A stretch of 64,000 bases of DNA from assembly GCF_000814825.1 (NCBI RefSeq), contig NZ_CP009302.1, forward strand, positions 310,001 through 374,000, written 5' to 3'. The notes under the pieces are model-generated. The model saw only the letters and a program-made list of their open reading frames with translations. It was not told the DNA's origin and made no database searches. A program made the position numbers and the translations under genes. Shown piece by piece: positions 1 through 64,000 of this stretch (positions within the stretch are counted from its first letter, which is position 1; the number at the start of each line of letters is the position of its first letter). This DNA is from Berryella intestinalis. Its GTDB lineage: Bacteria; Actinomycetota; Coriobacteriia; Coriobacteriales; Eggerthellaceae.

Positions 1-1
1 G

Positions 2-313
2 CCCAACGCCCACATGCCGGTCATCGCAACCAGCTTCGCGTCCCAGGTCGATATGGTGCTCGGCCCCCTGTACCGCATCCGCACGGCCTGCGCCTCGCTT
101 GCGCCGCGCTTCGTGTCGGCTTTCGGCAAAACGGTCGAGGGCACCAAGGTCGCCGAGACGCTGGGCGACCGCTACATAGTCGATACCGCTGCTCGCTTCG
201 TTGATTGGGTGAGCGCGAAAGTCCAGAGAATCGAGGGCGGCGACTTCCGTTCGTACATCTTGTACATCGTGGTCGCGCTGGTAGCGCTCCTCGCTCTCGC
301 GGTATTCAAGTAA
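2..313 (+). CDS. hyfB: Hydrogenase-4 membrane subunit HyfB, C-terminal end (partial)
   Basis: Only the last ~103 codons are inside the window and the reading frame is open to the left edge. The protein ends with a hydrophobic helix (about residues 80-99 counted from the Met codon at 14) and a final Phe-Lys, as in NuoL/HyfB-type proton-channel subunits. The assignment rests mainly on context: the stop (311-313) is 11 bases before hyfC in an unbroken hyf gene order. HyfB would be one of the antiporter-like subunits that couple H2 evolution to ion translocation at the inner membrane. The catalytic and channel residues lie outside the window, so function cannot be judged from this fragment alone. 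Confidence 0.7.
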   Translation, partial: PNAHMPVIATSFASQVDMVLGPLYRIRTACASLAPRFVSAFGKTVEGTKVAETLGDRYIVDTAARFVDWVSAKVQRIEGGDFRSYILYIVVALVALLALAVFK

Positions 314-324
314 GGAGGTGCGAA

Positions 325-1254
325 ATGGCTGAAATCATCGTTGCAATACTGCAGGCGCTCGTTCTGGTTCTGATAGCGCCGCTGTTCTCGGGAATCGCCC
401 GCTGGCTGCGCGCGAAGATACACACGCGCCGCGGTCCGTCGATCTTCCAGGACTACTACGACATCTTCAAGCTGCTCACGCGCGAAGATCTGCGCACGGC
501 GAATTCGAGCTTCGTCTCGCGCCTTATGCCGCCGCTGTACTTCGCGACCATGCTCGTGCTTGCGTGCGGGGTCCCCATGTTCACGCGCGCGTGCCCCGTT
601 CCCGCGCTCGGGGACATCATCACCATCATCTATCTGCTGGCCATCCCGCGCTTCTTCTTCGCGCTGGCCGCCGTCGACAGCTCCAGCGCCTATGGCGGCA
701 TCGGCGGCATCCGCGAACTCATCATCGGCGTGCTGGTCGAGCCGTCCATGATGCTCGCGCTGTTCGTGGCGGCGCTCGCCACGGGCACCACCAACATCGG
801 CGGCATGGGGGAGGCCATCGGCTCTCTGATGCAGTCCTCTCCGGTCGCCGTCATCGTGGCCGGCGTCGCGTTCGCCATCGCCTGCTACATCGAGCTGGGC
901 AAGCTTCCCTACGACGCGGCCGAGGCCGAGCAGGAGATCCAGGAAGGTCCGCTGCAGGAGTACTCCGGTCCCTCCCTGGCCATGCTCAAGGTCGCCATGT
1001 CGATGAAGCAGATCCTCGTCATCGCCTGGTTCCTGGCGATATTCGCGCCCTTCGGAAGCGCGGTGGAGTTCGCTCCGCTCGCCGTCTTGCTGGGCGCCTG
1101 CGCGTTTTCAACCAAAGCCGGCGTCGTCGGCATCGTGTGCTCGCTTATCGAGAACTCGGTGTCCCGCGTGCGCTGGAAGTACATGGGACGGCAGACATGG
1201 ATGGTCGTCGGCGTTTCCGTCGTGGCCCTCGTGTTCTGCGTCCTGGGAATTTAA
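325..1254 (+). CDS. hyfC: Hydrogenase-4 membrane subunit HyfC (NuoH-like)
   Basis: A 309-residue, very hydrophobic protein of the HyfC/HycD/NuoH family, which anchors the hydrogenase peripheral arm to the membrane arm. The N-terminal stretch IARWLRAKIHTRRGPSIFQD and the later acidic loop (EAEQEIQEGPLQEYSG) are family hallmarks; the acidic loop corresponds to the cytoplasmic loop facing the catalytic arm. I chose the ATG at 325 because AGGAGG (312-317) sits 7 bases upstream. The frame is open further upstream, but that region is inside hyfB. It lies between hyfB and hyfD in canonical order. Length matches E. coli HyfC (about 315 residues). Confidence 0.92.
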   Translation: MAEIIVAILQALVLVLIAPLFSGIARWLRAKIHTRRGPSIFQDYYDIFKLLTREDLRTANSSFVSRLMPPLYFATMLVLACGVPMFTRACPVPALGDIITIIYLLAIPRFFFALAAVDSSSAYGGIGGIRELIIGVLVEPSMMLALFVAALATGTTNIGGMGEAIGSLMQSSPVAVIVAGVAFAIACYIELGKLPYDAAEAEQEIQEGPLQEYSGPSLAMLKVAMSMKQILVIAWFLAIFAPFGSAVEFAPLAVLLGACAFSTKAGVVGIVCSLIENSVSRVRWKYMGRQTWMVVGVSVVALVFCVLGI

Positions 1255-1272
1255 GGGGAGGTGGAAGCGAAT

Positions 1273-2733
1273 ATGATGGCTACATTGAACGCCCTTTCCC
1301 TCCTCTCCCTTGCCTCGGTGCTGGTGCCGTTCGTTGCGGCGCTGATCATCGTGGTGAGCCCGAGGCGATTCGCGAAGGGCATCTGCATCTCGGCTGCGGC
1401 TATCGCCACGGCGCTCACGCTGGGCGTGTGGTCCCAGCTCGCCGGTTCGGGTAGCGACTCTCTGGTCGTGAACTTCCTGGCGCTGAACGACGTTGCCATT
1501 TTCGGTTTCGTGTTCGACAAGGTAAGCGTCCTTCTGGCTCCGTGTTTCGTCGGCATCGGCCTGCTCATCTCCATCTACTCGGTGGGCTACCTCAACGCCG
1601 GCAACCGCGAGCACGCCGATGCGCCGCGCCGCCGGTTCTACGCGTTCTTCACCGTGTTCATCGGCGCGATGGCCGGCTTGGTGTACTCGTCCACCGTGCT
1701 GGGACAGCTTGTGTTCTTCGAGGTCACGGGCGCTTGCTCGTGGGCCCTCATCGGCTACTACGACACGGAGACGGCCCGCAAGTCCGCCATGAAGGCCCTC
1801 ATCCTCACGCATATCGCGTCGTTGGGCCTGTACGCGGCCGCCGGCATCCTGTTCTTCAACACCGGCACGTTCGAGACCTCGGCCATCGCCGGTCTGGGCG
1901 AGTCGGCGAAGACGGCCTGCCTGATCCTCATCCTCATCGCGGCATGGGGCAAATCGGCGCAGCTGCCGTTCTACATGTGGCTGCCCTCCGCCATGGAGGC
2001 TCCCACGCCCGTTTCCGCGTACCTGCACGGCGCCTCGATGGTCAAGGTGGGCGTCGCGGTGTTCGCGCGCGCCCTCATCGGTGCGGGGACCGTGCCCCTG
2101 TCGGTCGGTTGGGTCGTCGTCGTGGGCGGTATCCTCACCTGCCTGTTCGCCTTCTTCATGTACCTTCCCCAGAAGGATATGAAGCGCCTGCTGGCGTTCT
2201 CGACCATCTCCCAGCTGGCCTACATCTTCCTGGGCTTCGGGTTCTACATCTTCGGAAGCGACCTGGCGCTGCAGGGCAGCGTGATGCACATCTTCAACCA
2301 TGCGTTCACCAAGACCCTGTTCTTCCTGATCGCCGGTGCGTTCAGCTACACCATGGGAACGCGCATGCTTCCCAAGCTCAAAGGCGTGCTGAAAAAGCAG
2401 CCGCTTCTGGGCGTCGGGTTCGGGATCGCGGCGCTTTCCATCGCGGGCGCCCCTCCCATGAACCTGTTCTTCAGCAAGTACGTGATCTTCTGCGGCGGCA
2501 TCGAGGCGGCGGGCTCCAACCCGATCCTCATGGCGATCGTCATCATCGCGCTCATCGAGACGATCGGGTGCTTCGCCTGGTTCCTCAAGTGGACCGGATC
2601 GGTCCTGTTCGGCGAGCCGTCCGAGACCGTGGCGAAGTCCCAGGCGGTGCCGCGGCCCATGGTCGCCGTGTTCGTCGTGCTGATCGTCATGGTGATGGCT
2701 TCCAGCTTCATCGCCGCTGCATGGCTGGGTTAG
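1273..2733 (+). CDS. hyfD: Hydrogenase-4 antiporter-like subunit HyfD
   Basis: A 486-residue polytopic protein of the proton-conducting transporter family (NuoL/M/N, MrpA/D). The conserved core FYMWLPSAMEAPTPVSAYLH, with the following Lys-containing helix, and the later HIFNHAFTKTLFFL helix carry the Glu/Lys/His residues associated with proton transfer. It is a membrane-arm subunit of the hydrogenase. The ATG at 1273 (or 1276) is preferred over an in-frame GTG at 1261 because GGAGGT at 1257-1262 is placed to serve it. It sits 18 bases after hyfC and 12 before hyfE. Confidence 0.9.
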   Translation: MMATLNALSLLSLASVLVPFVAALIIVVSPRRFAKGICISAAAIATALTLGVWSQLAGSGSDSLVVNFLALNDVAIFGFVFDKVSVLLAPCFVGIGLLISIYSVGYLNAGNREHADAPRRRFYAFFTVFIGAMAGLVYSSTVLGQLVFFEVTGACSWALIGYYDTETARKSAMKALILTHIASLGLYAAAGILFFNTGTFETSAIAGLGESAKTACLILILIAAWGKSAQLPFYMWLPSAMEAPTPVSAYLHGASMVKVGVAVFARALIGAGTVPLSVGWVVVVGGILTCLFAFFMYLPQKDMKRLLAFSTISQLAYIFLGFGFYIFGSDLALQGSVMHIFNHAFTKTLFFLIAGAFSYTMGTRMLPKLKGVLKKQPLLGVGFGIAALSIAGAPPMNLFFSKYVIFCGGIEAAGSNPILMAIVIIALIETIGCFAWFLKWTGSVLFGEPSETVAKSQAVPRPMVAVFVVLIVMVMASSFIAAAWLG

Positions 2734-2745
2734 GGGGTGGACACC

Positions 2746-3399
2746 ATGACTGGATTTACCTTGGTTAACGTTCTGGGGGGTCTGCTGATCGTCACGTCGA
2801 TGATGGTGGTCCTCGCCAAGAAATCGAAGACGGCGGCGTACTGCTACGCCGTCCAATCGCTCGTGCTGGTGCTCTCGTTCGTGACCCTGGGGGCCACGAC
2901 GGGCTCTACCGAGCTGTTTACCTGGGCCGGCACTGCATTCATCACGAAGGTGCTGGTCGTTCCCGGTATCATCCTCTACCTGTCCAACAAGGTGGGGGAT
3001 GCGGGGGCCGCGCTCGAGCCGCGCGTGAACAAGTCGGTTCTCCCGATCATCATCGCGGTCGAGGTCGCGGTGTGCTTCGCGGCGGTCCAGGGGGTTTCGC
3101 TTCCCACCGCCCTCGAGGTCAAGCCCGCGCTCGCTATCTCGCTTGCGCACTTCTTCATCGGCCTGACCTGCATCGTCACGCAGAGAAACATCGTCAAGCA
3201 GATCTTCGGCTACTGTCTGATGGAAAACGGCTCGCACCTGACCCTGGCTCTGCTCGCGCCCAACGCGCCCGAGCTGGTCGAGGTGGGCGTGGCCACCGAT
3301 GCGTTCCTCGCCGTCATCATCATGGCGGTCGTGGCCTACCGCATCCACAAGGTGGCCGGCACGTTGGATGCCGAAGACCTCATGGAACTGAAGGGTTAG
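2746..3399 (+). CDS. hyfE: Hydrogenase-4 membrane subunit HyfE
   Basis: A 217-residue protein of small hydrophobic helices, close to the 216 residues of E. coli HyfE. The second half resembles NuoK-type subunits (helix with GYCLMENGSHLTLALL). The start is the ATG at 2746 behind a GGGGGTGG ribosome-binding site; an in-frame GTG at 2737 lies inside that site and is unlikely. Function follows from the family and position: part of the proton-translocating membrane arm. The C-terminal tail (HKVAGTLDAEDLMELKG) is charged and probably cytoplasmic. Confidence 0.9.
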   Translation: MTGFTLVNVLGGLLIVTSMMVVLAKKSKTAAYCYAVQSLVLVLSFVTLGATTGSTELFTWAGTAFITKVLVVPGIILYLSNKVGDAGAALEPRVNKSVLPIIIAVEVAVCFAAVQGVSLPTALEVKPALAISLAHFFIGLTCIVTQRNIVKQIFGYCLMENGSHLTLALLAPNAPELVEVGVATDAFLAVIIMAVVAYRIHKVAGTLDAEDLMELKG

Positions 3400-3409
3400 G
3401 GGGATGATT

Positions 3410-4999
3410 ATGGATTACGCATCGCTTTTGATGACGCTGATCGCAGCCCCGCTGCTCTTCGCGCTTCTGATGGCGGTTCTGCCGTCCAAGGCCGTTCCGC
3501 GCCCGGTGTACGAGGCGATTCACGTCGCATCCATCGCCGCCGTGCTGGTTTTGTCGCTGTACGTGGTCGCCCAGGTGTTCTCGTCGGGGCACTCCGTGGA
3601 TGCGCTGGGGCTGTGGCTGCACCTCGATGCGCTGGGAAGCGTGTTCGTGGCGCTGATCGGCGTGATCGGGTGCCTGACGGGCATCTACTCGATACCCTAC
3701 ATCCGCCACGACGTCGAGACGGGTCATATGACCCCCGCCCGCGTCAAGCAGTTCTACGTGTTCTTCAGCCTGTTCCTGTTCACCATGCTGGTGGTCGCCG
3801 CCTCCAACAACATCATCCTGATGTGGGTGGGCATCGAGGCGACGACGCTGTCCACCGTGTTTTTGGTGGGCGCCTACGACGCCAAGCTCTCGCTGGAGGC
3901 CGCGTGGAAATACGTGGTGGTCTGCACGGCCGGCGTCGCGTTCGGCCTGTACAGCACGGTGCTCATCTACGCTAATGCCGCCGATGTGATGGCAAACGCG
4001 CACGAGGCGGTCCTGTGGACCTCCGTCGTGCCCTACGCCGCGCAGCTCGACGGAGCGCTGGTGCAGATCGCGTTCGTGTTCGCCGCCATCGGCTTCGGCA
4101 CCAAGGCCGGATTGTTCCCCATGCACACCTGGCTTCCCGACGCCCACTCCGAGGCTCCCAGCCCCGTGTCGGGCCTTCTGTCGGGCGTCCTCCTGAAGTG
4201 CGCGATGCTCATCATCATGCGCTTCTATATCCTGGCGGTTCAGGCGGTCGGTCCCTGGTTCCCCCAGACGGTCATGCTGATCATCGGCATCGTCTCGGTA
4301 TTCATGGCCGCGCTCGCCGTGTTCTCGCAAGACGACCTCAAGCGCAAGCTCGCGTACCACTCGTGCGAAAACGTCGGCATCGTGGCCCTGTTCCTGGGCT
4401 TCGGCGGTCCGCTCGGCATCGCCGCCGCGCTTCTGCACTGCATCACCCACGGCTTCACCAAGGCGCTTCTGTTCTGCATCTCCGGCAACGTCCTCATGAA
4501 GTACGGTACGCGCGACCTCAACAAGATCAGCGGCATCCTGAAGACCATGCCCGCGACGGCCGTCCTCATGGCCATCGGGTTCTTCGCCCTGGCGGGCTTC
4601 CCGCCCTTCGCGATGTTCGTCTCCGAGATCACCGGCATCGTTTCCGGTATCCAGGGCGGGCATTGGGCGATCATCGCGCTGTTCGTGGTCGCGCTCACCA
4701 TCGTGGTGGCGGCCTGCGCCCACGTCGTCACGCAGGCGGTGTTCGGCAAGGCTCCCGAGGGTATGGAGAAAGGCGATGTCAGCCCGCTTGCCCTCGTTCC
4801 CGAAGTGGTGCTGGTCTGCCTGATCCTGTGGTTCGGCGTGGCCATGCCCCAACCGGTGCTCAACGGCATCGAGGATGCGACGGCCATCGTCTTGCAAGAC
4901 GACGGCGCCGTTCTCCACGACGTGCCGTTGTTCGATCAGCTGCTCAATCCCGACCAGGGCGCTTCGGCTCCCGGGTCTTCCACCGTGCGTCATAACTAG
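3410..4999 (+). CDS. hyfF: Hydrogenase-4 antiporter-like subunit HyfF
   Basis: About 529 residues with roughly 14 predicted membrane helices; E. coli HyfF has 526. Family signatures include IGFGTKAGLFPMHTWLPDAH, the HSEAPSPVSGLLSG helix and the HCITHGFTKALLFC helix. It is the third antiporter-like ion channel of the membrane arm. Two ATGs lie close together (3404 and 3410). I prefer 3410 because the G-run at 3399-3403 gives it normal spacing. The tail after about residue 495 is hydrophilic. Confidence 0.9.
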   Translation: MDYASLLMTLIAAPLLFALLMAVLPSKAVPRPVYEAIHVASIAAVLVLSLYVVAQVFSSGHSVDALGLWLHLDALGSVFVALIGVIGCLTGIYSIPYIRHDVETGHMTPARVKQFYVFFSLFLFTMLVVAASNNIILMWVGIEATTLSTVFLVGAYDAKLSLEAAWKYVVVCTAGVAFGLYSTVLIYANAADVMANAHEAVLWTSVVPYAAQLDGALVQIAFVFAAIGFGTKAGLFPMHTWLPDAHSEAPSPVSGLLSGVLLKCAMLIIMRFYILAVQAVGPWFPQTVMLIIGIVSVFMAALAVFSQDDLKRKLAYHSCENVGIVALFLGFGGPLGIAAALLHCITHGFTKALLFCISGNVLMKYGTRDLNKISGILKTMPATAVLMAIGFFALAGFPPFAMFVSEITGIVSGIQGGHWAIIALFVVALTIVVAACAHVVTQAVFGKAPEGMEKGDVSPLALVPEVVLVCLILWFGVAMPQPVLNGIEDATAIVLQDDGAVLHDVPLFDQLLNPDQGASAPGSSTVRHN

Positions 5000-5008
5000 G
5001 AGGCGATC

Positions 5009-6739
5009 ATGGATAACGTAACCACACCCGCGCGCCCCGGAACGACGCATGTGCAGGCCGTTCGCGAGAGGTTCCCGGGGGTCCTCAAGTCGGCCGAATG
5101 GCAGTGCGAGGACCAGGTGACCATCACGGTCGCCCTGGACTCCCTGCCCGACGTGGTCGAGTTCCTGTACTTCGGCCGCGGCGGCTGGCTGCCCATGATG
5201 GTGGGCAACGACGAGAGGCCCCTGAACGGCCATTACGCTTTGTACTACATCCTGTCCATGGAGGAAGAGGATCGCTGCTGGTGCGTCGTGCGCGTCGAGG
5301 TTCCCGCCGACACCTGCGAGTTCCCGTCGGTGACGCCGCGCGTCCCGGCATGCGTGTGGAGCGAGCGCGAGGTGCGCGACCTGTTCGGCCTGCGCCCCAT
5401 CGGCCTGCCCGACGAGCGCCGTCTGGTGCTGCCCGACGACTGGCCCGACGACCTGTACCCGTTGCGCAAGGACTCCATGGACTACCGTCAGCGCCCGATG
5501 ATCGCCAGCGAGGTCGAGAACTACGAGTTCCTCGCGGAGACGGGCGATCGCGAGACCACCGTCGTGCCCATGGGCCCGCTGCACGTCACGTCCGACGAGC
5601 CGGGGCACTTCCGCCTGTTCGTCGAAGGCGAGCACATCATCGACGCCGACTACCGTCTGTTCTACGTCCATCGCGGCATGGAGAAGGTGGCCGAGTCGCG
5701 CATGAACTACGACGCCGTCACGTTCCTGGCCGACCGCGTCTGCGGCATCTGCGGCAACGCCCATTCGGTGGCCTACGCCGAGTCGGTCGAGCACGCCCAG
5801 GGCATCGCGGTTCCCCTGCGCGCCCAGTACATCAGGGCCATCTCGCTCGAGGTGGAGCGCATGCACTCCCACCTTCTGAACCTGGGCCTCGTGTGCCACT
5901 ACAGCGGCTTCGACACCGGGTTCATGCACTTCTTCCGCGTGCGCGAGGATTCGATGCGCTTGGCCGAGCTGCTGACGGGCCACCGCAAGACCTACGGGCT
6001 GAACCTCATCGGCGGCGTGCGCCGCGACATCCTGGAGGATCGCCGGTCCGAGACGCTGCGGGTCATCCGCAAGCTGCGCGACGACGTGAAGGCCCTTCTG
6101 GACGAGCTGATGAGCACGCCCAACTTCGAGGACCGCACCAAGGGCGTCGGCAAGCTCGATCCCAAGATCGCACGCGCGTTCAGCCCGGTGGGGCCGTGCG
6201 TGCGCGGTTCGGGGTTCGCGCGCGACGTGCGCTTCGACCACCCCTTCGACGGGTACAAGGACATCCAGGGCCTGTTCAAGGCCCGCAGCCACGACGGATG
6301 CGACGTCATGAGCCGCACCCTCGTGCGCATCGAGGAGTTCATGGACTCGGTGGCGATGGTCGAATGGTGGCTTGAGAACATGCCCAAGGGCGCCATCCTC
6401 AACGAGGATTGGAAGTACGAGCCGCACAAGTTCGCCATCGGCTACACCGAGGCTCCGCGCGGCGAGGACGTCCACTGGGCGCAGATCGGCGACAACCAGA
6501 AGTGCTACCGCTGGCGCTGCAAGGCGGCCACGTACAGCAACTGGCCCATCCTGCGCTACATGTTCCGCGGCAACACCGTTTCCGACGCGGCTCTGATCGT
6601 GGGTTCGATGGATCCGTGCTACTCCTGCACCGACCGCGTGACGTTCGTGGACGTGAAGAAGGGCACCGAGAAAACCGTAAGCAAGTCGCAGCTCGAGTCC
6701 TACTGCTTGAGGCGCACCCATTCGCCGCTGAAAGATTAG
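5009..6739 (+). CDS. hyfG: [NiFe]-hydrogenase large subunit HyfG/HycE (group 4)
   Basis: A 576-residue catalytic large subunit. The N-terminal ~170 residues are the NuoC-like domain and the rest is the NuoD/large-subunit domain, the fusion typical of HycE/HyfG. The Ni-Fe ligands are visible as CGIC (Cys245, Cys248) and DPCYSC (Cys537, Cys540). Arg543 follows in the context CTDR-V, the expected cleavage point of the maturation protease. That leaves a 33-residue C-terminal extension, almost the length known for HycE. AGGAGG at 4998-5003 fixes the ATG. It produces or oxidises H2 on the cytoplasmic side. The matching protease is encoded 1.8 kb downstream in the same operon. Confidence 0.96.
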   Translation: MDNVTTPARPGTTHVQAVRERFPGVLKSAEWQCEDQVTITVALDSLPDVVEFLYFGRGGWLPMMVGNDERPLNGHYALYYILSMEEEDRCWCVVRVEVPADTCEFPSVTPRVPACVWSEREVRDLFGLRPIGLPDERRLVLPDDWPDDLYPLRKDSMDYRQRPMIASEVENYEFLAETGDRETTVVPMGPLHVTSDEPGHFRLFVEGEHIIDADYRLFYVHRGMEKVAESRMNYDAVTFLADRVCGICGNAHSVAYAESVEHAQGIAVPLRAQYIRAISLEVERMHSHLLNLGLVCHYSGFDTGFMHFFRVREDSMRLAELLTGHRKTYGLNLIGGVRRDILEDRRSETLRVIRKLRDDVKALLDELMSTPNFEDRTKGVGKLDPKIARAFSPVGPCVRGSGFARDVRFDHPFDGYKDIQGLFKARSHDGCDVMSRTLVRIEEFMDSVAMVEWWLENMPKGAILNEDWKYEPHKFAIGYTEAPRGEDVHWAQIGDNQKCYRWRCKAATYSNWPILRYMFRGNTVSDAALIVGSMDPCYSCTDRVTFVDVKKGTEKTVSKSQLESYCLRRTHSPLKD

Positions 6740-6749
6740 GTGATCGGAT

Positions 6750-7286
6750 ATGCTGAAAACACTGCGCAACGCATTCAAAACCGGGGACGCGACGGTCAAG
6801 TACCCCTTCGCGCCCCTGGAGACCGTGCCCGATTTCCGCGGCAAGCCCGAGCACGACCTGGAGCGCTGCATCGCGTGCGCCGCTTGTGCCGTGGCCTGCC
6901 CGCCCAACGCCATCCAGATGGCGACCGATTTGAAAGCTGGTACGATTACCTGGTCCATCGACTACGGCCGCTGCATCTTCTGCGGCCGATGCGAGGAAGC
7001 CTGCCCGGTCGAGGCCATCAGGCTGGGAGACGAGTTCGAGCTTGCCGTCATGAGCAAGGCCGACCTCACCGAGGACGCGACCTACACCCTCGAGCGCTGC
7101 TCGGAGTGCGGGCGCTACTTCGCTCCGCGCAAGCAGGTCGACTACGCCTGCCGTGTGTTGGCGACCCTCGAGGGGAATACCGAGGCCGACGAGTCCATCG
7201 AGGTCGCGCGCGTGTGCCCCGAGTGCAAGCGCCGCGCCGATGCGGTGAGCGCCCTGGCCGCCGCCCGTGCTGAAGGAGGCAGATAA
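6750..7286 (+). CDS. hyfH: Hydrogenase electron-transfer ferredoxin subunit HyfH/HycF
   Basis: A 178-residue NuoI-like protein with two classical 4Fe-4S motifs: Cys40/43/46/50 (CIACAACAVACP) and Cys75/78/81/85 (CIFCGRCEEACP). A C-terminal region has two further CxxC pairs (CSECGRYF, CPECKRR) that could bind zinc or a third metal centre, as in HycF. It passes electrons between the formate/ferredoxin side and the small subunit. The start lies 10 bases after hyfG; the stop TAA overlaps the next ATG by one base, which points to translational coupling. Confidence 0.94.
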   Translation: MLKTLRNAFKTGDATVKYPFAPLETVPDFRGKPEHDLERCIACAACAVACPPNAIQMATDLKAGTITWSIDYGRCIFCGRCEEACPVEAIRLGDEFELAVMSKADLTEDATYTLERCSECGRYFAPRKQVDYACRVLATLEGNTEADESIEVARVCPECKRRADAVSALAAARAEGGR

Positions 7287-8071
7287 TGAGTGAACTGGTG
7301 CTTCCCGAGCGCTTGCAGACCCGGCTTGAGCCCATCGAGCTCGACGCCAAGATCCAAGAGGCGAAGGCGGCTCTGCTGGGCAAGATCAAGCGCTCCGTCT
7401 ACATCTACCGCGTCGACTGCGGCGGGTGCAACGGGTGCGAGATCGAGATCTTCGGCACCATCACGCCGGTGTTCGACACCGAGCGCTTCGGCATCAAGAA
7501 CATGGCCAGCCCGCGCCACGCCGACATCCTGGTGTACACGGGTGCGGTGACGCGCGCGATGCGCCTGCCGGCCCTGCGCGCCTACGAGGCCGCACCCAAT
7601 CCCAAGCTGGTCGTATCCTACGGCGCCTGCGGCTGCACGGGCGGGATCTTCCACGACAACTACTGCGTGTGGGGCGGCACGGACAAGCTCCTGCCGGTGG
7701 ACGTCTACATCCCGGGCTGCCCGCCCTCGCCTGCGCAGACCATCTACGGCTTCGCCATCGCGCTGGGCCTGTTGGGTCAGAAGCTCCACGAGACCCACCT
7801 GGTCGAAGGGGAGGGCGAGCAGGCGCCCATCCTGCACGGCGACGTGCCCTACAAGCTGAAGGTCGAGCTCGAGCAGGAGGCGCGCAAGCTGGCGGGCTAC
7901 CGGTACGGGCGCGATCTGGTCAACCAGTTCATGGACACCCTCGATCCGGCGTCGGGCGACGTGCTGTCGTCGGTTAACGGGCTGATCCATGCCGAGAGCG
8001 ACCCGCGCAAGGTGGAGATCTTCGCCGAACTGAAGGATATTCTGGAGAAAAGGATCGTGAGCATCGCGTAA
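7286..8071 (+). CDS. hyfI: [NiFe]-hydrogenase small subunit HyfI/HycG
   Basis: A 261-residue NuoB-like small subunit. Ligands for the proximal 4Fe-4S cluster are visible in DCGGCNGC (Cys48, Cys51), GACGCTGG (Cys115) and PGCPPSP (Cys145). It lacks the long Tat signal and extra clusters of periplasmic uptake-hydrogenase small subunits, as expected for a cytoplasm-facing group 4 enzyme. The C-terminal ~80 residues are a charged extension (EGEGEQAPILHGDVPYKL onward). Start and stop each overlap a neighbour by one base. Confidence 0.95.
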   Translation: MSELVLPERLQTRLEPIELDAKIQEAKAALLGKIKRSVYIYRVDCGGCNGCEIEIFGTITPVFDTERFGIKNMASPRHADILVYTGAVTRAMRLPALRAYEAAPNPKLVVSYGACGCTGGIFHDNYCVWGGTDKLLPVDVYIPGCPPSPAQTIYGFAIALGLLGQKLHETHLVEGEGEQAPILHGDVPYKLKVELEQEARKLAGYRYGRDLVNQFMDTLDPASGDVLSSVNGLIHAESDPRKVEIFAELKDILEKRIVSIA

Positions 8072-8565
8072 TGGCAACTGCTGATTACAAGGCCGGGGAA
8101 AACCGCATGGAGTCCATCGGGACGTCGGGGGACCACATCGTGTTCTACCTGCTTCGCATGAAGTTCGTGGACCGCGCGGAGGCGATCCCCGACGACGCCC
8201 AGGACGTGCTGTACTACACCTTGTCCGTCGGGCACCATACCGGCGTGGTGGATTGCTTCGAGCGGGCGCTTTCGGTCCCCGTCGAAAGCTACCGCAAGAT
8301 CGCGGCGCTCTTTGAAAACGCGGAGGCTCGCCGTAAACTGGAGGGCGTGTTCAAATTCGGCGAGATCGAGATCGGGAAGGAGCACATCGGCGTGCTCCTT
8401 CCCGCCGCCCGCGCGGCGCTCTCGACCATCGACGTGTACGATGCGCCGGGCAAGACCAGCCTTCCGCTCGAAGTCGGCGAGCTCGACTACCTGGTCGGGC
8501 TGGTCGACCTGCTGCTTAAAGTAAGGGACGAAACGAACGTCTACCTCATGGTTAGGAGGGGTTGA
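8071..8565 (+). CDS. hycH: HycH/HyfJ-type formate hydrogenlyase maturation protein
   Basis: A 164-residue soluble protein whose central region (VFYLLRMKFVD, then DVLYYTLSVGHHTGVVDCFE) matches the HycH family. HycH is needed for hydrogenase-3 maturation in E. coli, but its biochemical role is not settled. It is somewhat longer than E. coli HycH (136 residues), mainly at both ends. The ATG at 8071 overlaps the hyfI stop. An internal ATG at 8107 would also keep the conserved core. No metal-binding motif is obvious. The assignment depends on both similarity and position. Confidence 0.8.
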   Translation: MATADYKAGENRMESIGTSGDHIVFYLLRMKFVDRAEAIPDDAQDVLYYTLSVGHHTGVVDCFERALSVPVESYRKIAALFENAEARRKLEGVFKFGEIEIGKEHIGVLLPAARAALSTIDVYDAPGKTSLPLEVGELDYLVGLVDLLLKVRDETNVYLMVRRG

Positions 8566-9098
8566 TGAGCGAAGCGCCGCACGACGGCGATGTGCGCTGC
8601 GAGGGGCCCGGGGGCGAAGCCTCGTCGGCGGGCGCGCCGCCGCGCAACATCGTGTTCACGGCGGGAAGCGTGCTGCGCGGCGACGATGCCGCCGGTCCGA
8701 TGCTCGCCAAGATGCTCCAGGACGACCCGGTGGCGGGTTGGGAGGTCGTCGATGGGGGGCAGACTCCCGAAGACGACCTGTACTACATCCGCGAGGTCGC
8801 TCCCGCGCGCGTGCTGTTCGTCGACGCCGCCCAGATGGGCGTCGAGGTCGGAGCCATCAGGAAGATATCCGTGGGCGACGTGGCCGACAGGTTCCTGTTC
8901 ACCACGCACAGCCTCCCGGTTACCTTCCTTCTGAATCGGATGGCCGAATACTGCTCCGACATCACCTTCCTGGGCGTCCAGGTGCGCTCGACCGAGTTCT
9001 TCGACCCGCTTTCTCCCGAGGTCGCATCCGCTGTCGAGACGATAGCGCAGTGCGTGCGGGAAGGGGGGAACTTCGACAGGTTCGAGTCCATGGCGTAG
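8565..9098 (+). CDS. hycI: Hydrogenase maturation endopeptidase HycI
   Basis: A 177-residue nickel-dependent aspartyl-type protease that removes the C-terminal peptide of the large subunit after nickel insertion. The family metal-binding residues are in GDDAAGP (Asp40/41), the FVDAAQMG segment and TTHSLP. A low-complexity extension of about 27 residues (Gly/Ala/Glu-rich) precedes the domain. The ATG at 8565 overlaps the upstream stop (TGATG), with TAGGAGG in front. Its partner is surely the large subunit at 5009-6739, which keeps a 33-residue C-terminal extension. Confidence 0.92.
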   Translation: MSEAPHDGDVRCEGPGGEASSAGAPPRNIVFTAGSVLRGDDAAGPMLAKMLQDDPVAGWEVVDGGQTPEDDLYYIREVAPARVLFVDAAQMGVEVGAIRKISVGDVADRFLFTTHSLPVTFLLNRMAEYCSDITFLGVQVRSTEFFDPLSPEVASAVETIAQCVREGGNFDRFESMA

Positions 9099-9151
9099 CG
9101 TTCGAGAGTTGCGAGGGTTCGTTTCAACACACGATGAAGGGACGGGATGTT

Positions 9152-9979
9152 ATGAATTCTGAGGACGTCAAACTGGTGAAGCCGGATGCGCTCGGCCCGG
9201 CCGAGATCGAGGCGAAGGCCGAGACTTTGGCTGTGGGCAAGACCAAGATGACTCCGGCGAAAACGTTTGTGGCCGCAATGCTCGCCGGAGCGTTCATCGC
9301 GTTCGGCGGCATGTACTTCTGCGTGTTCCTGGGTGATTCGACCATGCCGTTCGCGGCGCAGCGCATGGTGGGCGGCATCTGCTTCTGCCTGGGCCTCGTT
9401 CTGGTCCTGTGCTGCGGCTGCGAGCTGTTCACCGGCAACTCGCTGATGGTCGCCGCCAAGGCTTCGGGGAAGATCTCGTGGGGCCAGATGCTGAAGAACT
9501 GGGGTATCGTCTGGGTGGGTAACCTGGTGGGATCCCTCCTGGCCGTGTTCCTCATCTACATGGCCCAGGTCTATATGCTGAACAGCGGCGGCGTGGGCAC
9601 GGCCATGGTGGGCGTGGCGGCCGGCAAGGTCGCGCTGGCTCCCGAGACCATGTTCTTCAAGGGCATCATGTGCAACATCTTCGTGTGCCTGGCGGTGTGG
9701 ATCGGCTTCGGCGCGCGCACCACGGTGGACAAGGTCATCGGCATCCTGCTTCCCATCTCGGCCTTCGTGGCCGCCGGCTTCGAGCACTGCGTTGCCAACA
9801 TGGCGTTTCTGCCCATGGGGCTTTTGCTGAACACGGTTGCGGGCGTCGGAACCCCGGGCGCGGTCACGCTGGGCGGCGTGGCCCTCAACCTGGCCATCGT
9901 CACGCTGGGCAACGTCGTGGGCGGCGGCCTGGTGGGCATCGCCTACTGGTTCACCTACGGCAAGCGCGAGCAGGCTTAA
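9152..9979 (+). CDS. focA: Formate/nitrite channel, FocA family
   Basis: A 275-residue pentameric-channel protein of the FNT family with six hydrophobic segments. The signatures are CELFTGNS in the first half and the FEHCVANM segment that holds the central pore His. Its position right behind a Hyf hydrogenase parallels focB after the hyf genes of E. coli, so formate is the likely substrate; nitrite or hydrosulfide channels of the same family are the alternative. I take the ATG at 9152 because AAGGGA at 9137-9142 gives normal spacing; an ATG at 9134 is in frame but lacks one. The gap to hycI is 53 bases with no clear terminator, so co-transcription is likely. Confidence 0.9.
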   Translation: MNSEDVKLVKPDALGPAEIEAKAETLAVGKTKMTPAKTFVAAMLAGAFIAFGGMYFCVFLGDSTMPFAAQRMVGGICFCLGLVLVLCCGCELFTGNSLMVAAKASGKISWGQMLKNWGIVWVGNLVGSLLAVFLIYMAQVYMLNSGGVGTAMVGVAAGKVALAPETMFFKGIMCNIFVCLAVWIGFGARTTVDKVIGILLPISAFVAAGFEHCVANMAFLPMGLLLNTVAGVGTPGAVTLGGVALNLAIVTLGNVVGGGLVGIAYWFTYGKREQA

Positions 9980-10041
9980 AGCGCCGACGCACCGCGGCGG
10001 CCGACGGGCCTGCCGCGTCGGTGCCGATATGGAACGAGAAG

Positions 10042-10082
10042 CGGCCCGCCGCACTGCGCGTAGCTCGCGGTGCGGCGGGCCG
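10042..10082 (+). terminator. Strong hairpin after focA
   Basis: A perfect 13-bp stem (10042-10054 with 10070-10082) encloses a 15-base loop. It is 62 bases after the focA stop and just before the ClC gene. No T-run follows, so it is either a weak intrinsic terminator or an mRNA 3'-end stabiliser. The rest of 9980-10102 shows no gene. Confidence 0.55.
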
Positions 10083-10102
10083 TCGGGCGTAAAGGGGCCT
10101 TG

Positions 10103-11356
10103 TTGGCAGGCGAAGGGACATACGGCACGCTGCGCGCCCTCAAATGGGCGGTTTGCTCGGTGCTGGTCGGCGCCGTATCGGGAGCCGCCGCCCTCCTGCT
10201 CACCTTCGCGGCGAACGAGTCCGAGCGCTTCTTCTCGGCCCATCCCCTCGCGGCGGGATTGCTGGTTCCCTGCATGTTCGCTTCGTACAGCCTCTATCGG
10301 GCGCTGGGGGTTCCGTTTTCCACGGGGACGCTCACGGTGGTGAACGCGGTCAGAAACGGAGGGGACCTCAAGGTCGAAACGGCGCCGGCCATCATCGCCT
10401 CGACCGCCCTTTCCCTGATAGGCGGCGCTTCGGTGGGAAAGGAAGCGGCCGCTTTGCAGTCGGGAGGGTCCTTGGCCGCCGGCATCGCCCGCCTGTTCGG
10501 CCTCGAGGGCGACTCGATGAGGTTTCTCGTCGCCGCAGGGATGGCGGCGGCCTTCTCGGCCCTTCTGTGCGCCCCGTTTGCGGCCATCGCGTTCGTCGCG
10601 GAGGTGGTGCGCCCCCGTATCCGCGAGGTCATCGACGTGCGGTCGGCCTGCATCGCGGTTGCGGTGGCCGCATCGTGGGTCCTTGCCGGATCGATCGGGG
10701 CCGGCAATCCGTGGCAGATGCGCCTGGCCGTTCCCGAGCCGTCTGCGGCGCTGGTGGAGACGGTCGTGGTCAGCGTGCTGTGCTGCTGCGCCGGCCTGGG
10801 GTTCGTCGTGACGCTCAAGCTGGTCCACACCGCGTCGAGCGCGCTTTTTCCCAGCGATCTGGCGCGCGTCGCGGTGGGCGCCGCCTGTGCGAGCGGGTTC
10901 ACGCTCGTCGTCTTCTCGATCAGCGGGGAGGCGGTTGCCAGCGGGACGGGGTCGTGGCAGATCCTCTCGGCTCTGGCGGGGGACCCGCACGCGTTTTACG
11001 AGGCCGCGTTCAAGGTCGGCCTGACCGCCGTGTGCCTGGGGTTCGGCATCAAGGGCGGCGAGATCATGCCGGTTCTCTGCATCGGGGCGCTGGTGGGGGC
11101 GGCATGGTCCGCCATGACCGGGGAGGCGTCCGCGTTCGCGGCGGCCGTGGGCGTGGTCGCCGCCCTGTCCGCCTGCGCGCGGTGCCCTGTTGCGGCGTTT
11201 CTCCTGGGCGTCGAGCTGTTCGGCTCGGGCTGCGCGCCGTACTTCGCCCTCGCAGCTCTCGCGGGGTTGCTCCCGTCGTATGCGGTGAACCTGTACGACG
11301 GCGCGACCTGGTCGCTTGACGAGGCGTTTTCCTGGAGGAATCACCCATCGGAATAG
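10103..11356 (+). CDS. ClC-family chloride channel/transporter (divergent)
   Basis: About 417 residues with 10 or more hydrophobic segments. The ClC fold is suggested by GGASVGKEAAALQSGGSL (place of the canonical GxFxGxEGP-type motif) and by FGIKGGEIMPVLCIGALVG (place of the GGxFxPxLxxGAxxG motif). Both deviate from consensus, so ion selectivity (Cl-, F- or exchange with H+) cannot be predicted. The open frame begins at a GTG (10070) that lies inside the hairpin. A TTG at 10103 (or 10100), behind AAAGGGG at 10091-10097, is a better start. This start choice is uncertain. The gene converges with the LRR gene. Confidence 0.75.
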   Translation: MAGEGTYGTLRALKWAVCSVLVGAVSGAAALLLTFAANESERFFSAHPLAAGLLVPCMFASYSLYRALGVPFSTGTLTVVNAVRNGGDLKVETAPAIIASTALSLIGGASVGKEAAALQSGGSLAAGIARLFGLEGDSMRFLVAAGMAAAFSALLCAPFAAIAFVAEVVRPRIREVIDVRSACIAVAVAASWVLAGSIGAGNPWQMRLAVPEPSAALVETVVVSVLCCCAGLGFVVTLKLVHTASSALFPSDLARVAVGAACASGFTLVVFSISGEAVASGTGSWQILSALAGDPHAFYEAAFKVGLTAVCLGFGIKGGEIMPVLCIGALVGAAWSAMTGEASAFAAAVGVVAALSACARCPVAAFLLGVELFGSGCAPYFALAALAGLLPSYAVNLYDGATWSLDEAFSWRNHPSE

Positions 11357-11380
11357 GCCGCTTCGCTGCGGGCGCCAAGG

Positions 11381-12160
11381 CTAGGCCGAGGGCTTTTCCC
11401 CGTCTGTCCCGTGCGCGTCGGCGAAAGGGTCGGCAGCCGGGTCGAAGGCGGTTTCGTCCACGTACTCGATGCCGTCGTGCAGCTCGATGCCGTGCAGGAC
11501 GCGGCATCCGTAGAACACCCGCTCTTCAAGCGAGCGCACCCCTTCGGGGATGTTGATGCTCTTCAGCGCCCCGCATGCGCGAAACGCCCGCTGCCCGATC
11601 CAGCCCAGGTTCGCGGGCAGCCTCACGTCGACCAGGCTGGGGCAGGTGTTGAACGCGTCGTCCTCGATGACCTCGAGCCCGGCGGGAAACGACACGTCCT
11701 CAAGCGTCACGCAGTCGCGCATGACGCCGGCTTCGATGGTGTCTATGCGCGCGGGAAACGCGATGGACCTCACGCACACGCAGTTCCTGAACGCTTCTTT
11801 GCCGATGGATGCCACGCTGGGGGGAAGCTCTATCGACTTCAGCCCGCGGCAACGTAGAAACGCCTGTTCATCGATGATTTCAAGCCCTTGCGGAAGCTCG
11901 ATGCCGGTGATGCGCCAGCAGCCTTTGAACGCGCGGCGCCCTATGCGCTTCAGCGTCGAGGGAAGCCGGACGGATTCGAGGTTCACGCAGGCGTCGAACG
12001 CCTCGTCCTCGATCTCGACCACGCCTTCGGGGATGACGACCTCCTTCACATAGCGGTTGCGCTGGAACGCGCCTTTGCCGATATGGGTCGCGCCGGAGGG
12101 AACCTCCACGGCTGCGCCCATGCCCGTGTATTCGGCGAACACCATCTTGTAGAAATCCAT
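11381..12160 (-). CDS. BspA-type leucine-rich-repeat protein
   Basis: A 259-residue protein built almost entirely of about nine LRR_5 (BspA-like) repeats of ~23 residues, with repeating elements such as IGKGAFQRN, IEDEAFDAC and IGRRAFKGC. In most bacteria such repeats are in secreted or surface proteins, but here the N-terminus (MDFYKMVFAEYTGMG) has no signal peptide, lipobox or anchor, so it looks cytoplasmic. Repeats of this kind usually mediate protein-protein contacts; no partner can be named. The start is set by GAGGAGCTCC (minus strand, just upstream). A promoter candidate lies at 12304-12309. Confidence 0.85.
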   Translation of the reverse strand: MDFYKMVFAEYTGMGAAVEVPSGATHIGKGAFQRNRYVKEVVIPEGVVEIEDEAFDACVNLESVRLPSTLKRIGRRAFKGCWRITGIELPQGLEIIDEQAFLRCRGLKSIELPPSVASIGKEAFRNCVCVRSIAFPARIDTIEAGVMRDCVTLEDVSFPAGLEVIEDDAFNTCPSLVDVRLPANLGWIGQRAFRACGALKSINIPEGVRSLEERVFYGCRVLHGIELHDGIEYVDETAFDPAADPFADAHGTDGEKPSA

Positions 12161-12303
12161 GGAGCTCCTCTTCGCTGGCAGCGGGCTTCCCTTCGCTCGG
12201 TTCGCACGGCGCTGCGAACCGGTGCGCCGCAGCGCTTACCCGATTGCGCGGGTTTTGCGTCCGGTGCGCCGTCTCGGCGCCCACCGCTGCGGCCCGCAAG
12301 GTA

Positions 12304-12309
12304 AATATA
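12304..12309 (-). promoter_or_regulatory. Candidate -10 for the LRR gene
   Basis: Minus-strand TATATT preceded by GC (GCTATATT), about 145 bases upstream of the LRR start. It matches the GCTAnnnT pattern seen before several genes in this window. No convincing -35 is present. The surrounding 12161-12571 (411 bases between divergent genes) holds no supportable gene. Confidence 0.35.
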
Positions 12310-12392
12310 GCGCATCGAAACGGGGCGCACCGGGATCGTCCCGAAGAGGAGGGCTTGCATCGGGAGGCGATCGCGGTAATCGGGCGGCAATC

Positions 12393-12401
12393 GTGATAAA
12401 G
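12393..12401 (+). promoter_or_regulatory. Candidate extended -10 (TGATAAAGT) for the reductase operon
   Basis: TGnTAAAGT, an extended -10 form shared with the nikA and hisZG upstream regions. It would give a leader of about 165 bases before the ATG at 12572. The function is predicted from sequence only. Confidence 0.4.
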
Positions 12402-12571
12402 TTGCGGAAGAGGGAAAAAGGCCGGTCGTCGCCCGTCTGCAGGCGCGGCATTCTGCGTGGGCCTTTGGGGGTCCTCGTTTCTGCATCCTCATTCACAGGC
12501 GAGCCGACGTGCGCGCCGATCGGCGATTCCGCACGGTCAGCGCGGCACGCAGCATGATAAAAGGAGCTGCA

Positions 12572-13846
12572 ATGACTGATCGCACCGAAATGTGGACCGA
12601 GCTGGGCATGGACCTCGAAGCGCACGACAACCTGTGCTCGGTGCTTCCCACGGCCTTCGGCGACGTGTTCCTCTCGCAGGAAAACCGGCCGGCCGGGATG
12701 GCGTATTGGGATATGGTGACCGCCGACATCCACGGCATCCGCCCCGCCGAGCTGGTCGAGGCGCAGAAGAAGGGCCGAAAGGTGTTCGGCACGTTTTGCG
12801 TGTACGTTCCCGACGAGGTGGTCGTGGCGTGCGACGGCATCGTCACGGGGCTCTGCGGGGGCTCGCAGTTCTGGGTTCCCGATGGCGAACAGGTTCTTCC
12901 CAGCGACGTGTGCCCCCTCATCAAGGCGTCGGTCGGCGCACGCCTTGGCCGCACCTGCCCGTTTTTCCGCATCGCCGACGTGTTCGTGGGGGAAACCACG
13001 TGCGACGGCAAGAAGAAGGCCTACGAGATCCTCGCGAACGACGCCCCCATGTACATCATGGACGTCCCGCAGATGAAGCGCGAGAAGGACATCGTCAAGT
13101 GGGCGGGCGAGATCGAGGAGTTCGCGGCGATGGTGGAAGAGGTCACCGGAAACGAGCTGACGCCGGAAAACCTCGGCTGCGCCATCAAGGTGATCAACGA
13201 CAAGCGCCGCGCCCTTGCCCGCGTCTACGAGGCGCGCAAATCGACGGTCGCCCCCATCAGCGGCACCGACGCGCTGCTGATGATGCAGATCGCGTTTTTC
13301 GACGATCCGGTGCGCTGCGCCGAGATGTGCAACAAGCTGGCCGACGAGCTGGAGCAGCGCATCGCCGAGGGAGTGAGCGCCATGCCGGCCGGCTCGAAGC
13401 GCATCCTCATCACGGGAACGCCGCTGGCGGTTCCGAACTGGAAGCTGCACCACATCATCGAAACCTGCGGCGCCGTGGTGGCCTGCGAGGAGATGTGCAC
13501 GGGCACGCGCTATTTCGAGAACCTGGTGGACGAGGGGCAGACGACGCTGGAAGGCCAGTTCCGCGCGCTGTCCGAACGCTACATGAAGAACAACTGCGCA
13601 TGCTTCACTCCGAACACGGGGCGCATCGATGACGTCATCCGCCTCGCGCGGGAGTACCGGGTCGACGGGATCATCAACACGAACCTCACGTTCTGCACCA
13701 CGTACAAGCTGGAAGGCCCCGCGCTCGAACGCGCCGTCGAAGAGGCGGGGTTCCCCGTCCTCAACATCGAGACCGATTACTCCGATGGCGACTCCGAGCA
13801 GCTGCGCACGCGCATCGGGGCGTTCGTCGAGATGCTGGGCGATTAG
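12572..13846 (+). CDS. Double-cubane-cluster anaerobic reductase (2-hydroxyacyl-CoA dehydratase family)
   Basis: A 424-residue protein of the HgdB/BcrC superfamily, of the single-polypeptide type known as double-cubane cluster protein (E. coli YjiM group). Characterised members carry an [8Fe-9S] cluster and, when powered by a partner ATPase, reduce small molecules at very low potential; the physiological substrate is not known. Likely cluster ligands include Cys87 and Cys95 (CDGIVTGLCGGSQFW), with more Cys in DVCPLIK, RTCPFF and a second-half region (TCGAVVACEEMC). AAGGAG at 12561-12566 fixes the ATG. It is the first gene of a four-gene unit that ends with the matching activase. No CoA-ester-specific partner subunit is encoded nearby, which argues against a dehydratase. 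Confidence 0.88.
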   Translation: MTDRTEMWTELGMDLEAHDNLCSVLPTAFGDVFLSQENRPAGMAYWDMVTADIHGIRPAELVEAQKKGRKVFGTFCVYVPDEVVVACDGIVTGLCGGSQFWVPDGEQVLPSDVCPLIKASVGARLGRTCPFFRIADVFVGETTCDGKKKAYEILANDAPMYIMDVPQMKREKDIVKWAGEIEEFAAMVEEVTGNELTPENLGCAIKVINDKRRALARVYEARKSTVAPISGTDALLMMQIAFFDDPVRCAEMCNKLADELEQRIAEGVSAMPAGSKRILITGTPLAVPNWKLHHIIETCGAVVACEEMCTGTRYFENLVDEGQTTLEGQFRALSERYMKNNCACFTPNTGRIDDVIRLAREYRVDGIINTNLTFCTTYKLEGPALERAVEEAGFPVLNIETDYSDGDSEQLRTRIGAFVEMLGD

Positions 13847-13847
13847 G

Positions 13848-14156
13848 ATGATCGAGGTCGGGGAGCTGATCGAACGCGCGCGAGCCGACCACCCCGGATG
13901 CGCGATCGATTGCTACCTGCTGTTTTCCAGCAACAACGACGCGATGGAGCTTTTCGGGGAGGCGCGCGCGGCCGGTTTGCCGGCCCGCGTCTCCCCGACG
14001 CCGCGGCAGGCCCGCGCGTGCTGCGGGGTGGCGCTTCTGGTGGGAAGCGACGACGCTGCCGCGGTCGAGCTTCTCGCGCGCGAGCGGGGAATACCGCTCG
14101 AGGGCGTGGCGGCGCTCCCCCGGCAGATCGATCCGTACCGCGATCGCTACTGCTAG
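13848..14156 (+). CDS. DUF3343 protein, putative sulfur/selenium carrier
   Basis: A 102-residue protein that begins one base after the reductase stop. It shows the DUF3343 pattern: an N-terminal beta-alpha unit (CYLLFSSNNDAMEL), a PTPRQ motif, then a Cys pair (Cys58-Cys59, ACCGVALLV) and another Cys at the very C-terminus (Cys102). DUF3343 proteins are annotated as putative Se/S carriers and tend to be encoded near cysteine-desulfurase-like and redox genes. A role in carrying sulfane sulfur between the PLP enzyme downstream and another protein is inference. No membrane segment or signal is present. Confidence 0.75.
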   Translation: MIEVGELIERARADHPGCAIDCYLLFSSNNDAMELFGEARAAGLPARVSPTPRQARACCGVALLVGSDDAAAVELLARERGIPLEGVAALPRQIDPYRDRYC

Positions 14157-14241
14157 CCGTGCGCTTTTTCCGGGAAGGCGGTAGAGTGTGACGAGGGCCC
14201 GTGCGCATGAAGCGCCGCCCGCAAGACGAAGGGACGAGCCG

Positions 14242-15387
14242 ATGATCTATTTCGACAACGCGGCGACCACGCTGATGAAGCCCCCGTCGGTGGCCGAGGC
14301 GGTCGTCCGCGGCATCGGATCGTTCGGCGGTCCGGCGCGCGGCGTCCACGAGGCCTCGATCGCGTCGTCGTTGGCGGTGTACGAGGCCCGCGCGGCGCTC
14401 GCCCGCCTTCTGGGGGCTCAGGGCGCCGGCCGCGTGGCGTTCGGCTACAACGCCACCGATGCGCTGAACGCCGCCATCGAGGGGCTGCTTGCGCCGGGGG
14501 CCCACGCGATCACGACGGCCGCCTCGCACAACTCGGTTCTCAGACCGCTGTACCGCAAGGTCGACCGCGCGGGCGCCGAGCTGTCGATCGCCTCGATCGC
14601 GCCCGACGGCTCGCTCGACCTCGAAGCGTACGAGCGGCTGTTCCGCCCGGAAACGTCCCTGGTGGTTGCCACCCATGCATCCAACGTCACCGGCGACGTG
14701 TACGACGTTCGCCGCATGGCGCGCATCGCCCGCGACCACGGTGCGCTGTTCGTGCTCGACGCCGCCCAGACGGCCGGCGCGTTTCCCGTCGACCTGCAGG
14801 GAGACGGTTTCGACGCCGTCGTGTTCACGGGGCACAAGAGCCTGTTCGGCCCCCAGGGAACAGGGGGCATCGTCCTGTCGTCGGAGATGGAGATCCCGCC
14901 GTATCGCGTGGGGGGATCGGGCACGCACAGCTACGATCGCTCCCACCCGTCGTTCATGCCCGAGCGCCTCGAAGCGGGAACCCTCAATGCGCATGGTCTG
15001 GCGGGCCTCGCGGCGGGCGTCGCCTACATCGAGCAGACGGGCCTCGCCGCCATCGGGGCGCGCGTGCAGAGCCTCGCCCGCCGTTTCGGGGAGGCCGTTC
15101 GCCAGATCGAGGGCGTCCGCATCTACGGAGGCCCCCTCGATGCGCCGCGATGCGGTATCGTTGCATTGAACGTGGGTCGGGCCGACTCGGCCCTCGTGGC
15201 CGATCGGCTGAACGCGGATTTCGGCATCTGCACGCGGGCGGGCGCCCACTGCGCCCCCCTCATGCACGAGGCTTTGGGGACGTCCGATCGGGGAGCGGTT
15301 CGTTTCAGCTTCTCGCATTTCAACACGGAGGAAGAGATCGACAAGGGGGTAGAGGCGCTTGAAGAGATCGCGCGCGGGCTCGTCTAG
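14242..15387 (+). CDS. Cysteine desulfurase / selenocysteine lyase-like PLP enzyme
   Basis: A 381-residue class-V aminotransferase-fold protein. The start MIYFDNAATT is classic for NifS/IscS/CsdA proteins. The PLP Schiff-base lysine is Lys199 (TGHKSLFGPQG). The catalytic Cys is most likely Cys337 in RAGAHCAP, with another at Cys330. It would release sulfur (or selenium) from cysteine as an enzyme-bound persulfide. GAAGGGA at 14228-14234 supports the ATG at 14242. No IscU/SufU scaffold, NifU or tRNA-thiolation gene is adjacent. The neighbours are instead a DUF3343 carrier and a low-potential reductase, so a dedicated pathway rather than general Fe-S assembly is likely. Confidence 0.85.
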   Translation: MIYFDNAATTLMKPPSVAEAVVRGIGSFGGPARGVHEASIASSLAVYEARAALARLLGAQGAGRVAFGYNATDALNAAIEGLLAPGAHAITTAASHNSVLRPLYRKVDRAGAELSIASIAPDGSLDLEAYERLFRPETSLVVATHASNVTGDVYDVRRMARIARDHGALFVLDAAQTAGAFPVDLQGDGFDAVVFTGHKSLFGPQGTGGIVLSSEMEIPPYRVGGSGTHSYDRSHPSFMPERLEAGTLNAHGLAGLAAGVAYIEQTGLAAIGARVQSLARRFGEAVRQIEGVRIYGGPLDAPRCGIVALNVGRADSALVADRLNADFGICTRAGAHCAPLMHEALGTSDRGAVRFSFSHFNTEEEIDKGVEALEEIARGLV

Positions 15388-16153
15388 AAAGCTTGACGAA
15401 CCTCAGTTGAGAACGGCTTCCATCGGCATCGACATCGGGTCGACCGCAACGAAGGTGGCGGTTATGGACGGCACCGAACTGCTCGAGGCGTTCCTGACCC
15501 CGACGGGTTTCAGCAGCGTCGACGCGTCCGAGCGCGTGCTGCGCGAGCTCGAGGCGCGCGGATACGCGGCGGAGGGAAGCGACGTGGTGGCCACCGGTTA
15601 CGGGCGCGTCTCGGTTCCGTACGCCCAGCGCGCCCTCACCGAGATCACCTGCCATGCGCGCGGTGCGGTCTACCTGTTCGAGCGGGACGGCACGGTCATC
15701 GACGTGGGAGGCCAGGACACCAAGATCATCCAGATAGCCGACGGCAAGGTGAAGAAGTTCGTGATGAACAACAAGTGCGCGTCGGGCACGGGCAAGTTCC
15801 TCGAGCTCATGGCCGACCGCATGGGCGTGTCCCAGCCCACGCTGTCCGAGCTCGCGCGCTCCGGGCAGCCCACCCCGATCACCAACGTGTGCACGGTGTT
15901 CGCCGACTCCGAAGTGGTGTCGCTGATCGGTCGGGGAGAGCCGCTGGAAAACATCGCCAACGGGATCATCGAGTCGGTGGTGGGGCGCGTGAGCTCGCTG
16001 GTGGGCCAGCTGCGCAGCAGCGAGTACTACCTGACCGGAGGCCTGTGCGAGAACGACTACGTGGTCGAGCGCCTGTCGGCCCATCTGGGGGCCCCGGTGC
16101 ACACCGCGCCCCGGGCGCGCTTCGCCGGCGCGATCGGGGCGGCGCTCAGCTAG
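15359..16153 (+). CDS. ATP-dependent activase of the double-cubane reductase (HgdC/YjiL-like)
   Basis: An ASKHA-fold ATPase of about 264 residues that drives electrons into 2-hydroxyacyl-CoA-dehydratase-type reductases. The phosphate motifs are IGIDIGSTATKVAVMDG and VIDVGGQDTKII. The homodimer-bridging 4Fe-4S cluster ligands are Cys140 (NNKCASGTGKF) and Cys178 (NVCTVFADSEV). The start is unsure: a TTG at 15359 has GGGGGTAGAGG in front and overlaps the previous gene by 29 bases; a TTG at 15407 would also keep the full domain. The stop overlaps the convergent kup stop by four bases (CTAG). Its partner is almost certainly the reductase at 12572-13846. Confidence 0.9.
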   Translation: MKRSRAGSSRKLDEPQLRTASIGIDIGSTATKVAVMDGTELLEAFLTPTGFSSVDASERVLRELEARGYAAEGSDVVATGYGRVSVPYAQRALTEITCHARGAVYLFERDGTVIDVGGQDTKIIQIADGKVKKFVMNNKCASGTGKFLELMADRMGVSQPTLSELARSGQPTPITNVCTVFADSEVVSLIGRGEPLENIANGIIESVVGRVSSLVGQLRSSEYYLTGGLCENDYVVERLSAHLGAPVHTAPRARFAGAIGAALS

Positions 16154-18279
16154 GCGCCGCAGGAGGCTTTCGGGTTTCGGTCGATGCGCCGTCGGCAGAG
16201 CCTCTCGGCTCGGTGCGCGGGTCCGAAGAGGGGGACGTACTCGATGTCGACCGAGCTTCCCTGCAGGTCGTACCAGCGCATCGGGGTTCCGCAGACATGC
16301 CTGATGGCGTATTTCGAGCTGATGACGAACCGGTCGAGCTTGCTGATGGTCCGGTTGGGGGTCGCGTACTTCCTCAGGAAGCAGAACCTGACGCTTCCCG
16401 TGGGGTTGGGCCTGCGAAACACCGAGTAGGCGCGCTGCTGGAGGGGGAGCTCTCCGGTTTCCATCAGGTCGCCCATGATCTGGTGGAGGTACTCGTCGAC
16501 GAACTGCCCGCATTTGTACCCCAGGTTGAGGCGCACGCGGAACAGGTAGTCGGTTCCGAAGCTCTCCACGGCGTAGCTGCGCTCGAACGGGTCGTCGCTT
16601 ACCACGATGTCGACCAGCCAGTAGGCCCGCGCCCGCTTGGGCCGGTTGTCGAGGATGGAGTACAGCACGTCGCGGTCGACCTTGCCCATGCGCCCGGGTT
16701 TGGAGATGTAGACGAGGTTGTCGGCGACCAGGGGCAGGCGGGTATCCTGCGAAAGCCTGCCGATCTGGGCTTTGTAACGCGCCAGGGGAAGCAGGTCGGC
16801 CTGGCTGCGCTCGATGGACGTTCCGCGCTGCCATACCACCATCACGTAGGCCAGCAGGGACGCGATGAGGACCGTGACGTAGCCGCCGTGGGGGAACTTC
16901 GAGAGGCTGGACAGGAAGAATCCCGTTTCAAGCGAGGCGAACGTCGCGACGAAGGCCGCGGACAGAAGGCGCCGCCCGCGATGCTTCCACAGATAGACGC
17001 CCATAAGGGCGGTGGTCATGAGCATGGTCACGGTGATCGCCAGCCCGTAGGCGGCTTCCATGGCGCTCGACGACCTGAAGAACAGCACGACGGCGATGCA
17101 GCCGATGGCCAGCATCAGGTTGATGCGGGGGATGTACACCTGGCCCTTTTCCTGGGAGGGGTACTTGAGGTGCAGGTGCGGCATGAGGTCGAGGCGCGTG
17201 GCTTCGGAGGCGAGGGTGAACGATCCGGTGATCAGCGCCTGGCTGGCGATGATGGCGGCGGCCGTCGCCAGCCCGACCGAGAGGGGCCGCACCGACGGGT
17301 CGAGCATCTGGAAGAAGGGGTTCATGTCCGGGATGGCGGCGATCTGCGGGTCGCCGATGTTCGACACCAGCCAGGCCCCCTGACCGAGGTAGCACAGGAT
17401 CAGGCAGGCCTTGACGAGGGGCCATGATGCGTAGATGTTCGCCCGGCCCACATGGCCCATGTCGGAGTAGAGCGCCTCGGCGCCGGTCGTGGCGAGAAAG
17501 ACGCTGCCCAGGACCATGAACCCGGCATGGTTGTCAGACGAGAAGAGGAACGCGATCGCATGGACGGGGTTGACGGCCGCGAGCACCGAGGGGCACCCGG
17601 CGAGCTGGATGGCCCCGGCGATGCCCAGGAAGGCGAACCAGCAGCTCATGACGATCCCGAACACGCTGCCGATGGCGGAGGTGCCGGCTTTCTGCACGCC
17701 GAACAGAACCGCGATGATCCCGATCGCCACCATGGCCACATGCGCCTGCCCGCCTTCGAAGAACGTCGCGATGGGCTCGACGGTGCGCAGGCCCTCCACG
17801 GCGGTGGTGATGGTGACCGCGGGCGTGAGGATGCCGTCGGCCAGCAGGGCCGCCCCGCCGACGATCGCCAGCCCGACGAGTTGCGGGTAGTGCTTCCTCA
17901 CCAGGCTGTACAGGGCGAATATGCCGCCTTCGCCCTTGTTGTCGGCGTTCAGGGCGATCAAGACGTACTTGACCGTGGTGATGAGGGTGACGGTCCAGAT
18001 GATCAGGGACAGCGCGCCGATCACGGTCTGCTGGGACAGCGATTCGATCCCGCCGTTGCCGTTCACGATGGCCTTCATGACGTACAGCGGGCTCGTCCCG
18101 ATGTCCCCGTACACGACGCCCAGGGCAACGAGGGCCAGCCCGATGCTGGGCTTGCGGCTTCTAGCCGTGCGCGCCTTGCCGGCGGTGCGGTGCGGGGTGT
18201 CGGATGGGGTTGTGCGGGGTTTGATTTTGTCGGTACGAGGGGATCCCTCTATCAGCGAATCGGTTTCAATCTCGTTCAT
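16150..18279 (-). CDS. kup: Kup/HAK-type potassium uptake protein
   Basis: A 709-residue KUP-family K+ transporter with about 12 membrane helices in the first ~480 residues, starting at GVVYGDIGTSPLYVMKAI. The ADNKGEGGIFALYSL loop and the LLADGILTPAVTI segment are family signatures. The C-terminal ~230 residues are the soluble domain. I use the ATG at 18279 (MNEIETD), which follows GGGAG on the minus strand, rather than the longer open frame starting at 18327. It is divergent from dnaE and converges on the activase gene. Confidence 0.92.
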   Translation of the reverse strand: MNEIETDSLIEGSPRTDKIKPRTTPSDTPHRTAGKARTARSRKPSIGLALVALGVVYGDIGTSPLYVMKAIVNGNGGIESLSQQTVIGALSLIIWTVTLITTVKYVLIALNADNKGEGGIFALYSLVRKHYPQLVGLAIVGGAALLADGILTPAVTITTAVEGLRTVEPIATFFEGGQAHVAMVAIGIIAVLFGVQKAGTSAIGSVFGIVMSCWFAFLGIAGAIQLAGCPSVLAAVNPVHAIAFLFSSDNHAGFMVLGSVFLATTGAEALYSDMGHVGRANIYASWPLVKACLILCYLGQGAWLVSNIGDPQIAAIPDMNPFFQMLDPSVRPLSVGLATAAAIIASQALITGSFTLASEATRLDLMPHLHLKYPSQEKGQVYIPRINLMLAIGCIAVVLFFRSSSAMEAAYGLAITVTMLMTTALMGVYLWKHRGRRLLSAAFVATFASLETGFFLSSLSKFPHGGYVTVLIASLLAYVMVVWQRGTSIERSQADLLPLARYKAQIGRLSQDTRLPLVADNLVYISKPGRMGKVDRDVLYSILDNRPKRARAYWLVDIVVSDDPFERSYAVESFGTDYLFRVRLNLGYKCGQFVDEYLHQIMGDLMETGELPLQQRAYSVFRRPNPTGSVRFCFLRKYATPNRTISKLDRFVISSKYAIRHVCGTPMRWYDLQGSSVDIEYVPLFGPAHRAERLCRRRIDRNPKASCGA

Positions 18280-18645
18280 GAAACGTCTCGATCTCCCGAA
18301 AAAATATGACGACTCGTTATACTCCAACCGCTTCCGCGGCGAAAGGGGGAATCCGTAAAATCTTTCGAGACGCGGGCGGGCGCGCCGAAACGTCGGCGGG
18401 AAGCCGCGCGGGCCGAGCCGGCGCCTGTGGAAAGGGGGCGCTTGTCAGCTGCAGGGAGGGCGTTTTTCGTCTGCAGGAAAAGCGGCGCGAGCAATTCTCC
18501 ACGGTTTGTTCGGTGCCTCGCGCGCGGGATTCCTGCTATGATTGGGTTTCTGGAACCACAGGGCGCGGTACCGACTTTTCAGCAAGCCGGCCGCGCTTTT
18601 TTCAGTGTTTGAACAGCATCTCGCTCACGGATTCGAGGCACGTAC
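18280..18645. other. Intergenic region between kup and dnaE
   Basis: 366 bases between divergent genes. It holds a candidate promoter for dnaE (18534-18542) and, on the minus strand, GAGTATAAC near 18316-18324 that could serve kup. No RNA gene or conserved small ORF could be supported. Confidence 0.5.
18534..18542 (+). promoter_or_regulatory. Candidate extended -10 (TGCTATGAT) for dnaE
   Basis: TGC plus TATGAT, about 105 bases before the dnaE start, without a recognisable -35. It fits the TGCTAnnnT pattern of other promoters in the window. Confidence 0.4.
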
Positions 18646-21600
18646 ATGGCGTTCGTCCATCTGCACAACCATACCGAGTACTCCCTGCTCGACGGCATGA
18701 CCAAGATCAAGGACATGGTGAAGCGCGCAGCCGAGCTGGACATGCCCGCCGTCGCCATCACCGATCACGGCGTGATGTCGGGCGTCCCCGAGCTGTGCGA
18801 CGCCTGCGCGGCCGTCGGGAAGGAGACGGGCAAGAAGGTCAAGCCCATCTACGGGTGCGAGGTGTACTTCACCGACGACGACGAGCTGCGCCGCGACGGC
18901 AAGCCCCGCCTGTTCCACCTCATCTTGCTGGCGAAGAACAACACGGGTTACCACAACCTGCTGAAGCTGGTCAGCGAGTCGCACGTCGACAACTTCTACT
19001 ACAAGCCCCGCACGACGTTTTCCATGCTGCAGAAGTACGGCGAGGGCGTCATCGCGACGTCGGCCTGCATCGCGGGCATCGTGGCGCGCCATCTGGACAA
19101 GGGGCTGTTCGACGACGCCTGCGCATGGGCGAACAAGCTTGCGAGCTGCTTTGCGCCCGGGGACTTCTACATCGAGCTGCAGAACCAGGGCCCCGAGGTG
19201 CGCACCGACAGCGGCATGTCGCAGGTGCAGCTGAATCGGGAGCTGAACAGGGTCGCCCAGGCCTGCGGGTTCAAGACGGTGGCGGCCAACGATTTCCACT
19301 ACCTTCTGCGCGAGGACGCCGAGGCCCACGACGTCTTGCTGTGCATCGGCACGGGCCGCAAGGTGAACGAGACCGACCGCATGCGCTTTCCCAACGACCA
19401 GTTCTACATGAAGACCGAGGAGGAGATGCGCGAGGCGCTCTCCGAGTTCCCCGAGGCCTGCGACGCCACGGTCGAGATCGCCGAGAAGTGCAACGTCGAG
19501 CTCGAACGCGACTCCATCCTGCCGCGCTTCCCGCTTCCCGAGGGCGAGACCGAGGAGAGCTGGTTCCGCAAGCGCGTCCAGGAGGGCCTGGTCAAACGTT
19601 ATGGCGATCCCGTCCCCGCCGAGGCGCAGGAACGCGCCGACTACGAGATGGGCATCGTCATCCAGCAGGGCTTCCCGGCGTACTTCCTCATCGTGCAGGA
19701 ATACATCGAATGGGCTCGCAACCAGGGTATCGGCGTGGGGCCGGGGCGCGGTTCGGCCGCAGGCGCCATCGTCGCGTACGCGATGGGGATCACCGACCTC
19801 GACCCTTTGAGCAACGGCCTGCTGTTCGAGCGCTTCCTGTCGCCCGAGCGCGTGGAGATGCCCGATATCGACGTCGACTTCGAGGACGAACGGCGCGGCG
19901 AGGTGATCGAGCACATCAAAGAGGTGTACGGGGAAGACCACGTGTCGGGCGTCATCACCTTCGGTAAGCTCCAGGCCAAAAACGCCGTGCGCGACGCGGC
20001 GCGCGTGCTGGACTACCCTTACAGCGTGGGCGACCGCATCACCAAGCTCATCGGCGACGAGCTGGGCATCACCATCGCCGATGCGCTGGAGAAGAACCCC
20101 GACCTCAAGGCCGCCTACGCCGCCGAGGAAGACGTGCACACCGTGATCGACGCGGCGCTCGGCATCGAGGGGCACCTGCGCAACGAGGGCGTCCATGCAT
20201 GCGCCACCATCATCTGCCGCGACCCCATGAGCGACCACGTTCCCATGAAGCGCGACACCAAAGGCGGAGGCATCATCACCCAATACGACGGGCATTACAC
20301 GCCCGACCTGGGGCTTCTGAAGATGGACTTCCTGGGTCTGCGCACGCTGGGCGTTCTGTCGCGGGCGTGCCGCAACGTGAAGGCCTCGCGCGGCATCGAG
20401 GTCGTGCCCGAGGAGATCCCCACCGACGACCCGCTGGCCTTCAAGATCATGCAGGATGCGAACATGGACGGCCTGTTCCAGGTCGAGGGCGCTCTGTACG
20501 TCAGCCTGTTCAGCCGCCTGCCCCCCAAGCGCTTCTCCGACGTCGTAGCCTCCATCGCCCTGAACCGCCCCGGCCCGCTGGAGTCGGGCATGGTGGACGA
20601 CTACGTGAAGGTCGCGTCCGGGCGCGTGTCTCCGCACTACTACGACGACCGGCTGCGCGGCATCCTGGAAGAGACGTACGGCACCATGGTCTACCAAGAG
20701 CAGATCATGCAGGTGTCCATGGAGATGAGCGGCTTTTCGGCCGGCAAGGCCGACAAGCTGCGCAAAGCGATGGGCAAAAAGAAGCTCGACATCATGCGCC
20801 AGCTCCAGGCCGACTGGAACCAGGGCGCGATCGAGCGCGGCTACGCGCTGGAGATCGCCGAGAAGATCTGGGACGACGCGGAGAAGTTCGCTAAGTACGC
20901 CTTCAACAAGTCCCACTCGGCCGCCTACGCCATCCTGGTCATGCGCACGGCCTACATGAAGGCGCACTACCCCAACGAGTACATGGCGGCGGTGCTGTCC
21001 AGCTACATGGGCAACACCGACAAGCTCATCCACTACATCGCCAGCTGCAACCACAACGGCACGCCCGTGCTGCCGCCCGACATCAACTCGTCCAACGCCG
21101 AGTTCACCCCGGTCGAGGACGGCATCCGCTTCGGGCTGGTGGGCGTGCGCGGCGTGGGGCGCAACGTGGCCGAGCTCATCATCGCCGAACGCGAGGCGCA
21201 AGGCGAGTTCACCTCCCTGCACGACTTCGTGCGCCGCGTCGATGCGAAATGCTACAACCGCAAGACGCTCGAAGCGCTGATCAAGGGCGGTGCGTTCGAC
21301 TCGACGGGATACACGCGCAAGCAGCTGATGTACTTCGTGGACGAAACGCCCCTGCTGGACAGCGCCGCCAAAACCCAGAAAGACCGCGATGCGGGCCAGG
21401 TCAGCATGTTCGACATGTTCGGGGACGACCCCGAATCCGGGTTCGAGGACGACACCCCCGAGCCCGACGGCGTCGAGTGGCCCAAGCGCCAGAAGCTCGC
21501 GTACGAGAAGGGCATCCTGGGCATCTACGTGTCCGACCACCCCATGCGCCCGTACGAGCGGGCCGTGGCGAAGATCACCAAGCACCGTCTGGGCGATCTG

Positions 21601-22125
21601 GCCGACCATAAGGGCGACATCAAGTCCGACGTGTTCGCGGGCATGGTGAACGGCGTGGTGACGAAGCTCACCAAGACGGGCAAGCGCATGGCGACGTTCA
21701 ACCTCGAGGACGTGACGGGTTCGGTCGAGTGCATCTGCTTCAAGTACGACGACAACGCCGACGCCCTCATGGAGGATAAGATCGTCAAGATCAAGGGCAA
21801 GTTCGAGCACGGCGATCGGGGCGACCAGATCATCGCGTACGATATCGACGAACTCGACTTGGGCGAAGGCGACGAGTCGGCTGCACCGGGGGCCGGGCGT
21901 GCGGGGCATTTCGAGCTGCGCGTGCCGTGCCACCTGTTCGATCAGGCCAAGATCCAGCAGCTCAACCGCCTTTTGAGCCAGTATCCGGGCAACGACTTCG
22001 TGGTGCTGTTCGTGGCCCAGGAAGACGGCCGCAAGTTCCGCGCCGAGTTGCCCATCACGGTGGATTCGAGCAGCGTGTTCCTGAAATCCGAGCTTCAGCA
22101 GCTGTTCGGGCAAGTGGTCTGGTAG
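18646..22125 (+). CDS. dnaE: DNA polymerase III alpha subunit
   Basis: A 1159-residue replicative polymerase of the DnaE class. The PHP domain opens with FVHLHNHTEYSLLDG. The polymerase palm carries PDIDVDFEDERRGEV with its catalytic aspartates, and the fingers/tandem HhH region follows (LRKAMGKKKLDIM). An OB-fold segment lies near residues 1000-1080 (VFAGMVNGVVTKLTKTGKRM). Length is typical. It synthesises the chromosome together with the beta clamp and clamp loader. truA follows directly 7 bases after the stop, an unusual but compact arrangement. Confidence 0.97.
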   Translation: MAFVHLHNHTEYSLLDGMTKIKDMVKRAAELDMPAVAITDHGVMSGVPELCDACAAVGKETGKKVKPIYGCEVYFTDDDELRRDGKPRLFHLILLAKNNTGYHNLLKLVSESHVDNFYYKPRTTFSMLQKYGEGVIATSACIAGIVARHLDKGLFDDACAWANKLASCFAPGDFYIELQNQGPEVRTDSGMSQVQLNRELNRVAQACGFKTVAANDFHYLLREDAEAHDVLLCIGTGRKVNETDRMRFPNDQFYMKTEEEMREALSEFPEACDATVEIAEKCNVELERDSILPRFPLPEGETEESWFRKRVQEGLVKRYGDPVPAEAQERADYEMGIVIQQGFPAYFLIVQEYIEWARNQGIGVGPGRGSAAGAIVAYAMGITDLDPLSNGLLFERFLSPERVEMPDIDVDFEDERRGEVIEHIKEVYGEDHVSGVITFGKLQAKNAVRDAARVLDYPYSVGDRITKLIGDELGITIADALEKNPDLKAAYAAEEDVHTVIDAALGIEGHLRNEGVHACATIICRDPMSDHVPMKRDTKGGGIITQYDGHYTPDLGLLKMDFLGLRTLGVLSRACRNVKASRGIEVVPEEIPTDDPLAFKIMQDANMDGLFQVEGALYVSLFSRLPPKRFSDVVASIALNRPGPLESGMVDDYVKVASGRVSPHYYDDRLRGILEETYGTMVYQEQIMQVSMEMSGFSAGKADKLRKAMGKKKLDIMRQLQADWNQGAIERGYALEIAEKIWDDAEKFAKYAFNKSHSAAYAILVMRTAYMKAHYPNEYMAAVLSSYMGNTDKLIHYIASCNHNGTPVLPPDINSSNAEFTPVEDGIRFGLVGVRGVGRNVAELIIAEREAQGEFTSLHDFVRRVDAKCYNRKTLEALIKGGAFDSTGYTRKQLMYFVDETPLLDSAAKTQKDRDAGQVSMFDMFGDDPESGFEDDTPEPDGVEWPKRQKLAYEKGILGIYVSDHPMRPYERAVAKITKHRLGDLADHKGDIKSDVFAGMVNGVVTKLTKTGKRMATFNLEDVTGSVECICFKYDDNADALMEDKIVKIKGKFEHGDRGDQIIAYDIDELDLGEGDESAAPGAGRAGHFELRVPCHLFDQAKIQQLNRLLSQYPGNDFVVLFVAQEDGRKFRAELPITVDSSSVFLKSELQQLFGQVVW

Positions 22126-22132
22126 GCAGGGT

Positions 22133-22963
22133 ATGGAAGAGCTCACGGACAGGCGTATCGGCGCCGGGGATCCCGAACCGCAGGGAGGCGGCGGGGTCCC
22201 CGAGGCGACGTTCTCGATCTCCCTGGGGTATCGGGGGCAGGCGTTTCGCGGTTTCGCGCGGCAGCCCGGCCAGCCGACGGTTCAGGGCGAGCTCGAGCAC
22301 GCCCTGTCGCTCATGCTGCGCCGCTCGGTCGAAGTGGTGTGCGCGGGCCGCACCGATGCCGGCGTCCACGCGCGCAACCAGGTGGTCTCGGTGGACGTGA
22401 CGGCCGCCGAGGCACAAGCGCTTGCGGGCCGTCGGACCGTCCGCTCGCTCAACGCCCTCACCCACGACGACATCGTCGTGCACGCGGTGCAGCGCCGATC
22501 CCCCGGTTTCTCCGCCCGCTTCGACGCCGTCGAGCGCGAATACCGTTACCGCATCTGCACAGGCGACGCACCGCCCCTGTTCATGCGGGATTTCTCCTGG
22601 TTCGTGTCCGGTTCGCTCGATGTCGGGGCCATGCGCGAGGCGGCCGCTTGCTTCATCGGCGAGCACGACTACAAGAGCTTCTGCAAGGCGGTGTCCGCCA
22701 TCGATAAGCCGACCTGCCGGTACGTGAGCGAAGTCTCGCTGTTCGAAGAGGTCGAGATGGGCGAGCGCGTGACCGTCGTGCGCGTGGTGGGAAACGCGTT
22801 TCTGCACTCCATGGTGCGCACGATGGTGGGGTCGCTCGTCATGGTGGGGAAGGGCCAGCGGGATCCCGGTTGGATCGCGCGGGCCCTCGAAGCCCGCGAC
22901 CGCACGGCCGCCGGCGAATGCGCTCCCGCCCGCGGACTGGTGTTCTGGGATGTGAGGTACTGA
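22133..22963 (+). CDS. truA: tRNA pseudouridine(38-40) synthase
   Basis: A 276-residue TruA. The catalytic Asp75 is in AGRTDAGVHARNQ and the conserved YRYRIC segment follows at about residue 138. It isomerises uridines 38-40 of the anticodon arm in many tRNAs. A hydrophilic N-terminal extension of ~24 residues precedes the domain, so a later start is possible, although no better ribosome-binding site is seen. The stop overlaps the start of the next small gene (TGATG). Confidence 0.94.
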   Translation: MEELTDRRIGAGDPEPQGGGGVPEATFSISLGYRGQAFRGFARQPGQPTVQGELEHALSLMLRRSVEVVCAGRTDAGVHARNQVVSVDVTAAEAQALAGRRTVRSLNALTHDDIVVHAVQRRSPGFSARFDAVEREYRYRICTGDAPPLFMRDFSWFVSGSLDVGAMREAAACFIGEHDYKSFCKAVSAIDKPTCRYVSEVSLFEEVEMGERVTVVRVVGNAFLHSMVRTMVGSLVMVGKGQRDPGWIARALEARDRTAAGECAPARGLVFWDVRY

Positions 22964-23112
22964 TGGCGCGGCGCAAGCGGCCCCGGGTCGACAAGAAACG
23001 CGTCGAGGCCGCCCGCTTCCGACAGCTCTACGCCAGCCGTGATGGGCGCCTGTGCGTGTTCGAGGACGAGAAAGGCCATCTGACCTGCGTGCGCGCGAGC
23101 AGGCTCGCGTAG
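22963..23112 (+). CDS. Small basic protein of unknown function (49 residues)
   Basis: A 49-residue ORF whose ATG overlaps the truA stop. It is strongly basic at the N-terminus (MARRKRPRVDKKRVEAARF), followed by a short beta-like segment (GRLCVFEDEKGHLTCVRA) with two Cys. The coupling to truA and the ordered sequence make it a plausible real gene, perhaps a nucleic-acid-binding or ribosome-associated protein. I do not recognise a family. Confidence 0.5.
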   Translation: MARRKRPRVDKKRVEAARFRQLYASRDGRLCVFEDEKGHLTCVRASRLA

Positions 23113-23176
23113 GGGCCCGCATCCGATACGCGGGCGGCTCGCTCGGGGTCTGCGGGTCCGCGGCTTTCTCGGCGCG

Positions 23177-24271
23177 CTACTTCTCCAGCACGGTCTTTCC
23201 CGAGGTGACCTCTTCCCATTTGGCCAGGACGCTCTTGCGCTGCGAGCCGAACAGCTCCAGATCCTCGTCCATCAGCAGCGAGGTGTCGAAGTCCAGCTCG
23301 ATGCCCTTGACGGTGGGCAGGCTCATGAGGACGGTGCTCTTCTTGTCGATCTCGGTGAGGGACTTCAGGTTATCGTCGCTGGAGAACAGCCATTCGATGA
23401 ACAGCTTGGCGTCCTCCACGTCCTCGCCGCCCTTGAACGCGGCCACCCCGTCGGGGATGTAGGGGATGCCGTCAGTGGGGTAGACCAGCGACAGGTCCTT
23501 GTTCTGCAGGATCTCGTCGAGGGTGCGGTCGAGGTAGGTGATGCCGATGGCCGCTTCGCCGGCGGCGACGCGGGTCGAAGGATCGCTGCCGCGGCGGGTG
23601 TAGTAGGGGATGTTCTCGTTGAGGCTCGCGAAGTACGCCCAGCCCTTCTCGTCCCCGAGGGTCTGCAGGATCGCGTTCACCACAGCGTAGTTCGTGCCCG
23701 AAACCGCCGGCGAGGACATGAGGATGTTGTCGCGGTACGAAGGATCGACCAGATCGGCCCAGGCGAGCGGTTTCTTCGCGCCCATCTGGGAGAGCATGGC
23801 CTCGTTCACCAGGAACCCGACGACGGTCGAGCCCTTCGAGAACCACAGGTTCTCCTCGCTTTTGAACCCTGCCGCGAACTCGCTCGCGCGGTCGAACTCG
23901 ACCTTTTCGAGCAGGCCGTCGGAAGCGGCGGACATGAACGAGTCGATGCCGCCCCCGAACCACAGGTCGGCTGCCGGGGTCCCGCCTTCGGCGCGCAGGC
24001 GCGAGAGCGCTTCGCCGGACGACATCGAGATATATTCGACGGCCTGAGCTCCGGTTTCGGCGGAGAATTTGTCGAACAGCTTCGAGTAGGCCTCGCTTGT
24101 GCAGATGACCTTCATCGACTTGCCCGAGGTCGACTTCAGCGCGGTTGACTTCTCGGAGGCGGCTTCGGTCGCCTCCTTCTTGTCGGAGCTGCAGCCGGCC
24201 AGGGCGAGGGCCGGCACGGCGGCCGCCATCCCTATGACGAAGCTGCGGCGCGATACGTTCGTTTCTCCCAT
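23177..24271 (-). CDS. Extracellular solute-binding lipoprotein (ferric/phosphonate/sugar-phosphate type)
   Basis: A 364-residue Tat-type lipoprotein: VSRRSFVIG followed by a hydrophobic stretch and lipobox ALAGCSS. The mature part is a type-2 periplasmic-binding fold (KVICTSEAYSKLFDKFSAET onward). The YYTRRGSDPSTR segment is a ligand-site region shared by ferric-, phosphonate- and sugar-phosphate-binding members, so the ligand cannot be fixed. It is the last gene of the operon glycosyltransferase-permease-ATPase-binding protein. The ATG is 5 bases after the ATPase stop, with GGAAGAAG in front. Confidence 0.85.
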   Translation of the reverse strand: MGETNVSRRSFVIGMAAAVPALALAGCSSDKKEATEAASEKSTALKSTSGKSMKVICTSEAYSKLFDKFSAETGAQAVEYISMSSGEALSRLRAEGGTPAADLWFGGGIDSFMSAASDGLLEKVEFDRASEFAAGFKSEENLWFSKGSTVVGFLVNEAMLSQMGAKKPLAWADLVDPSYRDNILMSSPAVSGTNYAVVNAILQTLGDEKGWAYFASLNENIPYYTRRGSDPSTRVAAGEAAIGITYLDRTLDEILQNKDLSLVYPTDGIPYIPDGVAAFKGGEDVEDAKLFIEWLFSSDDNLKSLTEIDKKSTVLMSLPTVKGIELDFDTSLLMDEDLELFGSQRKSVLAKWEEVTSGKTVLEK

Positions 24272-24276
24272 GTTGA

Positions 24277-25218
24277 TCACTTCTTCCATTCCAACGTTTT
24301 CTCTATATCGAAAGAGACCGCATCGCCGGCAGCGGGGTTGCGTTCCCCGCTGCCGTAGACGACGACTTCGTCTCCCCCAACCTGGATATGCAGCTCCCGG
24401 TGGGAGCCGAGGAACACGCTGCGCGTCACCGACCCCGTGAAGCGGCCCCCGTCGCGCACGGCGGCGTCTTCGGGGCGGAAGCACACCGCGCCCCGGTCGG
24501 TTCGGAGGGTGTTCACCCGTCCGAGGAAATTCGCGCAGAACCGGTCGGCCGGATGGTCGTAGACATCCTCGGGCCGCCCCACCTGGCACAGGCGCCCGTC
24601 GCGTATGATGGCGATGCGGTCGCCCAGCGTGAGCGCCTCTTGCTGGTCGTGGGTGACGAACAGCATGGTGACGCCGAAGCCGCGCTGGATGTCCTTGATC
24701 TGCTCGCGCATCCGGACGCGCAGGTTCGCGTCGAGGTTCGAGAGGGGTTCGTCCAAAAGCAGCACCTTGGGGCTTAGAACCAGCGAGCGCGCCAGCGCGA
24801 CGCGCTGCTGCTGGCCTCCGGATATCTCGCCGATGCGCGCGCGGGCGCATTCGGACAGGCCCACGCGCTCGAGCATCTCGCCCGTGCGGCGGCGCACCTC
24901 GCTTCTGGGCTCCCTTCGCACCTTCAGGCCGTACGCCACGTTCTCCTCGACGGTCATGTGGGGGAACAGGGCGTAGGATTGGAACACCGTCGATACGGGG
25001 CGCTTCTCGGGCGGCAAAGACGAGATCTCGGCCCCCTCGACGCGGATCGATCCGGAGTCGGGCAGCAGGTAGCCGCCGATGGCCCTCAGGGTCGTGGTCT
25101 TGCCGCATCCGGACGAACCGAGCAGGCACACCAGCTCGCCTTCCCCCACGAAAAGCGAGAGGTCGTCGATGACGCGGCGGGACCCGAACGTTTTCACCAG
25201 CGAAGAGATCTCAAGCAC
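24277..25218 (-). CDS. ABC transporter ATPase (FbpC/PotA type)
   Basis: A 313-residue ATPase of the CUT1/FbpC class. Walker A is LLGSSGCGKTTT, the signature is EISGGQQQRVALARS, Walker B is VLLLDEPLSNLD and the H-loop is FVTHDQ. A C-terminal TOBE-like domain (about residues 230-313) follows. The GTG start at 25218 has AAGGAGG upstream and lies within the end of the permease gene (8-base overlap), so the two are translationally coupled. It energises the import of whatever the binding protein captures. Confidence 0.9.
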   Translation of the reverse strand: MLEISSLVKTFGSRRVIDDLSLFVGEGELVCLLGSSGCGKTTTLRAIGGYLLPDSGSIRVEGAEISSLPPEKRPVSTVFQSYALFPHMTVEENVAYGLKVRREPRSEVRRRTGEMLERVGLSECARARIGEISGGQQQRVALARSLVLSPKVLLLDEPLSNLDANLRVRMREQIKDIQRGFGVTMLFVTHDQQEALTLGDRIAIIRDGRLCQVGRPEDVYDHPADRFCANFLGRVNTLRTDRGAVCFRPEDAAVRDGGRFTGSVTRSVFLGSHRELHIQVGGDEVVVYGSGERNPAAGDAVSFDIEKTLEWKK

Positions 25219-26917
25219 GGTTCGTGCGCCTCCTTGAAAGCATGAGCGCCGCGAACGCGACGTTGACGAATACGGTGAGGGCGATAATGGCCAGCGATAT
25301 GGCGGCCGCTTCCCCGTACTTGCCGCCGGCAAGCGCATCGAACAGCTCGAAGATCGCCACCTTGTGGCTGGGGGAGACGAGGAAGATCACGGCGCCGTAG
25401 GCGCACATGGCCGACGAGAACGCGTCGACGAAGCCCACGGCGGCCGCGGTGCGCAGGTTCGGCAGCAGCACCTGGACAAACGTGCGGGCCTCGGATGCGC
25501 CCAGGTCGCGCGCGGCCATATCGAGTTCGGGGCTGATCTGGGCCATCGTCGTCGAGAAGGCGTTGGTCGATATGGCGAGCTGCTTGAAGGTCAGCACCAG
25601 CACGATGATGGCGGCCGTTGCGGTGAGCTTCAGGGGAGGGGCGTTGAACGCGAGGATGTATCCGAGCCCCAGGCAGGTTCCCGGCAGCATGTAGGGCATG
25701 GTGACCAGGAACTTCAGCCCCTTCCCGAAGGTTATCGCGCGCCGGTCGGCGAAGTAGGCGACCAGGGCTCCGATAACGGTGCCGGCCAGCGCCGCGATGA
25801 GCGCGAAGACGAGGCTCCGTCCCAGAGGGGCCAGGTCGTAGTCGGCGAGGTGGGTTATGTGGGAGAGGGTGAACGACGCGTTCCATCCGATTCCGGCGGT
25901 GAAGGCCGCGCGCACGATGGTCGCGTAGAGCGCGATCATGAAGGCGAGGAACAGCCCCGCGACGATGCCCGCCGCGCATCCGATGACGCCTTTCAGCTGA
26001 AGCGGGCTTTCGGGTCGTGTTCGGTCCCCCACTCCGGCGGAAAGGTCCATGCTGCCCGAAACCAACCCGTCGGAGGACTTGGAGAGGCGCCCGTAGGCGG
26101 CGAACACCACGATCGCCACGGCGGCCAGAAGGATGTTGAGCGCTGCGGCGGCCTGCAGGTCGGAGTAGCCGATGATCTGCATGTATATCTCGGTGGCGAC
26201 GGTTTCGAAGCTGCCGCCGATCACCACGGGCGTTCCGTAGTCGGAGATCGACCTCACGAAGGTGAGCAGCATGCAGACCAGGATCGAGGGGCGCAGGAGG
26301 GGCAAGACGATGCGCCGCAGCACGGTCGAGCTCGTCGATCCCAGGTCGCGGGCCGCCTCGAACATGCGGCGGTCGAGGCGGCGCAGGACGCTTACCAGCA
26401 GCAGCACGTTGATGGCGGTGAAGAACAGCGTCTGCATGAGCACGACGCCGACCCATCCGTACGGGTCGATGCGCAGCCCCAGCAGGCCGTAGGTGACAAG
26501 CCCGCTTTTCCCGAATAGCTCGAGGTAGGCAAGCGACGCGACGAAGGGCGGGGAGATCAGCGAGAGCATGGAGATGCCCAGAAGCGCCCGCGAGAACAGC
26601 CTGTTCCCGTACGCGATGGCAAGGGCGACGGCAAGCGCCAGCGCTGTCGACGCCACCGCCACCAGGGCCCCGACGAAGGCGCTGTTCGCGATGAGGTCGA
26701 GGTTGCCGGCAAGCACGCCGAGGGCGAGGCCCGGCGCACCCTGGTCGTCGACGAAGCCGCGCTGCGTCAGCCGCGCGAGCGGATAGGCTATGAACAGGGC
26801 GATCGATGTGAGGACCGCGACGAGGGACGCGAACGCGAGGGGCGATGCGGCAAGCGGCGGGCGCTTCGGGCGGGAAGCACCGAGTCCTTCGCGCGCTGTT
26901 CGGGCGATGCGTGCCAT
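25211..26917 (-). CDS. ABC transporter permease, fused two-domain (FbpB/PhnV type)
   Basis: A 568-residue permease with about 12 helices in two homologous halves, each with an EAA-type loop: MFEAARDLGSTSSTVLRRI in the first half and MAARDLGASEARTFVQVLL in the second. Single-chain double permeases are typical of ferric iron, thiamine and 2-aminoethylphosphonate importers. The ATG at 26917 is 4 bases after the glycosyltransferase stop, and its ribosome-binding site GGAGGCGG lies inside that gene. A TTG at 26941 is a less likely start. Confidence 0.9.
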   Translation of the reverse strand: MARIARTAREGLGASRPKRPPLAASPLAFASLVAVLTSIALFIAYPLARLTQRGFVDDQGAPGLALGVLAGNLDLIANSAFVGALVAVASTALALAVALAIAYGNRLFSRALLGISMLSLISPPFVASLAYLELFGKSGLVTYGLLGLRIDPYGWVGVVLMQTLFFTAINVLLLVSVLRRLDRRMFEAARDLGSTSSTVLRRIVLPLLRPSILVCMLLTFVRSISDYGTPVVIGGSFETVATEIYMQIIGYSDLQAAAALNILLAAVAIVVFAAYGRLSKSSDGLVSGSMDLSAGVGDRTRPESPLQLKGVIGCAAGIVAGLFLAFMIALYATIVRAAFTAGIGWNASFTLSHITHLADYDLAPLGRSLVFALIAALAGTVIGALVAYFADRRAITFGKGLKFLVTMPYMLPGTCLGLGYILAFNAPPLKLTATAAIIVLVLTFKQLAISTNAFSTTMAQISPELDMAARDLGASEARTFVQVLLPNLRTAAAVGFVDAFSSAMCAYGAVIFLVSPSHKVAIFELFDALAGGKYGEAAAISLAIIALTVFVNVAFAALMLSRRRTNRA

Positions 26918-26921
26918 GAGG

Positions 26922-28148
26922 CTAGTTTCCGCCTCCGGCAACGAGGGCGGCCGACTCTTCGACGAACCGCCTCGTCAGCCCCTCCCAGGAAAGGGAGTCG
27001 ACGCGCGCGGGCCTATGGGGCATCGCGAGGCATGCGATGATCGCATCGGCCAGGCGCCGCTCGAACGCGGGCAGGTCTTCTTCGAAAGGCTCGTCTACGG
27101 CCTTCATCCGCGGGGGCGCCACCCATACGATGGGGGCGTCGGGGAGGTTTTTCTCGAACCAGGGCCGCAGGCCGGGCAGGTCGGAGAGAACCACCTTGCA
27201 GCCGCAGGCCAAGGCCTCGATAGCCGATAACGGCAGCCCGTCGAAGAACGAGGGCAGCACGAAGACCTCGCGCGAGCGGTACTTTTCCACCAGCTCGTCG
27301 AGGGGTATGCGCCCGGTCAGCGTCACGGGCCATGCGCAGTCCCGCGCCCGATCGCAGATGGCCTGGAACTCCTGCGCGTCGCTTCCGTGGCCTCCCACGA
27401 GGTCGAGCGAGAACCCGGCGGGCACCTGCTCGGCCGAGACGAGGTTCAAAGCCTCGACCAGCGCCTGCGCTCCCTTCGCGCGGGATACCTTGCCCACGAA
27501 CACCAGTGATCCCCTCGCGCGCTCGACGGGCTTTCCACCGAGGTTGAAGGTTTCCCGATCGAATCCCGGGCCGGTCTGGATGATCCGCTCGGGATCGACG
27601 CCGTAGATCCGCTCGATCTCGGATTGCTGCTGCGCATGGAGGGCGAAGATGCGGTCGAGGGAGCGCACGGCCCGGACGATGCGGTCGCGCTCGAGGCCGT
27701 GCTGTTCCATCTGGCGCAGGTCGGTGGAGTGGCAAAACGCCACGACGGGCCGATCCGCCACGGTTTCGCGCACGATGCCGGTCAGCAGGTACAGGTGGTG
27801 GCAGACGACGATGTCGGGATCGAAGGAGTCCAGCACGCCCGATAGCGCGCGGGAAAACGCCGACTCGAACGCGGCGACCGCATCGGGCGCGAGGTCGCGG
27901 TAGCGGGTGGAGGGGTAGGGCATGGAATCCGACATGCCGCACACGTTGAACGGCAGCTCGGCGGTGCCGAACCGCACGGGGACGACCGCGGTTTGCCCCG
28001 GCAGGGTCTCGATTGCCTCCCCGTCTTCGATACCGCAGATCACGGCGGTATCGTGACCCAGCGCAAGCTCCTGCTCGACGGTATGGGCGAGGAATATGCC
28101 GCTTCCGGTAAAGTCGGGTTTCTGGGCTATGACGTTGAGAATCTTCAA
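26922..28148 (-). CDS. Glycosyltransferase, family 4-like
   Basis: A 408-residue GT-B fold protein. The N-terminal glycine-rich nucleotide-sugar region is DFTGSGIFLAHTV and the C-terminal donor-binding motif is FFDGLPLSAIEALACG (E-x7-E-like, with Asp first). It starts with TTG at 28148 behind GAGGAA. It would transfer a sugar to a lipid, protein or polysaccharide at the cytoplasmic face. It is the first gene of an operon whose other members are a complete ABC importer, which is an unusual partnership. No other envelope-polysaccharide genes are near. Confidence 0.85.
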   Translation of the reverse strand: MKILNVIAQKPDFTGSGIFLAHTVEQELALGHDTAVICGIEDGEAIETLPGQTAVVPVRFGTAELPFNVCGMSDSMPYPSTRYRDLAPDAVAAFESAFSRALSGVLDSFDPDIVVCHHLYLLTGIVRETVADRPVVAFCHSTDLRQMEQHGLERDRIVRAVRSLDRIFALHAQQQSEIERIYGVDPERIIQTGPGFDRETFNLGGKPVERARGSLVFVGKVSRAKGAQALVEALNLVSAEQVPAGFSLDLVGGHGSDAQEFQAICDRARDCAWPVTLTGRIPLDELVEKYRSREVFVLPSFFDGLPLSAIEALACGCKVVLSDLPGLRPWFEKNLPDAPIVWVAPPRMKAVDEPFEEDLPAFERRLADAIIACLAMPHRPARVDSLSWEGLTRRFVEESAALVAGGGN

Positions 28149-28329
28149 GGGGTTCCTCGTTTCGCTTCGGACGGCCGCGCGAGGGCGGCATCGGGGAGTG
28201 CGCCATGATATTCACCCCGTTCGCGCCGGGCTTCGGGTTCGGCTCGAACGGGCGCTTCCGGTCGATCGGCATGGGAAGGGCGACGCAGCCCCGACTCCTC
28301 GGACGACGCGTTTCGCAGAAGGTATGTCG

Positions 28330-28370
28330 CAGAAAGGCGGGCGTCCGAAGCAGAAAGGCGAGCGCCCGTG
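28330..28370. repeat. Two-copy 21-bp tandem repeat
   Basis: Units 28330-28350 and 28351-28370 share CAGAAAGGCGnGCGnCCG. They lie in the 416-base gap between the glycosyltransferase start and nikA, within the probable leader of the minus-strand operon. No function is known. Confidence 0.5.
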
Positions 28371-28377
28371 CATCTGC

Positions 28378-28383
28378 ATTGTA
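28378..28383 (-). promoter_or_regulatory. Candidate -10 for the glycosyltransferase/ABC operon
   Basis: Minus-strand TACAAT in the context GCTACAAT, about 230 bases upstream of the TTG start. It fits the GCTAnnnT promoter pattern of this window; no proper -35 is seen. Confidence 0.35.
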
Positions 28384-28509
28384 GCGCATCGGGCGCCTGC
28401 CATGTAAACGGACGGTCAACTCCGCGATGGCCCGCCGGACCGCATCGGGCCGCACGCCGACGTGTTTTGCTCCCCATGGGGAAAACGCCGCGCCGCGTCG
28501 ATCCCCCTG

Positions 28510-28518
28510 TGCTAAAGT
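28510..28518 (+). promoter_or_regulatory. Extended -10 (TGCTAAAGT) for the nickel importer operon
   Basis: TGC plus TAAAGT, 46 bases before the nikA ATG, identical to the element before hisZG. The NikR-like dyad at 28517-28543 begins at its 3' end, so a bound repressor would cover the start point. Confidence 0.5.
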
Positions 28519-28543
28519 GATACGAAATTAAGAAAGGTAACAC
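28517..28543. promoter_or_regulatory. NikR-like operator GTGATAC-N13-GTAACAC
   Basis: An imperfect dyad: GTGATAC at 28517-28523 and GTAACAC at 28537-28543, 13 bases apart. One mismatch separates it from GTGTTAC-N13/14-GTAACAC, the NikR-type signal proposed for some anaerobes by comparative genomics. It lies between the -10 element and the ribosome-binding site of the nickel-type ABC operon, as a nickel-responsive repressor site should. No nikR gene is in the window. Confidence 0.55.
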
Positions 28544-28564
28544 TCCAGAAAGGACGGCGTGCAC

Positions 28565-30187
28565 ATGCTTACGAGGCGAGGGTTTGTGAAGATGTCGGCA
28601 TCGGTTGCGGCTGCCGTGTCGATGGGCGGCCTGCTTTCTTCCTGCGGGGCCTCCCGCCCGGCCCCATCGGGTGGATCGTCGGTTAAGAACCAGGTGGTGA
28701 TCGCGATGTCGACCGGATCGGAACCCGAGGCGGGCTTCGATCCGATTATGGGATGGGGCGACGGCGGTCACGGGCACGAGCCGCTGATCCAGTCGACGCT
28801 CGTTTCAACCGACGAGCACCTTGCGTTCCAGAACGATCTCGCCACGTCGTATTCGGTGTCGGATGACGGTCTGACGTGGACGTTCAAGATTCGCAGCGAT
28901 GTGAAGTTCACCGATGGGGAGCCCCTGACAGCTCGCGACGTCGCCTTCACGTTCAACTCCATAATGAACGCGCCGGCATCGGAAGTGGATCTGTCGTTCC
29001 TCACGGGCGTGTCGGCCCCCGACGACGAAACCGCGGTGTTCTCGCTTTCGAAACCGTTCAACGCCCTGCTCTATCTGGTTGCGAACATCGGTATCGTTCC
29101 CGAGCACGCTTACGGTCCCGATTACGGTTCCAATCCGATCGGCTCGGGGCGCTACAAGCTGGAGCAGTGGGACAGGGGCCAGCAGGCCATCCTGGTATCC
29201 AATCCCGACTACTACGGGGCCGCTCCGACGATAGAGCGCGTTGTGGCGCTTTTCATGGCGGAGGACGCGGCGCTGGCGGCGGTGCAGTCGGGTCAGGCCG
29301 ACGTAGCCTACACGTCGGCGGTGCTATCCTCGGCGACGGTGCCCGGCTATTCCCTTGCGGGTTATGCGTCGGTTGATTCGCGCGGCATATCGCTGCCGAT
29401 GGCGGCGCCCGGCGAAACCCGGATCGGGGCAGATGGCGTGGTCTACCCCGTGGGAAACAAGGTGACGTGCGACCTTTCCATCAGGCGCGCCATCAACTAC
29501 GGGCTCGATCGCCAGAAGCTGGTCGACGAGATCCTCAACGGACACGGATCGGTTGCGTACAGCGTCGGCGACGGCATGCCCTGGGCTTCCGACGATATGA
29601 AGTGCGGCACCGATGTCGAACGCGCTAAGTCGATCCTCGCCGAGGGCGGATGGACGGCGGCAAGCGACGGCGTTTTGGAGAAAGACGGCGTGCGCGCCGA
29701 GTTCGACCTGTACTACCCGGCCAACGACAGCGTGCGTCAATCGTTCGCCCACGAGTTCTCCAGCCAGATGCGCGAGCTGGGCATTGCGGTGAGCCTGCGC
29801 GGAACCGACTGGGACGAGATCTTCGCCCATGGGTATTCCGACCCCGTCTTGTGGGGATGGGGGACCAACAGCCCCCTCGAAACCTACACACTGTACCGCT
29901 CGTCCAGCGAGGGCAACTACGCAGGCTATGCCAACCAGGACTGCGACGCCTACCTTGACGCCGCCCTTGCGCAGCCCAGCGTCGAAGAGTCGTTCGCGTA
30001 TTGGAAGCGCGCGCAGTGGGACGGGTCGCAGGGCTTCGCTCCGCAAGGAGAGGCCGCCTGGGTGTGGATGGCAAACATCGACCATCTGTACTTCGTGCGC
30101 GACGGCCTTAACATAGCGCCCCAGAAACCCCATCCGCACGGACACGGTTGGTCGTTGGCGAACAACGTCGATCGATGGACCTGGTAG
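28565..30187 (+). CDS. nikA: Nickel/peptide-type ABC substrate-binding lipoprotein (NikA-like)
   Basis: A 540-residue family-5 solute-binding protein. The N-terminus is a Tat lipoprotein signal: TRRGFVKM, a hydrophobic run and lipobox LLSSCGAS. The body has the family opening (DEHLAFQNDLATSYSVSDDG) and a His-rich C-terminal patch, HPHGHGW, that could help bind metal. Family 5 also binds peptides; nickel is favoured by the NikR-like operator and the need of the [NiFe] hydrogenase. AAAGGA at 28549-28554 could serve the ATG at 28565 or a GTG at 28559. It is first in a five-gene operon. Confidence 0.82.
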   Translation: MLTRRGFVKMSASVAAAVSMGGLLSSCGASRPAPSGGSSVKNQVVIAMSTGSEPEAGFDPIMGWGDGGHGHEPLIQSTLVSTDEHLAFQNDLATSYSVSDDGLTWTFKIRSDVKFTDGEPLTARDVAFTFNSIMNAPASEVDLSFLTGVSAPDDETAVFSLSKPFNALLYLVANIGIVPEHAYGPDYGSNPIGSGRYKLEQWDRGQQAILVSNPDYYGAAPTIERVVALFMAEDAALAAVQSGQADVAYTSAVLSSATVPGYSLAGYASVDSRGISLPMAAPGETRIGADGVVYPVGNKVTCDLSIRRAINYGLDRQKLVDEILNGHGSVAYSVGDGMPWASDDMKCGTDVERAKSILAEGGWTAASDGVLEKDGVRAEFDLYYPANDSVRQSFAHEFSSQMRELGIAVSLRGTDWDEIFAHGYSDPVLWGWGTNSPLETYTLYRSSSEGNYAGYANQDCDAYLDAALAQPSVEESFAYWKRAQWDGSQGFAPQGEAAWVWMANIDHLYFVRDGLNIAPQKPHPHGHGWSLANNVDRWTW

Positions 30188-31200
30188 GGCGCGTGAGAGG
30201 CGCTGCGCTGAGCCGTTTCGTCGCAGGGAATCTGGCGAGGTTCGCGCTGCTGATGGTTGCCGTCAGCGTGCTCGTGTTCGTGCTGGTGAGCGTCTCTCCC
30301 ATAGATCCGGTCCAGGCAAACGTCGGTCAGGCCGCCTATGCGAGCATGTCGCCCGAGAAGAAAGCCGAGCTCGCTCGGGTGTGGGGCGGCGGGATTCCGC
30401 TATGGGAGCGCTATGCGGCCTGGGCGTCGGCGTTCGTCCAAGGGGACTGGGGCACCTCGCTGAGGTTCAACGCCCCGGTGCTCGACGTGATCGCTCAGCG
30501 GGCGGGTAACACGCTTTTGCTGATGGCGGTTGCCTGGGCGGTCAGCGGCGCGGTGGGCTTCGCGCTGGGCGTTCTCGCCGCGATGCGCCGGGGAGGCGTC
30601 GTCGACAGGCTGGTGAAGGGGTACTGCTACGTTTTGGCGTCCACGCCCTCGTTTTGGCTGGGCTTGGTGTTCCTCGTGGTGTTCAGCGTGCGCTTGGGAT
30701 GGTTCCCGCTGGGATTCTCGATGCCCATCGGCGTGTCGGCGGCTGACGTGACGTTTGCCGACTTACTGCATCATCTAGCGCTTCCTGCGATCACCCTCTC
30801 GGTGACCGGGGTCGCCAACATCGCGCTCCACACGCGCGAGAAGGCCATCGACGTGCTCGAAAGCGACTACATGCGCTTCGCCCGCCTGCGCGGGGCGAGC
30901 GAGGGCCGGGCGCTGCGCTCCCACGGTTTGCGGAACCTCGTCCTTCCGGCCATCACGCTGCAGTTCGCATCGGTCGCCGAGATATTCGGTGGATCGGTGC
31001 TGGTCGAGCAGGTGTTCTCGTACCCGGGCCTCGGCCAGGCCGCGGTCGTTGCGGCCACGGGCGGCGACGTGGCGCTGCTGGTGGGGATCTCCCTCGTGTC
31101 GGCGCTGCTCGTGTTCGGGGGAAACCTGATCGCGAACATCTTGTACGGAGTGGTCGATCCGCGCATACGGCGCGGGGAGGGGGTGACCGCCGATGCCTAG
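30175..31200 (+). CDS. nikB: ABC transporter permease (NikB/DppB-like)
   Basis: About 341 residues with six helices and the binding-protein-dependent transport loop DYMRFARLRGASEGRALRSHGLRN. An N-terminal helix (LLMVAVSVLVFVLVSVSPID) begins the family domain. The ATG at 30175 overlaps the nikA stop by 13 bases; a GTG at 30193 is an alternative. With nikC it forms the inner-membrane channel of the importer. Confidence 0.87.
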   Translation: MDLVGRVRGAALSRFVAGNLARFALLMVAVSVLVFVLVSVSPIDPVQANVGQAAYASMSPEKKAELARVWGGGIPLWERYAAWASAFVQGDWGTSLRFNAPVLDVIAQRAGNTLLLMAVAWAVSGAVGFALGVLAAMRRGGVVDRLVKGYCYVLASTPSFWLGLVFLVVFSVRLGWFPLGFSMPIGVSAADVTFADLLHHLALPAITLSVTGVANIALHTREKAIDVLESDYMRFARLRGASEGRALRSHGLRNLVLPAITLQFASVAEIFGGSVLVEQVFSYPGLGQAAVVAATGGDVALLVGISLVSALLVFGGNLIANILYGVVDPRIRRGEGVTADA

Positions 31201-32074
31201 CCTCGACGCTTCCCGGAGCGGCGCACCCGCGCTGCTCCATGTCCCGCGCACATCGCGTTCCAGCAACCGCGTGCGCACGTTGGCGGCCTTCTCGGCGTCG
31301 GTCGCCCTGCTGGCGGTCGTGGCGTGGCTGGGCTTCCAGCTCCAAGATGCCGCCTGCGCGACCGATTTCTCCCAGAAGGGGCTCGTGCCGTCGCTGTCGC
31401 ACCTGTTCGGCACCGACTGGATGGGCCGCGACATGCTGGTGCGCGTCGCCGCCGGGCTTTCCACCAGCATCGCCGTGGGGTTGCTGTCCGCCGCGTTCTC
31501 GGCGCTCATCGCGCTTGCGCTGTCGCTTGTCGCGACCTTCGGGGGGCCGAAGGCCGATGCCGCGGTCGCGTGGCTGGTCGATCTGATGATGGGGATTCCC
31601 CATATCGTGCTGCTGATCCTCATCTCCTTCGCGTTGGGGAAAGGGGCGGTCGGCATCATCGTGGCGGTTGCGGTGACCCACTGGCCCAGCCTCACGCGCG
31701 TGCTGCGCGCCGAGATGCTGCAGCTGCGCCGGTCGCATTTCGTGGCCGCTGCCGGCAAGCTGGGGGCAAGCCGCCTGCAGATCGCCGCGCACCATATGGT
31801 TCCCTACGTGCTTCCCCAGCTCATCGTCGGGTTCGTGCTGCTGTTCCCCCATGCGATCCTGCATGAGGCGGCTATCACGTTCCTGGGGTTCGGCCTGCCC
31901 CCCGAGCAGCCCGCCATCGGGGTGGTCCTGTCCGAATCGATGTCGTACCTTTCGGCGGGCATGTGGTGGCTGGCGGTGTTTCCCGGCCTCGCGCTCATCG
32001 CCGTGGTCATGTTGTTCGATCTGGCCGGCTCCAGCCTGCGCAGGCTGGTCGATCCGCGCAGTTCGCAGGAATAG
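31193..32074 (+). CDS. nikC: ABC transporter permease (NikC/DppC-like)
   Basis: A 293-residue permease. The N-terminal domain TDWMGRDMLVRVAAGLSTSI is a hallmark of OppC/DppC/NikC proteins, followed by helices and the EAA-type loop RRSHFVAAAGKLGASRLQI. The ATG at 31193 overlaps the nikB stop, indicating coupled translation and equal dosage. Confidence 0.88.
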   Translation: MPSLDASRSGAPALLHVPRTSRSSNRVRTLAAFSASVALLAVVAWLGFQLQDAACATDFSQKGLVPSLSHLFGTDWMGRDMLVRVAAGLSTSIAVGLLSAAFSALIALALSLVATFGGPKADAAVAWLVDLMMGIPHIVLLILISFALGKGAVGIIVAVAVTHWPSLTRVLRAEMLQLRRSHFVAAAGKLGASRLQIAAHHMVPYVLPQLIVGFVLLFPHAILHEAAITFLGFGLPPEQPAIGVVLSESMSYLSAGMWWLAVFPGLALIAVVMLFDLAGSSLRRLVDPRSSQE

Positions 32075-32082
32075 GGGAAGAG

Positions 32083-33048
32083 ATGGGAAGCGAAGGCTGC
32101 AAAACCGGGCTCGGCGATCCCAGCCGCGTGGGCGGGAGATCCGCATCGGGCAGCTCCGATCCCTGCGCGCACGGGGGCGACCTGCTGCGTGTCGAGGGGC
32201 TGAGCATCGGGTTTCGCATGTACGACGAGGATTCCCCGTCGTTTTTCCACGCGCGGCGCCGCGAGAGGCGCGTGATCGACAACCTCTGCCTGTCGGTCGA
32301 TCGGGGCGAGATCGTGGCGGTCGTCGGGGCTTCGGGATCGGGAAAGACCCTGCTGGCAAACGCCGTTCTGGGGTCGTTCGAGCCGAACGCCGTCGTGTCG
32401 GGCGACATATGGTTCGAAGGGCGTCGCATGGACGCCCGCGCCCTTGCGGCCGTTCGGGGAAACGGGATATCGCTCGTTCCGCAGAGCGTGGCGTTCCTCG
32501 ACCCGCTCATGAAGGTGGGTCGGCAGGTCGAGGGGTTGGTCGCGTCGGGCGATGCGGACATGCGCCGCGCCCGCAGAAAAGAGCTGTTCTCCCGCTATCG
32601 GCTGGACGAGCGCGTGGCCGATCTGTACCCCTTCGAGCTGTCCGGGGGGATGGCGCGGCGCGTGCTGCTGTGCTGCGCGCTGATCGACGAGCCGCGCCTG
32701 ATCATCGCCGACGAGCCCACGCCCGGACTTGACCTGCCCCTGGCCCTGAAGGCGCTGGGGGATTTCCGCTCGTTTGCCGATACGGGCGGCGGCGTCGTTC
32801 TGATCACCCACGATATCGAGCTGGCTCTCAAGGCGGCCGACCGCGTGGCGGTGTTCAAAGACGGGACCGTGGTCGAAGAGGCGCCGGTGGGCTGCTTCGA
32901 CGACCCCGAATGCCTTGCCCACCCGTTTTCCCGCGCGCTGTGGCATGCGCTTCCCTCGCATGACTTCGCGGTTTTGGGGGAAGCGCGGGCGGCGGGGTCG
33001 CTGTGGACGGCGCCCGCTGCAACGGGCGATGCGGAAGGGAGGCGGTAG
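32083..33048 (+). CDS. nikD: ABC transporter ATPase (NikD/DppD-like)
   Basis: A 321-residue ATPase with Walker A VVGASGSGKTLL, signature LSGGMARRVLLC, Walker B LIIADEPTPGLD and the His switch LITHD. An N-terminal extension of ~35 residues (Gly/Ser/Cys-containing) precedes the domain and includes no known motif. The signature region (SGGMARR) resembles nickel-type NikD rather than peptide-type DppD, but this is weak evidence. GGGGAAG precedes the ATG. Confidence 0.85.
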   Translation: MGSEGCKTGLGDPSRVGGRSASGSSDPCAHGGDLLRVEGLSIGFRMYDEDSPSFFHARRRERRVIDNLCLSVDRGEIVAVVGASGSGKTLLANAVLGSFEPNAVVSGDIWFEGRRMDARALAAVRGNGISLVPQSVAFLDPLMKVGRQVEGLVASGDADMRRARRKELFSRYRLDERVADLYPFELSGGMARRVLLCCALIDEPRLIIADEPTPGLDLPLALKALGDFRSFADTGGGVVLITHDIELALKAADRVAVFKDGTVVEEAPVGCFDDPECLAHPFSRALWHALPSHDFAVLGEARAAGSLWTAPAATGDAEGRR

Positions 33049-33050
33049 GG

Positions 33051-33659
33051 ATGGCACTCGAAGCTTGCAACGTCACGTTCGGCTATCCGGAGGGCGGGCC
33101 GGTCCTCTACCGGGATTTCTCCCTGTCTGTCGAGCCTTCGGAGCGCGTGGCCCTGGATGCGCCCTCGGGCGCTGGGAAAACGACGCTCTGCCGTCTGCTG
33201 GCAGGTTACGAGAGGCCTTCGTCGGGGTATGTCGCGGTGGACGGGGAGCTGTTTTCCAAGCGCGGCGCCTGCCCCGTTCAGCTGATAGGGCAGCATCCCG
33301 AGCACGCGCTTGATCCGCGCATGAGGATGGAGCGGTCTCTGCGCGAAGCGGGCGAGGTCCCTGCCGATGCGCTCGACGCGCTGGGCATCAAGGGCGAATG
33401 GCTCCGCAGGTTTCCCCACGAGCTGTCGGGCGGCGAGCTGCAGCGGTTCTGCATCGCGCGCGCCGTGGCCGTGCATCCGCGCTACCTGATCGCAGACGAG
33501 ATATCGACCATGCTCGATGCTATCACCCAGGCCGAGATATGGCGCTACCTGCTCGAGGCGATTGCGCGGGAGGACATGGGGCTCGTGTTCGTCTCCCACA
33601 GCCCCGACCTCGCGGCCCGCATCGCCACGAGGTCGGTGGGTCTGGGCGCGCGAGGTTAG
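33051..33659 (+). CDS. nikE: ABC transporter ATPase (NikE/DppF-like, short)
   Basis: A 202-residue ATPase: Walker A DAPSGAGKTTLC, signature LSGGELQRFCIARA, then Walker B-like YLIADEISTMLD and SHSPD. It is shorter than DppF/NikE homologues (about 260-330) and lacks the C-terminal oligopeptide-transporter extension, as in several nickel-type systems. It pairs with nikD as an ATPase heterodimer. AGGGAGG lies in front of the ATG, two bases after the nikD stop. Confidence 0.85.
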   Translation: MALEACNVTFGYPEGGPVLYRDFSLSVEPSERVALDAPSGAGKTTLCRLLAGYERPSSGYVAVDGELFSKRGACPVQLIGQHPEHALDPRMRMERSLREAGEVPADALDALGIKGEWLRRFPHELSGGELQRFCIARAVAVHPRYLIADEISTMLDAITQAEIWRYLLEAIAREDMGLVFVSHSPDLAARIATRSVGLGARG

Positions 33660-33667
33660 CGCGCCGT

Positions 33668-33701
33668 GCCCCCGACTTCGAGCGGGGGCGAAGCCGGGGG
33701 C
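33668..33701. terminator. GC-rich hairpin between convergent ABC operons
   Basis: GCCCCCG (33668-33674) can pair with CGGGGGC at 33683-33689 or again at 33695-33701. There is no T-run on either strand. It lies in the 65-base gap between two convergent operons, so a bidirectional terminator is plausible but weakly supported. Confidence 0.3.
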
Positions 33702-33724
33702 GCTCGTCGAAGATGCTGCGCGCG

Positions 33725-34858
33725 TTACCTCGCTGCCTTGGGGAGCGAGTTCTTCAGAAGCTCGGAGAGCTCTTCGTCACCGAGGTCGTATCCGTACATG
33801 GTCTTGTAGTACGTCTTGGCAGCATCTTGGATGCTGTCGTCGAACGCGTTGGGGTAGAGCAGACGGGCGAACCACTGCATACCCAGCAGTTGGTTGACGG
33901 TGGGCGGGTTGTTCATCCAGCACCAAGGGCTGTTCGGCACTTCGTAGTAGTTGCCGCTCGAGATGGCCGATATGCCGGCCCAGGCCGGATCGCTGCCAAC
34001 CGCGTCGTAGACGCTGCCCTTTTGGAAGATGATCAGGTCGGGGTTCCACAGGGCTATCTGCTCGAGGCTCACCTCGTTGCCGCTGCCCTTGCCCGACGCA
34101 TTGTCCACCACCGCGACGTTGTCGGACACCATGTCGACGACTTGGGCCTGACCCGATGTTTTCGCAATGGCGTTCAGCCCGTTTTCGCCCAGAAGGTAGG
34201 CAGCCCTCACGCGTTCGGACTCGGGTATCGCGGCCATGGCGTCCTGAGTGGTTTTATAGACGCTCGAGCAGTATTCGGACAGCTGGTTGCCGCGGTCCTC
34301 GCGTCCCAGAAGTTCGCCGAGCGTCTTGTAGGTATCCCCGTAATCTTCGAGGTAGGCCTTCACGAACACCACGGGGATGCCCAGCTGTTCCTGCAAGGCG
34401 TCAAGGCGTTCGACGGAGTCTTTCTTCACTTCGCCTGTATCGATGATGACCTGGGGTGCGGCGGCCGCAACGGCTTCGCGGTTGAAGTCGTCTTTTGCCC
34501 CCAGAACGGCTCCGAACACCGGATAGTCCTTGAATTGGTCGCCGAAGACCTTCAGCTGATCGTCGTTGAGCTTCTGGGACAGGCCCACCATGAGGTCGGG
34601 TGCCATGGTGAGCAGAACCTGCTGGGCGGTGTGGCCCGACGGGCAGATTCTCGTGATGTGGGCGGGCAGCTCCACCTCGCGTCCCAGCGAGTCGGTGAAC
34701 ACCCGTGTGTCGGATGCCGTCTGAGGGGTTTCCGTCGCCGCCGGGGTGTCGCTCGATCCCTTCGCGCAACCGGCCATGCCGAGCGCGCCGAGACCGAGCG
34801 TCGCAGAGCAGAGCACCGCCACCGCTTTTCTCATGAACGTTCTTCTTGTGATGCGCAT
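33725..34858 (-). CDS. Metal/cofactor-binding ABC lipoprotein (BtuF/FhuD-type)
   Basis: A 377-residue protein with a Tat-type lipoprotein signal (TRRTFMRK, hydrophobic run, lipobox GMAGCAK) and a helical-backbone PeriplasmicBP_2 fold (RVFTDSLGREVELP, VIIDTGEVKKD, NPDLIIFQKGS). The NNPPTVNQLLGMQWFARLLYP segment is common in family members from anaerobes. Family ligands include iron chelates, heme, cobalamin, molybdate and tungstate; the sequence does not decide between them. Last gene of a three-gene minus-strand operon. Confidence 0.85.
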   Translation of the reverse strand: MRITRRTFMRKAVAVLCSATLGLGALGMAGCAKGSSDTPAATETPQTASDTRVFTDSLGREVELPAHITRICPSGHTAQQVLLTMAPDLMVGLSQKLNDDQLKVFGDQFKDYPVFGAVLGAKDDFNREAVAAAAPQVIIDTGEVKKDSVERLDALQEQLGIPVVFVKAYLEDYGDTYKTLGELLGREDRGNQLSEYCSSVYKTTQDAMAAIPESERVRAAYLLGENGLNAIAKTSGQAQVVDMVSDNVAVVDNASGKGSGNEVSLEQIALWNPDLIIFQKGSVYDAVGSDPAWAGISAISSGNYYEVPNSPWCWMNNPPTVNQLLGMQWFARLLYPNAFDDSIQDAAKTYYKTMYGYDLGDEELSELLKNSLPKAAR

Positions 34859-34863
34859 ACGTC

Positions 34864-35679
34864 CTACGTCCTTTCCGATCCGCGGTTTTCCCTGCCGCAT
34901 GCGGTTATCTCATGCACAGGCACGCATACGCGCACCTTGTCGCCGTAAAGGGAGCTCACCTCGACGTCTACTCCGTAGATCCTGCTGACCAGGTCTGATG
35001 TGACGACCTCGCGGGGGTCTCCGTACGCTTCCAGGCCGCCCGAACGTAAGACCAGCGTCTTATCCGCGTAGAGGAACGCGTGGTCGGGGTTGTGCGTGGA
35101 CTGCACGATGGAGAGTCCCTCGCGCGCGAGCTGTCGGATTCGCGAAAGCACGCGCACCGTGTTGCCGTAGTCCAGGGCGCTGGTCGGTTCGTCCATGACG
35201 ATGGTTCTCGCATCCTGAGCCAGGGCTCGCGCGATGAGAACGAGCTGCTGTTCCCCGCCCGAGAGGCGCGTGTACAGCCGGTGGGCGAACTGTTCGATTC
35301 CGACGCGCTCGAGCGCTTCGTAGGCGCGCTTTCGTTGCTCGCAACCCGGGTTCCAGAGCACCTTCATGCTGCTTCCCGTGGCCATGAGCACCACGTCGAG
35401 CACTTCGTAGTCGTACACGGGCGCATGGGTTTGGGGGATGTAGGATATCTCGCGCGCCCGCTGCCTGATCGAAAGCTCCCTGACGTCTTTGCCGTTTACC
35501 AGAATGCGGCCCGAGTAGCGTTGGTTGAGTCCCAGGATGCAGCGGAACAGCGTCGACTTCCCCACGCCGTTCGGCCCGAGCACGTTCACGAGGCAGCCGT
35601 CGGGGACCTCGAAGCTGAGGTCGTGCAGGATCTCTCGGTTGCCATACGAGAATCCCAGGTGTTCGACGCGTATGCTCAT
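34864..35679 (-). CDS. ABC transporter ATPase (FecE/BtuD-type)
   Basis: A 271-residue ATPase with Walker A VLGPNGVGKSTLF, signature RLSGGEQQLVLIARAL, Walker B IVMDEPTSALD and the H-loop STHNPD. The ATG overlaps the permease stop (ATGA), so the two are translated together. The binding-protein gene follows after five bases. It powers uptake of the ligand held by the BtuF/FhuD-type lipoprotein. Confidence 0.9.
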   Translation of the reverse strand: MSIRVEHLGFSYGNREILHDLSFEVPDGCLVNVLGPNGVGKSTLFRCILGLNQRYSGRILVNGKDVRELSIRQRAREISYIPQTHAPVYDYEVLDVVLMATGSSMKVLWNPGCEQRKRAYEALERVGIEQFAHRLYTRLSGGEQQLVLIARALAQDARTIVMDEPTSALDYGNTVRVLSRIRQLAREGLSIVQSTHNPDHAFLYADKTLVLRSGGLEAYGDPREVVTSDLVSRIYGVDVEVSSLYGDKVRVCVPVHEITACGRENRGSERT

Positions 35680-36728
35680 AGCTTCTTCTTTCTCGTTATG
35701 AGATATAGGAAGAAGGGCGCCCCTGCAAACGCCGTGAGGATGCCGATCGGGATCTCGGCGGTGGTCGCCAGGCGGGCGATATCGTCGACCGCGAGGAGAA
35801 ATCCCGATCCCATCAGCATGGAGGCGGGGATGAGCTTGCGGTAGTCGGCTCCCACCAGCATGCGGCACAGGTGCGGGATGACGAGGCCGACCCAGCCGAT
35901 CATGCCGGTAACCGAGACGCAGGCCGCGGTGAGGAACGTGGCCGCAACGATGATGACGAGCCGGACGAGGCGGGCGTTCACGCCCATAGTGGCAGCCTCG
36001 TCGTCGCCCATGACCAGGATGTTGATGCGCCATCGAAGGACGAACAGGGTCGCAAGGCCTGCAAGGAGGATGGGCGCCACCGTCGCCACCTGCGTCATTT
36101 TCGCGCCGGTGAGGCTGCCCATCAGCCAGTAGGTGATGTCGGCCAACTCGTCGGTCGGATCTGCCACCAGCTTCGCATAGGATACCCCGGCCGAGAACAG
36201 GGAGCTCACCATGATTCCCGCCAGCACGACCACCATCATATGGTTGCCCCTCGCCCGCGCGCTTACGGTCAGCACGAGGAACACGGTGAGGATCGAGAAG
36301 CAGAAGGCGGACACCGACACCATGGCGCCGGTGAATCCGGAAAGGATCGCGACTGCGGCTCCGAACGCCGCCCCTTGGCTTGCTCCCAGGATATCGGGGG
36401 AAACCAGGGGGTTTTGAAACGTGCCCTGGTATGCCGCGCCTGCGGCGGACAGGCAGCAGCCCACCATAAGCGCGAGCAGGATGCGCGGAAGGCGGACGTT
36501 GAAGAACAGCGTTTGCTGCTGGTCGGTCCAGGAGGGATCGAGCGCAACGACGCGGCTTGCGAGCATGGCGAGGGCCTGCGCCGGGTCGATGGGGTAGCGG
36601 CCCAGAAGAAGGGAGACGGAGACGATGACGATGCCGATCAGGGCTAAAGCGACGATGACGAGGTCGGCTCGCCTGCTGGCCGCCGATTTCGCCGCGCATG
36701 TCGGGGAAGGCTCCGTCTGTCTTTGCAT
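35676..36728 (-). CDS. FecCD-family ABC permease
   Basis: A 350-residue permease with about ten helices, of the BtuC/FecCD/FhuB family. Signatures are RLPRILLALMVGCCLSAAGA, FQNPLVSPDILGASQGAAFG and GMIGWVGLVIPHLCRMLVG. First gene of its operon. GGAGAG precedes the ATG at 36728, and a very AT-rich stretch (36741-36781), unlike the rest of the window, lies upstream and must hold the promoter. Confidence 0.92.
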   Translation of the reverse strand: MQRQTEPSPTCAAKSAASRRADLVIVALALIGIVIVSVSLLLGRYPIDPAQALAMLASRVVALDPSWTDQQQTLFFNVRLPRILLALMVGCCLSAAGAAYQGTFQNPLVSPDILGASQGAAFGAAVAILSGFTGAMVSVSAFCFSILTVFLVLTVSARARGNHMMVVVLAGIMVSSLFSAGVSYAKLVADPTDELADITYWLMGSLTGAKMTQVATVAPILLAGLATLFVLRWRINILVMGDDEAATMGVNARLVRLVIIVAATFLTAACVSVTGMIGWVGLVIPHLCRMLVGADYRKLIPASMLMGSGFLLAVDDIARLATTAEIPIGILTAFAGAPFFLYLITRKKKL

Positions 36729-36740
36729 TAGCTCTCCATC

Positions 36741-36781
36741 AAAATAGATTTATATAAGAATAATATACAAACAAGGATAAT
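36741..36781 (-). promoter_or_regulatory. AT-rich promoter region of the FecCD-type operon
   Basis: About 85% A/T in a GC-rich window. On the minus strand it contains TTGTTT and, downstream, TATATT and TATAAA. A small dyad TATAT-N7-ATATA (36751-36767) may be an operator. I could not match it to Fur, NikR or another named box. Confidence 0.4.
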
Positions 36782-36788
36782 GTAGGGG

Positions 36789-36834
36789 AAAAAGAAACGC
36801 GCGGCCGCTGCATTTCGCAGAGCGGCTCGCGCGT
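36789..36834 (-). terminator. Intrinsic terminator of asnB
   Basis: On the minus strand, ten bases after the asnB stop, ACGCGCG pairs with CGCGCGT and the inner GCCG-CTGC pairs with GCAG-CGGC around a GAAAT loop, followed by TTTCTTTTT. A typical rho-independent terminator that separates asnB from the FecCD-type operon. Confidence 0.8.
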
Positions 36835-36843
36835 CGGGTACGC

Positions 36844-38805
36844 CTAGCGGGCTGCGGGCTTGGCGGGGACGGTACGGTCCACGAAGTAGATGCGGTACCA
36901 CACGAGGAACATGTAGACGATCCAGATCTTGCGCGTGTTGTCCTTTGCGCCCTCGCGGTGCTCGTTCAGCAGCTTCACGATCGAGTCCACGTTGAAGAAC
37001 CGAGCGGCCTCTTCGCTGGTGAAGCAGTCTTTGATCTGCTGGTAGTAGCGCTCTTGGCGCAGCCATCCCACCACGGGGACGGGGAATCCCAGCTTCTCTT
37101 TCTGCGCCCAGTCGCGCGGGATCGCGCGTTCGGCGGCCTGGCGCAGCGTGAGTTTGGTCTGGGTGTCGCTCACCTTCTGCTCGGTGGGGATGGTGGCGCT
37201 TACCCGGAAGACCTCGCGGTCGAGGAAGGGCACGCGCGATTCGAGCGAATGGGCCATCGACATCTTGTCGGTTTTCAGCAGGATGTCTCCCACCAGCCAG
37301 AACTGCAGATCGACGTACTGCATTCTGGTCACCTCGTCCAGCTCGGCGACTTCCGCATACGAGGGGGCGCACAGGGACTGGGGCGAGGGCACGTCGGGAA
37401 CGCTTTTCAGGATCGCGGCGCGCTCGGCGGGCGAGAACGCCACGCCGTTCGCGTTGGTGTAGTACCAGTCCTCGGCGGTCTGCGACGCGCGCTCGAGGTA
37501 GTTCGCGCCGCGGACGCCCAGCGCGCGCATGAGCTTCGACGCGCCGCGCAGCACCGGCTTCGGGCACCATGCGAGCTTCCTGTTCGAGAAGGGGGCCTGG
37601 TAGATGCGGTATCCGCCGAAGAACTCGTCGGCGCCTTCCCCGGAAAGGACGGCCTTCACCTGGGTCGCGGCGATCTGGTCGACGAAGTACAGCGCCACGG
37701 CGCTGGGGTCGGCCGACGGTTCGTCCATGTGCCACTGGACGCGCGGCAGGCTGGCCCAGTACTCGTCCTCCCCGATGTGCTTGGAGGTGTTGGCGATATG
37801 GAGCTCGTCGGCAAGCTCGCGGGCCCAGGTGATCTCGTCGCGCTCGCCCTCGTACTCGGCGAACCCGACGGTGAAGGTCTTGATGGCGGGGTTTTCCTTG
37901 GCCAGGCAGGCTGCCATGTAGCTGGAATCGATGCCGCTCGAAAGGAACGATCCGACTTCGACGTCGGCCACATTATGGTAGCGCACCGACTCGCGCATGG
38001 CGCGGTCGATCGCCTCGACCGTATCGGCCTCGCTGCGTTCGCCGTCGAAGCGGTACTCGGGTCTCCACCAGCGGCGCATCTCCAGGGCCCCGTCCGCCTT
38101 CACGCGCATGCAGTGGCCCTGCGGCAGTTTGAAGACGCCCTTGAAGAACGTCTCGTCAAGCGCGGAGAACTGGAAGCACAGGTACTGGGCGAGGGCCTCT
38201 TCGTTCAGCTCGCGCTCGTAGGCGGGATGCTCGAGGATGCTCTTGATCTCGGAGGCGAAGATGAAGCGCCCGCCGGCCTCGGTGTAGTAGAAGGGCTTGA
38301 TGCCGAAGAAGTCCCGTGCGCAGAACAGCTCGCGGGTCCGCCTGTCCCAGATGGCGAAGGCGAACATGCCGCGCAGCCGCTCGAGCATGTCCTCCCCCCA
38401 GGCGAGGTAGCTCACCAGCAGCACCTCGGTATCCGAGTGCGTGGAGAACTCCCAGCCGTCGGCCTCCAGCTCTTCGCGCAGGTCGCGGTAGTTGTAGATC
38501 TCGCCGTTGAAGACGATGGCCAGATCCCCCTTGGCCTTCATCGAAGCCTCGTCCGCGCACGGAGACCCGTCCGCGCGCAGGGCGGGGGAGGTGACGCGCG
38601 CGGAGCGCTCGGCGGTTGCGCGCACCATGGGCTGGTTGCCCCCTTCGAGGTCGATCAGGGACAGCCTGCGATGCCCGAGCGCGATGCCGTCATCGAGGTA
38701 GCGCCCCTCGCCGTCGGGACCGCGATGCTCCATGATGTCGCACATGGATGCGAGGATCGCCCCGTCTTGCTCAGTCGCGCCGGTAAAGCCGCAGATGCCG
38801 CACAT
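36844..38805 (-). CDS. asnB: Asparagine synthase (glutamine-hydrolysing)
   Basis: A 653-residue enzyme. The mature N-terminus MCGICGF gives Cys2 as the glutaminase nucleophile; the class-II amidotransferase domain spans about residues 1-230. The synthase domain follows, with the ATP-binding SSGIDSSYMA motif (about residue 290) and SGEGADEFFGGY. It makes asparagine from aspartate, glutamine and ATP. Length is that of the long Gram-positive AsnB type. AAGGAGAG precedes the ATG. It is transcribed alone, divergent from the sodium symporter gene. Confidence 0.94.
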   Translation of the reverse strand: MCGICGFTGATEQDGAILASMCDIMEHRGPDGEGRYLDDGIALGHRRLSLIDLEGGNQPMVRATAERSARVTSPALRADGSPCADEASMKAKGDLAIVFNGEIYNYRDLREELEADGWEFSTHSDTEVLLVSYLAWGEDMLERLRGMFAFAIWDRRTRELFCARDFFGIKPFYYTEAGGRFIFASEIKSILEHPAYERELNEEALAQYLCFQFSALDETFFKGVFKLPQGHCMRVKADGALEMRRWWRPEYRFDGERSEADTVEAIDRAMRESVRYHNVADVEVGSFLSSGIDSSYMAACLAKENPAIKTFTVGFAEYEGERDEITWARELADELHIANTSKHIGEDEYWASLPRVQWHMDEPSADPSAVALYFVDQIAATQVKAVLSGEGADEFFGGYRIYQAPFSNRKLAWCPKPVLRGASKLMRALGVRGANYLERASQTAEDWYYTNANGVAFSPAERAAILKSVPDVPSPQSLCAPSYAEVAELDEVTRMQYVDLQFWLVGDILLKTDKMSMAHSLESRVPFLDREVFRVSATIPTEQKVSDTQTKLTLRQAAERAIPRDWAQKEKLGFPVPVVGWLRQERYYQQIKDCFTSEEAARFFNVDSIVKLLNEHREGAKDNTRKIWIVYMFLVWYRIYFVDRTVPAKPAAR

Positions 38806-38858
38806 GAGACCGCTCTCCTTGCCGTGGGATTCCGTGGGTTTTCGTCGTTAGCGGATTA

Positions 38859-38864
38859 ATGATA
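38859..38864 (-). promoter_or_regulatory. Candidate -10 (GGCTATCAT) for asnB
   Basis: Minus-strand TATCAT preceded by GGC, about 54 bases upstream of the asnB start. It is part of the recurrent GCTAnnnT pattern. Confidence 0.4.
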
Positions 38865-38905
38865 GCCGAATACCATTAGCCGATGTTTCCTCTATGCAAA
38901 GTCGC

Positions 38906-38911
38906 TATAAT
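38906..38911 (+). promoter_or_regulatory. Candidate -10 (TATAAT) for the NSS transporter
   Basis: A perfect TATAAT in the context GCTATAAT, 72 bases before the ATG at 38983. TGTTTC at 38884-38889 could be a weak -35 at 16-base spacing. Confidence 0.5.
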
Positions 38912-38982
38912 GTGCAAATTCCCAGATTGCCTATGGAAGGGTGCGTTCGGGTAGAACGCGTGGAAAAAGAAGAGGAGAGGAA

Positions 38983-40362
38983 ATGGCATCAAATAACGAA
39001 GTGCGCTCAGCCTGGTCAGGGCGGTGGGCGTTCGTGTTGGCCGGCGCGGCTTCCGCCGTGGGCCTGGGCAACATGTGGCGGTTCCCGTATCTGGCCGCGA
39101 AATACGGCGGTGGAACGTTCATCCTGACGTACCTGCTGCTGGTGTTCACCTTCGGCGTGTCGCTGCTGCTGCTCGAGACGGCTCTGGGCCGCAAGACCGG
39201 CCTGTCGGCGATCGGCGCATTCAAGCATTTCGGCAAGAAGTTCGCATTCATCGGCGTTCTGGCTTCCGCTGTGCCCTTCATCATCACCCCGTACTACAGC
39301 ATCATCGGCGGTTGGGTGACGAAGTACGCAGCGGCATATCTAATGAACGGCCCCGCCGCCCTCGCTGACGGCGGCAACTTCTTCGTCGGCTTCATCACCA
39401 GCCCGGTCGAGAGCTTCCTGTGGATGGGCATCTTCATGGCCATCGTGTTCGTCGTGGTCGGCCTCGGCGTCGAGGGCGGCATCGAGAAGACGAACATGTT
39501 CATGATGCCCGCGCTGATCATCATGGCCATCGGCATCGCCATCTACACCATGACCATGCCCGGCGCGCTCGACGGCGTTGCGTACTACCTGGTGCCCGAC
39601 TTCGCCAAGCTGTCCCCCGAGCTGTTCATCGGCGCTTTGGGCCAGATGTTCTACAGCCTGTCTTTGGCCATGGGCATCATGATCACGTACGGATCGTACC
39701 TGGACAAGAAGTCCAGCCTCACGTCCAGCGTGAGCCAGATCGGCATGTTCGACCTGGGCGTTTCCATTCTCGCCGGCCTTATGATCGTCCCGGCGGCCTT
39801 CGTGGCCATGGGCTCGGGCGAGGCGGTTGCCGCGAAGTCCGGCCCCTCGCTGATGTTCATCACCCTGCCCTCGGTGTTCGAGAGCATGGGGGGCATCGCC
39901 GCCGTTTTGGGCTTCCTGTTCTTCCTGCTGGTTCTGTTCGCAGCCCTCACCAGCGCGATCTCCCTGGTCGAGACGTGCGTGTCCATCATCCAGGACGGTG
40001 CTGGCTGGTCGCGCAAGAAGTCGTTCGTCACCACCATCATCGTCGTGGTCGTGGCGGGCATCTTCATCAACCTCGGCTACAACGGCCTCAGCTTCGTCCA
40101 GCCGCTGGGCGAGGGCTCGTCGATCCTCGATCTGTTCGACTTCATCTCGAACTCGGTGATCATGCCCATCGTCGCGCTGCTCACCTGCGTGTTCGTCGGC
40201 TGGATCCTCAAGCCCCAGACGCTTATCGACGAAGTCGAGCTCACCGGCCCCTTCAAGCTGAAGAGTGCGTGGACGGTTATGATCAAGTACGTGGCGCCCG
40301 TCCTGGTGACGGTGATCCTCATCGCGTACGTGGGTGCCCAGTTCGGCATCTTCAAGTTCTAA
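38983..40362 (+). CDS. Sodium-dependent amino-acid transporter (NSS/LeuT family)
   Basis: A 459-residue symporter with about 12 helices. The signature of helix 1, AVGLGNMWRFPYLAAKYGGG, includes the backbone region that binds Na+ and substrate in LeuT. GIMITYGSYLDKKSSL corresponds to the helix 6-7 region. The substrate is probably an amino acid (tryptophan, tyrosine, leucine or similar), with no way to choose. The ATG follows GAGGAGAGG. Transcribed alone, from the 38906 promoter to the terminator at 40424. Confidence 0.92.
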   Translation: MASNNEVRSAWSGRWAFVLAGAASAVGLGNMWRFPYLAAKYGGGTFILTYLLLVFTFGVSLLLLETALGRKTGLSAIGAFKHFGKKFAFIGVLASAVPFIITPYYSIIGGWVTKYAAAYLMNGPAALADGGNFFVGFITSPVESFLWMGIFMAIVFVVVGLGVEGGIEKTNMFMMPALIIMAIGIAIYTMTMPGALDGVAYYLVPDFAKLSPELFIGALGQMFYSLSLAMGIMITYGSYLDKKSSLTSSVSQIGMFDLGVSILAGLMIVPAAFVAMGSGEAVAAKSGPSLMFITLPSVFESMGGIAAVLGFLFFLLVLFAALTSAISLVETCVSIIQDGAGWSRKKSFVTTIIVVVVAGIFINLGYNGLSFVQPLGEGSSILDLFDFISNSVIMPIVALLTCVFVGWILKPQTLIDEVELTGPFKLKSAWTVMIKYVAPVLVTVILIAYVGAQFGIFKF

Positions 40363-40423
40363 ACGGATTGCAGGTGCGGGCGCAGGCCCGAAGGGCGGCC
40401 CCGCACCGCAGTTGCGAGCGAGC

Positions 40424-40455
40424 GCGCAGCAGCATAGTATGTTGCTGCGCGTTTC
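40424..40455 (+). terminator. Terminator after the NSS transporter
   Basis: A 12-bp stem with one G-T pair (40424-40435 with 40439-40450) around a three-base loop, followed by GTTTCT. A second GC hairpin lies just upstream (about 40373-40407). Confidence 0.7.
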
Positions 40456-40482
40456 TGTGTATTCATCGGGTTTAGGAGTCAC

Positions 40483-41547
40483 ATGGCCTTATCAATCGGA
40501 ATCGTCGGGTTGCCCAACGTGGGGAAATCGACCCTGTTCAATGCGCTGACCAGCAATGAAGCGCTTGCGGCGAACTACCCGTTCGCCACCATCGAGCCCA
40601 ACGTGGGCGTGGTGCCCGTGCCCGACGGGCGCCTGGAGAAGCTGGCCGCCATCGACGGGGCCGCCCGCATCATTCCCGCCACGGTCGAGTTCGTCGACAT
40701 CGCCGGTTTGGTTGCGGGGGCGTCGAAGGGGGAGGGCCTGGGTAACCAGTTCCTGGCCAACATCCGCGAAACCGATGCGATCTGCCAGGTCGTGCGCTAT
40801 TTCAGCGATCCCGACGTCGTGCACGTCGATGGGAAGGTGAACCCTTCCAGCGACGTCGAGACCATCAACACCGAGCTCATCCTGGCCGACTTGGCGACGG
40901 TCGAGAAGGCCCTGCCCCGCCTGGAGAAGGACGCGAAGCGCGACAAGGCGCTGGCGCTCAAGCTGGAGACCGCCCGCAAGCTGGCCGAGCACCTCGGCGA
41001 GGGCCATCGCGCCCGCACGCTCGAGCTTTCGGACGAGCAGCGCGCATCCATCCGCGATCTGCACCTGCTTACGATGAAGCCCGTCTTGTACGTGGCGAAC
41101 GTGGACGAGGACCAGGTGACGGCCGACCTCGCCGAGATCGACGGCTGCAAGCCCGTTCCCATCAGCGCGAAGGTCGAATCCGACCTCGCCGAGCTCGATC
41201 CCGAGGACGCGGCGCTGTTCTTGGAGGAGCTGGGGTTGGAGGAAAGCGGCCTGGCCCGCCTGGCGCGCGAGGCCTACGCGCTTCTGGGGCTGCAGTCGTA
41301 CTTCACCAGCGGCGTGCAGGAAACGCGCGCGTGGACCATCCCCATCGGAGCCAAGGCCCCCCAGGCGGCCGGCGTCATCCACACCGATTTCGAGCGCGGC
41401 TTCATCAAGGCGGAAACCGCGTCCTACGAGGACTACGTCGCCTACGACGGCGAGGCGGGGTGCCGCGCCGCCGGCAAGCTCCGTCAGGAGGGCAAGGAGT
41501 ACGTCGTGAAAGACGGCGACGTCATGCACTTCAAGTTCAACGTCTAG
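40483..41547 (+). CDS. ychF: Ribosome-binding ATPase YchF
   Basis: A 354-residue Obg-family P-loop protein: Walker A GLPNVGKSTLFNAL at the N-terminus, switch region EFVDIAGLVAGASKGEGLGN, a coiled-coil insert (about residues 130-200) and a C-terminal TGS domain (about 270-354, ending KDGDVMHFKFNV). Family members prefer ATP over GTP and bind ribosomes; they act in translation and oxidative-stress control. Its 3' end overlaps the convergent tetR-type gene by 11 bases. Confidence 0.96.
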   Translation: MALSIGIVGLPNVGKSTLFNALTSNEALAANYPFATIEPNVGVVPVPDGRLEKLAAIDGAARIIPATVEFVDIAGLVAGASKGEGLGNQFLANIRETDAICQVVRYFSDPDVVHVDGKVNPSSDVETINTELILADLATVEKALPRLEKDAKRDKALALKLETARKLAEHLGEGHRARTLELSDEQRASIRDLHLLTMKPVLYVANVDEDQVTADLAEIDGCKPVPISAKVESDLAELDPEDAALFLEELGLEESGLARLAREAYALLGLQSYFTSGVQETRAWTIPIGAKAPQAAGVIHTDFERGFIKAETASYEDYVAYDGEAGCRAAGKLRQEGKEYVVKDGDVMHFKFNV

Positions 41548-42100
41548 CTCCCGCGCCCGACGGCTCGATGAATCCCATCATCCAGCGGGCCAGCTCTTCG
41601 GGGCCGCAGGGGGTGCTGTGCGAGAACCACCAGACGACGGCCCGGTCGATCGAATCCACCACCAGGTCGCTGTGCAGATCGCCGGGCATCCCGCAGGGCG
41701 CTTCGGGGCGGCCCAGCGCCACCAGCTCCCTCAGCCTTCCGTTGAAGTAGGCGGTGAAATGGGGCTCGCCCTGTTCGAGGAGGCTCCCGCAGATGGCGCC
41801 GTGCGTGTCGCGCAGGTGGTACAGCAGATGCGCGAGGCGCCCTTCGAGGTTGGGCGTTTCGAGCGACGCGTGCGTGATGCAGTGCGAGTCCACGCCCTCG
41901 AACACGTGGTCGAACATCTCGGTGCACATCTCCTTCAGAAGGTCGTCCTTCGTTTCGAAGTGGGCGTAGAAGGTTGACCTCCCGATATCGGCCTCGTCGA
42001 TGATCTGGGCGACGGTGATGTCCCGATAACGGCTTTTGGACATCAGGGACTCGAACGCCGTGTAGATGGACTGCCTCGTTTTGCGCTGCCTGCGATCCAT
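41537..42100 (-). CDS. TetR/AcrR-family transcriptional regulator
   Basis: A 187-residue regulator with a typical N-terminal helix-turn-helix (DITVAQIIDEADIGRSTFYAHF). The C-terminal ligand domain is not close to a named family. It contains His and Cys residues (DSHCITHASLE; PCGMPGDLHSD) that could sense metal. Its divergent position relative to a metal-transporting ATPase, with repeated sequence boxes between them, suggests that it controls that pump and itself. GGGAGG precedes the ATG. Confidence 0.88.
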   Translation of the reverse strand: MDRRQRKTRQSIYTAFESLMSKSRYRDITVAQIIDEADIGRSTFYAHFETKDDLLKEMCTEMFDHVFEGVDSHCITHASLETPNLEGRLAHLLYHLRDTHGAICGSLLEQGEPHFTAYFNGRLRELVALGRPEAPCGMPGDLHSDLVVDSIDRAVVWWFSHSTPCGPEELARWMMGFIEPSGAGARR

Positions 42101-42112
42101 GGGTCCTCCCGC

Positions 42113-42241
42113 CGTACATTCGCCCGCAACCTGTTCGGTATCGGCCGATGCGCGTCGAGCGGTTCGCTATCGCTCATCGGGACCGAACTGACTATTCAAT
42201 TGCTAACATAGAAGATTGTATCGTACATCGTGTTCGGTATC
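42113..42241. promoter_or_regulatory. Repeated boxes between tetR and the metal ATPase
   Basis: TGTTCGGTATC occurs at 42132-42142 and again at 42231-42241, and the inverse ACCGAAC lies at 42182-42188. CGTACAT also occurs twice (42113-42119 and 42222-42228), each time shortly before a TGTTCGGTATC copy. Repeats of this kind between divergent regulator and target genes usually mark operator sites. Confidence 0.55.
42201..42209 (+). promoter_or_regulatory. Extended -10 (TGCTAACAT) for the metal ATPase
   Basis: TGC plus TAACAT, 52 bases before the ATG at 42261. The putative operator boxes lie on both sides: ACCGAAC upstream at 42182 and TGTTCGGTATC downstream at 42231. Confidence 0.45.
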
Positions 42242-42260
42242 TCTGGAGGAAGGGATTTCC

Positions 42261-44168
42261 ATGCACGGATGCGATGAAGCGGGCGAGCGCGGCGCGAAGG
42301 CGGCGCTTCGCAGGATCGAGGGCGCGATGGAGCTGGGCGGCGCCGGAAAAGACGCCGCCTTCCTGGTGATTTCGGCTCTTTCTCTGGTGGCGAGCTTCTT
42401 TTTCAGATCGTCTCTCCCGTTCGACCCGGCGTGGGTCGCCATCGTCCTATGCGGGCTTCCCATCGTCGTCGGAGCGGCGATCGCCCTCGTCACCGAGTTC
42501 GACGTGAAGGCCGACGTCCTGGTGTCTCTTGCCATCGTCGCCTCCATCGTCATCGGCGAATACGATGCGGCCGGCATCGTGGCGTTCATCATGCAGATCG
42601 GGAGCTTCCTCGAGGAGGCCACCGTCAGGCGCGCGCGTGCGGGGATCGAGCGATTGGTGGGGCTCACTCCCCGAACGGCGCGGCTCGTAGGGGAGGGGGC
42701 CGAGCAGCTGGTGGCGGCGGAGCGGGTTGTCGCAGGCCAGGTGGTGCGCGTGCTTCCCGGGGAGTCGATCCCGGTCGACGGGACGGTGCTTTCGGGCGAG
42801 ACCTCGGTCGACCAGTCGGTGGTGACGGGCGAATCCATGCCGGTGGACGTGCGCGCAGGCGACGTCGTGTACAGCGGCACGCTGAACCAGCTGGGATCGA
42901 TCGACGTGCGCGCCGACCGCGCGGGCGACGACGGCTCGATCCAGCGCATGGTGCGGTTGGTGCGCTCCGCCGACGCCGGGAAGTCGCCCGTTGTCCGGAC
43001 GGCCGATCGATGGGCCACGGTTATCGTGGCGGCCGCGCTGCTGATCGCCGTGTTCACCTGGGTGGCAACCGGCGAGGTGATCCGTGCGGTTACCGTGCTC
43101 GTCGTCTTCTGCCCCTGCGCGCTGGTCCTCGCCACGCCCACCGCGATCATGGCCGCGATAGGCAACGCCTCCAAGCGGGGGTTCCTCACGCGGGAGGGAA
43201 GCGCGATGGAGTCGCTTGCAAGGACCACCCACGTCGTGTTCGACAAAACGGGCACGCTGACCACGGGCGTCCCCACGATCGCAAGCCTCGAAGCCGTTTC
43301 CCCCTTCGATCCTCGCAGCATGCTCGAGCTGGCCGCATCGGCCGAGCGCAAAAGCGAGCACCCCTTGGGAAAGGCCATCGTCGAGGGAGCCGAAAGCCGC
43401 GGGTGCGCCCTGTCCGATCCCGAGCGCTTCGATGTGCTGGTGGGTCGCGGGCTGACGGCGACGGTTGCCGGCAGGCGGGTGGCGGTGGGTAACGCCGAGC
43501 TCATGGCCTCGGAATCGGTCGAGGTGGCCGAGGATGCGCTTGCGCGGGCGCAGCGCGAGGAGGCGGCGGGTCGCACGGCCGTGTTCGTCTCCTGCGACGG
43601 GCGCCTTGCGGGCACCATCGCGCTGGCCGACGGGTTGAGGGACGAAAGCGCGCACGTCGTTTCCGACCTTGCGTCGATGGGGCTCGTCCCCGTGCTTTTG
43701 ACCGGGGACAACGAGCGGACTGCCCGGACGATCGCGGCGCAGGCGGGTATCGGGGAGGTGCATGCGGCCTGCCTTCCCGAAGACAAGATGGCCTACGTGC
43801 AGCGCATCGAGGCGGCGGGCGGGAAGGTGTGCATGATCGGAGACGGCGTGAACGATGCCCCCGCGCTCAGACTCGCCTCGGTCGGGGTGGCTATGGGAGG
43901 GGTGGGAAGCGATGTGGCTGCCGACGCCTCCGACATCGTACTGGTGGACGACGGCCTGTCCGGATTGGCGCATCTGATGGCCCTGTCGAGGCGCACGCTG
44001 CGCACGATCCGGGTGAACCTGTCGTTTTCCATGGCGCTCAACGTGGCCGCCACCGCGCTGGCGGCGACAAGGGCGCTGGGGCCGGTGGGGGGAGCGCTGG
44101 TCCACAATATCGGATCGGTGCTGGTCATCGTCAATTCCGCCCTGCTTCTGAGGTGGAGGTCCCGATAA
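42261..44168 (+). CDS. Heavy-metal P1B-type ATPase
   Basis: A 635-residue metal pump. It has the membrane CPC motif (Cys284-Pro-Cys286), the phosphorylation site Asp328 in DKTGT, TGES in the actuator domain and GDGVNDAPAL in the hinge. There is no N-terminal heavy-metal-associated CxxC domain; the protein starts with a short charged region (MHGCDEAGERG). The last helix reads HNIGSVLVIVNSALLL, closer to the Zn/Cd/other divalent subgroup than to copper pumps. Substrate remains open. It probably exports metal in response to the TetR regulator next door. GGAGGAAGGG precedes the ATG. Confidence 0.92.
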   Translation: MHGCDEAGERGAKAALRRIEGAMELGGAGKDAAFLVISALSLVASFFFRSSLPFDPAWVAIVLCGLPIVVGAAIALVTEFDVKADVLVSLAIVASIVIGEYDAAGIVAFIMQIGSFLEEATVRRARAGIERLVGLTPRTARLVGEGAEQLVAAERVVAGQVVRVLPGESIPVDGTVLSGETSVDQSVVTGESMPVDVRAGDVVYSGTLNQLGSIDVRADRAGDDGSIQRMVRLVRSADAGKSPVVRTADRWATVIVAAALLIAVFTWVATGEVIRAVTVLVVFCPCALVLATPTAIMAAIGNASKRGFLTREGSAMESLARTTHVVFDKTGTLTTGVPTIASLEAVSPFDPRSMLELAASAERKSEHPLGKAIVEGAESRGCALSDPERFDVLVGRGLTATVAGRRVAVGNAELMASESVEVAEDALARAQREEAAGRTAVFVSCDGRLAGTIALADGLRDESAHVVSDLASMGLVPVLLTGDNERTARTIAAQAGIGEVHAACLPEDKMAYVQRIEAAGGKVCMIGDGVNDAPALRLASVGVAMGGVGSDVAADASDIVLVDDGLSGLAHLMALSRRTLRTIRVNLSFSMALNVAATALAATRALGPVGGALVHNIGSVLVIVNSALLLRWRSR

Positions 44169-44255
44169 GCGCGCTCGATCGGGAAAACCTCGGCTCCGTT
44201 TCTCTCGGCAGCGGGTAGCATGGAAGCGGACCATCGCGGATAGGAGTTTCGCTTC

Positions 44256-46100
44256 ATGCCCACCATCGACGAGGCGCGCCGAGCGCTCAAACGGCATTTC
44301 GGATACGACGGGTTCCGCCCCGGGCAGGATCGCATCGTGAGCGCCCTTCTGGAGGGGCGCGACTGTTTGGGAGTTATGCCCACGGGAGCGGGAAAATCGG
44401 TGTGCTACCAGATCCCGGCGGTGGTTCTGGGCGGCATCACCATCGTGGTGTCTCCGCTGGTGTCGCTTATGGGCGACCAGGTGCGCAGCCTCATCGAGGC
44501 CGGCGTGCGGGCGGCTTATCTGAACTCCTCGCTGACCCCCGGCCAGCAAGACACCGTGCTCAGGCGCGCGCGGGAGGGATCCTACCAGATCATGTACGTC
44601 GCGCCCGAGCGCCTGTCTGATCCGCGGTTCTCGGCGTTTTCCCGGCAGGCCGAAATCGCCCTGTTCGCCGTCGACGAATCGCACTGCGTATCCCAGTGGG
44701 GCCAGGACTTCAGGCCCTCGTACTTGGGGATCGGCGAGTTCGTGGCGTCGCTGCCCCGCCGACCCGTGTTCGCGGCGTTTACCGCGACGGCAACCCAGCA
44801 GGTGAGAAGCGATATCGAGCGCATACTGGGGCTGCGCGACCCGTTCACGATCGTCACGGGGTTCGACCGCCCCAACCTCGCCTTCTCCGTCGAGCAGCTG
44901 GGAACCAAGCGCAAGCTCGACCGCGTGGCAGAGCAGGTGGCGGCGCATCCGGCCGACAGCGGCATCGTGTACTGCTCGACCCGCAAGGACGTCGACCGCG
45001 TGTGCGAGGACCTGCGCGGCAGGGGCGTGTCTGCGACGCGCTACCACGCCGGCCTCTCCAATTCCGAGCGGACGGAAAACCAGCGCGCGTTCGTCAACGA
45101 CGACGCCCAGGTGATGGTGGCCACCAATGCGTTCGGCATGGGCATCGACAAGTCGAACGTGCGCTACGTGGTCCACCACAACATGCCCGGCAGCATCGAG
45201 GCGTACTACCAGGAGGCGGGCCGCGCGGGCCGCGACGGCGAACCGTCCGAATGCATTCTTCTGTGGAACGATTCGGACATCGCGACCTGCCGTTTCTTCG
45301 TCGAGGCCGATTCGGGCAACGAGAGGCTCACCCCCGAGGAAGCCGACCGGGTGCGCATGACGCAGCGCCGGCTCCTCGCATCGATGGTGGGGTACTGCAC
45401 CACCACGCAGTGCCTTCGCGCATACATCCTGGGGTATTTCGGCGAACGATCGGAGCGCGACCGATGCGGGAACTGCTCGAACTGTGCGGGCGGGTTCTCG
45501 ACGGTGGACGTGACCGCGACCGCGCGGGCGGTCATGCGCTGCGTCCACGAGCTTCGCGGCCAGTACGGCAAGGGCATGGTCGCCGACGTCGTCACCGGCT
45601 CGCGCAGCCAGAAGATCCGTACTGCGGGGCTCGACCACTGCTTCACCTACGGCAGCGTCCAGGATTCCGCCAGCACGGTCAAAGAGGTGATCGAGCTTCT
45701 GGCTTCGGCGCGCTATCTGGAGGTCAGCGAGGGGAAGTACCCGCTGGTCGGTTTGGGCGAGCGTTTTCGCGAGGCGTCCGAAGAGGGTTTCAGGCTGGAG
45801 ATGAAGCGCGTGAGCGCGCCCTTGCCGGCGGGGCGCTCGCGCTCGTCGTCGGCAAGGGCGCTTTCGGGGCGGCAGGCGGTGCTGTTCGAGCGCCTGCGGG
45901 CCCTGCGCAAAGAGCTGGCTTCCCGGCAAGGGGTCCCGCCGTACGTGGTGTTCAGCGATTCGACGTTGCGGGATATGTGCGAGCGCATGCCGCGCAGCGA
46001 AGACGAGATGCTGGAAGTGGCCGGCGTCGGGCAGGCCAAGCTGGCCCGATACGGATCCGATTTCCTGGGCGCCATCGAAGAGTTCGCGTCTCGGGCGTAG
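44256..46100 (+). CDS. recQ: ATP-dependent DNA helicase RecQ
   Basis: A 614-residue RecQ. Motif 0 FRPGQDRIV, Walker A MPTGAGKSVCYQ, DEAH-box variant VDESHCVSQWG, motif VI QEAGRAGRDGEP, zinc site with CGNCSNC, a winged-helix region and a C-terminal HRDC domain (about residues 535-614). It unwinds recombination and replication intermediates. The gene stands alone; 87 bases upstream hold a possible weak TAGCAT -10 but no clear signal. Confidence 0.96.
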   Translation: MPTIDEARRALKRHFGYDGFRPGQDRIVSALLEGRDCLGVMPTGAGKSVCYQIPAVVLGGITIVVSPLVSLMGDQVRSLIEAGVRAAYLNSSLTPGQQDTVLRRAREGSYQIMYVAPERLSDPRFSAFSRQAEIALFAVDESHCVSQWGQDFRPSYLGIGEFVASLPRRPVFAAFTATATQQVRSDIERILGLRDPFTIVTGFDRPNLAFSVEQLGTKRKLDRVAEQVAAHPADSGIVYCSTRKDVDRVCEDLRGRGVSATRYHAGLSNSERTENQRAFVNDDAQVMVATNAFGMGIDKSNVRYVVHHNMPGSIEAYYQEAGRAGRDGEPSECILLWNDSDIATCRFFVEADSGNERLTPEEADRVRMTQRRLLASMVGYCTTTQCLRAYILGYFGERSERDRCGNCSNCAGGFSTVDVTATARAVMRCVHELRGQYGKGMVADVVTGSRSQKIRTAGLDHCFTYGSVQDSASTVKEVIELLASARYLEVSEGKYPLVGLGERFREASEEGFRLEMKRVSAPLPAGRSRSSSARALSGRQAVLFERLRALRKELASRQGVPPYVVFSDSTLRDMCERMPRSEDEMLEVAGVGQAKLARYGSDFLGAIEEFASRA

Positions 46101-46181
46101 CCCGCGCACCTTCGCGCCGGCGTGCGGGCGCACCGGGCGCCGGGGCGCCCTTCGGGCGGCGCTTTCGGCGGGCGGGGTCTC

Positions 46182-47102
46182 CTACAGCATCCTGAACGCG
46201 TAGTCCCGCCCGATGCCCGACGTGGCCAGCACGTCGCCCTCGTCGGTGACCAGCACCGCTTCGATGCGGGGGTGGGCTTCGGCGAACTGCAGGGCGCGAT
46301 CGGCCCCCATCAGGATCAGCGCCGTCGAATACCCGTCGCCGTCGAGCGAGCGCCTCGACACCACGCTGGCGCTCACCACGTCGGTTCGGGCGGGCATGCC
46401 GTCGCGCGGGTCGAGGATGTGGTGGTACACGCGCCCGCCGCGCTCGAACGCGCGCTCGTACACGCCGCTTGTGACCACCGACCCGGAGTCGACCTCGATG
46501 ACGGCGAACGAGCTTTGAGAGGGGCTTTCCAGGGACGAGGCGGGCCTCCTGAGGCCGATCTTCCAAGGGGAGCCGTCATCCTTCCCCCCGCGCACCGCGA
46601 CGTTTCCCCCGAGGTTGACCAGGCTGTGTCGCCCGCCCGCGCGTTCGAGCCAGTCCAGCAGCCCGTCGGCGATATATCCCTTCGCGATTCCGCCAAGATC
46701 GATCGACGCCTCGGGATCCTCGAGGCGGATTGTTGCATCGGAGCAGGTCACCGCTCGATAATCGACATGACGCAGAACCGAGGCGAGCGATTCGGGGTCG
46801 GGTACGGTTCCCGTGTTGAAGTCCCACAGGCGCACTGCGGCGCCCATCGTGATGTCGAACAGTCCGCCCGATTCCCCGCAGTACCCAAGCGCCGACGAGG
46901 TGAGCTCGGCGAGCTGCGGGCTGACGGCGACGGTCGATCCCGCCTGGGCGTTCACGCGGAAAAGCTCGCTTGCGGGGTCGGTTCGCGAGAACAGGAGCTC
47001 GTATCGTTTCGCCAGATCAAGAGACGACGCCAGCGCATCGGCCGGCAGATCCGACTGGATGAGGTTGTACGTGTTGTAAAGCGGGAACTGAAACGTTTCC
47101 AC
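46182..47102 (-). CDS. apbE: FAD:protein FMN transferase (ApbE)
   Basis: A 306-residue ApbE. It covalently attaches FMN, taken from FAD, to threonine or serine in target proteins. Visible family motifs are SELFRVNAQAG, SIDLGGIAKGYIAD, LVNLGGNVAVRGG and HHILDPRDGMPA. Unlike many ApbE proteins it has no signal peptide or lipobox: the GTG start (AGGAG upstream) leads directly into the catalytic fold (METFQFPLYNTYN), and no start codon allows an N-terminal extension. So it should act in the cytoplasm. Its obvious target is the lipoprotein at 48912-49955. Confidence 0.93.
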   Translation of the reverse strand: METFQFPLYNTYNLIQSDLPADALASSLDLAKRYELLFSRTDPASELFRVNAQAGSTVAVSPQLAELTSSALGYCGESGGLFDITMGAAVRLWDFNTGTVPDPESLASVLRHVDYRAVTCSDATIRLEDPEASIDLGGIAKGYIADGLLDWLERAGGRHSLVNLGGNVAVRGGKDDGSPWKIGLRRPASSLESPSQSSFAVIEVDSGSVVTSGVYERAFERGGRVYHHILDPRDGMPARTDVVSASVVSRRSLDGDGYSTALILMGADRALQFAEAHPRIEAVLVTDEGDVLATSGIGRDYAFRML

Positions 47103-47246
47103 CGGACGGCTCCTATCCCTGTTATTTCTCGAATCCAGCGGCGGTGCCGCCGCTTTCCCATTATCCTAGACGTTCGAGGGAAAACGCGCACCGTGCGGAT
47201 CCGCTGCGCAGCGATTCCGCACGCATCGACGAGGGAAAGGGGGCGC

Positions 47247-48773
47247 ATGTCCGATTCGCCCGAGGCCGGATCCCGGCAAGCATCCGCTCCCGGCGCCCCG
47301 CCGTCTGCGTCGAGCGCCGTTTCGTTCGTTTCGTTCTGCCTGACGGCGCCCCTGCTGCTCCCCTTGCTCGATTCCATAACCGCGGCGGCCTGGCCTTTGG
47401 TCGATACGTTGGAGGGGTTTCCTCCCGAAGCCGTCGCGTTTGCGAACCCCCTGGTTCTCGCAGCCCTGTTCGTGGCGCTGGCGGTTCTGTTCGCCAGCCT
47501 GGTGGGAGGCAGGCCGTTGCGGCTCGGGCGCCGCGTCGAGCTGGCGGCGGCCGGACTGTACGCGGCCGGTTACTGCGCCGTCGCGGTTTGCTCGTCCTTC
47601 CCGTTTTCCGTCCCCTTGATGGTTTTGTCGGCGGCCGGGGGCGCCTTGGGGGCGGGCGGCGCCTTGCTGGCGCTGCATTGGATCTCCGTGGTCGCGCCCG
47701 AGGGATTCAAGGAGGCTTTCCGAGCGGTTCTGGCGGCTGCGGCTTTGACCCTGGTGTCGTCGGTGGTGGCCCGTGCCGTTCCGGCCCATCTCGTGTTTCC
47801 CGTATATGCGGCGCTGGCGGCGGTGTCGGCGCTGGCGTTTGCGCACTCGCTTCGCGCCCAGGAGCCGATCGAGCAGCCGTCTGCGGAAGGCGGCGACTGG
47901 TGGGCGGTGTTCGGTGGACTCGACGTTTCCTTTCTGGACGAGGCCGAGGACATCCAGACGCCGCGGGCGCGGGGCCTGTTCTTCATCGTCGCCCCGCTCG
48001 TCATGATCGCGCTGTTCGCGGCCGATCGGCTTCTGCTCGCGCGGATGCCGTTTCTTCTGTCGCCCGTCGTCATCGGCGGGATCATAGCCCTGCTCTGCGC
48101 CCTTCTCCTGCTTCGCGTCAAGCGCGACCGCATGCTGCTGAACTTCTCGTTTCGGTTCTTCGTACCGCTGGTGGCGTTCGCCTCGTTCGCTGCGGCCGCG
48201 TTCGTCCCGGAATCGGTCGAGCGGCTGGTTCTCATGGTGGGAGGGTTCGCGTTCCTGACGGCGTACGCCCTGTCCATGACCGCGATGCTGCTCACGATGT
48301 CGGGCCGCATGCGCTCCCTTTCCGTGCCGGTGGCGGGCCTGCTCGTGGTCGTCGCCTGCCTGATCGACCAGATCGCGTTCGTACGCTTCCCGTTCGCCGA
48401 GGCCACCGACGTGAACTACCTTCTGTTCCTCTCCCTGTTCGTGGCCGCGGCGGTGCTGCTCATCATCACGCCCGGCTCTCGGTTGTGGCACGTGCTGCTC
48501 GACGGCATCGACGAGCGCTCTGATGCGGCCGTCGCGCATCGGTCGTATCTGGATCGCTGCGAGGCCGTGGCCGCCGCGTTCGAGCTCACTCCGCGCGAAG
48601 CCGAGGTGCTGGTTCTGCTCGGTCGCGGGCACACTTCGGCGTTCGTCGCCGAGCGCCTGGTGATCTCGGAGTCCACGGCGCGCAGCCATCGCAAGAACAT
48701 CTACCGGAAATTAGAAGTTGGGTCCCGCGAGCAGCTGTTCGAGCTTCTCGATAGGTTTGATCAGGCAGAATAG
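47247..48773 (+). CDS. Membrane-anchored LuxR-family transcriptional regulator
   Basis: A 508-residue protein: about twelve hydrophobic helices fill residues ~25-430, then a LuxR/GerE helix-turn-helix closes the protein (FELTPREAEVLVLLGRGHTS ... SHRKNIYRKLEVGSREQLFE). This architecture, a polytopic sensor fused to a DNA-binding domain, is frequent in Eggerthella-type bacteria. What the membrane part senses is unknown. It lies between apbE (divergent) and the flavinylated lipoprotein (same strand, 138 bases downstream), so it may control one or both. The ATG at 47247 follows GGAAAGGGGG. Confidence 0.9.
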   Translation: MSDSPEAGSRQASAPGAPPSASSAVSFVSFCLTAPLLLPLLDSITAAAWPLVDTLEGFPPEAVAFANPLVLAALFVALAVLFASLVGGRPLRLGRRVELAAAGLYAAGYCAVAVCSSFPFSVPLMVLSAAGGALGAGGALLALHWISVVAPEGFKEAFRAVLAAAALTLVSSVVARAVPAHLVFPVYAALAAVSALAFAHSLRAQEPIEQPSAEGGDWWAVFGGLDVSFLDEAEDIQTPRARGLFFIVAPLVMIALFAADRLLLARMPFLLSPVVIGGIIALLCALLLLRVKRDRMLLNFSFRFFVPLVAFASFAAAAFVPESVERLVLMVGGFAFLTAYALSMTAMLLTMSGRMRSLSVPVAGLLVVVACLIDQIAFVRFPFAEATDVNYLLFLSLFVAAAVLLIITPGSRLWHVLLDGIDERSDAAVAHRSYLDRCEAVAAAFELTPREAEVLVLLGRGHTSAFVAERLVISESTARSHRKNIYRKLEVGSREQLFELLDRFDQAE

Positions 48774-48911
48774 GGCGTCTCACCCTTTTCGTCCAGAGCG
48801 CCCCGCCGGCGTGCGAGCACTATTTCACGCGTTTTGACGATGGTTCGGCCATCGATGGTCGCGTACCTTTTCCCTCACGTTAGATGGCGTGCCGAAGGGA
48901 AAGGAAACGAA

Positions 48912-49955
48912 ATGGAACAAGGTTTTTCTCGCCGCAACTTCCTGAAGGGAAGCATCGTCGTGGCGGCCGGCGTGGCCGGTGCGTACGGGATGGCCGGCTG
49001 CACTCCCCAGAAGAAGGAGCCTTCGGAGACGAAGGCCGCCGAGACCGCTCCCGAGAAGGCTGCCGCCACCGCCGGCGCCGTGAAGCTCGTGCGCTACTAC
49101 GCCCCGGCTCATCGCGATAACAGCTTCGGCCAGGCCGTCGTGGCGCTGTCCGAGGACGGCACCATCATCGGCGCAAGCGTCGACGAGTACGAGTTCGTGG
49201 ATGCGTCGGCCGAAGGGTTCGTGGGCGTTCCCAACTCCGACGCCGCATTCGCCGAAGGGTACGCGAGCGGAAAGATGCTCATCTCCAAGCTCGACAACAA
49301 CGACGCGTACTCCGCCAACATGAAGGCGAAGAACAATGCCACCCAGACCTGGGGCGCGTCCATCGACGCCGTGACGAAGAGCGTGGTGGGCAAGAAGGCC
49401 GAGAAGGTCTCGGCTACCGACGCCGTTTCCGGCGCGACGCTGGTCGATACCGCCAAGTACGTCGGCCTTATCGTGGATGCGGCCACGAAGGGCCAGATCA
49501 TCGCCGAAGGCGCTCTGTTCGACGACTCCGCGGTCACCATCGGTCGGGTGAACGGCAAGGCCCACGGCGAAAAGGCCTTCGCGAGCGCGGTCGTCGTCGC
49601 CCAGTCGGGCCTCATCGCCGCAGCCAGCATCGACGAGTTCCAGTTCATGGACGCCTCTACGGACGGCCTGGTTCCCGTCCCCAACTCCGACGCCGGTTTG
49701 GCCGCCGGGTACGCCGAGGGCAAGGTCCTGGCTTCCAAGTCGGTCAACTCCGAGCTGTACAGCGCCCTTATGAAGGAGAAGGCCGGCTCGACCGTTCCGT
49801 GGCTCACGTCCATCGAGTCCACCGAGGACTCCCTGGTGGGCATGAAGGCCGACGAGGCCGAGAAGGTCACCACCGACACGGTGTCCGGCGCGACCTTGGT
49901 CGATGTGGCCGGGTACGCGAAGGTGGCCGTCGAGGCGCTGAAGGCTACCAAGTAG
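48912..49955 (+). CDS. Tat lipoprotein with two covalent-FMN domains
   Basis: A 347-residue exported protein. A twin-arginine signal (SRRNFLKG) and lipobox GMAGCTP precede an Ala/Glu/Lys-rich linker and two FMN-binding domains, about residues 60-195 and 200-347. The flavinylation motifs DxxSGAT are DAVSGAT (Thr176) and DTVSGAT (Thr328), the sites that ApbE modifies. The domains are clear internal duplicates, for example FVDASAEGFVGVPNSDA and FMDASTDGLVPVPNSDA. It should sit on the outer face of the membrane and shuttle electrons. Partners could be quinone- or NADH-oxidising membrane proteins encoded elsewhere. Confidence 0.92.
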   Translation: MEQGFSRRNFLKGSIVVAAGVAGAYGMAGCTPQKKEPSETKAAETAPEKAAATAGAVKLVRYYAPAHRDNSFGQAVVALSEDGTIIGASVDEYEFVDASAEGFVGVPNSDAAFAEGYASGKMLISKLDNNDAYSANMKAKNNATQTWGASIDAVTKSVVGKKAEKVSATDAVSGATLVDTAKYVGLIVDAATKGQIIAEGALFDDSAVTIGRVNGKAHGEKAFASAVVVAQSGLIAAASIDEFQFMDASTDGLVPVPNSDAGLAAGYAEGKVLASKSVNSELYSALMKEKAGSTVPWLTSIESTEDSLVGMKADEAEKVTTDTVSGATLVDVAGYAKVAVEALKATK

Positions 49956-50029
49956 CATTCTCGAGGTCCGATCGACCTCGCCTGCTTCGCGCACCTGCCC
50001 TGAAGGTTCGGGGGCGAGGCATTCGACTG

Positions 50030-50072
50030 ACGGGATGCGGGCGATCGTCGCCCGCATCCCGTCTTCGTTTTT
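50030..50072 (+). terminator. Strong intrinsic terminator after the flavoprotein gene
   Basis: A perfect 15-bp stem (50030-50044 with 50048-50062) around a three-base loop, followed by CTTCGTTTTT. It ends the flavoprotein transcript, so the riboflavin transporter downstream has its own promoter. A smaller hairpin lies at 49965-49983. Confidence 0.9.
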
Positions 50073-50122
50073 CGACCGAGGGAGCTTTTCTGCGGGCCGA
50101 TGCGGCGCGGGTGGGCCATTCG

Positions 50123-50131
50123 TGCGACAAT
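50123..50131 (+). promoter_or_regulatory. Candidate extended -10 (TGCGACAAT) for the ECF transporter gene
   Basis: TGC plus GACAAT, 25 bases before the ATG at 50157. No FMN-riboswitch sequence precedes the gene, although riboflavin importers often have one. Confidence 0.3.
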
Positions 50132-50156
50132 GGGCGGGGAAGAGGAGGCCGGCCCC

Positions 50157-50696
50157 ATGCAGGAACAACGTTCGAAGCGCTCGTCGAGGCAGATAGCCGC
50201 CATCGTGCTGCTCATATTGATGGATATGGTGCTCAGCTTCGTCGAGTTCCCGCTGATCCCTGGCGCTCCTTGGTTGAAATACGATGCGTCGGGCATGGTC
50301 GCGGTGTTCTCGGGAATGCTGTACGGTTCAGGTGTCGGGGTCCTGGTGGCGGTGGTCTCGTGGATCCCGCGGTTCGCCTCCGATCCGTTCGGCGCGCTCA
50401 TGAACGTGCTTGCCGCCCTGCCCCTGGTGGCGGTCATGGCGGCTTGGTACCGCCCCGACCGCTCCTTCGGCGGCGTCGCGCTGGGCTGCGTCGTCGCGGT
50501 CGCGGCGGCCGTGACGGTGTCGGTGTGCATGAACTTCGTGATCACGCCGCTGTACCTGGGGGTCTCCTACGAGGAAGTCGCCTCCCTCGTCGTTCCGGCG
50601 CTGCTGCCGTTCAATGTGGTCAAGGCATCTGCGAACGTGGTCCTCGCCGTGGTGTGCGCCACGAAGCTGCGGGGTCTTTTGGCTGATGAGCGGTGA
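50157..50696 (+). CDS. ribU: ECF transporter S component, RibU-like (riboflavin)
   Basis: A 179-residue protein with about six helices. The first part (FVEFPLIPGAPWLKYDASGM) resembles the riboflavin-binding S component RibU, whose family keeps a similar P-x-x-LKYD segment, and the next segment is GMLYGSGVGVLVAV. It would bind riboflavin and pair with an energising ECF module encoded elsewhere. The neighbourhood with ApbE and an FMN-protein fits a flavin substrate. Specificity is inferred. AGAGGAGG precedes the ATG. Confidence 0.75.
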   Translation: MQEQRSKRSSRQIAAIVLLILMDMVLSFVEFPLIPGAPWLKYDASGMVAVFSGMLYGSGVGVLVAVVSWIPRFASDPFGALMNVLAALPLVAVMAAWYRPDRSFGGVALGCVVAVAAAVTVSVCMNFVITPLYLGVSYEEVASLVVPALLPFNVVKASANVVLAVVCATKLRGLLADER

Positions 50697-50762
50697 AACG
50701 TGCTGCGAAGTTGGCGCTTTTTCCCAACCGGGGCGGCGCGCGCGGCCGCGTCGCGCGGCTTT

Positions 50763-50771
50763 TGCTATCAT
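50763..50771 (+). promoter_or_regulatory. Extended -10 (TGCTATCAT) for gatCAB
   Basis: TGC plus TATCAT, 95 bases before gatC, in the 169-base gap after the ECF gene. It matches the promoter pattern seen elsewhere in the window. Confidence 0.45.
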
Positions 50772-50865
50772 AGGCCGATGATCCAAGAGGGAGCGGGCGG
50801 GCGCCGTCGGGCCGAAGCAGAGGTCGCCCGGCGCTTCTCCGCATGACGAAAGCAGGTTCGCATCC

Positions 50866-51177
50866 ATGACGCAGCACGTGTCCGAGCATGATGTGCGCGC
50901 GATCGCGGAATACGCACGCATCCGTTTGACCGACGACGAGATCCTTCCGATGACGGAGGATCTGAACAGCATCATCGACAGCCTTCATCCCATCACCGAG
51001 TACGATTTGGAAGGCGTCGAGCCGACGTTCCACCCCATAGGGGGGCTTTCCAACGTCATGCGCGACGACGTGGAAGAGGCGGGGTTCACGCAGGAGGAAG
51101 CGCTGTCGAACGCGCCCAAGCAGCTTGACGGGTGCTTCCTCATACCGTCGATTCTGGGCGAAGGGGGCGATCGCTGA
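50866..51177 (+). CDS. gatC: Asp/Glu-tRNA amidotransferase subunit C
   Basis: A 103-residue GatC: HVSEHDVRAIAEYARIRLTD and the LEGVEPTFHP segment with the conserved RDD (MRDDV) that wraps GatA and GatB. It stabilises the GatCAB complex, which turns misacylated Glu-tRNA(Gln) and/or Asp-tRNA(Asn) into the correct species. The stop overlaps the gatA start (TGATG). Confidence 0.95.
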   Translation: MTQHVSEHDVRAIAEYARIRLTDDEILPMTEDLNSIIDSLHPITEYDLEGVEPTFHPIGGLSNVMRDDVEEAGFTQEEALSNAPKQLDGCFLIPSILGEGGDR

Positions 51178-52664
51178 TGAGCCGTTTCGAGATCATGGGC
51201 ATCTCGGATGTCAAAGCGGGTCTCTCGTCCGGGGAGTTCAGCGCGAAGGAGCTGACCGATGCGGCGTTTTCCCATATCGCGCATTGCGATCCGAAGGTTC
51301 ATGCGTTCCTGGAGCTGACCGAGGACAAGGCCTACGAGAAGGCCGCGGAGGTGGACGCCGCCATCGCCGAGGGCCGTTTCGACCAGATGGGCGTTCTGGC
51401 CGGCGTGCCCATCGCGTTCAAGGACAACCTGAACCTTCTGGGCACCCGCACCACCTGCGCGAGCCGCATGCTGGAAAACTACGTGTCGCCCTATACCGCC
51501 ACATGCGTGCAGCGCGCGCTCGACGCGGGCTCGATCCCCTTGGGCAAGCTGAACATGGACGAGTTCGCCTTCGGGTCGACCACCGAGTCCTCGGCTTTCG
51601 GCCCGACGCGCAACCCCTGGAACCTCGAATGCGTTCCGGGAGGATCGTCGGGCGGCTCGGCCGCCGCGGTCGCCGCGGGCATGGCGGTGGTCGCGCTGGG
51701 TTCTGACACCGGCGGGTCCATTCGCCAGCCGGGCAGCTTCACGGGAACCGTGGCCGTGAAGCCCTCGTACGGCGTGGTCTCGCGTTACGGCGTGGTCGCG
51801 TTCGGCAGCTCGCTCGATCAGGTGGGCCCTTTCGCGCGCAGCGTGCGCGACGCGGCGCTTGTGCTGAACGCCATCTCGGGCCGCGATCGCCTCGACGTGA
51901 CCAGCCAGAACATAACTACCGACTTCACGGCGAACCTCGATGAGGGCGTGAGCGGCATGAAGGTGGGGGTCGTTCCCGCGTTCATGGAGGCCCAAGGGCT
52001 CGATCCTTTGGTGAAAGAGCGCATCGAGGATGCGGTTCGCGAGCTGGAGAACCTCGGCGCCGAGATCGTCGAGGTCGAGCTGCCCAACGCCCAGGCCGCG
52101 ATGAGCGCTTACTACGTGCTGGGGCCCTGCGAGGCGTATTCGAACCTCGCGCGGTTCGACTCGGTGCGCTACGGCTACTGCGATCCGGGCCACCGCGACC
52201 TCGGCTCGCAGTACGAGGCCAGCCGCGCCACGGGCTTCGGCCCCGAGGCGCGCCGGCGCATCATGCTGGGCAGCTACCTGCTTTCGGCCGGCGTGTACGA
52301 CAAGTACTACTATCCTGCCCAGCAGGTGCGCACCCTCATCACGCAGGATTACCGCCGCGCCTACGAGAAGGTGGACGTCATCGTCGCGCCCGTCGCTCCG
52401 AAGACCGCCTTCAAGCTGGGCGAGCTGAGCGATCCCACTTCGATGTACCTCACCGACATGTTCACCATCTCCGTGAACATCGCGGGCACGGGCGGCATGA
52501 GCTTCCCGCTTCCGCTCACGCGCAACGAGGGGATGCCGGTGGGAATCCAGATCATATCCCCCCAGTTCAAAGACGAGAATATGCTGCGCGTGGCAGCGGC
52601 GTTGGAAACCGTCTACCCGGTTGTCGGCACGGCGCCGGATTTCGTCGGAAGGGCAGGCGAGTAG
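51177..52664 (+). CDS. gatA: Asp/Glu-tRNA amidotransferase subunit A
   Basis: A 495-residue amidase. The Ser-cisSer-Lys triad regions are visible: IAFKDNL (Lys), the glycine/serine-rich PGGSSGGSAAAVAAG and DTGGSIRQPGSF (catalytic Ser). It hydrolyses glutamine and channels ammonia to GatB. The ATG at 51177 overlaps the gatC stop; an upstream in-frame start at 51132 lies inside gatC and is unlikely. Confidence 0.97.
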   Translation: MSRFEIMGISDVKAGLSSGEFSAKELTDAAFSHIAHCDPKVHAFLELTEDKAYEKAAEVDAAIAEGRFDQMGVLAGVPIAFKDNLNLLGTRTTCASRMLENYVSPYTATCVQRALDAGSIPLGKLNMDEFAFGSTTESSAFGPTRNPWNLECVPGGSSGGSAAAVAAGMAVVALGSDTGGSIRQPGSFTGTVAVKPSYGVVSRYGVVAFGSSLDQVGPFARSVRDAALVLNAISGRDRLDVTSQNITTDFTANLDEGVSGMKVGVVPAFMEAQGLDPLVKERIEDAVRELENLGAEIVEVELPNAQAAMSAYYVLGPCEAYSNLARFDSVRYGYCDPGHRDLGSQYEASRATGFGPEARRRIMLGSYLLSAGVYDKYYYPAQQVRTLITQDYRRAYEKVDVIVAPVAPKTAFKLGELSDPTSMYLTDMFTISVNIAGTGGMSFPLPLTRNEGMPVGIQIISPQFKDENMLRVAAALETVYPVVGTAPDFVGRAGE

Positions 52665-52666
52665 CA

Positions 52667-54235
52667 GTGAAGAAGCTCGAAGAGGTCCTGGAGGACTGGG
52701 AGGCGGTCATCGGACTGGAGGTCCATGCCGAGCTGACCACGCTGACCACCAAGATGTTCTGCGGATGCAAGCTGGAGTTCGGGGCCGATCCGAACACGCA
52801 TACCTGCCCGGTGTGCCTGGGCCTGCCCGGGGCGCTTCCCGTGCCCAACAAAGCGGCCATCGAGTCCATCGTGTTGGCGGGCCTCGCCACCAACTGCGAT
52901 ATCGAGAAGCGCTCGATGTTCTACCGCAAGAACTACATGTACCCCGACATGGCCAAGAACTTCCAGACCACGCAGGGCCCCGTGGCGTTCTGCATGCGCG
53001 GTCACCTCGACTTGCAGGTCGATGGGAAGGCGGCGGGCGAGCGCTACCATCTGGACCGCCTCGCCGAAGGGGACGAGGTCGAGAACATCCGCCGAACGGC
53101 CGACGGGTACGTGGCCCACGTGGGCATCACGCGCATCCATATGGAGGAAGACGCCGGGAAGATGAACCACATCGGCGGCGGCGAGGGGCGCATCGCGGGC
53201 GCCACCCACTCCCTGGTGGACTACAACCGCGCCGGTACGCCGCTGATCGAGCTGGTAACCGAGCCCGACCTGCGCACGCCCGAGGAAGCGCGCCTGTTCA
53301 TGCAGAAGCTGCGCCAGATCTACCTGGCTATCGGCATTTCGGACTGCTCGATGGAGGAGGGCTCGCTGCGCTGCGACGGCAACATCTCGCTGCGGAGGCG
53401 CGGCGCCCGGGAATTCGGCACGAAAACCGAGCTGAAGAACCTGAACAGCTTCAAATCGCTGCACGACGGGCTTCTGTACGAGATCTGCCGCCAGGCCGAG
53501 GTGCTTGAAGAGGGGGGGCAGATCTACCAGGAGACGCGCCATTGGGATCCGTCGCTCAAGCGCACCATCGTGATGCGCACGAAGGAAACCGCCGACGACT
53601 ACCGCCTGTTCCCCGAGCCCGACCTGGCTCCCTACGACCTTTCCGACGAGTTCATCGAGAACGTTCGCAGGAAGCTGCCCGAGCTGCCCGATCAGAAGGC
53701 GGCTCGCTTCGAGCGCGAATACGGGCTGTCGGCCTACGATGCGCGCCATGTGGTGGAAAACGACTTCACGGTCGAGTTCTTCGAAGGTGCGATCGCGGCA
53801 GCGGGCGACAAGGCGGCCCAGCTGGCGAAACCGCTTGCCAACCTGGCGCTGAACGACGTGACCGCGCTGGTGAACGCCGGAGCCGATTCCCCGATGCACC
53901 TTCTCACCCCCCAGCGCGCGGTGCAGCTGGTCGAACTGGTGGCGTCGAACGCGATCTCGTCCAAGCAGGCCAAAGAGGTGTTTTCCGCCGTCATCGAAGA
54001 GGACAAGGATCCCGCGGCCATCGTCGAAGAGCGCGGTATGAAGCAGGTGTCCGACACCGGGGCCATCGAGGCCGTCATCGACCAGGTCCTTTCCGCCAAT
54101 CCCGACAAGGTCGAGCAGTACCGCGGCGGGAAGACCGGACTCATGGGCTTTTTCGTCGGGCAGTGCATGAAGGCCATGAAGGGGCAGGGAAACCCTAAGC
54201 TCATCAACGAGATTCTTGCCTCCAAGCTGGGGTAG
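52667..54235 (+). CDS. gatB: Asp/Glu-tRNA amidotransferase subunit B
   Basis: A 522-residue GatB: VIGLEVHAELTT at the N-terminus, a zinc site (CGCKLEFGADPNTHTCPVC), the kinase-like core (EEDAGKMNH, DYNRAGTPLIELVTEPD) and the C-terminal YqeY-like tail domain (about residues 370-522). It phosphorylates the misacylated tRNA and transfers ammonia. The GTG start comes two bases after gatA, with GGGCAGG upstream. Confidence 0.97.
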   Translation: MKKLEEVLEDWEAVIGLEVHAELTTLTTKMFCGCKLEFGADPNTHTCPVCLGLPGALPVPNKAAIESIVLAGLATNCDIEKRSMFYRKNYMYPDMAKNFQTTQGPVAFCMRGHLDLQVDGKAAGERYHLDRLAEGDEVENIRRTADGYVAHVGITRIHMEEDAGKMNHIGGGEGRIAGATHSLVDYNRAGTPLIELVTEPDLRTPEEARLFMQKLRQIYLAIGISDCSMEEGSLRCDGNISLRRRGAREFGTKTELKNLNSFKSLHDGLLYEICRQAEVLEEGGQIYQETRHWDPSLKRTIVMRTKETADDYRLFPEPDLAPYDLSDEFIENVRRKLPELPDQKAARFEREYGLSAYDARHVVENDFTVEFFEGAIAAAGDKAAQLAKPLANLALNDVTALVNAGADSPMHLLTPQRAVQLVELVASNAISSKQAKEVFSAVIEEDKDPAAIVEERGMKQVSDTGAIEAVIDQVLSANPDKVEQYRGGKTGLMGFFVGQCMKAMKGQGNPKLINEILASKLG

Positions 54236-54260
54236 GCCGATCTCGACGGTTCTTCGTCGG

Positions 54261-54301
54261 GCGGAGGGGTCGCTTCGGGGCGCCCCTCCGCTCGTTTTTT
54301 T
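54261..54301 (+). terminator. Terminator of gatCAB
   Basis: GCGGAGGGG (54261-54269) pairs with CCCCTCCGC (54283-54291), followed by TCG and a run of eight T. A canonical rho-independent terminator just after gatB. Confidence 0.9.
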
Positions 54302-54438
54302 CGATCGCCCAGCGGCGTTTGCCCATCTTCGCCGGGCTCGGTCGCTTGTCTGAGGTCGCCTGGCGGATCACGCGTTGCCAAGCTGCGCTTTTGCGGCCGC
54401 CCGACGGATCGCGTGTGCTTCGTCCCCTCGTCTGCGCA

Positions 54439-54590
54439 CTGCCGAAACCCATGTCCCGCCGGAAATCCGCACTCTGCCGAAAGCTGTATCCAGCCGGAGT
54501 CTGCGTTCTGCCGAAGGTCGCATCCAACCGAAGGCTGCGCTCTGCCGAAAGCTGCATTCCGCCAAAAGCTGCGTTCTGCCAAAAAACGGC
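54439..54590. repeat. Degenerate tandem array, 17/34-bp period
   Basis: Three clean 34-bp units at 54473-54506, 54507-54540 and 54541-54574, each starting TCTGCC(G)A. A weaker unit lies before (54439-54472) and a partial one after. Each unit splits into two related 17-mers near the consensus TCTGCCGAAAGCTGCGT. The period is not a multiple of three, which argues against a coding repeat. Confidence 0.8.
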
Positions 54591-54608
54591 CGGTTTGCAT
54601 TGCCGTGC
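54580..54608 (+). repeat. 29-bp inverted repeat, left copy
   Basis: The 29 bases beginning CAAAAAACGGCCGGTTTGC are exactly repeated in reverse complement at 54818-54846. A related forward copy (CAGAAAACGGCTGGTTTG) lies at 54630-54650. Confidence 0.85.
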
Positions 54609-54817
54609 ACGAGAACAGGCCGCTTTTGTCAGAAAACGGCTGGTTTGTATCGGCTATCCAGGCCCCGTATCGGTCTAAGACGTTCTAATATGCTGTTGAT
54701 CTGGTGTTTCGCAAAACTAAACGAAATGTCTTGCGATCAGGTTGGATGAAAACCGGGGGTTCGGGGTGCAAGCGTATGCAAACCGTCGGTTTTTTTGCGC
54801 CAGATACCCGACGATGC

Positions 54818-54846
54818 GCACGGCAATGCAAACCGGCCGTTTTTTG
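54818..54846 (-). repeat. 29-bp inverted repeat, right copy
   Basis: Exact reverse complement of 54580-54608. A related reverse copy (GCAAACCGTCGGTTTTTTTG) lies just upstream at about 54779-54798. The two arms are 209 bases apart. Confidence 0.85.
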
Positions 54847-54852
54847 ACAACC

Positions 54853-54886
54853 TTTGACAACCCCATGCTCCAGCCCGGCATGATCG
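54853..54886 (+). repeat. 34-bp direct repeat, copy 1
   Basis: Begins TTTGACAACCCCATGCT. It matches 54919-54952 with two differences; the copies start 66 bases apart. A shorter TTTGACAACC precedes it at 54843-54852. Confidence 0.8.
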
Positions 54887-54918
54887 CTGCCGGCCGTCGC
54901 GTTCGCCGACGGGGCGAC

Positions 54919-54952
54919 TTTGACAACCCCATGCTTCGGCCCGGCATGATCG
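54919..54952 (+). repeat. 34-bp direct repeat, copy 2
   Basis: Second copy of the TTTGACAACCCCATGCT element; it ends GCCCGGCATGATCG like copy 1. Confidence 0.8.
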
Positions 54953-55075
54953 TCTGAACGTTTGGCCTGATCCTTGGTGCACCTCTGACCGCTCGTTCCG
55001 ACCCTCGGTGCCTTTGAGTCCCGAGCTCGAACCTGTTGTGTGGAAGCTGCGGAGCCTTGTCGCATCCGACGCTTT

Positions 55076-55099
55076 ATTACTATATCGTGCTAAAGTAAT
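55076..55099 (+). promoter_or_regulatory. Promoter of the histidine operon with dyad
   Basis: TGCTAAAGT (55088-55096) is an extended -10 identical to that of nikA and lies 33 bases before the start codon. It sits inside the dyad ATTACT-N12-AGTAAT (55076-55081 with 55094-55099), a possible repressor site. The leader is too short for a T-box or peptide attenuator. Confidence 0.5.
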
Positions 55100-55129
55100 C
55101 GCATAAAGCGCGATCGAAAGGGGTTCTCA

Positions 55130-56803
55130 ATGGAAGTCGTCACACCTTCGGGGTTCCGTGACGTGCTCATGGACGAGGCGTCGAAGCGCGAGCGGGTCCT
55201 GCGCAGCGTCCAAGATGGCTTCGCCGCGCGCGGCTACGAGCTCATCGAGACCCCTACGCTCGAAAACGCGCAGGTCATGCAAATGGGTGCTCGCATGGAG
55301 CTTTCGTCGTTCAAGTTCTTCGACGGGGGCGGCACCTTGGTCACCATGCGGCCCGACGTGACGCTGCAGGTCGCGCGCATCTGTGCCACCAGGCTGAAAG
55401 GCCAGCCCGGGCCGTTCAGGTTCCGCTATTCGCAGAGGATCTTCCGGGAAACCGGGGGCATCTCGTCTGCTGCCGAGCGCGAGCGCACACAGGTGGGCGT
55501 CGAGTGCATCGGCGAGAGCGGCCCGCGGGCCGATGCCGAGGTGATCGAGCTGTTCGCCCGGTCTCTCGAAGCCTCGGGCGTTTCCGATTTCAAGATATCG
55601 CTCGCCACCGTATCGGTGCTGAGGGCCATGCTCGCAAGCAGCAGGGCTCCCCAAACCTGGATCGATCGGGTCCTGGAGGCCTTCCACCTGTCCGATTTCG
55701 TGGCCATAGACCAGCTTACGGCTTCCGCGGACCCTTCCGAGGTCGCACCGGTGTTCGCCCAGGCCATCGGGAAGCTCGCGTCGATCCGCGGAGGTCGCGA
55801 GGCCATCGATGCGGTGAGGGCCTTGGCAGAGCCCTTGGGCTGCGCGGACGGCCTCGACGACCTGCGCGACACCTTCGACCTTCTGGCCGAGGCCGGTCTG
55901 GGGCCGCTTCTGGTGGTGGACTTCTCGGTGATGAGCGCGTTCGACTACTACACGGGCGCGGTGTTCGAGGCGTTCTGCCCGAACCTCGGGGCGTCTTTGG
56001 GAGGGGGCGGCCGCTACGACGACCTGCTGGCGATATACGGCGATGCGCGCCCCGCGGCCGGTTTCGCGTTCTTCCTGGAAGATGCGCTGGCCGCTTCCGA
56101 GCCGGCCGTGCCGGGCGAGCGCCCGCTGAGGATCGCGGTTCCCAAAGGCTCGCTGTACGAGGAGGCGGTGGCCGCGCTCGGCCGTGCCGGTTTGGACGTG
56201 ACGGGCCTCGACGATCCGGGCCGGTCGCTGATCGTGAGAAACCCCGGCGTGGAATACGTTATCGTGCGGCCCACCGACGCCCCTGTGTTCGTCGAGCTGG
56301 GGGCCGCCGACTGCGGTATCTGCGGAGCCGATTCGCTCATCGAGTCGGAGGCGAACGTGGTGAAGTTGGCCGACCTGCGGTTCGGGAGCTGCCGGTTCGT
56401 CGTCGCGCAGCTGGCGGATTCCGCCGAGGCGGTGGCCGCCCGGTATCGTCGGCACGGCTCTTTGCGCGTGGCCACGAAGTACCCGGGCATCGCCGCGGCG
56501 CATTTCGCCCGAGCGGGAACGCAGGTCGAGATCGTCAAGCTGCATGGCAACATCGAGCTGGGCCCTTTGACGGGATTGTCGGAATGCATCGTCGACATCA
56601 CGGCGACCGGGGCGACGCTTAGGGAGAACAACCTGGTCGTAGTCGACGAGGTGCTCTCGTCGACCGCGCGGTTCTTCGCCAACGACGGGGCGTTTCGCAC
56701 CGACCCGCGCGTAAGGGAGCTTGCAGCCGAGCTGTCCCGAGCTGCTTCTGCGCGGGAACTCGGCGTGACCGCCGGATCAACCGATGTGAGGAAAGGTGAG
56801 TAG
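55130..56803 (+). CDS. hisZG: HisZ-HisG fusion: ATP phosphoribosyltransferase with its regulatory subunit
   Basis: A 557-residue bifunctional chain. Residues 1 to about 315 are HisZ, the paralogue of histidyl-tRNA synthetase: TPSGFRDVL, a motif-2-like FRYSQRIFRE and YYTGAVFEAFCP. After a short linker, residues ~330-540 are short-form HisG (RIAVPKGSLYEEA, CGICGADSLIE, ITATGATLRENNL). The two are normally separate subunits of a hetero-octamer; here a single frame with no internal stop joins them. It performs the first, feedback-inhibited step of histidine synthesis. AAAGGGG precedes the ATG. It is first in the operon and hisD starts at its stop. Confidence 0.93.
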   Translation: MEVVTPSGFRDVLMDEASKRERVLRSVQDGFAARGYELIETPTLENAQVMQMGARMELSSFKFFDGGGTLVTMRPDVTLQVARICATRLKGQPGPFRFRYSQRIFRETGGISSAAERERTQVGVECIGESGPRADAEVIELFARSLEASGVSDFKISLATVSVLRAMLASSRAPQTWIDRVLEAFHLSDFVAIDQLTASADPSEVAPVFAQAIGKLASIRGGREAIDAVRALAEPLGCADGLDDLRDTFDLLAEAGLGPLLVVDFSVMSAFDYYTGAVFEAFCPNLGASLGGGGRYDDLLAIYGDARPAAGFAFFLEDALAASEPAVPGERPLRIAVPKGSLYEEAVAALGRAGLDVTGLDDPGRSLIVRNPGVEYVIVRPTDAPVFVELGAADCGICGADSLIESEANVVKLADLRFGSCRFVVAQLADSAEAVAARYRRHGSLRVATKYPGIAAAHFARAGTQVEIVKLHGNIELGPLTGLSECIVDITATGATLRENNLVVVDEVLSSTARFFANDGAFRTDPRVRELAAELSRAASARELGVTAGSTDVRKGE

Positions 56804-56804
56804 C

Positions 56805-58106
56805 ATGCGTCGAATCGTCCTTGCCGCCGACGAGGAGTTTTCAAACAAGCACCTGAAAAGGAAGAGCGCGTTCAACGCGCAGGCCATGGCTGCGGCCACT
56901 GCGATCGTGGAGGATGTGAGGGAGCGCGGCGACGCGGCCCTCGCCGAATACACCGAGCGGTTCGACGGGGTGGCCCTCGAATCGTTCCGTGTGCCCCAGC
57001 GTGCTATCGATACGGCGCTGGCCTCGGTCGATCCGAAAATATCCGCCGCGCTGCAGCATGCCGCCGCGCAGATCAGGGAGTTCCACGAGCGCCAGGTCGA
57101 GCAGAGCTGGTTTTCCACGCGGCCTGATGGAGCGATCGTGGGGGCGAAGGTAACCCCGCTGGATTCGGTGGGCATCTACGTGCCGGGAGGCCGTGCCCTG
57201 TACCCCTCCACGCTGCTGATGAACGCGATTCCGGCCTCGGTTGCGGGTGTGGAACGTATCGTGGCGGTTACACCGCCAACCAAAGATGGCTCGCTCGATC
57301 CGGCCATCCTCGAGGCATGCAGGCTGGCGGGTATCACCGAGATCTACTCGGTGGGAGGGGCGCAGGCGGTGGCCGCGCTCGCCTATGGAACCGAGTCCAT
57401 CGCCCCGGTCGACAAGATCACCGGGCCGGGCAACGCCTTCGTCGCGGCAGCCAAGCAGCTGGTGTCGGGCGATGTGGGCATCGACATGGTGGCGGGCCCG
57501 TCGGAAGTGCTGGTGGTGGCCGACGAGACGGCCGATCCACGGCTGGTGGCCATCGACCTTATGGCCCAGGCCGAGCACGACCCGCTGGCGACCTGCTACC
57601 TGGTGACGTTTTCGGAGGAGTACGCCGACCGCGTCGAAGGCGCGATCGCCGAGCACATGAAGGAGTCCACCCGCGCCGAGATAACCTCGGCGTCCCTGAA
57701 CGATCAGGGGCTCGTGGTGATCTGCCGGACGCTGGCCCAGGCGCTGGAGGCGACCAACGTCATCGCGCCCGAGCACCTCGAGCTGCATATCGCGAACCCC
57801 ATGGATTCGCTGGGAGCCATCAAGCACGCGGGCGCGATATTCTTGGGCGAATGGACGCCTGAGGCGGTGGGAGACTACGTGGCGGGTCCGAACCACACGC
57901 TTCCCACGGGAGGGACGGCTCGGTTCTCGTCGCCTTTGGCGGTCGAAGAGTTCGTCAAGAAGTCGAGCATCATACAGTACTCGCCCGACGCGCTGGCCTT
58001 CGATGCCGAAGCGGTGACGACCATCGCCCATCACGAAGGGCTGTGGGCCCACGCGCGCAGCGTCGAGTTGAGGAAAGAGGCCTACGATGCGCGATTCGGT
58101 CGATAG
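56805..58106 (+). CDS. hisD: Histidinol dehydrogenase
   Basis: A 433-residue HisD: VPGGRALYPSTLLMN, KITGPGNAFVAAAK and AGPSEVLVVADE are family signatures, and the catalytic Glu/His region is IAPEHLELH. It oxidises histidinol to histidine in two NAD-linked steps. GAAAGG at 56791-56796 supports the ATG at 56805; an upstream GTG (56796) is part of that site. The stop lies 20 bases inside hisC. Confidence 0.96.
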   Translation: MRRIVLAADEEFSNKHLKRKSAFNAQAMAAATAIVEDVRERGDAALAEYTERFDGVALESFRVPQRAIDTALASVDPKISAALQHAAAQIREFHERQVEQSWFSTRPDGAIVGAKVTPLDSVGIYVPGGRALYPSTLLMNAIPASVAGVERIVAVTPPTKDGSLDPAILEACRLAGITEIYSVGGAQAVAALAYGTESIAPVDKITGPGNAFVAAAKQLVSGDVGIDMVAGPSEVLVVADETADPRLVAIDLMAQAEHDPLATCYLVTFSEEYADRVEGAIAEHMKESTRAEITSASLNDQGLVVICRTLAQALEATNVIAPEHLELHIANPMDSLGAIKHAGAIFLGEWTPEAVGDYVAGPNHTLPTGGTARFSSPLAVEEFVKKSSIIQYSPDALAFDAEAVTTIAHHEGLWAHARSVELRKEAYDARFGR

Positions 58107-59220
58107 GGAAGGTTCGAGCGGCGACCTGCGGCGTTGCGCCGGAGCTCGCAGCGTGAGGGAGCCGGCGGCCCACCTGCGCGATCTGGTGCCGTACGATCCG
58201 AAGTACATTCCCGCCGAGGTGATGGTTTCGGCCAACGAGAACCCCGACGACGTTCCCGAAAGCCTGCGTACCGACATCATGCGCGCCATCAGGCGCGTTG
58301 CTCTCAACCGCTACCCCGATCCGCTTGCGAACGGGCTGCGCGACCTCATCGCCGAGGCGAACGGCCTCGACCGCGATCAGGTTCTGATCGGAAACGGCGG
58401 CGACGAGCTTCTGTTCGACACGGCGCTCGCGTGGGGCGGTCCGGGGCGCGTCTTCCTGAACATGCCCCCCACGTTCAGCGTGTACGAGAACAATGCCCTG
58501 CTTACCGGCACTTCGGTGGTCGAAGTGCCGCGTCGTGCCAACTTTCGGGTGGACGAGGAGGCGGTGGTTGCGCGCTTGTCCCGAGGAGACGTCGATTTCA
58601 CCATCGTGACCAGCCCGAACAATCCCACGGGAGATGCGGTTTCCGAAAGCTTCGTCCGACGGGTTCTGGAGGCGAGCGACGCGCTGGTGGTGGTCGACGA
58701 GGCGTACTTCGAGTTTTCTCGGAAAACGGTCCGTCCCCTGTTGGAAAACTACGAGAACCTGGTGATACTGAGGACGTTTTCGAAGGCGTTCTCGTTGGCC
58801 GGAGTGCGCGTGGGCTATCTTCTGGGAAGCGAACGGGTGCTGTCCGAGTACAAGAAGGTGCGCCAGCCCTATTCGGTGGACGCGATCTCTCAGGTGGTTG
58901 CCAGCACGGTGTACGAGAACCGCTCGAAGTTCGTGTTCGGAATCGAGCGGATCGTGTCCGAGCGCGAGCGCATGTTCGAACGGTTGGGGCAGATGGACGG
59001 CATCGAGGCGTTTCCGTCCGAGTCCAACTTCATCCTCTTGCGCATGGAGGGGGCGTCCGACGCGTGGCGGGAGCTGCTGGCGCGCGGGGTTTTGGTGCGC
59101 GACTTTTCCCGAACCCGTTACTTGGAGGGCTGCCTGCGCGTATCTGTTGGAACGCCGCAGGAAAACGACCGTTTTTTGCAGACGCTGGCCGATATCGCCG
59201 CATCGAGGCGGGCTCGGTAG
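58087..59220 (+). CDS. hisC: Histidinol-phosphate aminotransferase
   Basis: A 377-residue PLP enzyme of class I/II fold. The Schiff-base lysine is Lys233 in TFSKAFSLAGVRVGY; SPNNPTGD and NRYPDP are also conserved. An N-terminal stretch of ~30 residues precedes the domain; the ATG at 58087 has AGGAAAGAGG upstream and overlaps hisD by 20 bases. It converts imidazole-acetol phosphate to histidinol phosphate. No histidinol-phosphatase gene is present in this operon. Confidence 0.94.
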   Translation: MRDSVDREGSSGDLRRCAGARSVREPAAHLRDLVPYDPKYIPAEVMVSANENPDDVPESLRTDIMRAIRRVALNRYPDPLANGLRDLIAEANGLDRDQVLIGNGGDELLFDTALAWGGPGRVFLNMPPTFSVYENNALLTGTSVVEVPRRANFRVDEEAVVARLSRGDVDFTIVTSPNNPTGDAVSESFVRRVLEASDALVVVDEAYFEFSRKTVRPLLENYENLVILRTFSKAFSLAGVRVGYLLGSERVLSEYKKVRQPYSVDAISQVVASTVYENRSKFVFGIERIVSERERMFERLGQMDGIEAFPSESNFILLRMEGASDAWRELLARGVLVRDFSRTRYLEGCLRVSVGTPQENDRFLQTLADIAASRRAR

Positions 59221-59238
59221 GGAAAGGAGCTGGCGGGA

Positions 59239-59847
59239 ATGGGAGAAAACGCCGGGGGGATTCGCACGGCGCGAATCGAGCGCAGCACGAACGAGACCGC
59301 GATCGCCGTCGAGCTGACCCTCGATGGAACGGGCGCGGTCGAATGCGCCACGGGAATCGGGTTCTTCGACCACATGCTGACGGCTTTCGCACGTCACGGC
59401 CTATTCGACCTGCGGATTTCGGCGAAAGGCGACCTGGAGGTTGACGGGCACCACACCGTCGAGGATTGCGGGATCGTGCTGGGCCGGGCCTTCGCCCAAG
59501 CCGTGGGGGACAAGCGCGGTATCGCGCGCTTCGGAGACAAGACGATCCCCATGGATGAGGCCCTGATCGCCGCGACCTGCGACGTTTCCGGCCGCGGAGC
59601 TCTGTATTGGGACGTGGACATGCCGCTCATCATGTTGGGCGCGTTCGATTCGTCGCTGGTCAAGGAGTTCTTCACGGCGTTTTCCGCCAACGCCGGGGTC
59701 ACGCTGCATATCCGGCAAATTGCGGGCGAGAACGCCCACCATATCGCGGAGGCGGCGTTCAAGGCGGCAGCTCGCGCGCTGCGCGAGGCGGTGGCAATCG
59801 ACCCGCGCGAACGCGGGGCGCTGCCCTCGACGAAGGGAACGCTGTGA
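59239..59847 (+). CDS. hisB: Imidazoleglycerol-phosphate dehydratase
   Basis: A 202-residue single-function HisB (no phosphatase domain). The manganese-binding histidine motifs are GFFDHMLTAFARHG, DGHHTVEDCGI and the C-terminal ENAHHIAEAAFK. It dehydrates imidazole-glycerol phosphate. The stop overlaps the GTG start of hisH (GTGA). Confidence 0.96.
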   Translation: MGENAGGIRTARIERSTNETAIAVELTLDGTGAVECATGIGFFDHMLTAFARHGLFDLRISAKGDLEVDGHHTVEDCGIVLGRAFAQAVGDKRGIARFGDKTIPMDEALIAATCDVSGRGALYWDVDMPLIMLGAFDSSLVKEFFTAFSANAGVTLHIRQIAGENAHHIAEAAFKAAARALREAVAIDPRERGALPSTKGTL

Positions 59848-60503
59848 TAGCCGTCGTCGATTACCGCAAGGGCAACGTGGCCAGCGTGCAGCGGGCCCTC
59901 GCCGCAGCGGGTGCCGATGCCCTCATCACCTCCGATTGCGCCCGCATCGCCGACGCCGAGGCCATCGTCTTGCCGGGCGTGGGGGCGTTTGCCGACGCGG
60001 CGCGGGAGATGCGCGCATCGGGCCAGATGGAGGTTCTGAAAGAGCGCATCGGCCAGGGCGTTCCCTTCCTGGGGATCTGCCTGGGGCTCCACCTGCTGTT
60101 CCAATACGGCATCGAGGGAACCGATGCTCCGGAAGGGCGGTTCGATCTCATGGAGCGCGGGCTGGGCATCGTCCCGGGCGCGGTTTTGCGCATGCCTGAT
60201 CGCGGGGAGGACGGCCGCATGTTCAAGGTCCCCCACGTGGGTTGGAACCAGGTGCTGTTCGACGATGGGCGCCCGATGCTGTTCGACGGCATCGAATCGG
60301 GGGAGAACTTCTACTTCACGCACAGCTACGTCGCACCCGACTCTCCGTTCACCTGCGCGACCACCTTGCACAGCGTTTCGTTTCCCGCTGCGGTGAACCC
60401 GCTTCCGCATGTGTTCGGCGTTCAGTTCCATCCCGAGAAGAGCTCGGATGCGGGAGCTGCGTTCATGGGCAATTTCGTCCGATTCGTCCGAAGCGCCTCG
60501 TAG
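59844..60503 (+). CDS. hisH: Imidazole glycerol phosphate synthase, glutaminase subunit
   Basis: A 219-residue class-I glutamine amidotransferase. The nucleophile Cys is in FLGICLGLH and the His-Glu pair is in QFHPEKSSD near the C-terminus. It supplies ammonia to HisF. The start is GTG at 59844 behind GAAGGGA, overlapping hisB by four bases. Slightly longer than average because of an insertion around residues 95-125. Confidence 0.95.
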   Translation: MIAVVDYRKGNVASVQRALAAAGADALITSDCARIADAEAIVLPGVGAFADAAREMRASGQMEVLKERIGQGVPFLGICLGLHLLFQYGIEGTDAPEGRFDLMERGLGIVPGAVLRMPDRGEDGRMFKVPHVGWNQVLFDDGRPMLFDGIESGENFYFTHSYVAPDSPFTCATTLHSVSFPAAVNPLPHVFGVQFHPEKSSDAGAAFMGNFVRFVRSAS

Positions 60504-60520
60504 GCCGGCAAGGAGCAGCC

Positions 60521-61258
60521 ATGTACCTTCTTCCAGCGATCGATATCCTCGACGGCAAGGCCGTCCGCCTTGCCAAGGGGGATTACAGCCGGGTGACCCG
60601 ATACAACGACGACCCCGTCGAACAGGCCCTGCGGTTCGAACGGGCCGGGGCGGCTTGGATTCATATCGTTGATTTGGACGGCGCCCGCACCGGCGTGTCG
60701 TCCAATGCCGCGATCATCGAGCGCATCGTTGCCTCGACGTCTCTTAAAGCCCAGGTGGGAGGTGGAGTGCGTTCGCTTGAGGCGATCGAGCGGCTGATCT
60801 CGGCGGGTGCGTCGAGGGTGGTACTGGGAACCGCCCTCGTGCGCGATCCTGGGTTCGCCGCCGCAGCCGTGGATCGCTACGGCGACGCGCTGGCGGCGGG
60901 GATCGACGCGAAGGGCGGGGAAGCGGCCGTTTCGGGCTGGGAGGAAGGTTCGGGCGTTTCGGCGCACGAACTGGCCCGATCTATGGCCGATTTGGGGTAT
61001 GGGCACCTGGTGTACACCGATATCTCTCGCGACGGCATGCGAACCGGCCTCGATCCCGAGGCGTACCGCTCGATGGCGGCCGCGTTCGGGCGCCCGGTCG
61101 TCGCATCGGGGGGAGTCGCGGGGTTGGACGACATCCGGGCGATGCTGGGCTTGGGAGATGCGATCGAAGGCGTTATCGCGGGGCGCGCCTTGTACGAAGG
61201 CTCGCTCGATCTTGCGGAGGCGTGTCGGGAGATCGCGCAGTACGGCAAGGAGCGCTGA
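60521..61258 (+). CDS. hisA: ProFAR isomerase HisA
   Basis: A 245-residue TIM-barrel isomerase: [15 protein letters not shown] with the catalytic Asp, [11 protein letters not shown], and the second catalytic Asp in [12 protein letters not shown]. It isomerises ProFAR to PRFAR. AAGGAG precedes the ATG; the stop overlaps hisF (TGATG). Sequence features do not show the extra loop needed for the dual HisA/TrpF (PriA) activity, but that cannot be excluded by eye. Confidence 0.94.
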
Positions 61259-62016
61259 TGTTGACGAAACGGGTCATTCCCTGCATGGACGTGAAAGCGG
61301 GCCGGGTCGTGAAGGGCGTGAACTTCGTGGGGCTCTCCGACGTGGGGGATCCCATCGAGCTCGCGCAGCGCTACGATCGGCAGAAGGCCGACGAGGTTGT
61401 GTTTTTGGACATCGCGGCTACGCACGAGGATCGTGCAACCACCATCGATCTGGCTAGTCGGGCAAGCGAGCATCTGCGGTTGCCCTACTGCGTGGGCGGG
61501 GGTTTTCGCACGGTGGCCGATATGCGGGCTATGATCGCGGTCGGAGCGGACAAGGTCTCGGTGAACTCGGCCGCCATCGCCGACCCGCAGCTGATTTCCC
61601 AGGCTGCGGCAGCGTTCGGGTCGCAGGCCGTCGTATGCGCGATCGATGCGCGCCGCTGCTCTCCCAACAAGTGGGAGGTGTTCGTGGCGGGCGGGCGCAA
61701 GGCCACGGGGCTCGATGCGGTGGAATGGGCCCGCGAGGCGGCGCGGCGAGGCGCCGGCGAAATCCTGCTCACCAGCATGGATCGCGACGGCACGCGCGAG
61801 GGGTTCGACTGTGCTTTGACGCGGGCGGTTGCACGGGCGGTGAACATCCCGGTCATCGCGTCGGGCGGTGTGGGCGAGCTCGAGCATTTTGCCGAGGGCA
61901 TCATCGAAGGCGAGGCCGACGCCGTTTTGGCCGCCAGCGTGTTCCATAAAGGCGAGCTGACCATCCGCCAGGTGAAAGAGTACCTAAGCAAGCAGGGAAT
62001 TCCCGTGCGCCTCTAG
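61258..62016 (+). CDS. hisF: Imidazole glycerol phosphate synthase, cyclase subunit
   Basis: A 252-residue TIM-barrel cyclase. Conserved segments are [16 protein letters not shown] (catalytic Asp), [24 protein letters not shown] and [14 protein letters not shown] (second catalytic Asp). It forms IGP and AICAR with HisH. The ATG overlaps the hisA stop, and GGAG lies upstream within hisA. Confidence 0.96.
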
Positions 62017-62043
62017 GGGAGCTGGAAGAAAGGATGCGCAAGT

Positions 62044-62394
62044 ATGGAAGCCGCAGATGAGAGCGTGCCGGTTGAGGATTTCCTCGCCCAGGTTCGCTTC
62101 GACGGCGCGGGGCTGGTTCCGTGCATCGTCCAGGAGGAGTCGACCGGGTTGGTGCTGATGATGGCTTGGATGAACGAGGAATCGCTGAAGCTCACCTTGG
62201 AAACCGGCTCCACGTGGTTTTGGTCGCGCAGCCGATCCGAGCTGTGGCATAAGGGGGCGACTTCGGGAAACACCCAGCGGCTGATTGAGCTGCGTTTCGA
62301 CTGCGACGCCGACACCCTGCTCGCGTTGGTCGAGGCGGCGGGGCCGGCCTGCCATACCGGCGCGCACAGCTGTTTTTTCCGATCCGTTGGCTGA
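62044..62394 (+). CDS. hisI: Phosphoribosyl-AMP cyclohydrolase
   Basis: A 116-residue HisI without a fused HisE domain. The metal-binding segments are [13 protein letters not shown] and [11 protein letters not shown], with [17 protein letters not shown] in between. It opens the purine ring of PR-AMP. It is the last gene of the operon; the pyrophosphohydrolase HisE is not encoded here and must be elsewhere. Confidence 0.95.
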
Positions 62395-62498
62395 GATTGC
62401 TGCAGCGTGCCATTTATTGATGGTTGCGCTTTGCTTTGGTCGGGGGTATTTTAAATAGTGGATATTCATACCCGTAAAGGAAGGGGAAGGAAACAATC

Positions 62499-64000
62499 AT
62501 GTTGCTGAATAAGCCGCGCTATATTTTAGCGCCCCTGCTCGCGCTTCTGCTCGCAGTGGGGATCGTAGTTGCGGGGGGGGGGGCGCGTGCATTCGCTGAA
62601 TCTAAAGTCGTAGATGTCAGCATTACCAAGTTCGAGATTCAGAACTTAAGCCACAAAACCCAAACCGAATTCTTTCATTCTGATACTTTCTATATTGCTA
62701 TGGATTGGGATGCCGGCTCAAGCGGGCATGATATTCATGAGGGGGACTATTTCGATGTCACCCTTCCCGATAACATGAAGTTTCCCTCAGGTACGACGGC
62801 GAGCGATTTCGACCTCGCAGACTCAGATGGCAATGTCATCGCAAAGGCTCACGTGACGCCTGGTACGGGCGATGCGGGTGGGACTGTGCACGTTGTGTTT
62901 ACCAAAGCAGTCGAGAACAAATACAACGTCAAGGGGACCATGTACCTCGCCGCTCGGTTCAACGAGAGTAAGATTACTGTCGATCAAGAGAACAAATTCT
63001 CCATTACGGTCAACGGAAACGTTGCAGGGCATACGAGCACCAAAGAGACGGGTGTCGTTGTCACTGGATCGAAGCCTCTCAAAGATGAATCCCTGATCAA
63101 ATGGGGTCAGAGCGTTCCCGATGATAAGCAACAGGCGCAGTGGGTTGCTCGCGTGAACCACGTCAAAGGGAACCTGACCAACGCCAAGGTTACCGATACG
63201 CTCGGAAGCTCGGGTATGACCTATATCCCCTCTTCTTTCAGGCTGTATAGGGTTGTCTTCGATGCGTACGGAGAAGTCTCTCAGGAGCTTGAAGCCAAAA
63301 CGGGAGACGAGTTGGTTGCAAGCGGCAAGTTGGTGTTTGCTCCCGACAACGCGTCGTTCACCTTGGATCTTGGGACAACGAACGAGCAGTATTACTTGCG
63401 CTACAAGTCTACGTACACGCCTGGCACCAAGCTCCTCAATCACTTGCGCCTTGAGTCGGGGAGCAAGGCTTGGGTAAGCGATGCGTCATACCAATCTGCT
63501 AACTCGGGCGGTAGCGCAGGTGGTGACCTCGCCAGCAAGATCAAGCTGACCAAGGTCGATGCAGACGATAACGTCACTCCGCTGAAGAACGCCGTGTTCA
63601 CAGTGACCAGACCGAATGGATCGACGTTCGAGCTGACGACTGGCGCGGATGGTACGGTCACCTCCGAGAAACTCGAGCAGGGCACCTACAAGGTGAAAGA
63701 GAAGACCCCGCCTGCGGGTTACGAGCTGAACGACGAGGAATACACGCTTGAGGTGACGTCCACGGGCGGTGCGCTCAAGACCATTACCGACAAGCCGATC
63801 AAGATCACCGTCAACGTGAACAAGAAATGGGTTGGTCCTGTTGGCTCTTCCGTTACGGTGCGTCTGCTGGCCGATGGTAACGACACCGGCAAAACGGTCG
63901 TGCTTGACGCGGCGGGCGGCTGGACGGGTACGTTCACCGATCTGCGCAAGTGCAAGCCCGACGGTAGCGAAATCAAGTACACCGTTACCGAGGCCCAGGT
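62499..64000 (+). CDS. Cna/SpaA-type surface adhesin or pilin, 5' part (partial)
   Basis: An open frame from the ATG at 62499 (GGAAGGGGAAGGAAAC upstream) to the right edge, 500 codons so far. It has a Sec-type signal (hydrophobic YILAPLLALLLAVGIVVAGG, then ARAFAES). A collagen-adhesin-like N region follows (about residues 38-170: DVSITKFEIQN, DYFDVTLPDNMKF), then a second beta-rich domain, a SpaA-type domain (IKLTKVDADDN, GTYKVKEKTPPAGYEL; Lys and Glu for an isopeptide bond) and a CnaB repeat starting VNVNKKWVGPVGSSV. A cell-wall anchor would be expected beyond the window. Base composition is clearly more A/T-rich than in its neighbours. Confidence 0.88.
   Translation, partial: MLLNKPRYILAPLLALLLAVGIVVAGGGARAFAESKVVDVSITKFEIQNLSHKTQTEFFHSDTFYIAMDWDAGSSGHDIHEGDYFDVTLPDNMKFPSGTTASDFDLADSDGNVIAKAHVTPGTGDAGGTVHVVFTKAVENKYNVKGTMYLAARFNESKITVDQENKFSITVNGNVAGHTSTKETGVVVTGSKPLKDESLIKWGQSVPDDKQQAQWVARVNHVKGNLTNAKVTDTLGSSGMTYIPSSFRLYRVVFDAYGEVSQELEAKTGDELVASGKLVFAPDNASFTLDLGTTNEQYYLRYKSTYTPGTKLLNHLRLESGSKAWVSDASYQSANSGGSAGGDLASKIKLTKVDADDNVTPLKNAVFTVTRPNGSTFELTTGADGTVTSEKLEQGTYKVKEKTPPAGYELNDEEYTLEVTSTGGALKTITDKPIKITVNVNKKWVGPVGSSVTVRLLADGNDTGKTVVLDAAGGWTGTFTDLRKCKPDGSEIKYTVTEAQ
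62573..62583 (+). repeat. 11-G homopolymer in the signal-peptide coding region
   Basis: Eleven consecutive G encode the Gly-Gly-Gly stretch of VVAGGGARA. As printed, the count keeps the adhesin in frame; one base more or less would stop translation early. Confidence 0.85.

Follow-up and report, generated by a model that had tools for sequence, protein, structure and literature searches.

A four-gene operon in the stretch of Berryella intestinalis DNA analysed here (64,000 nucleotides, NZ_CP009302.1, positions 310,001 to 374,000; hereafter the window) probably has its role in selenium supply, at the SelD step or upstream of it. The best explanation, to which we give about even weight, is that it delivers usable selenium to the selenophosphate pathway, and it may reveal how anaerobic gut bacteria provide formate dehydrogenase and similar enzymes with selenium. 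The features of the operon, in window coordinates, are as follows.

12572..13846, + strand: double-cubane cluster protein (DCCP), 424 aa, assigned by sequence to a family of ATP-driven low-potential reductases
13848..14156, + strand: DUF3343 / Se_S_carrier protein, 102 aa, PF11823 (56.8 bits, cut-off 25)
14022..14024, + strand: codon of Cys59 of the DUF3343 carrier, an invariant Cys in an alignment of 34 sequences
14124..14153, + strand: the carrier's C-terminal arm IDPYRDRYC, ending in Cys102, with the conserved RD-x-[YF]-C end
14157..14241, no strand: 85-base gap between the DUF3343 and CSD genes, from the sequence as read and gene order in relatives
14242..15387, + strand: CSD, a cysteine-desulfurase / selenocysteine-lyase-like PLP enzyme, 381 aa, TIGR01977, with Lys199 and Cys337
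15359..16153, + strand: DCCP activase, the predicted ATPase electron donor, 264 aa, TIGR00241, with Cys140 and Cys178

All four reading frames were present on the + strand in the order DCCP, DUF3343 carrier, CSD, activase. The spacings given in an earlier note on this DNA (1 base, 85 bases, and a 29-base overlap) were borne out, and its reading of the four genes as one unit was supported. The overlap between the CSD and activase genes rests on a TTG start at 15359; the codon-usage call favoured a start at 15407, which would abolish it. A search for promoters and terminators of the operon gave no signal above chance.

The window DCCP scored 475 bits against the NF040772 double_cubane profile (cut-off 350) and was 49-50% identical to the solved Carboxydothermus DCCP (6eno, 7yyl), with which it shares all eight cluster Cys, although the two belong to separate clades and no carrier adjoins the Carboxydothermus gene. 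These residues (Cys 76, 95, 114, 129, 144, 309, 342, and 375) were invariant in an alignment of 12 DCCP sequences and are common to both DCCP types. By score and Cys, the protein is thus a member of the double-cubane family, with a predicted cluster and predicted ATP-driven reduction. The CDGIVTGLCGG motif and further Cys that had been noticed in the reductase were confirmed, as were the two cluster Cys of the activase, here Cys140 and Cys178, the latter protein scoring 226 bits against TIGR00241 (cut-off 125). An in-frame stop was absent from every strong DCCP match, and DCCP was rejected as a selenoprotein. The matches to PF06050 and PF01869 point to the superfamily that also holds 2-hydroxyacyl-CoA dehydratases and benzoyl-CoA reductases, but it is extremely improbable that DCCP is a subunit of such an enzyme in a degradative pathway: the corresponding models scored far under their cut-offs (108 < 700 and 99 < 454) while NF040772 scored far above, a second catalytic subunit was absent, and the neighbourhood is a selenium-related one.

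The CSD matched the TIGR01977 (EF2568) family with 380 bits (cut-off 377), and both catalytic residues claimed in the earlier note, Lys199 and Cys337, were present. Its score against the SclA selenocysteine lyase model NF040779 was below the cut-off (298 < 525 bits), and it is related to SclA yet not classed as SclA. EF2568, which gives TIGR01977 its name, is an Enterococcus faecalis protein encoded together with selD. The Sec lyase SclA has been described from the same species; in our reading, that SclA is EF2568 itself.

The PF11823 score and the conserved Cys59 place the DUF3343 protein among the Se_S_carrier proteins; carriage of Se or S is itself predicted, and we found in the literature no demonstration of it for a DUF3343 / PF11823 member. 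Both Cys58 and Cys59 had been put forward, but only Cys59 is family-invariant, P52, C59, and G60 being the sole invariant columns among the 34 sequences. A ferredoxin-like fold was predicted (mean pLDDT 86), with low pLDDT in the C-terminal arm; sequence searches gave no solved relatives of DUF3343, and a fold search gave no match under E = 0.001. The C-terminal Cys, also claimed, was present as Cys102, but in a tail conserved only in a subset: the RD-x-[YF]-C end was found in 6/6 other DCCP-adjacent carriers of family f1 and in nine Bacillota loci, and was missing from the remaining DUF3343 copies compared. This conserved arm ending in Cys, borne by carriers next to DCCP, is a new detail. A tie between the arm and a neighbouring CSD (8/9 arm-bearing loci among the first 80 loci) was rejected when an independent Bacillota sample contained one arm among 13 adjacent carriers, that one without CSD, and we now hold the arm to be a clade trait.

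Selected stretches of the organism's own genome sequence contained selD (with an in-frame TGA), selA, selB, tRNA-Sec, YedE, parts of YedF, and a formate dehydrogenase gene with a Sec codon. The operon lies at 323 kb, selD at 493 kb, and selA at 498 kb, placing selD and selA/selB about 170 kb from it. A survey of co-occurrence with selenium genes, as the earlier note had proposed, supported the selenium link. In three related families of the class (f1-f3), CSD and DUF3343 were found in 36/36 selD-positive versus 0/17 selD-negative genomes (p = 3e-14) and DCCP in 24/36 versus 0/17 (p = 2e-6), and in Bacillota selD was present in 64/66 genomes with DCCP versus 72/133 others (p = 4e-11), the genomes being related, so that these p-values overstate independence. 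Among DCCP genomes drawn from many phyla, 47 of 50 had selD. Twelve of the 24 DCCP genomes of f1-f3 had selD but not selA, which argues for a role upstream of selenocysteine insertion; selenoprotein repair or Sec insertion is thus an unlikely role.

The unit could alternatively handle persulfide sulfur in an anaerobic pathway, the tie to selD reflecting a shared lifestyle. Cysteine is the usual substrate of cysteine desulfurases, and HydE-DUF3343 fusions with CSD occurred in two genomes without detected selD (G251, G285). This reading is nevertheless distinctly unlikely, given the all-or-none split within three related families, including a genus (g16) that holds both selD states, and given the direct adjacency of selD, selA, selB, YedF, and a selenium-associated LysR to genes of these families.

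In the regions of 20 relatives, we found CSD in 20, DUF3343 in 20, YedF in 20, DCCP in 19, activase in 18, and selD in 15, with selA-selB divergent in four; the relatives' cluster thus adds YedF and often also selD, selA, and selB. Among the six family members, four (G004, G039, G054, G070) have yedF between DUF3343 and CSD, exactly at the position of the window's 85-base gap, where reading of the sequence (14157-14241) did not reveal it. A conserved neighbourhood outside close relatives, on which the earlier note had staked its reading, was found, the association occurring in several phyla. A selenium gene lay within about 5 kb of DCCP at 16/60 loci versus 0/20 control regions. The trees of DCCP and CSD disagreed, which argues against inheritance of the operon as a single unit and indicates that its parts were assembled more than once.

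What double-cubane proteins do in the cell is not known; in vitro, DCCP acts as a reductase on acetylene, hydrazine, and azide, reactions with no known physiological role (PMC11971306). That DCCP simply reduces small C-N, N-N, or C-C substrates, with the adjacency of carrier and CSD incidental, would fit this activity, but is quite improbable, since DUF3343 or CSD was found near DCCP at 19/60 Bacillota loci versus 0/20 controls.

A rather unlikely possibility is that the CSD and carrier give sulfur, or bridging selenium, for DCCP's own [8Fe-9S] cluster, in which case the tie to selD would mean selenium in the in vivo cluster. DUF3343 adjoins DCCP in 33/35 members of the window's DCCP clade, and, as a new detail, DUF3343 was found fused to HydE, an H-cluster maturase, next to TIGR01977 CSD genes, placing the pair at the assembly site of another complex cluster. 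However, DCCPs outside this clade had no neighbouring carrier or CSD, and 12 genomes of f1-f3 had CSD-DUF3343 with selD but without DCCP, so the pair does not exist for DCCP alone. The carrier/desulfurase pair claimed earlier is itself probable. Since it also stands next to HydE in genomes where selD was not detected, it can serve sulfur, and we propose that TIGR01977 and DUF3343 form a chalcogen-donor pair common to selenium supply and H-cluster maturation.

The earlier note had seen here a candidate for an undescribed pathway. This did not hold: for Slackia heliotrinireducens, a published table already presents activase, DUF3343, Sec lyase, YedF, a further DUF3343, and 2-hydroxyglutaryl-CoA dehydratase as neighbours with a functional link, and has selD, selA, and selB nearby (Lin et al. 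2015, PMC5322559, Table 1). That cluster, Shel_25300-25470, has the same order as the window operon: activase, DUF3343, Sec lyase, (YedF), the other DUF3343, and a dehydratase homologue, which is DCCP. The window has the four families together in a selD-positive genome, without YedF inside the unit, the second DUF3343, or adjoining sel genes, and its operon is a reduced version of that selenium cluster, so that selenium chemistry is the first candidate for DCCP's natural job. DCCP has also been termed provisionally linked to selenium metabolism, and in type I mlp gene clusters DCCP and its reductase stand with selenium genes (PMC10418091); by inspection, no corrinoid methyltransferase was recognised beside the window operon. 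A Methanococcus selenium paper did not mention these families.

Sequence shows which genes are present, to which families they belong, that they lie together, and that they co-occur with selD across phyla, even without selA; we infer every chemical step, which way the transfer runs, and that the cargo is selenium and not sulfur. In selenium delivery to the selenophosphate pathway, the CSD, acting on selenocysteine (or cysteine), would load Se (or S) onto Cys59 of the carrier, whose Cys102 arm, in this subfamily, may hand it onward. With its activase spending ATP to drive it, DCCP would reduce a stable selenium compound, organic or oxidised, and so release the selenium, and the carrier would bring the selenide to SelD. 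Reductive release by DCCP is a tentative element, against which it counts that selenide release from perselenide does not require a very low potential. Against selenium delivery as a whole, we counted that co-occurrence is an association and does not show chemistry, that the CSD fell under the SclA cut-off, and that many DCCPs, such as the solved Carboxydothermus type, have no adjacent carrier.

We consider it unlikely that DCCP is a dedicated selenium enzyme for ATP-driven selenide release, with the flexible -RDRYC arm of the carrier reaching its partner's active site, by analogy with the DsrC arm, which is thought to act similarly. If true, this would be the first physiological role for DCCP.

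In E. coli K-12, yjiM-yjiL-ytiA places a DCCP-family protein, an activase, and a DUF3343 protein (48.9 bits against PF11823, cut-off 25) in one run, as in the window. Unlike the window operon, it has no CSD, YtiA lacks the RDRYC arm, and YjiM is of the other DCCP type (36% identity to the solved protein), in a clade separate from the window DCCP. Since DCCP travels with selD even without selenocysteine insertion, and E. coli K-12 carries this run, the question of its natural role is directly testable there.

The four reading frames of the unit at window positions 12572-16153 (+ strand) were found where the earlier note had placed them and in the families it had named, as judged by sequence reading and family profile scores. 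With 475 bits on NF040772 (cut-off 350), the reductase is a double-cubane cluster protein (DCCP). It is approximately 49% identical to the solved DCCP, and eight cysteines are invariant in the alignment across both DCCP types. The small protein falls in the DUF3343/Se_S_carrier family and the activase in TIGR00241, and the cysteine-desulfurase-like PLP enzyme (CSD) scored narrowly above the TIGR01977 (EF2568) cut-off and below that of the SclA selenocysteine-lyase profile. Within the Cys58-Cys59 pair noted in the carrier, Cys59 is invariant in the family alignment and Cys58 is not. The 29-base overlap of the CSD and activase frames holds given a TTG start, on which it depends.

The window's chromosome (1.97 Mb) belongs to the class Coriobacteriia, and the corresponding region was compared in 20 relatives from three families of this class (f1, the window's own, f2 and f3). 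CSD, DUF3343, and YedF were present in all 20 regions, DCCP in 19, the activase in 18, and selD in 15; in G110, the genome whose region lacks DCCP, this gene lies ~40 kb away. Four genomes of family f1 (G004, G039, G054, and G070) share the order DCCP-DUF3343-YedF-CSD-DUF3343-activase, with a second DCCP in G054, and the cluster is rearranged in G074 and G090. In G004, G070, G074, and G090, the selA-selB genes are oriented divergently to the cluster. Removing YedF and the second DUF3343 from this cluster gives the window unit. Table 1 of Lin et al. 2015 (PMC5322559) lists as linked, in Slackia heliotrinireducens, an activase (Shel_25420), DUF3343 (25430), Sec lyase (25440), YedF (25450), DUF3343 (25460), and 2-hydroxyglutaryl-CoA dehydratase (25470), with SelD (25360), SelA (25310), and SelB (25300) in the same listing. 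That paper proposed that DUF3343 acts as a chaperone for Se or S, and the dehydratase was assigned no role in the portion cited here. The window unit is a reduced variant of this tabulated selenium cluster; the first observation was confirmed and its interpretation was partly right, the pathway not being undescribed as had been suggested.

The missing parts are kept elsewhere in the window's genome. At 0.49-0.50 Mb are found selD with an in-frame TGA, selB, selA, tRNA-SeC, the C-terminal half of YedF, and a DUF3343, and at 1.46 Mb YedE, a TusA-like protein, and a third DUF3343. By inspection, an apparent Tat-exported flavoprotein gene lies between selD and selB (L119:9984-11453). Just upstream of the window, ending ~15 kb before the operon, a formate dehydrogenase gene (L128:9431-11641; G000:C1:305431-307641) carries an in-frame TGA at the selenocysteine position (NNIDNCARTUHGPTVIGL). 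It precedes hydrogenase-like genes at the window's left end (325-9976) that, by inspection, look like formate-hydrogenlyase genes.

The dicubane cluster protein was already provisionally linked to selenium metabolism (PMC10418091), and the role of DCCP was elsewhere called unclear (PMC11971306). Among 80 loci from many phyla, collected by DCCP alone, the most frequent recognised neighbours were the activase (61), DUF3343 (32), TIGR01977 (15), selD (10), a LysR cluster (10), selB (5), and selA (4); the single LysR member tested is the selenium-associated NF040786. In this sample, selD was present in 47 of the 50 DCCP genomes checked. Among 199 genomes drawn evenly from Bacillota, the phylum of a Dorea genome, selD was found in 64/66 DCCP genomes versus 72/133 others (p = 4e-11), and in f1-f3 CSD with DUF3343 occurred in 36/36 selD+ versus 0/17 selD- genomes (p = 3e-14) and DCCP in 24/36 versus 0/17 (p = 2e-6), although kinship among genomes means that these p-values overstate independence. 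Of the two selD-less Bacillota DCCP genomes, G283 has selA, and thus only G346 is without both. A selenium gene lay within ~5 kb of 16 of the 60 Bacillota DCCP loci, and DUF3343 or CSD within ~5 kb of 19, compared to none of 20 control regions from the same genomes in either case. One genus, g16, contains both states (selD+ with the genes, selD- without), which argues against lifestyle as the sole cause. In E. coli, a transcription-factor study reported yjiM and yjiL among the strongest changes along with formate-hydrogenlyase genes (PMC9068703), which is compatible with a selenium role, but indirectly.

The window DCCP falls in a clade of 35 (SH-aLRT 99) whose other members are from Bacillota, and groups with two Lachnospiraceae proteins and the other f1 proteins (99), a position suggesting that DCCP was transferred from Clostridia. 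DUF3343 adjoins DCCP in 33 of the 35. The CSD tree differs, placing the window CSD with those of Coriobacteriia selenium clusters (100) and most Lachnospiraceae CSDs whose carrier bears the C-terminal arm described below in a separate clade. This disagreement indicates that DCCP-DUF3343 and TIGR01977 enzymes were joined more than once, which strengthens the functional link. In f1 and several Bacillota, the DCCP-adjacent carrier ends in an arm, RD-x-Y/F-C, with Cys as the last residue. The carrier is predicted to adopt a ferredoxin-like fold in which Cys59 sits in a loop, and its C-terminal end, modelled with low confidence, is probably flexible. An apparent link between the arm and CSD failed in the Bacillota sample.

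In several Bacillota, a radical-SAM protein scoring as the H-cluster maturase HydE begins with a DUF3343 domain:

L121:3307-4584, - strand, DUF3343-HydE-like fusion (profile scores)
L124:5063-6358, + strand, DUF3343-HydE-like fusion (profile scores)

Among seven loci of this context (L121-L127), HydG adjoins at L121 and L126, HydF at L126, and a TIGR01977 enzyme is present at five. Neither selD nor selA was detected in two of these genomes (G251 and G285), so that the DUF3343-TIGR01977 pair can serve sulfur too, possibly as a sulfur donor for H-cluster maturation. The rival reading, in which the pair would feed the double cubane itself, draws its best support from this context.

As regards a role of the cluster in selenium metabolism, 12 of the 24 DCCP genomes of f1-f3 have selD but no selA (G015, G021, G024, G033, G046, G084, G086, G088, G094, G104, G110, and G118; 98-99% complete). 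Selenocysteine insertion is thus not a requirement for the cluster, whose probable place of action is selenophosphate synthesis or a step above it. From the observed genes, families, co-location, and co-occurrence, we infer that CSD would set Se or S free, that the carrier would hold it on Cys59, and that the ATP-driven DCCP may release selenium from a stable compound, the selenide then being used by SelD. Chalcogen removal has a precedent in the wider family in 4-thiouridine monophosphate desulfidase, which is counted in part with the DCCP family (PMC11971306).

Solved-like and YjiM-like DCCPs, the two types, are frequently encoded side by side within one cluster (loci L131, L140, L142, L148, L077, L078, and L108). 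In Peptostreptococcus anaerobius, CSD is fused behind an ATP-pyrophosphatase-like domain (PF01902) directly upstream of DCCP (L112:2874-4664). Finally, E. coli K-12 ytiA (L034:1669-1926), which is annotated as uncharacterised and overlaps yjiL, encodes a DUF3343 protein (PF11823, 48.9 bits).
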